Source of the DNA: Conexibacter sp.
GTDB taxonomy: Bacteria > Actinomycetota > Thermoleophilia > Solirubrobacterales > 70-9
NCBI GenBank assembly: GCA_018263295.1
Contig: JADFCZ010000061.1
Coordinates: 1-32,552 of the forward strand
Reading direction: 5' to 3'
DNA: 32,552 nt
The notes under the pieces were generated by a model that was given only the letters and a program-made list of their open reading frames with translations, did not search any database and had not been told where the DNA came from. Every line of letters begins with the position of its first letter. Position 1 is the first letter of the stretch. Positions 1-32,552 of this stretch are shown here, piece by piece. The position numbers and the translations under genes are program-made.

Positions 1-1
1 C

Positions 2-304
2 ACGCTCTACCTGCACGCGCGAGTTGTGGCCCTGCCGATCACTGCGGTGTTCGTCGGCAAGCTGGTGTCTAAGTCCCCCGGGCGACTGAGCAATGGTCCG
101 AGTCTCGACGTCACGGTGCCGGTGCTCGCCGCCGGCGGCATCAAGACGTTCAAGACGACCGTTAAGCACGGCAAGTACGTCCAGGCCCGCTGCAAGCAGA
201 AGAACATGACGTTCGGTGCGCGGTCGACCTACGACAGCGGTCCGAACACAGATCACACGCCGACGAAGGCGACGACCAAGCAGAAGTGCATGCAGAAGAA
301 GTAG
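2..304 (+). CDS. C-terminal end of a probable exported protein (5' end outside window)
   Basis: The reading frame is open from the first bases, so this is the last 100 residues of a gene that begins upstream. An in-frame GTG at 26 exists but has no ribosome binding site and is probably internal. The fragment is basic and rich in Val, Thr and Lys. Alternating hydrophobic stretches suggest beta-structure, and it ends in a Lys-rich tail. Two Cys residues flank the last 40 residues and could form a disulfide. It resembles in style the Cys-pair beta-rich secreted protein at 4588-6306, but I cannot align the two convincingly. The function is unknown. The gene ends just before a strong hairpin at 340-361. 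Confidence 0.6.
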   Translation, partial: TLYLHARVVALPITAVFVGKLVSKSPGRLSNGPSLDVTVPVLAAGGIKTFKTTVKHGKYVQARCKQKNMTFGARSTYDSGPNTDHTPTKATTKQKCMQKK

Positions 305-339
305 TCACCGGATCGTTGATCTGATCAGGTGTTCAAGAT

Positions 340-361
340 GGGGCGGCCTTCGGGTCGCCCC
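340..361. terminator. Bidirectional intrinsic-type terminator
   Basis: A 9-bp stem (340-348 with 353-361, one G-T pair) is closed by a TTCG tetraloop. It lies between the convergent ends of the gene finishing at 304 and the dehalogenase finishing at 380. A short A/T-rich run follows on the + side, but there is no long T tract, as is usual in GC-rich actinobacteria. Confidence 0.75.
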
Positions 362-379
362 ATTATCTCTGCAGGGGGC

Positions 380-1267
380 TCAGGTCCGTTGCTCGCCGAG
401 CCAGGCGGCGATTCGCCGGCCGATCTGCTCGCCGCCGTCCTCCTGGAGGAAGTGCCCGGCGTTCTCGATCGTCTCCGGCGGCGTCAGGTTGAGTCGTTCG
501 GCGACCGCGTGGCCGACCTTCAGGGGGATGATCGGGTCGGAGTCGGCCCAGAGGCAGAGCGAGGGCATGCCGCGGGCGGCGATGCCCTCGGCGGCGGCCT
601 GACCCTCGGCGGCGCCGGGATCGTCGGGGCTCGTCGGGAGCATCAACGGAAAGGCCCGCGCGCCGGCCTTCGAGGCGGCGTCGGGGAAGGGCGCATCGTA
701 GGCGGCGGCGACCTCGGCGGCGGGCGGCGTCGCGCAGGCCCCGGTCACAAGCATCGAGATCGGCAGGTCCTCGGTCCGGCGGACGAAGTCCCGGAAGGTG
801 AGCCAGGCGTCGGTCATCCGCTGGCGGCCGTTGAAGACGCCGGTGTCCATGACCACGAGCTGCGAGCACATCTCCGGGTGCTCGGAGGCGATCCTCATCC
901 CGACCGGCCCGCCCCAGTCGTGGACGACGAAGGTCGCGTCGCGGACGCCGGCCTGCTCGAGCAGCCACGCGGCCGCCTCGACGTGGCGGTCGTAGGAGTA
1001 CCAGCCGATGTCGGTCGGCTTGTCGGAGCGGCCGAAACCGGGCAGGTCGGGCGCGATCACGCGGTAACCGGATTCGAGCAGCGGCGGGATCACCTTCCGC
1101 CACAAAAACGACCAGGTCGGTTCGCCGTGGAAGAGGACGACCGTCGGGCCCTCGCCCTCGTCGATCCGGGCGAGGCGGATGCCGTCCCAGTCGAGGTAAC
1201 GGGGCTCCCATGGGAAGTCGGGAAGGTCGGCGAACCGTTCGTCGGGGGTGCGGACGGAGTCGGTCAT
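380..1267 (-). CDS. Haloalkane dehalogenase family alpha/beta hydrolase
   Basis: A 295-residue alpha/beta hydrolase that matches subfamily I haloalkane dehalogenases (DhlA type). These enzymes hydrolyse carbon-halogen bonds through an aspartyl-alkyl ester. Visible landmarks are the HGEPTW oxyanion loop (47-52), the nucleophile D117 in HDWGG with W118 as a halide-stabilising residue, a likely cap tryptophan W155, the cap motif AAYDAPFPDAASKAG, the acid D244 in WADSDP, and H272 in AGHF. The triad is complete. It is cytoplasmic, with no signal peptide. It starts 12 bases after the R2-SCP2 gene, so the two are probably cotranscribed. Related families such as epoxide hydrolases share the fold, and the real substrate cannot be read from sequence. 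Confidence 0.88.
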   Translation of the reverse strand: MTDSVRTPDERFADLPDFPWEPRYLDWDGIRLARIDEGEGPTVVLFHGEPTWSFLWRKVIPPLLESGYRVIAPDLPGFGRSDKPTDIGWYSYDRHVEAAAWLLEQAGVRDATFVVHDWGGPVGMRIASEHPEMCSQLVVMDTGVFNGRQRMTDAWLTFRDFVRRTEDLPISMLVTGACATPPAAEVAAAYDAPFPDAASKAGARAFPLMLPTSPDDPGAAEGQAAAEGIAARGMPSLCLWADSDPIIPLKVGHAVAERLNLTPPETIENAGHFLQEDGGEQIGRRIAAWLGEQRT

Positions 1268-1279
1268 CGCCGCGGCAAA

Positions 1280-2551
1280 CTATCCGAACAGCTTCGCGAA
1301 CCGCAGCAGGTCGCGCGGGCCACCCCGGAGCTTCATCCGCCGCTGGACGAGCGCCTTCGGCGGCGCGAGCGCGCCCTTGCTGATCTCGATGAAGTCCTTC
1401 CAACTCGCCTCGAGCGTGACGTCGGCGGCCCGCGCCTCGCCCGCTGCGGCCCGGGTCGACCCGTTGTCGACCACGAGGTGCCAGGGGGCGGCGTCGCTGA
1501 AGCGCCATTGGACCGTGAACGGCCCGTGGCCGTTGACGACGCTCGGGTCGACGGCGCGACTGACGGAGTCGAAGTAGAGCTGCTGGATCTCCGGCGAGCC
1601 GTCGGGGTCCTGGCCGGGCTCGCCGATCACCCCGGCCTGGGACATCCGGATCACGTTGGCGGCCCGCTCGTGCGGCTCGAGCTCGAAGTCGATCGGCGCG
1701 ACGCCGGGGGGCATCTCCTGCATCGGGTAGCCGATCGCCTTCCACTTCATCTCGACCGCCTTGAAGCCCCAGGCCGCGATCTCCTCGAGCTCGAAGCCGT
1801 AGCAGCGCGTGTACTCCCGGTCCCAGTTCGGCGGGATGAACACCGAGGAGAGCCAGGGCATGACCTCGGTCATCAGCTCGTCGACGGCGGCCTTGCACTC
1901 GTCGGACTCCGCGAGCAGCTCGCTGAGCACCTTGACGCCGAAGCCGATGTGGCGCTGCTCGTCGCGGGAGACGTGCTCCATCCCAGCGCTGAACCCCGGC
2001 ATCGTCCCCTCGCGGACGAAGAAGTCCTCGATGAAGTGCTGCCCGGGCTGGGCCATGCTCGCCTCGACGATCAGGTGGTAGAGCGTGATCGCCTGCGCGA
2101 ACTTCGGCAGCGACCGGTCGCGCCGGAGCTCGTCGGCCATCCGGTCGAGGCGGTTGAAGACCTGCTTGTAGCCCCAGCCGAGATGCTGCTCGGTGAACGC
2201 GAGCGTCGATGCGAGGTCGTCGCCGGCGCCGATCACCTCGCTGAAGAAGCGGTGGAAGAAGACGGCGTGGCGTGCCTCGTCGACCTGCTGGGTCGTCAGG
2301 AAGTACTTCTGCTCCTCCGTCGGCGCCGCGTCGATGTAGGGGGAGAGGTCATCCGCGACACGATCTTCGCCGAAGAAGAACATCGAGTAGATCCACAGCG
2401 CCGACTTGCGCTGGATCTCCGTCAGGCCCCTCCAGCCGTCACGGTCGGCGGAGAAGTCGATCTCCATGGCCGACCAGTTGTTCATCTCCCACCGCCTGTA
2501 CAGGTCGGTGTAGGTGATCCTGCTGGTCAGGTTCTGCTCTGCGACTGACAT
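1280..2551 (-). CDS. R2-like (ribonucleotide-reductase small-subunit-like) oxidase fused to SCP2 sterol-carrier domain
   Basis: A 423-residue ferritin-like di-metal carboxylate protein. The six ligands are in order: E62, E92 with H95 (DEARH), E163, and E198 with H201 (RDEQRH). V65 (ligand +3) and Y158 (third Glu -5) sit where R2lox enzymes carry the Val-Tyr pair that becomes an ether crosslink. This argues for an R2-like ligand-binding oxidase (Mn/Fe) rather than a true RNR subunit, and no large subunit is nearby. Residues about 325-423 look like an SCP2 sterol-carrier domain (FTVQWRF, a long hydrophobic strand, ASWKDFIEISKG, basic end). The start is the ATG at 2551 because GGAGGAGGGG lies just upstream; longer in-frame extensions run through the promoter region. 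It is the first gene of a unit with the dehalogenase and could oxidise a lipid-like substrate; that role is inference. Confidence 0.85.
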   Translation of the reverse strand: MSVAEQNLTSRITYTDLYRRWEMNNWSAMEIDFSADRDGWRGLTEIQRKSALWIYSMFFFGEDRVADDLSPYIDAAPTEEQKYFLTTQQVDEARHAVFFHRFFSEVIGAGDDLASTLAFTEQHLGWGYKQVFNRLDRMADELRRDRSLPKFAQAITLYHLIVEASMAQPGQHFIEDFFVREGTMPGFSAGMEHVSRDEQRHIGFGVKVLSELLAESDECKAAVDELMTEVMPWLSSVFIPPNWDREYTRCYGFELEEIAAWGFKAVEMKWKAIGYPMQEMPPGVAPIDFELEPHERAANVIRMSQAGVIGEPGQDPDGSPEIQQLYFDSVSRAVDPSVVNGHGPFTVQWRFSDAAPWHLVVDNGSTRAAAGEARAADVTLEASWKDFIEISKGALAPPKALVQRRMKLRGGPRDLLRFAKLFG

Positions 2552-2609
2552 CTCATTCCCCTCCTCCGGGCGGCTTCGACCCGATTCCCGCGCTTGGTAG
2601 CCGCGCCAG

Positions 2610-2615
2610 CATATA
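2610..2615 (-). promoter_or_regulatory. Putative -10 box of the R2-SCP2 operon
   Basis: Read on the minus strand this is TATATG, the most AT-rich point of the region. It lies about 58 bases before the start codon, leaving a conventional leader with a strong Shine-Dalgarno. No clear -35 hexamer is seen, which would fit an activator-dependent promoter. Confidence 0.4.
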
Positions 2616-2622
2616 GCCGCGA

Positions 2623-2634
2623 CTGGCCGGCCAG
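2623..2634. promoter_or_regulatory. Palindrome CTGGCCGGCCAG, possible repressor operator
   Basis: A perfect 12-bp palindrome placed just upstream of the putative -10 box of the R2-SCP2 operon. TetR-type repressors often bind such sites, but no regulator gene is adjacent, and short GC palindromes also arise by chance in this genome. Confidence 0.35.
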
Positions 2635-2643
2635 CCAGGATTG

Positions 2644-2659
2644 CGTGACGGATGTCACA
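2644..2659. promoter_or_regulatory. CRP/FNR-family-like binding site
   Basis: CGTGA-N6-TCACA matches nine of ten defined positions of the CRP consensus TGTGA-N6-TCACA. It sits between the divergent R2-SCP2 operon and the small membrane protein gene, centred roughly 48 bases before the inferred start of the R2-SCP2 transcript, a position compatible with activation. The site is seen; the regulator is inferred. Confidence 0.45.
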
Positions 2660-2707
2660 GAGGGCCATCGCGGCCCGCCATTTCAAGCGGGCATCCGGGC
2701 GATCGAC

Positions 2708-2713
2708 TAGGTT
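2708..2713 (+). promoter_or_regulatory. -10-like box TAGGTT before the small membrane protein gene
   Basis: The box ends 7 bases before the ATG at 2721 and no Shine-Dalgarno is present, so transcription would begin at or next to the start codon (leaderless). Confidence 0.45.
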
Positions 2714-2720
2714 GGCCGCC

Positions 2721-3164
2721 ATGGAGTCGTCGCAGACGCCACCACCGGGGGGATCGGCAACGCCGGCTCCCGCGGGCGGCCCCACGGCGCCGCCGCCGCG
2801 AGCACCCGAGCAGGACGTCGCCGGGGTTGGAGCGCGGATCGGCGCCGGCGTTCTCGCGTTGGTCATCGCGATCATCTGCGCCGTCGCCGTCGCGGTGATG
2901 GTCGACGTCGGCGACACGCCGCTGTGTGAGGACGTCACCGCGTCGCAGGCGCTGGTCGGCGGATACGAGTGCTACGACTTCTCCGGCTCGATCAAGCCGA
3001 TCGTCGTCGGCGCCGGCTGGATCGGGGCCGTGCTGGCAGGTATCGCCGTGATCCTCGGGCTCGCCTTCGCGATTCGCGGCCGCGGCGGGCGGGCCTTCCT
3101 GCTGACGACCGGGGCCGCCGCGATCTTCCTCGCGATCAGCGTCCTCGCCGCTCAGGCCTCCTGA
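2721..3164 (+). CDS. Small three-helix membrane protein of unknown function
   Basis: A 147-residue protein. Residues 1-35 are a Pro/Gly/Ala-rich, probably cytoplasmic, tail. Three hydrophobic helices follow at about 38-62, 92-118 and 124-144. The loop between helices 1 and 2 holds two Cys residues (C69, C84) that could form an extracytoplasmic disulfide. The ATG at 2721 is chosen because it follows a -10-like box by 7 bases; an upstream in-frame ATG at 2652 would overlap the putative CRP site. It is divergent from the R2-SCP2 operon and convergent with the glycyl-tRNA synthetase gene. I recognise no family. Confidence 0.65.
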   Translation: MESSQTPPPGGSATPAPAGGPTAPPPRAPEQDVAGVGARIGAGVLALVIAIICAVAVAVMVDVGDTPLCEDVTASQALVGGYECYDFSGSIKPIVVGAGWIGAVLAGIAVILGLAFAIRGRGGRAFLLTTGAAAIFLAISVLAAQAS

Positions 3165-3176
3165 GCGGCGCCGGCG

Positions 3177-4553
3177 TCAGCCGGGCTTCGGGCTGGTCCA
3201 GTCGGCCGCGAGCTTCGACAGCAGGAGCTCGGCCAGGCCCGCGATCGGGACGCGCTCCTGCGTCAGCGAGTCGCGGTCGCGGAGGGTGACGGTGTCGTCG
3301 GCGAGGGTGTCGCCGTCGATCGTGACGCCCCAAGGGGTGCCGATCTCGTCCTGGCGGCGGTAACGCTTGCCGATCGAGCCGCCCTGGTCGTACTCGGCGC
3401 CGATCAGGTGGCGCAGTGAGTCGAAGACCTCGCGGGCCCGCTCGGGCATGCCCTCCTTGTTGACGAGGGGCATCACGGCGACCTTGACCGGAGCGAGCCT
3501 GGGGTGGAGGCGGAGGACGGTGCGGGAGCGCCCTTCGACCTCCTCGACGTCGTAGGCGTCGACGATGAACGCGAGCATCGCCCGGTCGACGCCGGCGGCC
3601 GGCTCGATCACATGGGGGACGTAGCGCTCGCCGCTCTGTTGATCGAAGTACTCGAGCTTCTCGCGGCTGAACTTCGCGTGCTGGGTGAGGTCGAAGTCGC
3701 CGCGGTCGGCGATTCCCTCGAGCTCCGAGTAGCCCATCGGGAACCGGTACTCGATGTCGGATGTGGCGCTCGAGTAGTGCGAGAGCTCGTCCTCGCCGTG
3801 GGCGCGGAGGATCAGGTTGTCGGGCCGGATCCCGAGCTCGGTGTACCAGGCCATCCGCTCGTTCATCCAGCGCTCGTGCCACCGCGGCGCCTCGTCGGGC
3901 GGGCAGAAGAACTCCATCTCCATCTGCTCGAACTCCCGCGTGCGGAAGATGAAGTTCCCGGGCGTGATCTCGTTCCGGAACGACTTGCCGATCTGGGCGA
4001 TCCCGAACGGCGGCTTCTTGCGGGCGAACTGCAGGACGTTCTTGAAGTTGATGAAGATGCCCTGCGCGGTTTCGGGCCGGAGGTAGACCTCGGTCCCGGA
4101 CTCCGCGACCGGCCCGATGTGCGTCTTGAACATCAGGTTGAACTCGCGCGGCTCCGACAGCTCGCCGCCGCACTGCGGGCAGTGGATCTCGCCGGACGGG
4201 TCGCCGCCGTCGGTGGCGATCGCCTCGCGCAGGTGATCTTCGCGCCAGCGCCGCTTGCACTTTCCGAGGCACTGGACGAGCGGGTCGCTGAAGCCGCTGA
4301 GATGACCGGAGGCCTCCCAGACCCGGGGGTTCTGGATGATCGCCGAGTCGATCGCGACGATGTCGTCGCGGTCGGTGAGCATCGCCCGCCACCACTCGTT
4401 CTTGACGTTGTTCTTGAGCAGGACGCCGTAGTGGCCGTAGTCGTAGGTCGACCCGACGCCGCCGTAGATCTCCGACGACGGGAAGATGAACCCGCGGCGC
4501 TTGCAGAGCGCCACGATCTCGTCGAGGCTGGGGTCGTCCGGGGTTCCGCTCAT
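3177..4553 (-). CDS. glyQS: Glycyl-tRNA synthetase, single-chain dimeric (alpha2) type
   Basis: A 458-residue class II aminoacyl-tRNA synthetase that charges tRNA-Gly. The N-terminus carries RRGFIFPSSEIYGG and the GSTYDYGHYG signature of the eukaryotic/archaeal-like one-subunit GlyRS. Motif 2 (FRNEITPGNFIFRTREF) and motif 3 (GVDRAMLAFI) are intact. Paired cysteines (CLGKC, CPQC) in the insertion could bind zinc. The C-terminal anticodon-binding domain begins near VAVMPLVNKEG. The length is normal. Its ATG follows a -10-like box by 9 bases with no Shine-Dalgarno, so it probably has its own leaderless transcript although it lies 34 bases behind the secreted-protein gene. Confidence 0.96.
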   Translation of the reverse strand: MSGTPDDPSLDEIVALCKRRGFIFPSSEIYGGVGSTYDYGHYGVLLKNNVKNEWWRAMLTDRDDIVAIDSAIIQNPRVWEASGHLSGFSDPLVQCLGKCKRRWREDHLREAIATDGGDPSGEIHCPQCGGELSEPREFNLMFKTHIGPVAESGTEVYLRPETAQGIFINFKNVLQFARKKPPFGIAQIGKSFRNEITPGNFIFRTREFEQMEMEFFCPPDEAPRWHERWMNERMAWYTELGIRPDNLILRAHGEDELSHYSSATSDIEYRFPMGYSELEGIADRGDFDLTQHAKFSREKLEYFDQQSGERYVPHVIEPAAGVDRAMLAFIVDAYDVEEVEGRSRTVLRLHPRLAPVKVAVMPLVNKEGMPERAREVFDSLRHLIGAEYDQGGSIGKRYRRQDEIGTPWGVTIDGDTLADDTVTLRDRDSLTQERVPIAGLAELLLSKLAADWTSPKPG

Positions 4554-4562
4554 GGACGGGGA

Positions 4563-4568
4563 AAGGTA
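4563..4568 (-). promoter_or_regulatory. -10-like box TACCTT before glyQS
   Basis: Read on the minus strand, the box ends 9 bases before the glyQS ATG. No purine-rich ribosome binding site lies between, consistent with a leaderless start. Confidence 0.4.
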
Positions 4569-4587
4569 TCTGCTGTGCTCGCCGCGC

Positions 4588-6306
4588 CTATCCGGCGGCG
4601 CGCGGCGTCAGCTTCGTCCGGGTGCCGTCGGCATCGACGATCGACACCGCGAACGGCTTCAAGGTCTTCGCCTTGACGCCGTCGCGGGCCTTGACGGCGC
4701 CCTTGGCGAGGCGGACGCCGATCCGTTCGACGCCGCCGCCCTTGGCCTTGATGCTGAGCTTGCGCCCGTGTCCACGGATCGAGGCGCCGGAGACCCGGGC
4801 GCCCGCGAGGAGCCTGCGCCTGGCGCCGACCTCGAGCCCGCGCGGGATCTTGACCCGCGCCTTGGCGATCGGCGTCGCCGCCGCCCGCAGGCGCAGCGCG
4901 ACCTTCGGCTCCCCGGACTGGAGCTTGGCGATCCGGACGCTTGCCTTCGGCCGTCCGGCGCCGCCGCCGACGCAGGTCGACCGGGCGTCGGAGCCGACCT
5001 GCAGCGACTTGCCGGAGTGGCTGTTGAAATCAGCGACGAAGCCGAACGGGGGCGGCGAGCACGGGTCGCGGGTCGCGACATTTAGACCATCCGGCCCTCC
5101 GGCGAAAGACAGGCGGAATTCGCTTAGCGGTATGTCGGGCAGATCGTCGAACGTCACCTGTGCTTGTCCACCCGGACTTCCCCCAAGCGAACCCTTCACT
5201 TTGAGTGAGAGGCCACCTTCCAGGGCAATTCCGAGTTCGGGCAGGCCCGCGCCTGAAATGATGTAAACGCCGCCCTGGAGTGGTTCACTGAGGAGCGGGG
5301 ATGCAGCCGTCGAATCGCCGACCATCGTGTCTTCGGGGCAAGCGCCAGCGTCGAAGGATGTGGCAGGGCATTGTGTTGCCAGGACACCGCCATCCGCCAG
5401 GATGTCGGTCGGCAGCGTCACGACCGCCTTCTTCAGGCCGGCCTCCTCGATCGTCTGCGAGATCGACGTTGTCAGCTCGATCGGGTCGGCGAGATCCCTG
5501 CTGACCTGGCGGATCCTGGCGCCGAACTCGGGGCTGAACGGGAGCGCGTTGCAGTTCGTGGTCGTGAATTGGTCCTGGTTCGTGGCGGTGGCGCCGCTGT
5601 AGGCCCTGGCGTCGATCTCGACCGCCTGGGCCCCGCAAGAAGTCGGGTTGCGGAGGAATCCCTTGCCGCCGTCGACCTTGCCCTTCAGCGTCAGCGCGAC
5701 GCCGGTCACCTCGAGCGGCGTCGACACGCCTCCGATCTTCGCCGAGTTCGGAATGTTCCTGAGGCCGGTGTCGAGGCCGAAGTCGCCCTGGCGCAGCGAG
5801 GCCGTCTGCTGGAGGACGATCTTCGGGAGGGCGGCGCCGAGGCCCGGGACGGGGGAGGGGTCGAGGACGATGCCGAACCGGGCGGGCTCGCCCTTGCGGG
5901 GCTGGACGTTGTAGACCTGCCCGCTCACGGTCAGCGGGATCGGGATCAGTCCGAGCGGCTTGACGTTGACCTCGTTGGTCGCGTCGCCGACGTCGCTCCG
6001 AGCGGGGCAGGAGTCGGCCTGGAGCTGGGCCTCCGAGCAGGTCGGGGTCGCCAGCGGGTTGCCGATCAGCCCTGGAGGGAGGTGGACGGTCAGGTCCTTG
6101 AGCCCGTTGCTCGGGTCGGTGACCGTGAAGTCGACCGTGAAGTCGCTGTTGGCGCCGGCCGCCTTGTCGGCGGGCTGGGCCGAGAATGGGGAGATCCCGA
6201 AGGCGGCGTTGGCGGCCGGAGCGGCGATCAGCAGCGCCGCGAGCGTGCCGATGAACGCCAGAGCGCGCACCCGTCCCCTGATTCCCCTGCCTTTCGGATC
6301 CCTCAT
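4588..6306 (-). CDS. Secreted Cys-pair repeat protein of unknown function
   Basis: A 572-residue exported protein. It has a basic N-region, a hydrophobic core (15-29) and an ANA-A cleavage site near residue 34. The mature part is beta-rich and contains two related modules. Module one spans about 75-150, with C90...C100-PARSDVGDAT, then GQVYNV and PARFGIVL. Module two spans about 296-365, with C313...C323-PEDTMVGDST, then GGVYII and LPELGIAL. A basic, Lys/Arg-rich C-terminal region (about 455-572) follows and could contact the wall. I recall similar secreted proteins, often multicopy, in Thermoleophilia, with no known role. The start at 6306 gives a clean signal peptide and follows a -10 box by 10 bases. 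Residues about 306-413 use markedly more A/T-ending codons than the rest. Confidence 0.8.
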   Translation of the reverse strand: MRDPKGRGIRGRVRALAFIGTLAALLIAAPAANAAFGISPFSAQPADKAAGANSDFTVDFTVTDPSNGLKDLTVHLPPGLIGNPLATPTCSEAQLQADSCPARSDVGDATNEVNVKPLGLIPIPLTVSGQVYNVQPRKGEPARFGIVLDPSPVPGLGAALPKIVLQQTASLRQGDFGLDTGLRNIPNSAKIGGVSTPLEVTGVALTLKGKVDGGKGFLRNPTSCGAQAVEIDARAYSGATATNQDQFTTTNCNALPFSPEFGARIRQVSRDLADPIELTTSISQTIEEAGLKKAVVTLPTDILADGGVLATQCPATSFDAGACPEDTMVGDSTAASPLLSEPLQGGVYIISGAGLPELGIALEGGLSLKVKGSLGGSPGGQAQVTFDDLPDIPLSEFRLSFAGGPDGLNVATRDPCSPPPFGFVADFNSHSGKSLQVGSDARSTCVGGGAGRPKASVRIAKLQSGEPKVALRLRAAATPIAKARVKIPRGLEVGARRRLLAGARVSGASIRGHGRKLSIKAKGGGVERIGVRLAKGAVKARDGVKAKTLKPFAVSIVDADGTRTKLTPRAAG

Positions 6307-6312
6307 CCGGCC

Positions 6313-6322
6313 TATGATTGTG
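6313..6322. promoter_or_regulatory. Overlapping divergent -10 boxes (TATGAT + / CACAAT -)
   Basis: TATGAT at 6313-6318 on the + strand ends 12 bases before the fmdB-like ATG. CACAAT on the minus strand (6317-6322) ends 10 bases before the secreted-protein ATG. The whole intergenic space is 24 bases, so both transcripts must start nearly at their start codons. Confidence 0.55.
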
Positions 6323-6330
6323 CCACACGG

Positions 6331-6645
6331 ATGCCGATCTACGAATACAAATGCGACAACGGCCACACGTTTGAGGCCATGCAATCGATGTCAGAGGATG
6401 CGCTCGATACCTGTGACGTCTGCGGTGCGCCGGCGCGTCGCGTGCTGCATGCGCCGGCCGTGCACTTCAAGGGCTCGGGCTTCTACACGACCGATTACGC
6501 GCGCAAGAAGAGCGGCGGCTCGAAGGTCGCGAACGGCTCCGACGGATCGAAGTCCGAGAGCAAGGACTCGAAGGGCTCGAAGGACGACTCCGGCTCGTCC
6601 TCTTCGTCCACCTCCGGCGACGCGGCTCCCGCGAAGAAGGACTGA
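6331..6645 (+). CDS. FmdB-family zinc-ribbon protein
   Basis: A 104-residue protein that begins MPIYEYKC, the signature of the FmdB putative regulatory family. Its zinc ribbon uses C8 with GH at 11-12, plus C28 and C31 (CDVCG). The family is widespread and was named for a formamidase regulator, but its role is not established. The second half (about 54-104) is a low-complexity Ser/Lys/Gly/Asp tail that is probably disordered. The gene has no ribosome binding site and appears leaderless. It is divergent from the secreted-protein gene and convergent with the LCP gene. Confidence 0.85.
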   Translation: MPIYEYKCDNGHTFEAMQSMSEDALDTCDVCGAPARRVLHAPAVHFKGSGFYTTDYARKKSGGSKVANGSDGSKSESKDSKGSKDDSGSSSSSTSGDAAPAKKD

Positions 6646-6662
6646 CCCCGCTCAGGGGGTCA
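6643..6662. terminator. Shared hairpin holding both stop codons of convergent genes
   Basis: TGACCCC (6643-6649) pairs perfectly with GGGGTCA (6656-6662) around a 6-base loop. The TGA of the FmdB-like gene forms the outer left end and the TGA of the LCP gene (opposite strand) forms the outer right end. Thus a 7-bp symmetric hairpin could terminate both transcripts. Confidence 0.6.
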
Positions 6663-7970
6663 CTGCGCGGGCGAGCACTTCGGCGGCTCCGGGCCCGGCT
6701 CGCCCAGGAGGTGCCTGACGGCGTTCCGGCACTGCTTCTCGGGGATTATCAGGTTGCCGTCCGGCGTTGCCCCCGACGGGATCAGGATCTTCGTCCCGGC
6801 GTCGCCCCCGATCGCCGCCGAGATCGCCAGCTGCGGGAGCATGAAGCCGCCCATGTCGCTGACCATCGCCTTCGGCGCGTTCCAGGCGATCCACGGGCCC
6901 TTGATGAAGTTGATCGGAGCTCGCCACGGGCTCGTCAGCTGGTGCTTGATCCCCTCCAGGATGAGCTGCTGGGTCCGGGCCCGGTCGGTGTCGTCGTAGC
7001 TCTCGACCTCGTTCGACTCGTTCTCGCGCGTCCGCGCCAGCGCCAGCGCCTGATCGCCGTTCAGGTGGTTCTCGCCGCGCTTCAGCTTCAGCGTGATGCC
7101 GCCGTTGCTCGCGCCGCCGCTGATCACCGAGTGGATCGGCTGGGGGAGGCTCACCGTCACCCCGCCGATCGAGTCGATGAAGTCGGCGAAGCCCTCGAAG
7201 TCGAGGATCACGACGTGGTCGATGTCGATCCCGAGGAAGTCCTCGACCGTCCTGATCTGCAGCGCGGCACCACCGAACGCGTAGGCGGAGTTGATCTTCT
7301 GGGCGCCCTCGCCCGGAATCTCGGCGAGCGTGTCGCGGGGGATCGAGACCTTCCTGAACGAGCCGCCGCCGGCGTGGACGACCATCAGCGTGTCGGCGCG
7401 CGCCGGCAGGCAGTCGTCGGGGTGAACGGCGCCGGAGGAGGCTGCGTCGACGCACTTCTGCTTGGTCGGGTTCCCGTTCTCGTCGGGTACGCCCACCTGG
7501 CGGACGTCGGTTCCGATCACGAGGATGTTCTGGCCGCTGAACACCATGGCCGGGAAGCCCCCGAGCTCGTCGGCGGCGTTCTCGTCCAGCTTCGACTTCT
7601 GGATCTGGGCGGAGACCGCGAAGGCGACGATGCTGATGAGCAGCCAGACCCCGGCGGCGATCGCGACCCACTTGAGGACGCGCCGCCAGATCGGCGTCTC
7701 GCCCGGGGCCCGCGGCTTCGAGCCGCCCTTGCCCGGCAGCCGGTCTCGCAGCGAAGGACCGTCACCCGAGCGCTTGAAGCCGCGTCGCGCCTTGTAGACG
7801 GTGTAGCCGGAGCCCTCCGACGGCGGGCTGTCGCTCGCGTCGTCGCCCGAGCCCGCAGGCGGCTCGGGACGTTTCGGCTCTTTCCGTCGCCCGCGCCCCC
7901 GGGACCGCGAGCCGGCCCGGTAGACGTTGTATTCGGGGCGCTCCGGACCTTCGGGGTCGCCGGGTGCCAT
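6660..7970 (-). CDS. LCP (LytR-CpsA-Psr) family cell-wall glycopolymer transferase
   Basis: A 436-residue membrane-anchored protein. Residues 1-95 are a charged cytoplasmic tail with a duplicated YNVYRAG / YTVYKARRG motif. One membrane helix lies at about 99-121, followed by an external LCP domain: VIGTDVR, RADTLMVVH, SIPRDT, KINSAYAFGG and LNGDQALALARTR, with Asp/Arg residues downstream. LCP enzymes move glycopolymers from polyprenyl-pyrophosphate carriers to peptidoglycan or related acceptors. C173 and C187 may form a disulfide. The start at 7970 is preferred because a -10-like box lies 9 bases upstream; an in-frame ATG at 7991 would remove that promoter. It is divergent from the glucokinase gene. 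Confidence 0.9.
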   Translation of the reverse strand: MAPGDPEGPERPEYNVYRAGSRSRGRGRRKEPKRPEPPAGSGDDASDSPPSEGSGYTVYKARRGFKRSGDGPSLRDRLPGKGGSKPRAPGETPIWRRVLKWVAIAAGVWLLISIVAFAVSAQIQKSKLDENAADELGGFPAMVFSGQNILVIGTDVRQVGVPDENGNPTKQKCVDAASSGAVHPDDCLPARADTLMVVHAGGGSFRKVSIPRDTLAEIPGEGAQKINSAYAFGGAALQIRTVEDFLGIDIDHVVILDFEGFADFIDSIGGVTVSLPQPIHSVISGGASNGGITLKLKRGENHLNGDQALALARTRENESNEVESYDDTDRARTQQLILEGIKHQLTSPWRAPINFIKGPWIAWNAPKAMVSDMGGFMLPQLAISAAIGGDAGTKILIPSGATPDGNLIIPEKQCRNAVRHLLGEPGPEPPKCSPAQ

Positions 7971-7977
7971 TACGCGG

Positions 7978-7985
7978 TAATACTG
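7978..7985. promoter_or_regulatory. Shared divergent -10 region between LCP and ROK genes
   Basis: TAATAC on the + strand (7978-7983) overlaps CAGTAT on the minus strand (7980-7985). The minus box ends 9 bases before the LCP ATG. The plus box would start an mRNA with a leader of about 23 bases for the ROK gene. Flanking GCGG and CCGC arms (7974-7977, 7986-7989) make the site symmetric. Confidence 0.45.
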
Positions 7986-8012
7986 CCGCATGGCCTCCCC
8001 GTTTCCTGCTTC

Positions 8013-9002
8013 GTGACCGCCCCGGGCCCAGCGCCGGGCGGCATCGAGACGATCGGTGTCGACCTCGGCGGCACGAAGATGCTCGTCGGCGTGGTCGATT
8101 CCGGGGGCAGGGTGTTGCACCGGCGGGTCGATGCATCGGTCGGTCTGAGCCTGGATGAGCTCCTCGCCCGCATCGACGAGGAGATCCGGATCGCCCTCGA
8201 TTCGCGCCCGGGGGTCGCCGCCGTCGGCCTCGGGGTCCCCTGCATCGTCGACCGGGACCGCGAGATCTGCGTCACGTCCAACCACCTGCCGCTGATCGGC
8301 GTGCCGCTGCGGTCGCGGGTCGCGGCACTGACCGGGCTGCCGACCGCGATCGACAACGACGGCAACGCGGCGGCGATCGCCGAGCAGCGCCGGGGTGCCG
8401 CCCGCGGCGCCGACAACGTCGTCCTGCTCACGCTCGGGACCGGGATCGGCGGCGGCCTGATCCTCGGCGGGCGCCCGTACCGCGGCTCACGCGGGGCGGC
8501 CGCCGAGCTCGGGCACTTCGTCGTCGACATGGACGGCCCGCCGTGCCCGGGCCGGTGCCCGAACAACGGCTGCATCGAGTCGCTCGTATCGGGTACTGCA
8601 CTCCGCATCGAGGCCGAGCGCGCCATCGCGGCGAATCCGGGTTCCCCGCTGGCGTCGGCGGCGGCGGCCGGCGGGAAGATCGACGGCACCGTCGTCACCG
8701 GTCTCGCCCGGGCCGGCGACGCGATCTCGATTCAGCTGCTGGAGACGATGGGACGGCGCCTCGGAATCGCCCTGACCGGCCTCGCGAACGTGTTCGATCC
8801 CGACGTCATCGTGATCGGCGGCGGCGTCATCGACGCGGGCGACCTCCTGCTGCGCCCGGCGCGCGAGGAGTTCGAGCGGCGGGCGCTGACGCCGCAGCGG
8901 GAGACGCCGATCAGGGCCGCCGAGCTCGGATCCGACGCCGGCATGATCGGGGCTTCGATCCTCGGCCTCGACGCGCTGACCGAAGCCGGAGCGGTGGTCT
9001 GA
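8013..9002 (+). CDS. ROK-family glucokinase
   Basis: A 329-residue sugar kinase, probably phosphorylating glucose with ATP. It has the N-terminal phosphate loop GVDLGGTK, the catalytic Asp in IDNDGNAAA, LGTGIGGGLILGG, and the ROK zinc site (H in ELGH, then CPGRCPNNGCIE). The adenosine motif VIVIGGGV is near the C-terminus. The spacing of the Cys residues (C-x3-C-x4-C) is longer than the classical CxCGxxGCxE. The GTG at 8013 is the first usable start in frame; no ribosome binding site is visible. Its TGA overlaps the rsmI ATG by one base. Other ROK sugars such as N-acetylglucosamine are possible. Confidence 0.88.
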   Translation: MTAPGPAPGGIETIGVDLGGTKMLVGVVDSGGRVLHRRVDASVGLSLDELLARIDEEIRIALDSRPGVAAVGLGVPCIVDRDREICVTSNHLPLIGVPLRSRVAALTGLPTAIDNDGNAAAIAEQRRGAARGADNVVLLTLGTGIGGGLILGGRPYRGSRGAAAELGHFVVDMDGPPCPGRCPNNGCIESLVSGTALRIEAERAIAANPGSPLASAAAAGGKIDGTVVTGLARAGDAISIQLLETMGRRLGIALTGLANVFDPDVIVIGGGVIDAGDLLLRPAREEFERRALTPQRETPIRAAELGSDAGMIGASILGLDALTEAGAVV

Positions 9003-9826
9003 TGGCCGGCCGGTTGATCGTCTGTCCCTCGCCGATCGGCAACATCGGCGACGTCTCGCCGCGGATCCGGCAGGCGCTCGCCGACGCCGATCTCGTCGCC
9101 TGCGAGGACACCCGCCGGGCGGGGCGACTCTACGAGCGGCTCGACCTCGACCCGCCGCGGTTCGTCTCCAACCACGACAGCAACGAGGAGGCCCGCGCCC
9201 CGCAGCTCGCCAAGGCGATCGAGCGCGGCGCCCGCGTCGCGCTCCTCAGCGATGCCGGGACGCCGGTGCTCTCCGATCCGGGGTACAGGCTGATCCGGGC
9301 GTGCATCGAGCGCGACATCGAGATCGAGGTCCTGCCGGGGCCGACCGCGATCACGACGGCGCTCGTCGCCTCCGGCCTTCCCGCCGACCGCTGGCGCTTC
9401 GAGGGATTCCTGCCGCGCCGGGCCGGAGAGCTCGAGCGGGTCCTGCAGTCGACCGAGACGGTCGTCGCATTCGAGTCCCCGCGCCGGCTGCCCGCCTCGC
9501 TGCGGGCGCTGGCGGCGCTCGCCCCCGACCGCCCGGCGGCCGTCTGCCGCGAGCTCACCAAGCTCCACGAGGAGGTCGCCCGGGGCACCCTCGGCGACCT
9601 CGCCCGGCAGTTCCGCGGCGAGGTCAAGGGCGAGATCGTCGTCGTCATCTCCGCGTCGAGCAAGCGCGCCGCCGCCCCCGACACGGCGTTCGCGGTCGAC
9701 GCCCTCCGCCGGCTCGTCCAGTCGGGAGCGCGCCCGCGGGCGGCGGCCCAGGTCGTGGCGGCGCTCACGGGCACCCGCCCGAACGAGCTCTACCGCGAGC
9801 TGACCGGGCGCGAGCCCCGGCAGTGA
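9002..9826 (+). CDS. rsmI: 16S rRNA (cytidine1402-2'-O)-methyltransferase
   Basis: A 274-residue SAM-dependent tetrapyrrole-methylase-fold enzyme that 2'-O-methylates C1402 in the decoding centre of 16S rRNA. Diagnostic segments are CPSPIGNIGDVSPR near the N-terminus, CEDTRRAGRL, SDAGTPVLSDPG, LPGPTAITTALVASGLP, and FEGFLPRR followed by ESPRRL. The length is normal for RsmI. The ATG overlaps the upstream TGA (TGATG), and the stop overlaps the GTG of the helicase, so translation is likely coupled on both sides. Confidence 0.95.
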   Translation: MAGRLIVCPSPIGNIGDVSPRIRQALADADLVACEDTRRAGRLYERLDLDPPRFVSNHDSNEEARAPQLAKAIERGARVALLSDAGTPVLSDPGYRLIRACIERDIEIEVLPGPTAITTALVASGLPADRWRFEGFLPRRAGELERVLQSTETVVAFESPRRLPASLRALAALAPDRPAAVCRELTKLHEEVARGTLGDLARQFRGEVKGEIVVVISASSKRAAAPDTAFAVDALRRLVQSGARPRAAAQVVAALTGTRPNELYRELTGREPRQ

Positions 9827-12492
9827 GTCACTTCCCGGCAGCGCCGGTGGAGCTCGGCCGGGGCGTGATCGTCGCCCCGGGCGCCGCGCCCCCGGATCCG
9901 TGGATCGATGCCGAGCGGATCGCGCTCGGGGCTTCCGAGCTGGCGAGCCCGCACGCCGTCGTCGCCCGTCTCCACGCCATCTGGGCGGAGCGGGTCCCGG
10001 TCGTCGTCGAGCTCGCCGTCGACCCGGCCGGCTTCCGCGAGCCCGAGTCGGTCGCGGCGCCGCCCTTCGAACTCGCCCCCGACCTCGATCTGCCGCTCGA
10101 CCGGCTTCATCACCTCGTCTGGGCCAACAACTACGACGCGCGCTCCGGCGACCCGATCTGGTGGTGGGGGGAGAAGGCGGCGCGGCTCGGGGCCGTCGTC
10201 GGCGGGGTGGCCGACGTCGCCCTCCACGACGGCCGCGACGCCTGGATCGACGGCGGCCCGCGCTGGAGCGTGCCCGAGGCCGACGTGCTGGTGATCGAGG
10301 CCTCGGCGGTCGACGCCGGCCTGCTCGAGCCGGTCCCCCGCGATCGCCCGCAGTCGGGGGTCGAGCTCGCGCCCGACCAGCAGGCCGCGGTCACCCACCA
10401 CGGCGGACCGGTCAGGGTCATCGCACCCGCCGGCTCGGGCAAGACCCGGGTGCTGACCGAGCGGATGCGGTACCTGCTCGCCGACCGCGGCTACCGGCGT
10501 GAGGCGGTGATCGCGGTCGCCTACAACAAGCTCGCCCAGGACGAGCTCGAGACCCGGCTGCGGGCGCTCGACCCGCGGACTCGGACGCTGAACTCGCTCG
10601 GCTACTCGCTGCTCAACCGCCACCGCGGCGCCCGGGCGCGGGTGCTCAGCGAGCCCGAGGCGCGCGACCTGATCGCCCGGGTCTTCCCGGTTCCGAAGCA
10701 GCGGCGCGCCAACACCGACCCGGTCGGGCCCTATCTCGACGCGCTGACGGTGGCCCGGCTCGGGCTGCTCCCGCCGGCGGAGGTCGAGGCGATGCGCGAC
10801 GACGTCGCCGGGTTCGCCGACGGCTTCGATGCCTACCGCGGACAGCTCGCCGCCGCCGGGGCCGTCGACTTCGACGAGCAGATCTACGGCGCGCTCGAGG
10901 CGCTGCTCCGCGATGGCGAGTTCCGGCGCCGCGTCCAGCGCGAGCACCGCCACCTGCTCGTCGACGAGTTCCAGGACCTGACACCGGCGCACGTGCTCAT
11001 GATCAGGTTGCTCGCGATGCCCGGCTTCGACGTCTTCGGCGTAGGCGACGACGACCAGACGATCTACGACCACGCCGGGGCCGACCCGCGCTTCCTCGTC
11101 GAGTACGGGCGGTTCTTCCCGGGCGCCGAGGAGACCGCGCTGGAGGTCAACTACCGCTGTGCCGGGGCCATCGTGGATGGCGCGGTCAACCTGCTCGGCT
11201 ACAACCGGCTCCGCGTCCCGAAGGAGATCCACGCCGCCGCGGGAGCCGATCCCGACCCGGCCGCGCTCGAGTTGCGGATCCGGCCCGCGGCGGAGGCGGC
11301 CGCCACCCTCGTCGAACTGGTTCGCGAGTGGCTCGCCGACCCCGAGGTCGGGCCCGCGGACGTCGCCGTGCTGGCCCGGGTCAACTCGCTGCTGCTGGCG
11401 CCGCAGGTGGCGCTGTTCTCGGCCGGCGTGCCGGTCGCGTCGGCCGTGCGCGGGGACATGCTGGAGCGGACCGGCGCCGCCGCCGCGCTCGCCTGGCTGC
11501 GCGTCGCCGTCGATCCCGACGGGCTCGTGGGCGCCGACCTCGAGGCGATCCGCCGCCGCCCGAGCCGTGGCTTCCCGATGTGGATCAGCAAGTGGCTCGC
11601 CAACTGCCGCTCGCTGGACGACCTCCGCCGGGTTGGACAGCGGATCGACGACGCCAGGGTCGCCGGCAAGGTCGACGACATGGTGGCCGACATCGAGATG
11701 CTCGCCGAGCTCGCCGCCGCCGGCGCCCGGACCCGCGAGCTGCTGGTGGCTGTCCGCGACCGGATCGGGCTCGGCGGCGCGATGGAGATGCTCGATGGCT
11801 CGAAGGGCAGCGAGGCGACGGCCAGTCACCTCGACGACCTCGAGGGCCTGATCCAGGTCGCGGACCTCCACGACGACCCGGGCGGATTCGAGCCGTGGCT
11901 GCGGGCGGCGCTCGAGGCGTCGGCCGGTGGCGAGGGCGTGCGGCTTTCGACCGTCCACCGGGTCAAGGGCCGCGAGTGGGACCGGGTCGCCGTCTACGGG
12001 GCCGACCAGGGCCTGATGCCGCACCGGCTGAGCGAGAACTGGGAGGCCGAACGGCGGGTGCTCCACGTCGCGATCACCAGGGCGCGGCACCGCTGCGTCG
12101 TCCTCGCCGACACCGAGCGCGCTTCGCCGTTCCTCGCCGAGATCACCGGCGAGGCGGCGGAGGCCGCGACCAAGCCCACGGTCAGCACCGACGTCCTGGC
12201 CGCCGCGACGTCGCGCTCGCGCCGCTCGCTCGGCCGTGACGAGGTTTCGCCGCTCGACGACGCAGGCCCGGAGAGCAGGGCCGCGGCCGAGGCGCTCAGG
12301 GAGTGGCGGAAGCTCCGCTCCGACGCCGACGGCGTGCCCGCCTTCGTCGTCCTCTCGAACAAACAGCTCGAGGGCATCGCGGCGGCGATGCCGGAGAACG
12401 AGCGCGAGCTGCTCGCGTGCAAAGGGATCGGGCCGACGAAGCTCGAGCGCTACGGCGATGACATCCTCGCCGTCCTCGCGACGGTGCGCTGA
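9823..12492 (+). CDS. UvrD/Rep-type superfamily 1A helicase with N-terminal extra domain and C-terminal HRDC-like domain
   Basis: An 889-residue DNA helicase. Motif I is APAGSGKT (201-208), motif II DEFQD (381-385), motif III GDDDQTIYDHAGA, motif IV VNYRC, motif V STVHRVKGREWD, and motif VI VLHVAITRAR. The last roughly 70 residues (from AEALREWRKLR) resemble an HRDC domain, as in mycobacterial UvrD2. About 190 residues precede motif Q. They contain WANNYDARSGDPIWWWG and alternating strands and are not part of the helicase core; their role is unknown to me. The GTG start overlaps the rsmI stop by four bases (GTGA), and the stop overlaps the next ATG. It probably acts in DNA repair or in removing bound proteins. 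Confidence 0.9.
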   Translation: MSHFPAAPVELGRGVIVAPGAAPPDPWIDAERIALGASELASPHAVVARLHAIWAERVPVVVELAVDPAGFREPESVAAPPFELAPDLDLPLDRLHHLVWANNYDARSGDPIWWWGEKAARLGAVVGGVADVALHDGRDAWIDGGPRWSVPEADVLVIEASAVDAGLLEPVPRDRPQSGVELAPDQQAAVTHHGGPVRVIAPAGSGKTRVLTERMRYLLADRGYRREAVIAVAYNKLAQDELETRLRALDPRTRTLNSLGYSLLNRHRGARARVLSEPEARDLIARVFPVPKQRRANTDPVGPYLDALTVARLGLLPPAEVEAMRDDVAGFADGFDAYRGQLAAAGAVDFDEQIYGALEALLRDGEFRRRVQREHRHLLVDEFQDLTPAHVLMIRLLAMPGFDVFGVGDDDQTIYDHAGADPRFLVEYGRFFPGAEETALEVNYRCAGAIVDGAVNLLGYNRLRVPKEIHAAAGADPDPAALELRIRPAAEAAATLVELVREWLADPEVGPADVAVLARVNSLLLAPQVALFSAGVPVASAVRGDMLERTGAAAALAWLRVAVDPDGLVGADLEAIRRRPSRGFPMWISKWLANCRSLDDLRRVGQRIDDARVAGKVDDMVADIEMLAELAAAGARTRELLVAVRDRIGLGGAMEMLDGSKGSEATASHLDDLEGLIQVADLHDDPGGFEPWLRAALEASAGGEGVRLSTVHRVKGREWDRVAVYGADQGLMPHRLSENWEAERRVLHVAITRARHRCVVLADTERASPFLAEITGEAAEAATKPTVSTDVLAAATSRSRRSLGRDEVSPLDDAGPESRAAAEALREWRKLRSDADGVPAFVVLSNKQLEGIAAAMPENERELLACKGIGPTKLERYGDDILAVLATVR

Positions 12493-12872
12493 TGGAGCTC
12501 GTCGCCAGGGTCGCGCTGGCCGCGGTGCTCGCCTACTCGGCAGCGTCGAAGCTCGCCGACCCCCGGGGCTCGACGGCGGCGATGTCCACCTTCGGGTTCT
12601 CGACGCCGGCCTCGCGGCGGGTCGCGTGGACCGTGGCGGTCCTCGCCGAGGCGGCGCTCGCAGTCGGCGTGGCCGCCGGCAGCGACCGCGCCGCCTACCT
12701 CGCGGCGGCGCTGATGCTCGTTTTCGCGCTGGCGCTCGGCTCGGCGCTGATGCGCGGCCGGGCCGGGGCGCCGTGCGCCTGCTTCGGCGGCGGTTCGACG
12801 GTCGCGCCCGGCGCCGTCGTCCGCGACCTGCTGCTCGCGGCGGCGTTCGCGGCATTGCCGGCGCTCCCCTGA
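12492..12872 (+). CDS. MauE/DoxX-like redox-associated membrane protein
   Basis: A 126-residue polytopic membrane protein with about four hydrophobic segments. It has the MauE-type motif GAPCACFGG with C95 and C97 between the last two helices, and YSAASKLADP in the first loop. MauE relatives are thought to support disulfide or electron transfer across the membrane; the substrate is unknown. Its ATG overlaps the helicase stop (TGATG), so it is the last gene of the glucokinase-rsmI-helicase chain. No thioredoxin-like partner lies nearby. Confidence 0.75.
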   Translation: MELVARVALAAVLAYSAASKLADPRGSTAAMSTFGFSTPASRRVAWTVAVLAEAALAVGVAAGSDRAAYLAAALMLVFALALGSALMRGRAGAPCACFGGGSTVAPGAVVRDLLLAAAFAALPALP

Positions 12873-12891
12873 AGCCCGTCCGGGCCGGTGC

Positions 12892-13602
12892 TCAGTGGCC
12901 GGTGGAGGAGAAGTGCTGGTAGTCGCGGGCGCCGCTCCAGCTCCCGGCCCAGCGCCAGCCGATGATCCGCTTCATCGCCCGGGCGACGCTCCCGTGGCCG
13001 TAGAGCATGCCCTTGCGGTGATCTGAGCGGTCCGCGAAGGGCCGGCCCTCCGGCGGCGATACGTAGTCGCCGTCGACGTAGGGGTTCTCACGCGGGTTGA
13101 TGTCGATCGCCCGCCCGTAGGCGTGCAGCGACCAGCGGCTCGTGCCGTTGACGAAGCGGCAGTTGAAGGCCGAGGTGTTGTCGTGGCGCATCGAGCGGTG
13201 GTCGTCGGCGCCATAGCGGTCGATCAGCTCCATCCGCCGGATCGGGAAGCGCTTCGCGTAGGCCCGCCTCAGCACCCGGAGCATGCCCTTGGCGTCGTCC
13301 TCGTTGACGACGAGCCGGCCCTGGGTCGCGTCACCGTGAAAATCGAGATGGGTCACCTTCAACAGGCGCAGGTCGCCGAGGCCGACGGGACAGCCGCGGT
13401 GCCAGGAGTTGCCGGTCATCCGGTGCCGGAGCTTCGCCGGCAGCCGCTCGACGGAGCCGCGAAACTCGCGCAGCGGCCGCTCCGCGCCTGCGTGGGCGGA
13501 GGGCGCGTCGGGCGTCGCCGGGGCGGTCCCGGCTGCGAGCGCCGCCGCCACCGTCGCCAATGCGGCCATTGCCGCTGCCGTCATTGCCCTCGGTCCCTTC
13601 AC
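12892..13602 (-). CDS. Exported M15-family peptidase (D-Ala-D-Ala carboxypeptidase-like)
   Basis: A 236-residue protein with an N-terminal hydrophobic signal (about 7-29, Ala-rich). The M15 zinc peptidase domain has H160 and D167 in SLHAYGRAIDINP and H230 in DYQHFS as the metal ligands. C71 and C148 could form a disulfide. Such enzymes cleave peptidoglycan cross-bridges or stem peptides outside the cell. The GTG at 13602 is chosen because a -10-like box lies 7 bases upstream; an ATG seven codons in would also give a signal peptide. It is divergent from metG and convergent with the MauE-like gene, from which it is separated by only 19 bases including a weak GCCC/GGGC hairpin. Confidence 0.85.
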   Translation of the reverse strand: MKGPRAMTAAAMAALATVAAALAAGTAPATPDAPSAHAGAERPLREFRGSVERLPAKLRHRMTGNSWHRGCPVGLGDLRLLKVTHLDFHGDATQGRLVVNEDDAKGMLRVLRRAYAKRFPIRRMELIDRYGADDHRSMRHDNTSAFNCRFVNGTSRWSLHAYGRAIDINPRENPYVDGDYVSPPEGRPFADRSDHRKGMLYGHGSVARAMKRIIGWRWAGSWSGARDYQHFSSTGH

Positions 13603-13609
13603 GCCCTGA

Positions 13610-13616
13610 ATAGTCT
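13610..13616. promoter_or_regulatory. Single -10-like box usable on both strands (metG / M15 peptidase)
   Basis: TAGTCT on the + strand (13611-13616) ends 8 bases before the metG ATG. Its complement, shifted by one base, reads GACTAT (13610-13615) and ends 7 bases before the peptidase GTG. The intergenic gap is only 22 bases. Confidence 0.55.
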
Positions 13617-13624
13617 TGCCTGCG

Positions 13625-15130
13625 ATGTCCTTTTACGTCACCACCCCGATCTACTACGTCAACGCCGAGCCGCATCTCGGCCACGCCTACACGACGATCG
13701 GCGCCGACATCCTCGCCCGCCACATGCGCCAGCGGGGCGAGGACGTGTTCTTCCTGACGGGCACCGACGAGCACGGCGAGCCGGTCGCGCAGGCCGCCGA
13801 GCGCGAGGGCGTGACCCCGCGCGAGCTCGCCGATCGCAACGCGCAGCGGTTCCTCGACCTGATGCCGAAGATCGACGTCTCCAACGACTTCTTCATCCGG
13901 ACCTCCGACGAGCGCCACACCGAGCGCGTCCAGGAGGTGATGCAGCGGGTCCACGACAACGGCCACGTCTACGAGGGGACCTACGAGGGCTTCTACTGCC
14001 CGCGCTGCGCCGACTTCAAGACCCCGACCGAGCTCGGGCCCGGCAACACCTGCCCGATCCACGAGATCGTTCTCGAAGTCGTGACCGAGGAGAACTGGTT
14101 CTTCCGGCTCTCCTCGTTCGAGGGCGAGCTGCTGCGGCTGTACGAGGAGCATCCGGACCTGATCGCCCCGGACTTCCGGCGCAATGAGGCGATCGCGTTC
14201 ATCCGCGGCGGCCTCCAGGACGTCTCGCTGTCGCGCCCGAAGCTCGATTGGGGAGTGCCGCTCCCGTGGGATCCCGAGCAGGTGATGTACGTCTGGTTCG
14301 ACGCGCTTCTCAACTACTACACGGCGCTCTCGTTCGCGCGTCCCGGCGAGGACCTCACGGATCGCTACTGGCCGGCGAACCTCCACGTGATGGCGAAGGA
14401 CATCCTCAAGTTCCACTCCATCTACTGGCCGGCGCTGCTGTTGGCCGCGGGGATCGAGCTGCCGAAGCGGATGTACGTCCACGGCTACCTGCTGATGGGC
14501 GAGAAGAAGATGTCGAAGTCGCTCGGCAACGTCCTCGACCCTTTCGAGGCGATCGACAAGTTCGGCTCCGACGCGCTCCGCTTCTACTGCTTCCGCGAGG
14601 TCAGCTTCGGCCAGGACGGGTCGATCTCGACCGCCGGTTTCGAGGCGAGGTACGAGACCGAGCTCGCCAACGACTTCGGCAACCTCGCGAGCCGGGTGCT
14701 GGCGATGATCGACCGCTACCGCGACGGCGTCGTCCCCGAGGGCGCCGAGGTGGATCCGGACCTCGCCGACGGCGAGGGCGGGCTCGGCGGGATCGAGGTG
14801 CTCGTCACCGGCCTCCTCGACCGGACCGAGATCACCCGGGCGCTCGAGGTCTGCTGGGGCGCGGTCCGGCGGCTCAATCGCTACGTCGAGGAGCGCAAGC
14901 CCTGGGAGCTGGCCAAGGCCGACGACGGCGCCGAGCTCGACCGGGTGCTCTACAACCTCGCCGAGGGGCTGCGGGTCGTGACGCTGCTGCTCCATCCCTA
15001 CGTCCCGAGGTCCTCCGACGTGCTCCTCGCCGCGCTCGCCGAGGATTCGCGCGAGCTGGCGGCGTTCGGCTCGCGCGGCGGCGGGCAGAGTGTCGAACGC
15101 ATCGCGCCGCTGTTCCCGAAACTCAGTTGA
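13625..15130 (+). CDS. metG: Methionyl-tRNA synthetase
   Basis: A 501-residue class I synthetase that charges tRNA-Met. It has the HIGH-type motif HLGH (17-20) and KMSKS (295-299). A zinc-knuckle region reads CPRCADF...CPIH, with the last ligand apparently His. The anticodon-binding helical domain (about 370-480) includes RYVEERKPWELAK. There is no C-terminal EMAP/Trbp111-like extension, so it is the short form. The ATG at 13625 is preferred over an in-frame TTG nine bases upstream because the latter lies within the -10 box. A hairpin follows the stop. Confidence 0.96.
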   Translation: MSFYVTTPIYYVNAEPHLGHAYTTIGADILARHMRQRGEDVFFLTGTDEHGEPVAQAAEREGVTPRELADRNAQRFLDLMPKIDVSNDFFIRTSDERHTERVQEVMQRVHDNGHVYEGTYEGFYCPRCADFKTPTELGPGNTCPIHEIVLEVVTEENWFFRLSSFEGELLRLYEEHPDLIAPDFRRNEAIAFIRGGLQDVSLSRPKLDWGVPLPWDPEQVMYVWFDALLNYYTALSFARPGEDLTDRYWPANLHVMAKDILKFHSIYWPALLLAAGIELPKRMYVHGYLLMGEKKMSKSLGNVLDPFEAIDKFGSDALRFYCFREVSFGQDGSISTAGFEARYETELANDFGNLASRVLAMIDRYRDGVVPEGAEVDPDLADGEGGLGGIEVLVTGLLDRTEITRALEVCWGAVRRLNRYVEERKPWELAKADDGAELDRVLYNLAEGLRVVTLLLHPYVPRSSDVLLAALAEDSRELAAFGSRGGGQSVERIAPLFPKLS

Positions 15131-15141
15131 CCGCGCGACTC

Positions 15142-15158
15142 GCAGCCCTCCGGGCTGC
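15142..15158 (+). terminator. Hairpin after metG
   Basis: GCAGCCC-TCC-GGGCTGC is a perfect 7-bp stem with a 3-base loop, 11 bases after the metG stop and before the tatD promoter. There is no T tract. Confidence 0.5.
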
Positions 15159-15180
15159 TCGACTGCGCGTCGGCGGCTCA

Positions 15181-15186
15181 TAGACT
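15181..15186 (+). promoter_or_regulatory. -10-like box TAGACT before tatD
   Basis: The box ends 6 bases before the tatD GTG. TCGACT at 15159-15164 lies 16 bases upstream and matches four of six bases of TTGACA. The start is leaderless in appearance. Confidence 0.5.
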
Positions 15187-15192
15187 GATCGC

Positions 15193-15975
15193 GTGATCGA
15201 CAGCCACGCACACCTCGGGCTCGCCCGCGCCGACGAGGCCGAGCTGGTCGCCGAGGCCCGGCGGGTCGGCGTGACCCGCATCCTCACCGTCGGGATCGAC
15301 GAGGAATCGAACCGTGAGGCGGTTCGCGCCGCGCACGAGTTCGAGGGCGTCTTCGCCGCCGTCGGCCGGCATCCGAACTCGGCCGAGGGCTTCGATGCCG
15401 AGGCCGCCGCCGCGATCGAGGAGCTGGCGACCGACGACGCCGTCCGGGCGATCGGGGAGACCGGGCTCGACTACTACCGCGACTCGGCGTCGGAGGAGTC
15501 CCAGGTCCTCGCTTTCGAGGCCCAGATCGGGATCGCGCGGCGGACGCAGCTGCCGCTGGTCATCCACGTCCGTGACTCGAGCGGCCCGGGGGCCGGGCGC
15601 GCCGTCGCCGACTGTTTCGAGTTGCTCACCGCCGAGGCCGACGGCGTCGAGGTCATCCTCCACTGCTTCTCGGCGACGCCGGAGCGGGCGGAGGAGGCCG
15701 CCGGTCGCGGCTGGCACGTCTCGTTCGCCGGCAACGTCACCTACCCGAAGTCGGAGGAGCTGCGCGTCGCGGCGACCCTGATCCCCGAGCGCCAGTTGCT
15801 GGTCGAGACCGACAGCCCCTACCTGGCGCCGCAGGTCGTCCGGGGGAAGCCGAACCGGCCGGCCAACGTCACCCACACCGCCGAGGTGGTGGCGGAGGCA
15901 CGGGGGATCGGCTACGAGCAGCTCGATGCGATCGTCTCCGAGAACGCGGCGAGGCTGTTCGGTTGGTCCGGCTAG
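15193..15975 (+). CDS. tatD: TatD-family metal-dependent DNase
   Basis: A 260-residue amidohydrolase-fold nuclease. Metal ligands are visible in HAH (5-7), GETGLDYY (Glu), HVRDSS, HCFSATPE and ETDSPYLAP. TatD proteins are 3'-5' exonucleases linked to DNA repair. The GTG start follows a -10-like box by 6 bases, so the unit tatD-rsmA-ispE-DedA/PAP2 probably begins here with a leaderless mRNA. The gene overlaps rsmA by 13 bases in another frame. Confidence 0.93.
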   Translation: MIDSHAHLGLARADEAELVAEARRVGVTRILTVGIDEESNREAVRAAHEFEGVFAAVGRHPNSAEGFDAEAAAAIEELATDDAVRAIGETGLDYYRDSASEESQVLAFEAQIGIARRTQLPLVIHVRDSSGPGAGRAVADCFELLTAEADGVEVILHCFSATPERAEEAAGRGWHVSFAGNVTYPKSEELRVAATLIPERQLLVETDSPYLAPQVVRGKPNRPANVTHTAEVVAEARGIGYEQLDAIVSENAARLFGWSG

Positions 15976-16778
15976 GGCAGAACTTCCTCGCCGATCCCAA
16001 TCTGCTCGAGGCGATCGTCGCCGACGCGGCACTGGACCCCTCCGACGTCGTGCTCGAGGTCGGAGGCGGCGAGGGAGTGCTGACCGAGCGGCTCGCCGAA
16101 CGCGCGGCGAAGGTCCACCTGATCGAGATCGACACCGGCCTGCGGGAACCGCTGGAGCGCGTCGCCGCCGCGCATCCCGGGGTCGAGATCGTCTGGGAAG
16201 ACGCGATGAAGGCCGACCTCGCGGCGCTCGACCCCGCTCCGACCGCGATGGTCGCCAACCTTCCCTACTCGGTGGCCACTCCCCTGATCCTCCGCACGAT
16301 CGCCGAGCTGCCATCGCTCGGTCGCTGGACCGTGATGGTCCAGCGCGAGATCGCCGAGCGCCTCCGCGCCCGGCCGGGGTCGCGCTCCTACGGCTCGCCC
16401 AGCGTTGTCGTCCAGCTCAGCTGCGACGTGAAGATGCTGCGCACGGTCGACCCGGCGGTGTTCAACCCGCGGCCGCGGGTCGACTCCGCCGTGCTGTCGC
16501 TGACGCGCCGGGCGCCGGCGGTGGATCCGCAGCTCGCGCAGCTGATCCGCGATGCCTTCGCCCACCGGCGGAAGGCGATGCCGCGCTCACTCGAGCTGGC
16601 GGTTCGCCGTCGCGAACAGGAGGCCGAACGCGCGGGCCTGCCGGCGCCGCGCCCGCGGTCGCGCGAGATTCGGCACCGCGGTCGCGAAGCGCTCGCGCGG
16701 CAGGGGCTGCCGGAGGGGATCCGGGCCGAGATGCTGACCCCGGCCCAGCACCTCGCGCTGGCGGAGGAGCTCGCATGA
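15963..16778 (+). CDS. rsmA: 16S rRNA (adenine1518/1519-N6)-dimethyltransferase
   Basis: A 271-residue Rossmann-fold methyltransferase (KsgA) that dimethylates A1518 and A1519 of 16S rRNA during small-subunit maturation. It has RLGQNFL at the N-terminus, motif I LEVGGGEGVLT, IEID (acidic SAM contact) and the catalytic NLPYSVATP. The TTG at 15963 is the only sensible start; no ATG or GTG lies in frame nearby upstream. This makes the N-terminus shorter than in many KsgA proteins. The stop overlaps the ispE ATG (ATGA). The C-terminal 60 residues are Arg-rich. Confidence 0.93.
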   Translation: MVRLGQNFLADPNLLEAIVADAALDPSDVVLEVGGGEGVLTERLAERAAKVHLIEIDTGLREPLERVAAAHPGVEIVWEDAMKADLAALDPAPTAMVANLPYSVATPLILRTIAELPSLGRWTVMVQREIAERLRARPGSRSYGSPSVVVQLSCDVKMLRTVDPAVFNPRPRVDSAVLSLTRRAPAVDPQLAQLIRDAFAHRRKAMPRSLELAVRRREQEAERAGLPAPRPRSREIRHRGREALARQGLPEGIRAEMLTPAQHLALAEELA

Positions 16779-17629
16779 GCAAGGCGTTCGAGATCTTCGC
16801 GCCGGCGAAGCTGAACCTCTGCCTCTTCGTCGGGCCGGTCCGCGGCGACGGGCTTCACGAGCTCAGCTCGCTGTTCGTTCCGCTCTCGCTCGCCGATCGC
16901 GTCGTCGTCTCGGCCGCCGATCGCGACGAGGTCGTGGTTGCGGGCATCGAGGGCCCAGACCTGACCGCTCGCGCCCTGCGGGAATTGCGCGAGGCCGGCT
17001 GGGAGCACGATCCGATCAGGATCGAGGTCGAGAAGGTGATCCCCGTCGCCGCCGGCCTCGGCGGCGGCAGCGCCGACGCGGCGGCCGTGCTCCGCCTCGC
17101 CCGCGGCGACATTCCCGACGAGCGGCTGGCCGCAATCGCCCGCGGCCTCGGGGCCGATGTCAGCTCGCAGCTCGAGCCGTCGTTCTGCCTCGTCGGCGGC
17201 GCCGGCGAGCTGGTCGAGCCGCTGCCCGCGCCGCATCCCTTCGCCGCGGTCCTGATCCCGGATCCCGAGGGGTTGTCGACGCCCGCCGTCTACGCCGAGG
17301 CCGACCGGCTCGGCACGACCCGGAGCGGCGACGGGATCGCCGAGGCGCGCCGGGCGCTGATCGCCGCCGCGAGCCCGGGCGCGCACCCGCTCGAGTACAC
17401 CGAGCTGCTGGTCAACGATCTCGCGCCGGCGGCGCTCTCGCTGCGGCCGTCGATCAGCCTGGCGCTCGGCCTCCTCGCGGAGGTCGGCGCGCCGGTCGCG
17501 ATCGTCACCGGCTCCGGGCCGACCGCGGTCGGGCTGTTCGAGGGGAGGGACGAGGCGGTCGCCGCCGCGACCGAGCTGCGCGCCGAAGGGCACGAGTCGA
17601 TCGTCGCCAGCTCGGTCCAGGGGATCTGA
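16775..17629 (+). CDS. ispE: 4-diphosphocytidyl-2-C-methyl-D-erythritol kinase
   Basis: A 284-residue GHMP kinase that phosphorylates CDP-ME in the non-mevalonate isoprenoid pathway, supplying polyprenyl carriers and quinones. It has APAKLNLCL at the N-terminus, the GHMP ATP loop PVAAGLGGGSADAAA (about 89-103), GADV with the catalytic Asp, and a C-terminal VTGSGPTAVGLF glycine loop. It is coupled to rsmA by an ATGA overlap and to the DedA-PAP2 gene by a TGATG overlap. Confidence 0.95.
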   Translation: MSKAFEIFAPAKLNLCLFVGPVRGDGLHELSSLFVPLSLADRVVVSAADRDEVVVAGIEGPDLTARALRELREAGWEHDPIRIEVEKVIPVAAGLGGGSADAAAVLRLARGDIPDERLAAIARGLGADVSSQLEPSFCLVGGAGELVEPLPAPHPFAAVLIPDPEGLSTPAVYAEADRLGTTRSGDGIAEARRALIAAASPGAHPLEYTELLVNDLAPAALSLRPSISLALGLLAEVGAPVAIVTGSGPTAVGLFEGRDEAVAAATELRAEGHESIVASSVQGI

Positions 17630-19110
17630 TGGAGCTGCCGCGCAAGCGCAAGGACTGGCTCAAGATCGTCGCGGTCGTGGTCGCGATCGTCGTCGCCTAC
17701 CAGCTGATCAAGCGGGCGCTCCCCGACGTCGACGCCCAGGACCTGCTCGAGGACGTCTCCGGATCGCTGGGCTCGTGGACGTATCTGATCGTCGGCATCC
17801 TCGCCTTCCTCGAGACCGGCGCGTTCGTCGGGCTCGTCGCGCCGGGCGAGACGGTCGTCGTGCTCGCCGGCGCCGTCGCCGGCCAGGGCGCGACCTCGGT
17901 CGTGCTGACGATCGGCATCGTCTGGCTCTGCGCCTTCCTCGGCGACACCTGCAGCTTCTTCCTCGGCGAGCGGCTCGGGCGCGACTGGGTGATGCGGCAC
18001 GGCCCGCGGCTGCGGATCACGCCGGAGCGCTTCAAGCAGGTCGAGGACTACTTCGCGAGCCACGGCGGCAAGACGATCCTGATCGGGCGGTTCATCGGGC
18101 TCGTCCGGGCCCTGGCGCCGTTCGTCGCCGGCAGCTCGCGGATGCCGTACCGGCAGCTCGCGCCCTACAGCGTCCTCGGCACGGGCATGTGGGCGACGCT
18201 GTTCACGCTGCTCGGCTACTTCGCCTCGAAGAACATCGACGCGGTCCTCGCCAACTCCGAGCACGCGCTGCTCGCCTTCGCGGCGATCGTCGCGGCGATC
18301 GTCGGCGGGATCGTCGCCTACCGCTGGCTCAAGGTCGAGGCGAACCGCAAGCGGCTGGCGAGCGGGATGGAGGAGCGGCCGGTCCTGCGCAACCTGCTGG
18401 CGCTGGGGCGCCGTCTGCGGCCGCAGGCGCGTTTCCTCCTCGCCCGGCTGACACCCGGGGGGCTCGGCCTCGAGTTCACGACCGCGCTGGCAGCGCTCGC
18501 GGTGGGCAGCTACGTCGCGATCGGTTACGCGCTCGTCGTCGACGGCTCGCCGGGGCCGACGACGGGCGACACGACCGCGGCCGACTTCGTCTCCAATCTG
18601 CGGGCCGACTGGCTGACGTCCATCGCCAAGGTGCTGACGGCTCTCGGCTCGTGGGAGGCGGTCACCTTCGCCACCGCCGTGACGGCGGTCTGGCTCGCGG
18701 CTCGGCGCGCCTGGGCGGAGCTCGTCGTCCTCGTGCTGGGGACGATCGCGATCCTCTGGGGGACCGACCTGATCAAGGAGGCGGTCGCCCGGCCGCGGCC
18801 CCCGGACGGGCTCGTCGACACCGAGGGCTTCTCGTACCCGAGCGGGCATGCGTCCCACGCGGTCATCTACACGTGGATCGCGATCACGATCGCGATCAAG
18901 GTCCGCCCGGGGATGAGCCGCGGCACGGCGCTCGTCGTCGCCGGGGTCCTGCTCACCGCTGCGATCGGGCTCAGCCGCGTCTACCTGGGCGTCCACTGGA
19001 TGAGTGACGTCAGCGGCGGCTGGGCGCTCGGCGCTGCGATCTTCGCGCTGCTCTCGGCGGTCGCCGTGATCGTCGTCCACTTGCGGCAGAATGGGCGCAA
19101 TGTCCGCTGA
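17629..19110 (+). CDS. DedA - PAP2 phosphatase membrane fusion protein
   Basis: A 493-residue polytopic membrane protein with two recognised modules. The N-terminal part is DedA-like (about 40-235), with LETGAFVGLVAPGE, FLGDTCSFFLGERLGRDW and GRFIGLVRALAPFVAG (154-169). The C-terminal part is PAP2 phosphatase (about 285-480), with all three active-site motifs: K383-x6-R390-P391, PSGH (404-407), and S449-R450 ... H456 ... D460. A basic linker (about 236-275) joins them. DedA proteins include undecaprenyl-phosphate translocases, and PAP2 proteins include undecaprenyl-pyrophosphate phosphatases. The fusion next to ispE therefore suggests carrier-lipid recycling (inference). Phosphatidate phosphatase is the alternative. 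The ATG overlaps the ispE stop by one base. Confidence 0.9.
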   Translation: MELPRKRKDWLKIVAVVVAIVVAYQLIKRALPDVDAQDLLEDVSGSLGSWTYLIVGILAFLETGAFVGLVAPGETVVVLAGAVAGQGATSVVLTIGIVWLCAFLGDTCSFFLGERLGRDWVMRHGPRLRITPERFKQVEDYFASHGGKTILIGRFIGLVRALAPFVAGSSRMPYRQLAPYSVLGTGMWATLFTLLGYFASKNIDAVLANSEHALLAFAAIVAAIVGGIVAYRWLKVEANRKRLASGMEERPVLRNLLALGRRLRPQARFLLARLTPGGLGLEFTTALAALAVGSYVAIGYALVVDGSPGPTTGDTTAADFVSNLRADWLTSIAKVLTALGSWEAVTFATAVTAVWLAARRAWAELVVLVLGTIAILWGTDLIKEAVARPRPPDGLVDTEGFSYPSGHASHAVIYTWIAITIAIKVRPGMSRGTALVVAGVLLTAAIGLSRVYLGVHWMSDVSGGWALGAAIFALLSAVAVIVVHLRQNGRNVR

Positions 19111-19324
19111 GGTGATGATCTTCGCCGGCGCGGGGCTGATCACCCTGATCGCGTTCACGACGCTGATCCTCGTGCCCGCGATCGGGTCGTTCTCCCGCGG
19201 CTGGGAGAAGGCGACGGCCGCCGCGCTGTCGCTGATCGTGCTCCTGGCGCTGGTCGGCCTGGGCCTCGCCATCGGCGTCGCGATCGTCTACTACTGGGAC
19301 GATCTCACGACCCTGTTCGGCTGA
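19091..19324 (+). CDS. Small two-helix membrane protein
   Basis: A 77-residue protein (74 if the ATG at 19100 is used) with two long hydrophobic segments at about 8-31 and 43-68, separated by a short basic loop (SFSRGWEKAT). It ends YYWDDLTTLFG. It overlaps the end of the DedA-PAP2 gene by 20 (or 11) bases in another frame and is probably cotranslated with it. Neither ATG has a convincing ribosome binding site. I recognise no family. Confidence 0.65.
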   Translation: MGAMSAEVMIFAGAGLITLIAFTTLILVPAIGSFSRGWEKATAAALSLIVLLALVGLGLAIGVAIVYYWDDLTTLFG

Positions 19325-19325
19325 G

Positions 19326-19343
19326 GGCGGCTGAGAACCCGCC
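19326..19343 (+). terminator. Weak hairpin after the ispE-DedA/PAP2 unit
   Basis: GGCGG and CCGCC form a 5-bp stem around an 8-base loop directly after the last stop and ahead of the promoter of the PucR-type gene. There is no T tract. Confidence 0.3.
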
Positions 19344-19387
19344 GTCCGGAGCCGCTTGCGGAGGCCGGTGGAGCGCCGGAGCCGCCG

Positions 19388-19393
19388 TACTAT
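19388..19393 (+). promoter_or_regulatory. -10-like box TACTAT before the PucR-type regulator
   Basis: The box ends 10 bases before the GTG at 19404. No Shine-Dalgarno is present between. Confidence 0.5.
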
Positions 19394-19403
19394 CAGTGCT
19401 TCC

Positions 19404-20669
19404 GTGGCTTCGAAGACGACAGATTCGCCGTCCCGGCGTCCTGATGCCGACTCCGCATCGCCGGCGGGGGGCGATTCGACGGGCTCGCTCGAGGCACTCT
19501 CGGAGGCGATCGAGTCGGGAGCCGGGCTTCCCGCCGTCGCCCGGGCCGCAGCCGCGGCACTCGACGCCAGCCTGGCGCTGATCGACCGCTCGAGCGCCGT
19601 GCTGGCGGTCGCCGCGGCCTCCGGCGCCGAGGAGGAGAAACTGATCGCGTCCGCGGCCGACGTCAGCACCGCCGAGCTCCGGGTGGCCGACGTCGCCGTC
19701 GGCGAGCTCCGCTACCGCCGCCGCGGCGGGGCGGAGGGGACGCCGCCCGGCCTGCGGATGGTGACCACTCTGCTCGGGCTCGAGGTCGAGCGCGCCCGCT
19801 CGCCCGAATGGGCGAGCGACGAGGCGGCCGGCGACTTCCTCCGATCGGTCCTCGAGCGCCGGCTCTCCGATCCCGGCGAGATCGCCTCGCGCGCCGCCGA
19901 GCTCGGCAGCGACCTCGCGGCCGGCGCCGGCGTCGTCATCGCCCGGGCGACGCCGCACTCGACCCAGACCGGCGAGTGGCGGGCGCGCGTCCTCACGCTC
20001 GTTCTCCGCGCCGTCCGCTCGGGCAGCAGCGGGGCACTCGCGGCGACGACGAGCGAGGAGGGGGGAGAGGTGGCGATGCTCCTTCCCGCCCCCGACGACG
20101 CGCCGATCGAGCGCGCCGCGAAGGCGATCGAGGACGAGCTCAGGCGCTCGCTCTCCGGCTTCTCGGTGACCGTCGGCTACAGCCGCCACGCCGAGGACGC
20201 CTCCCAGGTCTACCGCGCCGGCAAGGAGGCGTTGATGGCCGCCAACGTCGCCGAGTCGGAGGACCGCTCGCCGCTGGCCTTCGAGGAGACGGGCTCCTAC
20301 CGGCTGCTGCTCCCCGCCATGAGCGAGGACCCGGCCGAGCTCGAGCGCTTCTTCGACGAGACCGTCGCCCCGCTCGCCGCCTACGACGACCAGTACGAGA
20401 CCGAGCTCGTCGCCACCGTCGAGGCCTACCTCGACAACGACGGCAACGTCACCCCGACCGCCGAGACGCTCTTCACCCACCGCCACACCGTCCGCTACCG
20501 GCTCGAGCGCGTCCGCGAGCTCTGCGGACACGACCTCAGCTCGACCGAGGGCCGCGAGAAGATCGGCCTCGGGCTGAAGGCGATGCGCGTGCTCGGCATC
20601 CAGCCGCCCGGCGGCCCGGCGAAGGAGGCCAGGGCGAAGGGCGAGAAGAGCGGCCGCAAGCGGGAGTAG
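19404..20669 (+). CDS. PucR/CdaR-type transcriptional regulator
   Basis: A 421-residue protein with a typical PucR C-terminal helix-turn-helix: VEAYLDNDGNVTPTAETLFTH, then HRHTVRYRLERV, then an REKIGLGLKAMRVLG helix. The middle (about 190-320) looks like the GGDEF-like domain common in this family (FSVTVGYSRHAEDASQVYRAGKEAL). The N-terminal 150 residues are Ala-rich with a possible GAF-like sensor part. The C-terminus is a basic tail. PucR regulators usually activate purine, amino acid or sugar-acid catabolism genes; the target here cannot be told. The GTG start is favoured by the -10 box 10 bases upstream; an in-frame ATG at 19356 precedes that box. Confidence 0.85.
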   Translation: MASKTTDSPSRRPDADSASPAGGDSTGSLEALSEAIESGAGLPAVARAAAAALDASLALIDRSSAVLAVAAASGAEEEKLIASAADVSTAELRVADVAVGELRYRRRGGAEGTPPGLRMVTTLLGLEVERARSPEWASDEAAGDFLRSVLERRLSDPGEIASRAAELGSDLAAGAGVVIARATPHSTQTGEWRARVLTLVLRAVRSGSSGALAATTSEEGGEVAMLLPAPDDAPIERAAKAIEDELRRSLSGFSVTVGYSRHAEDASQVYRAGKEALMAANVAESEDRSPLAFEETGSYRLLLPAMSEDPAELERFFDETVAPLAAYDDQYETELVATVEAYLDNDGNVTPTAETLFTHRHTVRYRLERVRELCGHDLSSTEGREKIGLGLKAMRVLGIQPPGGPAKEARAKGEKSGRKRE

Positions 20670-20683
20670 CGACGGCCGTGGGA

Positions 20684-20758
20684 TTCCGGGGGGAGGATTC
20701 GAACCCACCGCCTCTCGGTCCAAAGCCGAGTGTGACTAGCCAGCTACACCACCCCGGA
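20684..20758 (-). tRNA. tRNA-Gln (anticodon UUG)
   Basis: On the minus strand the 7-bp acceptor stem TCCGGGG pairs with CCCCGGA, followed by discriminator A and no encoded CCA. The anticodon stem CTCGG/CCGAG closes the loop CTTTGGA, with anticodon TTG at 20721-20723. The T loop TTCGAAT is canonical. The D stem has three good pairs and a T-T mismatch. The T stem has a U-C mismatch (20707 with 20693) and a G-T pair, which is weaker than usual. The 3' end lies 14 bases from the PucR-type gene stop. Confidence 0.92.
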
Positions 20759-20772
20759 GCGATGTTCGCCGA

Positions 20773-20778
20773 ACGATA
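20773..20778 (-). promoter_or_regulatory. Possible -10 box of tRNA-Gln
   Basis: TATCGT on the minus strand lies 14 bases before the mature 5' end of the tRNA, leaving a short leader. No good -35 hexamer is visible. Confidence 0.35.
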
Positions 20779-20829
20779 GTCCGCTCGGAAAGATCGCCTC
20801 GACCGGTTTGGGTCGTCCGACGCTCGTGC

Positions 20830-20835
20830 GAACAT
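20830..20835 (+). promoter_or_regulatory. Possible -10 box of the HNH gene
   Basis: GAACAT, with the conserved A at position 2 and T at position 6, ends 6 bases before the GTG at 20842. It is weaker than the other boxes in the window. Confidence 0.25.
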
Positions 20836-20841
20836 ACGTTT

Positions 20842-21603
20842 GTGCAGGGTCCACGGTACGGCGAGGAAGAACTCAGAGCCGCAGTCGGCCGGGCTCGAAG
20901 CGTTGCCGAAGCGCTCAGGAACCTCGGAATGTGCCCCAGTGGCAATAACCGGCTGACATTCCGGCGTTACGTCGAGGAGTGGGGGATCGACACGACCCAT
21001 TTCGATCCGGCCGCGGCACGGCGAGAAGCGCTGCGCGGGCGGCCGGTCGTCCCGCTCGCGGAAGTGATGACCGAGGGCTCGCGCTACAGCAGAAAGAACC
21101 TGAAGCGGCGGCTGTACTCAGAGGGCTTGAAGGAGCGGCGTTGCGAGATCTGCGGGCAAGGTGAGATCTGGATGGGGCGACGGATGTCGCTCGTTCTCGA
21201 CCATGTCAACGGTGTTAGGGACGATCATCGGCTCGAGAACCTGCGAATCGTCTGCCCCAATTGCGCGGCTACTCTTGAGACACATTGCGGCCGCAAGAAC
21301 CGTCTGACGCGAGAGCCGCGGCGTTGCCTCCGTTGTCAGAAGCAGTTCCTGCCGAAGGATTATCGGCAGAGGTACTGCTCGGCGTATTGCGGTTGCCGTT
21401 GGGATCGAAGCGGTCGCCCCCGCCCGGGTGCGAGGAAGGTCGATCGTCCCCCGTACGAACAGCTGATGGCTGAGATCGAGGCCACGAGCTACCTCGCCGT
21501 CGGCCGCAAGTACGGCGTCTCCGACAACGCGGTCCGCAAATGGATTCGCGCTTACGAGCGCCAGGCTGACGCCGGCGGAGACGGCACGCCGCCGCCCGGA
21601 TAG
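20842..21603 (+). CDS. HNH endonuclease with terminal DNA-binding modules
   Basis: A 253-residue protein. The N-terminal 55 residues form a helix-turn-helix-like segment (EELRAAVGRARSVAEALRNLG...GNNRLTFRRY, then GIDTTHF). The HNH nuclease core has C101/C104, the DHVNG motif (D120-H121), N133 and C138/C141. A second zinc ribbon follows (C162, C165, C179, C183). The C-terminus (204-241) is another helix-turn-helix (AVGRKYGVSDNAVRKWIRAY). This layout is known from free-standing HNH endonucleases of phages and actinobacteria. Codon use has more A/T third positions than the neighbours (for example GGTGTTAGGGAC near 21210), suggesting transfer. It sits alone between tRNA-Gln and glmU. Confidence 0.85.
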   Translation: MQGPRYGEEELRAAVGRARSVAEALRNLGMCPSGNNRLTFRRYVEEWGIDTTHFDPAAARREALRGRPVVPLAEVMTEGSRYSRKNLKRRLYSEGLKERRCEICGQGEIWMGRRMSLVLDHVNGVRDDHRLENLRIVCPNCAATLETHCGRKNRLTREPRRCLRCQKQFLPKDYRQRYCSAYCGCRWDRSGRPRPGARKVDRPPYEQLMAEIEATSYLAVGRKYGVSDNAVRKWIRAYERQADAGGDGTPPPG

Positions 21604-21636
21604 GGGTCCGGCTCAGCCGATCGGCCCGCTCGCGAA

Positions 21637-21642
21637 TACGAT
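21637..21642 (+). promoter_or_regulatory. -10-like box TACGAT before glmU
   Basis: The box ends 6 bases before the glmU GTG and no ribosome binding site intervenes, so the glmU-prs mRNA is probably leaderless. Confidence 0.5.
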
Positions 21643-21648
21643 GCGCGA

Positions 21649-23040
21649 GTGAGCGCTCCAACGGTCCTGATCATGGCCGCCGGTCAGGGCACCCGGATGA
21701 AGTCCGCGGTGCCGAAGGTGCTTCACCCGGTCTGCGGCCGCGCGCTCGTCGCGTGGCCGATCGCCGCGGCGAAGGAGGCCGGCGCCGGCCGGATCGGCGT
21801 GATCGTCTCGCCGGACCGCGACATCTCCGGTGCGCTGGCCGACGGGGTCGAGGCGATTCCCCAGCCGGAGGCGAACGGCACCGGCGGGGCCCTGCGGGCG
21901 GCGGCCGAGGTCGTGGCCGAGTCGGAGACGGTGGTCGTCCTCAGCGGCGACGTGCCGCTGGTGTCGGCGGAGCTGATCGCCGACCTCCTCGCCACCCATG
22001 CCGGCAGCGGCGCGGCGGCCACCGTCGTCACGGCGGTGCTCGACGACGCCGGCACCTACGGCCGGGTCGTCCGCAGCGCCGACGGCTCCGAGGTCGAGCG
22101 GATCGTCGAGGCGAAGGGCGGGGCCGGCGACGCGACCGCCGAGGAGCTCGAGATCGGCGAGATCAACTCCGGCATCTACGCGTTCGACGGCGCCGCCGTG
22201 GCGGCCGTCCTGACGGACCTGTCCAACGACAACGCCCAGGGCGAGTACTACCTGCCCGACGTCCTGCCGCTGCTGAAGGCCGCGGGCGGGCACGTCGCAG
22301 CCCACGTCTCCGACGACCCGAACGTGATCCTCGGCGTCAATTCGCGGGTCGACCTGGCCGTGATCGAGGCCGAGGCCCGCCGCCAGATCCTCGAGCGCCA
22401 CATGCTCGCGGGGGTGACGATCGTCGACCCCGCCTCGACCTGGATCGACGTCGACGTCGAGATCGAGCCCGACACCCGGATCGAGCCCGGCTGCTCGCTG
22501 ATCGGCACCTCCCGGGTCGGGACGGGCTCCGTCGTCGGCCCGCACACGACGATGATCGACGCGGCGATCGGCGCCGATGTCCACGTGCCCCATTCCTACC
22601 TCGTCGAGTGCGCCGTCGGCGACCGCTGCAACGTCGGCCCGTTCGCCTACCTGCGACCGAAGGCCGAGCTCGCGGAGGGAGCGAAGGCGGGGACGTTCGT
22701 CGAGATCAAGAACTCGCGGATCGGGGCGGGCACGAAGGTGCCGCACCTGTCCTACATCGGCGACGCCGACGTCGGCGACGGGACCAACCTCGGCGCCGCG
22801 ACGATCACCGCCAACTACGACGGCTACGTCAAGAACAGGACAAAGATCGGGCACGGTGCGAGAACGAGCGTCGACACGACACTCGTTGCCCCCGTCGAAA
22901 TCGGCGATTCCGCCTACACTGGCGCCGGTTCGGTGATCGACGAGGACGTCCCCCCGGGAGCTCTCGGAATCGCGCGAGCGCGGCAGACCAACATCGAGGG
23001 TTACGCCGAGCGGAAAGCCAAGGAACACGAAGACAAGTGA
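21649..23040 (+). CDS. glmU: Bifunctional N-acetylglucosamine-1-phosphate uridyltransferase / glucosamine-1-phosphate acetyltransferase
   Basis: A 463-residue enzyme making UDP-GlcNAc for peptidoglycan and other glycans. The N-terminal pyrophosphorylase has MAAGQGTRMKSAVPKVLHPV, GDVPL and GEYYLPDVLP. The C-terminal left-handed beta-helix (about 250-450) shows hexapeptide repeats, with the acetyltransferase His in HLSYIGDA and the NYDG motif. Both domains are complete. The GTG start has a -10-like box 6 bases upstream. The stop overlaps the prs GTG by four bases (GTGA), a pairing of glmU and prs common in Gram-positive bacteria. Confidence 0.97.
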   Translation: MSAPTVLIMAAGQGTRMKSAVPKVLHPVCGRALVAWPIAAAKEAGAGRIGVIVSPDRDISGALADGVEAIPQPEANGTGGALRAAAEVVAESETVVVLSGDVPLVSAELIADLLATHAGSGAAATVVTAVLDDAGTYGRVVRSADGSEVERIVEAKGGAGDATAEELEIGEINSGIYAFDGAAVAAVLTDLSNDNAQGEYYLPDVLPLLKAAGGHVAAHVSDDPNVILGVNSRVDLAVIEAEARRQILERHMLAGVTIVDPASTWIDVDVEIEPDTRIEPGCSLIGTSRVGTGSVVGPHTTMIDAAIGADVHVPHSYLVECAVGDRCNVGPFAYLRPKAELAEGAKAGTFVEIKNSRIGAGTKVPHLSYIGDADVGDGTNLGAATITANYDGYVKNRTKIGHGARTSVDTTLVAPVEIGDSAYTGAGSVIDEDVPPGALGIARARQTNIEGYAERKAKEHEDK

Positions 23041-24110
23041 GCGGTACGGCCAAGACGATGACCCTGGAACACCCTCCTTCGGACATGGACGATCCCTCGC
23101 CGCGCCCGGTCAGCTCGATCGGCCAGGACTACCGCAAGCGCCTGATGGTGTTCGGCGGCCGCGCCTCCGGCAGCCTCGCTGCGAAGATCGCCGGCCAGCT
23201 CGACGTCGACCTCGGCCAGGCCGACCTCCGGACCTTCTCCAACGGCGAGGTCTACTGCCGCTACCAGGAGTCGATCCGCGGCGCCGACGTCTTCATCGTC
23301 CAGTCGACCGCGGCCAACGAGGCCGCCGGGATGACGCCGAACGACGCGCTGATGGAGCTGCTCTGCATGATCGACGCCGCGCAGGGCGCCTCCGCGCACC
23401 GGATCATCGCCGTCATGCCCTGGTACGGCTACGCCCGCCAGGACAAGAAGTCGCTGCCGCGCGAGCCGATCTCCGCCCGAGTCGTCGCCAAGGCGCTCGA
23501 GGCGGTCGGCACCGACCGCGTCCTCACCATGGATCTCCACGCCGGCCAGGTCCAGGGCTTCTTCGAGGTCCCCGTCGACCACATGACCGCGATGCCGATG
23601 CTCACCCAGTGGTTCATCGACCAGCACTTCGACGAGGAGCTGGTGATCGTCAGCCCCGACGCCGGCCGCGTCAAGGTCGCCCGCAACTTCGCCCGCAAGG
23701 TCGGCACCCACTGGGCCGTCATGGAAAAGGAGCGGCCCGCCCAGCAGGTCGCCGAGATCGGCTACGTCGTCGGCGACGTGAAGGGCAAGACCGCGGTCCT
23801 GGTCGACGACATGATCGACACCGCCGGCACCCTCTGCGCCGCCGCCAAGACGGTGCTCGACGAGGGCGCCGCCCGCGTCATCGCCTGCGCCACCCACGGC
23901 GTCTTCTCCGGCCCCGCCTTCGAGCGCCTCGCCTACGAGGAGTCCCGGATCGAGCGGATCGTCGTCACCGACACGATCCCGCTCCGCGAGGGAGCCCCCG
24001 ACAACATCACCGTCCTCTCGACGGCGCAGACGCTCGCCGACTCGATCCGGCGGATCTTCACCGACGACTCGGTCTCCGAGATCTTCGCCGGCGAAAACCA
24101 ACTGTTCTAG
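23037..24110 (+). CDS. prs: Ribose-phosphate pyrophosphokinase (PRPP synthetase)
   Basis: A 357-residue enzyme making PRPP from ribose-5-phosphate and ATP, for nucleotide, His and Trp synthesis. It has FSNGEVYCRYQESIRG, the PWYGYARQDKK ATP region, DLHAGQVQGFF, VSPDAGRVKVAR, and the PRPP loop VLVDDMIDTAGT. An N-terminal extension of about 30 residues (Pro/Ser/Asp-rich) precedes the usual start, so a downstream ATG is a possible alternative. The GTG at 23037 is favoured because it overlaps the glmU stop. Confidence 0.96.
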   Translation: MSGTAKTMTLEHPPSDMDDPSPRPVSSIGQDYRKRLMVFGGRASGSLAAKIAGQLDVDLGQADLRTFSNGEVYCRYQESIRGADVFIVQSTAANEAAGMTPNDALMELLCMIDAAQGASAHRIIAVMPWYGYARQDKKSLPREPISARVVAKALEAVGTDRVLTMDLHAGQVQGFFEVPVDHMTAMPMLTQWFIDQHFDEELVIVSPDAGRVKVARNFARKVGTHWAVMEKERPAQQVAEIGYVVGDVKGKTAVLVDDMIDTAGTLCAAAKTVLDEGAARVIACATHGVFSGPAFERLAYEESRIERIVVTDTIPLREGAPDNITVLSTAQTLADSIRRIFTDDSVSEIFAGENQLF

Positions 24111-24117
24111 ATAACCG

Positions 24118-24152
24118 CCGCGGAATGCTCCGCTTCGCGTCCGCTTCCGCGG
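24118..24152 (+). terminator. Inverted repeat after prs
   Basis: CCGCGGAA (24118-24125) pairs with TTCCGCGG (24145-24152) across a 19-base spacer, 8 bases after the prs stop. It is a likely transcript end without a T tract. Confidence 0.4.
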
Positions 24153-24185
24153 TCGGCTGCCGTGCTCCGGCGGCGCCGTAACCAC

Positions 24186-24204
24186 GGCATCCCTTCGGGC
24201 TGCC
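24186..24204 (+). terminator. Second hairpin after prs
   Basis: GGCA-T-CCC (24186-24193), loop TTC, GGG-C-TGCC (24197-24204): seven pairs with one internal mismatch. It may be a back-up terminator or part of a small RNA. Confidence 0.3.
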
Positions 24205-24366
24205 GGATCTTGAGCGCCGCCTCTCCTGCGGGTGAACGGGCCGAGCCACGCCCGGGAACTCGCCGTTGGGCGCTCCGATCTGTCGCTGACGTGCATTTCG
24301 TCCCGTATGCGGGCTTGATCCTCCTCAGCGCGACCCGAATGAGCCCGCCGGCGCCGCCGGCGCCGA

Positions 24367-24372
24367 TAGGTT
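24367..24372 (+). promoter_or_regulatory. -10-like box TAGGTT before the MFS gene
   Basis: The box ends 7 bases before the GTG at 24380. The same hexamer at the same 7-base spacing precedes the small membrane protein gene at 2721. Confidence 0.45.
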
Positions 24373-24379
24373 TCCGGCC

Positions 24380-25966
24380 GTGCAGGGAGGCACCGCGACA
24401 GACGACGACTCGCCCGGCGGCGACGACAAGCTGGCTCCGGGGACGTTCATGGCCCTCGTCGCGATGGGGCTCGGCGTCTTCGTCATCGCCAACGATTTCA
24501 CCGCCCTCAACGTCGCGCTGCCGGCCATCGAGGGCGATCTCGACGTCGACGTCGGCAGCGTCCAGTGGGTCATCAACGCCTACGCCCTCGTCTTCGGCAT
24601 GGCGATCGTCTCGGGCGGGCGGATCGCCGACATGTTCGGCCGTCGGCGGGTCTTCTTCATCGGCTCGATCCTGTTCGCCGCCTTCTCGGCGGTCGGGGCC
24701 GCCGCGCCCGATCTCGGCGTCCTGATCGCTGCGCGGATCGGCATGGGGGTGGGCGGCGCACTGATGTGGCCGGCGATCCTCGGCATGACCTTCGCGGCGC
24801 TGCCGGAGTCGAAGGCCGGCCTCGCGGGCGGGCTGATCCTCGGCGTCGCCGGCATCGGCAACGCGATCGGTCCGCTGATCGGCGGGGTCCTCACCGAGGC
24901 CCTGAGTTGGCGCTGGATCTTCGTCCTCAACGTCCCGATCGCCCTCTTCGCGATGTTCGTGACCTGGCGCAAGGTGCACCAGCCGCAGGAGCTCGCGGAC
25001 GAGCGGATCGACTACGCCGGGATGGCGACGATCTCGGCCGCGCTGGTGCTCCTGCTCCTCGCTCTCGATCAGGCCGTCGACTGGGGCTGGACCGACGCCC
25101 GCGTGGTCGCGATGCTCGTCCTCTCGATCGTCCTGATGGTCACGTTCGCCGTGATCGAGCGGCGAGCCGGGGAGCGGGCCCTGATCCCGCCCGACGTGAT
25201 CGCCAACCGCCGGTTCCGCGCCGCCTGCCTGACGGTGCTGACCCTGTCGGCCGTCTTCTTCTCCGCCGTCCTCTACGTGCCCCAGTTCTTCGAGAAGATC
25301 CTCGACTACTCGACGGTCGAGGCCGGCCTCGGGATGCTGCCGATGCTGGCGGCCTTCGCGATCACGTCGTTCATCGCCGGACCGCTCTACAACAAGGTCG
25401 GGATGCGGGTCGTGGTCGGCACCGGGACCGGGATGATCGCCCTCGGCTCGGTCCTGCTCGCGATCCTGATCGGCCCCGACGCCGGCTTCACCGACGTCGC
25501 CCCGGGCCTGCTCGCGATCGGGATCGGCTGCGGGCTCTTCTACCCGTCGGTGACGACGGCGGCGGTCACCGCGCTCGACGCCGCCCGGAGCAGCCTCGCC
25601 GGCGGCCTCGTCTACATGTTCCAGATCGCCGGCGGGGCGGTCGGGCTCGGCGTCTCGACGGCGATCTTCACCAGCTCGTCGGAGAGCCAGCTCGGCGATC
25701 TCGTCAGCGACGAGACCGGCTTCGCGCTGACCGGCCACGAGCAGGCGGTCCTGCACGGGACCCTCGCCGGAACCGATGCCGCGGCCGACGCCCTCGCCGA
25801 GCTGCCGGCCCGCGTGGCCGCCGAGATCAACCGGCTCGTCGCCGATTCGTTCGCCCACGGCGTCCAGACGACCTTCCGGGTGATCGCGGTCGTCGCGATC
25901 GTCGGGTTCCTCGTCGCGATCCTCGACCTCGCGCGGACTCCCGACCCCGAGGACCCGCCCGGATAG
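24380..25966 (+). CDS. MFS transporter, DHA2 (14-helix drug:H+ antiporter) type
   Basis: A 528-residue integral membrane protein with about 14 hydrophobic helices. Helix 1 contains NDFTALNVALPAI, and the loop between helices 2 and 3 has GGRIADMFGRRRVF, the MFS motif A. The helix 5 region has LGVAGIGNAIGPLIGG, the antiporter motif C, followed by SWRWIFVLNVPI, typical of the EmrB/QacA group. The first 20 residues are an acidic tail. It probably exports a toxic compound using the proton gradient; the substrate is unknown. No regulator of TetR or MarR type is adjacent. Confidence 0.9.
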   Translation: MQGGTATDDDSPGGDDKLAPGTFMALVAMGLGVFVIANDFTALNVALPAIEGDLDVDVGSVQWVINAYALVFGMAIVSGGRIADMFGRRRVFFIGSILFAAFSAVGAAAPDLGVLIAARIGMGVGGALMWPAILGMTFAALPESKAGLAGGLILGVAGIGNAIGPLIGGVLTEALSWRWIFVLNVPIALFAMFVTWRKVHQPQELADERIDYAGMATISAALVLLLLALDQAVDWGWTDARVVAMLVLSIVLMVTFAVIERRAGERALIPPDVIANRRFRAACLTVLTLSAVFFSAVLYVPQFFEKILDYSTVEAGLGMLPMLAAFAITSFIAGPLYNKVGMRVVVGTGTGMIALGSVLLAILIGPDAGFTDVAPGLLAIGIGCGLFYPSVTTAAVTALDAARSSLAGGLVYMFQIAGGAVGLGVSTAIFTSSSESQLGDLVSDETGFALTGHEQAVLHGTLAGTDAAADALAELPARVAAEINRLVADSFAHGVQTTFRVIAVVAIVGFLVAILDLARTPDPEDPPG

Positions 25967-25969
25967 TGT
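25964..25969 (+). promoter_or_regulatory. -10-like box TAGTGT overlapping the MFS stop codon
   Basis: The TAG stop of the MFS gene forms the first half of the box. It ends 7 bases before the ATG at 25977, so the next gene may have its own leaderless start. Confidence 0.35.
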
Positions 25970-25976
25970 TCGGCCC

Positions 25977-26342
25977 ATGAACCGGGCAACCCTCGAGTGG
26001 TACGAGCTGCTCGCGCGGAGCCTCACCTGGATCGCCGGGATCGTCCTGCTGCTCTCCGTGGTCGCAGCGATCGTGATCGCCGGCTCCGAGAACTCGGCCC
26101 CGCTGCTCGAGGACCTCGAGAAGCAGGGACGCGGCGTCGCGGCGCTCGGCGCGCTCGGCGGCGGCCTCACCGCGGCCGGCCTGCTCGCCGCCGCGGGAGC
26201 GATCCTCCGCCTGCTCGTCACCGAGCGGCTGGAGCGCCTCGGCCCGGCTCCGGGCGGCCGGACGCCGCCGGAGCAGCTCGCGCTCGACGACGAGCCGCCC
26301 AGCGGGGGCGAACCGCCGCCGCGCCGGCGCGAGCGCCGGTGA
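25977..26342 (+). CDS. Small two-helix membrane protein with Pro/Arg-rich tail
   Basis: A 121-residue protein. It has a first helix at about 15-36, an acidic loop (ENSAPLLEDLEKQGRG), a second helix at about 53-80, then a charged cytoplasmic tail rich in Pro, Glu and Arg. I recognise no family. The gene follows the MFS gene by 10 bases and overlaps the phosphodiesterase gene by four (GTGA). Confidence 0.6.
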   Translation: MNRATLEWYELLARSLTWIAGIVLLLSVVAAIVIAGSENSAPLLEDLEKQGRGVAALGALGGGLTAAGLLAAAGAILRLLVTERLERLGPAPGGRTPPEQLALDDEPPSGGEPPPRRRERR

Positions 26343-27094
26343 ACGCCTCCTCGGCGGGCTCATCCTCCATCCGCAGGGTCGGGCACAAGGGTGCCGCCGA
26401 CCTCGTCGAGGGCAACACGATCCCCAGCTTCGAGCGTGCGGTCGAGATCGGCGTCGACATGGTCGAGTTCGACGTCCTCCGCCTCCGCGACGGCGCCCCC
26501 GGGCTGCCGGCGGAGCGGCGCTCGCCGCTGGTCATCGCCCACGACTGGCACGACGCGGCCTCGCGACCGGCCCTGACCCTAGGCGACGCGCTCGACGCGT
26601 TCACACGCCCGCCGCTCGATCGCGTCGAGATCGACTGCGACCTGAAGCTCCGCGGCCGCGAGGACGAGCTCGTCCGGGCGCTACAGGAGCGCGAGCTGGT
26701 CGACCGGGCCATGGTCTCGACCATGTACGTCGAGAGCCTCGAGCGGATCGCCATCCTCGAGCCGCGGCTGCGCCTCGGGTGGACCTACCCGCTGGTGACC
26801 CGGCCCTGGGACCGCAAGCCGCTCGCCGCGCCGGCCGTCCTCACCGCCCTCGAGCTGATGCGCCGCCGCTTCCCCGCCCACGCCCGCCGCCGGGCGCCTG
26901 AGATCGGCGCGTCGGCGATCTGGGTCTTCCATCGCGTCGCGAGCCCCCGCCTGGCGGAAGTCGCCCGCGACCTCGGGATCGAGCTGATCGCCTGGACCGT
27001 CGACGACGCCGAGAGCGTCGCCCGGCTCCGCGACATCGGCGTCACGGGCATCGTCTCCAACGATCCTCGCCTTCTCCAGCAGCGCTCCGGGTAG
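26339..27094 (+). CDS. Glycerophosphodiester phosphodiesterase family protein
   Basis: A 251-residue TIM-barrel enzyme of the GDPD family, which splits glycerophosphodiesters into glycerol-3-phosphate and an alcohol. Active-site features are H16 in GHKGAA (normally HRG), E24-x-N26, E43 and D45 in VEFDV, H68-D69 in IAHD, and D101/K103 in DLK (normally ExK). It ends with AWTVDDAESVARLRDIGVTGIVSNDP, the usual family end. It has no signal peptide. The two conservative changes (R to K, E to D) may alter metal binding or substrate. The GTG start overlaps the previous stop. Confidence 0.85.
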   Translation: MNASSAGSSSIRRVGHKGAADLVEGNTIPSFERAVEIGVDMVEFDVLRLRDGAPGLPAERRSPLVIAHDWHDAASRPALTLGDALDAFTRPPLDRVEIDCDLKLRGREDELVRALQERELVDRAMVSTMYVESLERIAILEPRLRLGWTYPLVTRPWDRKPLAAPAVLTALELMRRRFPAHARRRAPEIGASAIWVFHRVASPRLAEVARDLGIELIAWTVDDAESVARLRDIGVTGIVSNDPRLLQQRSG

Positions 27095-27107
27095 CGCTCG
27101 CGGCGCT
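27093..27107 (+). terminator. Short hairpin at the GDPD stop
   Basis: AGCGC (27093-27097) pairs with GCGCT (27103-27107) around a 5-base loop. It is weak, but placed between the GDPD stop and the promoter box of the L25 gene. Confidence 0.3.
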
Positions 27108-27131
27108 CGCACGCCGAACGCCCGAACTCTC

Positions 27132-27137
27132 TATCCT
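27132..27137 (+). promoter_or_regulatory. -10-like box TATCCT before the L25 gene
   Basis: The box ends 10 bases before the ATG at 27148, with no Shine-Dalgarno between. Confidence 0.5.
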
Positions 27138-27147
27138 GCCCTGCCCG

Positions 27148-27840
27148 ATGGCCACTTCCCGTCCCACTTTCAAGGTTTCCGAGCGCTCGGAGTTCGGCTC
27201 GCGCACCGCGCGGCGGCTGCGCCGTGACGGCCTCGTGCCCGGCGTCGTCTACACCGGCGGCGACGAGGCCCGCCCGTTCCAGGCCGACGCCCACACGCTC
27301 TCGCTGTTCATCAACGAGGGCCACGCCCTGTTCGACCTCGAGATCGAGGGCGCGGGCAAGGTCCCGGTCGTCGTCAAGGAGGAGCAGCGCCATCCGGTCC
27401 GCGGCGATCTCATGCACCTCGACTGCCAGCAGGTCGACCTCAAGCAGGAGATCCAGGCCGACATCGCGATCGAGCTCGAGGGCACCGAGGACGCTCCCGG
27501 CGTCAAGGAGGGCGGCATCCTCGAGCACGTCACCCGCGAGATCACGATCGAGGCGCTGCCTACCGACATCCCCGACGAGGGGATCACCGTCGACGTCTCG
27601 GCGATGGTCATCGGCGACACGATCCAGCTCGACACGGTCACGCCGCCCGAGGGCGTCAAGTTCGTCGCCGACGCGCCCGAGGAGATCACGATCGCGACGC
27701 TCAACCCGCCCCGTGTGGTCGAGGAAGAGCCCGAGGTCGAAGAGGAGACCGAGGTCGTCGGCGAGGGCGAGGGCGAGGCCGAGGAGACCGCCGCCGAGGA
27801 CAGCGGCGGCGACGAGGGCGACTCGGGCTCCGAGGACTAG
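27148..27840 (+). CDS. rplY: 50S ribosomal protein L25 / general stress protein Ctc
   Basis: A 230-residue long-form L25 (CTC/TL5 type) that binds 5S rRNA. The N-terminal beta-barrel has the basic RNA-binding start SRTARRLRRDGLVPGVVYTGG. The C-terminal TL5 domain (about 95-185) contains GVKEGGILEHV and the LPTDIPDEGITVDVS strand. A roughly 40-residue tail made almost only of Glu, Asp, Gly and Ser follows. It is the first gene of the L25-pth-crotonase-mfd run, and the stop is 6 bases from the pth GTG. Pairing with pth is common. Confidence 0.93.
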   Translation: MATSRPTFKVSERSEFGSRTARRLRRDGLVPGVVYTGGDEARPFQADAHTLSLFINEGHALFDLEIEGAGKVPVVVKEEQRHPVRGDLMHLDCQQVDLKQEIQADIAIELEGTEDAPGVKEGGILEHVTREITIEALPTDIPDEGITVDVSAMVIGDTIQLDTVTPPEGVKFVADAPEEITIATLNPPRVVEEEPEVEEETEVVGEGEGEAEETAAEDSGGDEGDSGSED

Positions 27841-27846
27841 CGGCCG

Positions 27847-28467
27847 GTGCCCCGGTTCGGCCGCCGCGGCGGCTCCGGCGGCTCCGACTCCGGTTCCGCC
27901 GACTTCCTGATCGTCGGGCTCGGCAACCCCGGCAGCCGCTACGCGGCGACCCGGCACAACGCCGGCTTCGAGGTCGCCGACGCGCTCAGCGCCCGCTGGG
28001 AGCTCCCCCGCGCCAAGAAGCGCTTCGGCGGGCTCGTGACCAGCGGCCGGATCCGCCCGGGTGGCCCCCGAGTCGCGATCCTGCTCCCGCAGACCTTCAT
28101 GAACGAGTCCGGCAACTCCGCCGGGCCGGCGCGCGGCTCCTTTGGCGTGCCGCTCGACCGCGTGATCGCGCTCCACGACGAGATCGACCTGCCCTTCGGC
28201 GAGGTCCGGACCAAGCTCGGCGGCGGCGTCGCCGGGCACAACGGCCTGAAGAGCCTCGAGCGCGGCCTCGGCAGCCGCGACTTCCGGCGTGTCAGGATCG
28301 GTGTCGGACGACCCGACTCGACCGACCCCGAGATCGTCTCCAGGCACGTCCTCGGCCGCTTCGCCGAGGGCCGTGACGAGGTCGCGGCGCTGTTCGCCGC
28401 CGCCGCTGAGGAGACCGAGCGGCTGATCGATGAGATTGCCACCGAAACCGACACCAGCGAGGACTGA
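27847..28467 (+). CDS. pth: Peptidyl-tRNA hydrolase
   Basis: A 206-residue enzyme that frees tRNA from drop-off peptidyl-tRNA. It has LIVGLGNPGSRYAATRHNAGF with the catalytic His, PQTFMNESG, and HDEIDLPFG with the catalytic Asp, then GGGVAGHNGLKSL and FRRVRIGVGRP. An N-terminal extension of about 18 residues is Gly/Ser/Arg-rich. The GTG start is tight behind the L25 stop. Confidence 0.95.
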   Translation: MPRFGRRGGSGGSDSGSADFLIVGLGNPGSRYAATRHNAGFEVADALSARWELPRAKKRFGGLVTSGRIRPGGPRVAILLPQTFMNESGNSAGPARGSFGVPLDRVIALHDEIDLPFGEVRTKLGGGVAGHNGLKSLERGLGSRDFRRVRIGVGRPDSTDPEIVSRHVLGRFAEGRDEVAALFAAAAEETERLIDEIATETDTSED

Positions 28468-28468
28468 G

Positions 28469-29194
28469 ATGGACGACCTGCTGACCACCTACGAGCGCGA
28501 CGGCAACGGCGTCGGCCTGCTCCGGCTCGACCGCCCGGCGGCGCGCAACGCGATCAACACGCAGATGCTCGAGGAGCTCCTCGGCCACATTGAGGCGGCG
28601 CGCGCCGACGAGGACCTGCGCGTGCTCGTGCTCTCTTCGACCGACCACATGGGCTTCTCCGCAGGCGCCGACGTCCGCGAGGACCTCGACCGCGAGGGCG
28701 CGATCCGCCGGATGCAGCTCTTCGCCGACCTCTATGACGGGCTCACCGGCTTCCCGCGCCCGACGATCGCCGCCTGCCACGGCGCGTGCGTCGGCGGCGG
28801 TGCCGAGATCGCCGTCTCCTGCGACCTCCGCGTCGGCGGCTCGAACATGCGGCTCCGATTCCCCGGCGCCGGCCTCGGCGTCCCGGTCGGCCCGGCTCGG
28901 CTGGTCACGCTCTGCGGCCTGTCGGTCGCCAAGTACCTGCTGCTCACGTCGAAGGAGATCGCGGTCGACGAGGCCTTCCGCTGGGGCATCGTCCACAAGG
29001 TGGCCCCGGCGCCGCGCACCGAGGAGGTCGCCCTCCAGCTCGCCACCCAGATCTCCGAGCACCCGCCCGAGTCGGTCAGCCGGATCAAGCAGATGCTCCA
29101 CGCCTGGGACGGGGTGGAGGACCGCTCCCGCTCCGAGGGCGAGGGCCAGGTCGAGTGGCAGAGCGAGGGCCCGGGCCTGGGCTACAGGGCCTGA
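28469..29194 (+). CDS. Enoyl-CoA hydratase/isomerase (crotonase) family protein
   Basis: A 241-residue crotonase-fold protein acting on an acyl-CoA. The oxyanion-hole segments are FSAGADVRE (63-71) and HGACVGGGAE (104-113). E113 matches the first catalytic Glu of enoyl-CoA hydratase. The second Glu is replaced: the usual PE is P132-G133 here (RFPGAGLGVP). It may therefore be an isomerase, hydrolase or other crotonase rather than a classical hydratase. The ATG has a GAGG ribosome site 6 bases upstream, inside the end of pth, so it is probably cotranscribed with pth and mfd. Its metabolic partner genes are not here. Confidence 0.85.
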   Translation: MDDLLTTYERDGNGVGLLRLDRPAARNAINTQMLEELLGHIEAARADEDLRVLVLSSTDHMGFSAGADVREDLDREGAIRRMQLFADLYDGLTGFPRPTIAACHGACVGGGAEIAVSCDLRVGGSNMRLRFPGAGLGVPVGPARLVTLCGLSVAKYLLLTSKEIAVDEAFRWGIVHKVAPAPRTEEVALQLATQISEHPPESVSRIKQMLHAWDGVEDRSRSEGEGQVEWQSEGPGLGYRA

Positions 29195-29207
29195 GGCCGA
29201 CGACCCG

Positions 29208-32552
<3,345 letters not shown>

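What the first reader, a model, noticed from the sequence alone, without database searches (positions are those of the whole stretch)
1280..2551. R2-like oxidase fused to an SCP2 lipid-carrier domain, operon-linked to a dehalogenase
All six di-metal ligands (E62, E92, H95, E163, E198, H201) are present, plus V65 and Y158, the pair crosslinked in R2lox enzymes. R2lox proteins are known to hold a long-chain fatty acid at the metal site, and SCP2 domains bind lipids. A covalent fusion suggests an enzyme that loads its own lipid substrate. A haloalkane-dehalogenase-type hydrolase follows after 12 bases. Together they could form a lipid or halo-lipid oxidation and hydrolysis cassette that I do not know to be described.
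Basis: partly seen in the sequence, partly recalled or inferred. Interest (0 to 1): 0.65.

Follow-up and report, generated by a model that had tools for sequence, protein, structure and literature searches.

The report
Lipid-carrier-fused R2lox-like oxidase family
The gene encodes an oxygen-activating two-metal enzyme joined in one chain to a lipid-carrying domain; this fusion is old and widespread in one branch of actinobacteria and probably oxidises long-chain acyl compounds, but the dehalogenase next to it is an accidental neighbour found only in this genus.

Summary
On the minus strand (2551-1280) lies a 423-aa protein with an R2lox-like dimetal oxidase domain and a true C-terminal SCP2 domain. 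The fusion is full-length in about 91 of 151 sampled genomes of the order and in 13 genomes of two families outside this class, and forms one clade. All six metal ligands plus V65 and Y158 are kept in 65 of 67 distinct fusions. It is a divergent relative of R2lox, not a canonical member: it scores below NCBI's R2lox cut-offs, sits on a long branch, and the conserved cavity tyrosine (Y175 in Geobacillus R2lox) is Gln171. The genome's only detected ribonucleotide reductase is class II, so a reductase role is very unlikely. The haloalkane dehalogenase is a sound HLD-I homologue but adjacent only in three genomes of this genus; in 21 other family genomes with both genes it lies elsewhere. In the distant lineage the fusion sits beside acyl-CoA dehydrogenases, often 10-67 bases upstream of one; in the window's family a fatty-acid-CoA ligase is common nearby. 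Best reading: an oxidase of long-chain acyl substrates delivered by its own SCP2 domain. The biochemistry is untested.

The parts
1280..2551 (-). Gene for the R2lox-like oxidase / SCP2 fusion protein (P0001, 423 aa plus stop)
   Evidence: full-length relatives
1724..2509 (-). R2lox-like dimetal-carboxylate oxidase domain (about residues 15-276)
   Evidence: Pfam Ribonuc_red_sm 2.4e-19; NCBIfam NF006200 R2-like ligand-binding oxidase 5.7e-39 but under its cut-off; best PDB matches are R2lox structures
1949..2368 (-). Span holding the metal ligands E62 (2366-2368), E92 (2276-2278), H95 (2267-2269), E163 (2063-2065), E198 (1958-1960), H201 (1949-1951), and the crosslink pair V65 (2357-2359) and Y158 (2078-2080)
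   Evidence: Alignment with 4HR0/6QRZ and 87 family sequences; all eight kept in 65/67 fusions
2039..2041 (-). Codon of Gln171, in the place of the conserved cavity tyrosine (Y175) of canonical R2lox
   Evidence: Q in 65/67 fusions and 17/20 standalone relatives; Y in 4HR0 and 6QRZ; role of Y175 from PMC4118035
1595..1723 (-). Variable linker and helix between the two domains (residues 277-319)
   Evidence: median identity to the query 32% (residues 286-319) against 64% (R2) and 42% (SCP2)
1283..1594 (-). SCP2 (sterol carrier / lipid-transfer) domain, residues 320-423
   Evidence: Pfam SCP2 3.7e-9; fold matches 1IKT, 8AF2 and alkylsulfatases; strongest SCP2 hit of the genome
380..1267 (-). Haloalkane dehalogenase (HLD-I type, P0002) following after 12 bases; a genus-only neighbour, not judged part of a conserved unit
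   Evidence: NF002043 300 bits against 265 cut-off; best PDB 4MJ3, 6F9O, 2XT0; linkage in 3 of 24 genomes with both genes

Best explanation
This is an ancient actinobacterial family in which an R2lox-like Mn/Fe or Fe/Fe oxidase is covalently joined to an SCP2 lipid carrier. The most likely working: the SCP2 domain binds a long-chain fatty acid, acyl-CoA or similar acyl lipid and presents its chain to the hydrophobic channel that in R2lox leads to the dimetal site. O2 activation there makes the Val65-Tyr158 ether crosslink once, during maturation, and then performs a two-electron oxidation (hydroxylation or desaturation) of the acyl chain, feeding or branching from beta-oxidation. Shown here: the two domains, ligands, crosslink pair, conservation, single clade and acyl-CoA gene neighbours. 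Inferred: metal content, the crosslink itself, substrate identity, substrate hand-over between the domains, and the reaction.
For: Both domains by profile and fold. Eight active-site positions kept in 65/67 fusions. Fusion retained across the order and in 13 genomes of two families outside the class, in one clade (99% SH-aLRT once long rows are left out). Both domains under purifying selection. [quoted passage not shown] Geobacillus R2lox is reported to oxidise alkanes and lies in a fatty-acid gene cluster (PMC10867098). In the distant lineage, eight of nine f10 genomes checked have an acyl-CoA dehydrogenase directly beside a fusion gene (background only 10-22 such genes per genome), five of them 10-67 bases downstream on the same strand; another fusion copy has an enoyl-CoA hydratase 13 bases downstream. 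Fatty-acid-CoA ligase next to or near the fusion in 12 of 20 loci of the window's lineage. The genome's own reductase is NrdJ.
Against: No biochemistry was found for any member. In the window itself the neighbours are glyS and a dehalogenase, not acyl-CoA genes. The conserved R2lox cavity tyrosine is Gln here, so the chemistry may differ. Neighbour conservation partly reflects shared descent: it is few independent events. No dedicated electron donor was recognised in the neighbourhoods examined. The R2 part of the model is poor (pLDDT mostly 45-80), so domain docking could not be judged. Two fusions have lost ligands and the crosslink Tyr (L096, L101), so a non-catalytic role must be possible in those.
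Confidence: 0.5

Rival explanations
1. The fusion oxidises a hydrophobic substrate that is not a fatty acyl chain (isoprenoid, hopanoid, sterol-like, polyketide or quinone); SCP2 selects that ligand.
For: SCP2 domains are promiscuous lipid binders (established knowledge); the R2lox fatty acid may be an artefact of heterologous expression (PMC4118035); gene neighbours vary between lineages.
Against: Acyl-CoA dehydrogenase, enoyl-CoA hydratase and fatty-acid-CoA ligase are the recurrent metabolic neighbours.
Confidence: 0.25
2. The oxidase fires once (the crosslink) and the protein then works mainly as a lipid-binding, sensing or storage protein, with the metal site as an oxygen or redox switch.
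For: The only oxidation firmly established for R2lox is its own stoichiometric crosslink (PMC6060897; PMC10401708); two fusions with degenerate ligands persist (L096, L101).
Against: Near-perfect retention of all ligands in 65/67; reported alkane oxidation by Geobacillus R2lox, though with modest effects in crude lysate.
Confidence: 0.17
3. One reading: the fusion oxidises, and the adjacent haloalkane dehalogenase hydrolyses, the same lipids or halo-lipids.
For: Twelve-base spacing in the window and in L003, and adjacency in L004; the dehalogenase has an HLD-I-type catalytic set (HGEPTW, D117-W118, W155, an Asp of the DSD at 242-244, H272).
Against: Adjacency only in this genus; unlinked in 21 of 24 family genomes with both genes; each gene also occurs without the other.
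Confidence: 0.04
4. It is the small subunit (R2) of a class I ribonucleotide reductase, as annotation pipelines often say.
For: Pfam Ribonuc_red_sm hit.
Against: The genome's only detected large subunit is B12-dependent NrdJ, 1392 bits, which needs no R2; the radical Tyr position (H95+4) is Phe99; the C-terminus is an SCP2 domain; R2lox structures score far above true R2.
Confidence: 0.02

Closest known systems
R2lox, R2-like ligand-binding oxidase (Geobacillus kaustophilus 4HR0, M. tuberculosis 3EE4/4AC8, Sulfolobus 6QRZ/7QBK, Saccharopolyspora 7QBP)
   Same: Six metal ligands, first ligand Glu, Val/Tyr crosslink pair, the Ala and Gly next to the site (A167, G61), best structural and sequence match
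   Different: About 25% identity; under every NCBIfam R2lox cut-off; long separate branch; Y175 replaced by Gln171; carries a C-terminal SCP2 domain absent in the solved R2lox structures
Standalone actinobacterial R2lox-like paralogues (e.g. L002/L085 in this genome, L071-L084)
   Same: Nearest relatives outside the fusion; same ligands, and Gln at the Y175 position in 17/20
   Different: No SCP2 domain; about 275-335 aa; different neighbours (metallo-beta-lactamase-fold hydrolase, rhomboid protein)
SCP2 domains of human MFE-2 (1IKT) and of alkylsulfatases SdsA1/Pisa1 (2CFU, 2YHE)
   Same: Same fold; in both cases an SCP2-type domain at the C-terminus of an enzyme acting on lipid-like chains
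   Different: Attached there to dehydrogenase/hydratase or sulfatase domains, not to a dimetal oxidase
Haloalkane dehalogenases of subfamily I (4MJ3, DpcA 6F9O, DppA 2XT0, DhlA)
   Same: Neighbour P0002 has the family's motifs and passes NF002043
   Different: Not a stable partner of the fusion

Membership tests
R2lox (R2-like ligand-binding oxidase) | Four Glu and two His ligands with Glu as first ligand | tested here: met
   E62, E92, H95, E163, E198, H201; 65/67 fusions
R2lox (R2-like ligand-binding oxidase) | Crosslink-forming Val and Tyr next to the site | tested here: met
   V65 and Y158 align with V72/Y162 of 4HR0; the crosslink itself is not testable here
R2lox (R2-like ligand-binding oxidase) | Conserved tyrosine lining the ligand cavity (Y175) | tested here: not met
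   Gln171 in 65/67; Y175 conservation from PMC4118035
R2lox (R2-like ligand-binding oxidase) | Passes a curated R2lox model | tested here: not met
   Best NF006200 134 bits against cut-off 194
R2lox (R2-like ligand-binding oxidase) | Mn/Fe cofactor and bound long-chain fatty acid | not testable with these tools
   needs purified protein
SCP2 domain | Profile match above the gathering score | tested here: met
   37.3 bits against 21.3; 18 of 20 members match at E 0.01 or better
SCP2 domain | SCP2 fold | tested here: met
   1IKT TM-score 0.69 (by target length), rmsd 2.9
SCP2 domain | Binds lipid | not testable with these tools
   needs binding assay
Class I ribonucleotide reductase R2 | Class I large subunit in the genome | tested here: not met
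   Only NrdJ (class II) found; the assembly is about 90% complete
Class I ribonucleotide reductase R2 | R1-binding C-terminal tail | tested here: not met
   C-terminus is an SCP2 domain
Haloalkane dehalogenase I (P0002) | Nucleophile Asp with Trp, halide-binding Trp, acid, His base; subfamily model passed | tested here: met
   HDWGG 116-120, W155, DSD 242-244, H272 (motifs matched by eye); NF002043 300 > 265 bits

The most novel reading that the evidence does not exclude
A distinct clade of dimetal oxidases with a built-in lipid carrier, acting catalytically on acyl chains bound to or delivered by SCP2 in a beta-oxidation context, using Gln in place of the R2lox cavity tyrosine. This would supply a physiological substrate class for R2lox-type enzymes, and a self-loading oxidase.
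Probability: 0.3. Interest if true: 0.72.

Novelty: new variant of a known kind. Interest (0 to 1): 0.47.

Why it matters
A 2014 review stated that the physiological function of R2lox was unknown (PMC4118035), and the one later report of a substrate that I found concerns alkanes (PMC10867098). A widespread, strictly conserved fusion to a lipid carrier, beside acyl-CoA dehydrogenase genes in a distant lineage, points to the substrate class and gives a concrete protein in which to look for it: the SCP2 pocket may hold the true substrate when the protein is purified from a native relative.

Tried and rejected
Rejected: a conserved operon with the dehalogenase; a ribonucleotide-reductase subunit; chance or pseudogene fusion; a wrong-frame artefact (the overlapping plus-strand ORF 329-2548 looks like a high-GC shadow; the relatives found match the minus-strand frame). 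Led nowhere: viral contigs gave no relative; plasmids hold only unfused R2lox-like genes, the best at 24-32% identity; paper searches combining R2lox or ribonucleotide reductase with SCP2 found no description of the fusion (the library lacks most subscription papers). The AlphaFold2 model, limited to 20 similar sequences, leaves the R2 part uncertain, so interdomain geometry was not interpreted.

Full report
WHAT IS THERE. The gene lies on the minus strand, 2551 to 1280, and encodes 423 residues. Its start is preceded by GGAGGAGGGGAATGAG, a good ribosome-binding sequence, and most relatives of the same family begin with the same MSVA. Pfam finds a ribonucleotide-reductase small-chain domain at 15-230 (2.4e-19) and an SCP2 domain at 346-422 (3.7e-9), with a weaker overlapping alkylsulfatase C-terminal match, itself an SCP2-type fold. 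NCBIfam's best models are all 'R2-like ligand-binding oxidase', but the best score (134 bits) is under its cut-off of 194. The nearest solved sequences are R2lox proteins (6QRZ, 4HR0, 7QBP, 7QBK, 3EE4), well above any true R2.

ACTIVE SITE. Aligned with 4HR0 and 6QRZ, the protein has all six ligands (E62, E92, H95, E163, E198, H201) and the crosslink pair (V65, Y158). All eight are kept in 65 of 67 distinct fusion sequences and in 18 of 20 standalone relatives. One second-sphere position differs throughout: the tyrosine that lines the R2lox cavity (Y175 in Geobacillus; PMC4118035) is Gln171 in 65 of 67 fusions, with no gap between it and the ligand E163. By the rule that a failed defining feature bars membership, I call this an R2lox-like sister family that probably works like R2lox, not R2lox proper.

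SCP2 DOMAIN. Eighteen of 20 scanned members match SCP2 on their own. In the AlphaFold2 model the C-terminal third is confident, and Foldseek matches it to human MFE-2/SCP2 domains (rmsd 2.6-2.9) and to alkylsulfatases. It is the strongest SCP2 match in the genome. The domain varies more than the oxidase (median identity 42% against 64%) but is under purifying selection. The R2 part of that model is poor, probably because only 20 close sequences could be used, so I draw nothing from the relative placement of the domains.

DISTRIBUTION AND ANCESTRY. By my count, about 91 of 151 genomes of the order hold a full-length fusion in one frame. Nineteen named contigs, Solirubrobacterales, Thermoleophilia or unplaced Actinomycetota MAGs plus one unclassified bacterium, hold it at 57-88% identity. 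In a phylum-wide sample of 396 genomes it appears in 13 genomes of two families (f10, f15) outside the class, at about 34-45% identity, and no full-length match was listed for the other orders of the window's class that were sampled. In a tree of the oxidase part the fusions fall on one side of a branch (99% SH-aLRT when very long rows are left out; in the full tree 65 of 67 hold together at 98%, while the branch uniting all 67 has little support). A branch of about 2.2 changes per site separates the solved R2lox proteins from them (long branches there make the exact place unsure). One fusion event, kept since, is the simplest account.

NEIGHBOURS. The dehalogenase P0002 is a good HLD-I homologue. 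But it is beside the fusion only in the three genomes of this genus (window, L003/L022, L004/L023). Its orthologue exists in 37 of 46 family genomes; of the 24 that also hold a full-length fusion, 21 have it elsewhere. The linkage is therefore a late, local juxtaposition. Recurrent neighbours tell a more consistent story. [quoted passage not shown] TetR-type regulators are often adjacent. In the distant family f10, an acyl-CoA dehydrogenase lies directly beside a fusion gene in eight of nine genomes checked; in G151, G356, G196, G282 and G230 one starts 10-67 bases downstream on the same strand. Those genomes hold only 10-22 such genes each. A further f10 copy (L117) has an enoyl-CoA hydratase 13 bases downstream. 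Shared descent means these are few independent events, but they have been kept while the fusion diverged strongly.

WHAT IT IS NOT. The genome's only detected ribonucleotide reductase large chain is the B12-dependent NrdJ (1392 bits), which needs no R2 subunit, so the usual automatic label 'ribonucleotide reductase subunit beta' would be wrong here.

MECHANISM. Shown by others: R2lox proteins hold a long-chain fatty acid that bridges the metals in a channel from the surface, and make a Tyr-Val ether during O2 activation (PMC6060897). Geobacillus R2lox is reported to degrade C10-C22 alkanes in lysates, with only a partial loss in a ligand mutant (PMC10867098), which is weak support. Inferred here: the attached SCP2 domain captures or extracts an acyl lipid and hands it to the oxidase channel, and the product enters or branches off beta-oxidation. 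The Gln for Tyr change suggests that a tyrosyl radical at that position is not needed. I put the probability of a catalytic oxidase of long-chain acyl compounds at about one half.

NOVELTY. No paper found in the searchable library describes an R2lox-SCP2 fusion, but subscription papers are mostly missing, and the architecture must already sit unremarked in public databases. I rate it a new variant of a known kind.

Noticed in passing
L096 (G356:C289:16439-17668) and L101 (G303:C114:5428-6660): Two sister fusions have lost metal ligands and the crosslink tyrosine (V62, N95, C158; V62, E65, C158) yet keep full length and sit beside acyl-CoA dehydrogenase genes: natural candidates for metal-free, lipid-binding-only versions.
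   Followed up: partly
G182:C142:857-1718: A divergent pair of acyl-CoA dehydrogenase genes of the same score classes as those flanking the fusion, but with only about 200 bases between their N-terminal domains and no fusion gene: possibly an empty site.
   Followed up: no
L071-L084, e.g. L073:5879-7751: Standalone R2lox-like paralogues of the same order often have a conserved neighbourhood: a metallo-beta-lactamase-fold hydrolase, an unknown protein of about 127 aa and a zinc-ribbon rhomboid protein.
   Followed up: partly
G000:C62:10728-11570 (L002/L085): The genome has a second, unfused R2lox-like gene at 28% identity, with Ile in place of the crosslink Val.
   Followed up: partly
window 2652-3164 (+): Divergent small membrane-protein-like ORF between glyS and the fusion, with no Pfam match and relatives seen only in this genus.
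   Followed up: partly
window 17629-19110 (+): One ORF carrying both a VTT (DedA-type) domain and a PAP2 phosphatase domain.
   Followed up: no
window 12492-12872 (+): MauE/DoxX-type small membrane protein.
   Followed up: no
window 329-2548 (+): A 739-aa open frame runs antisense to the fusion and the dehalogenase; it looks like a high-GC shadow frame, not a gene.
   Followed up: partly
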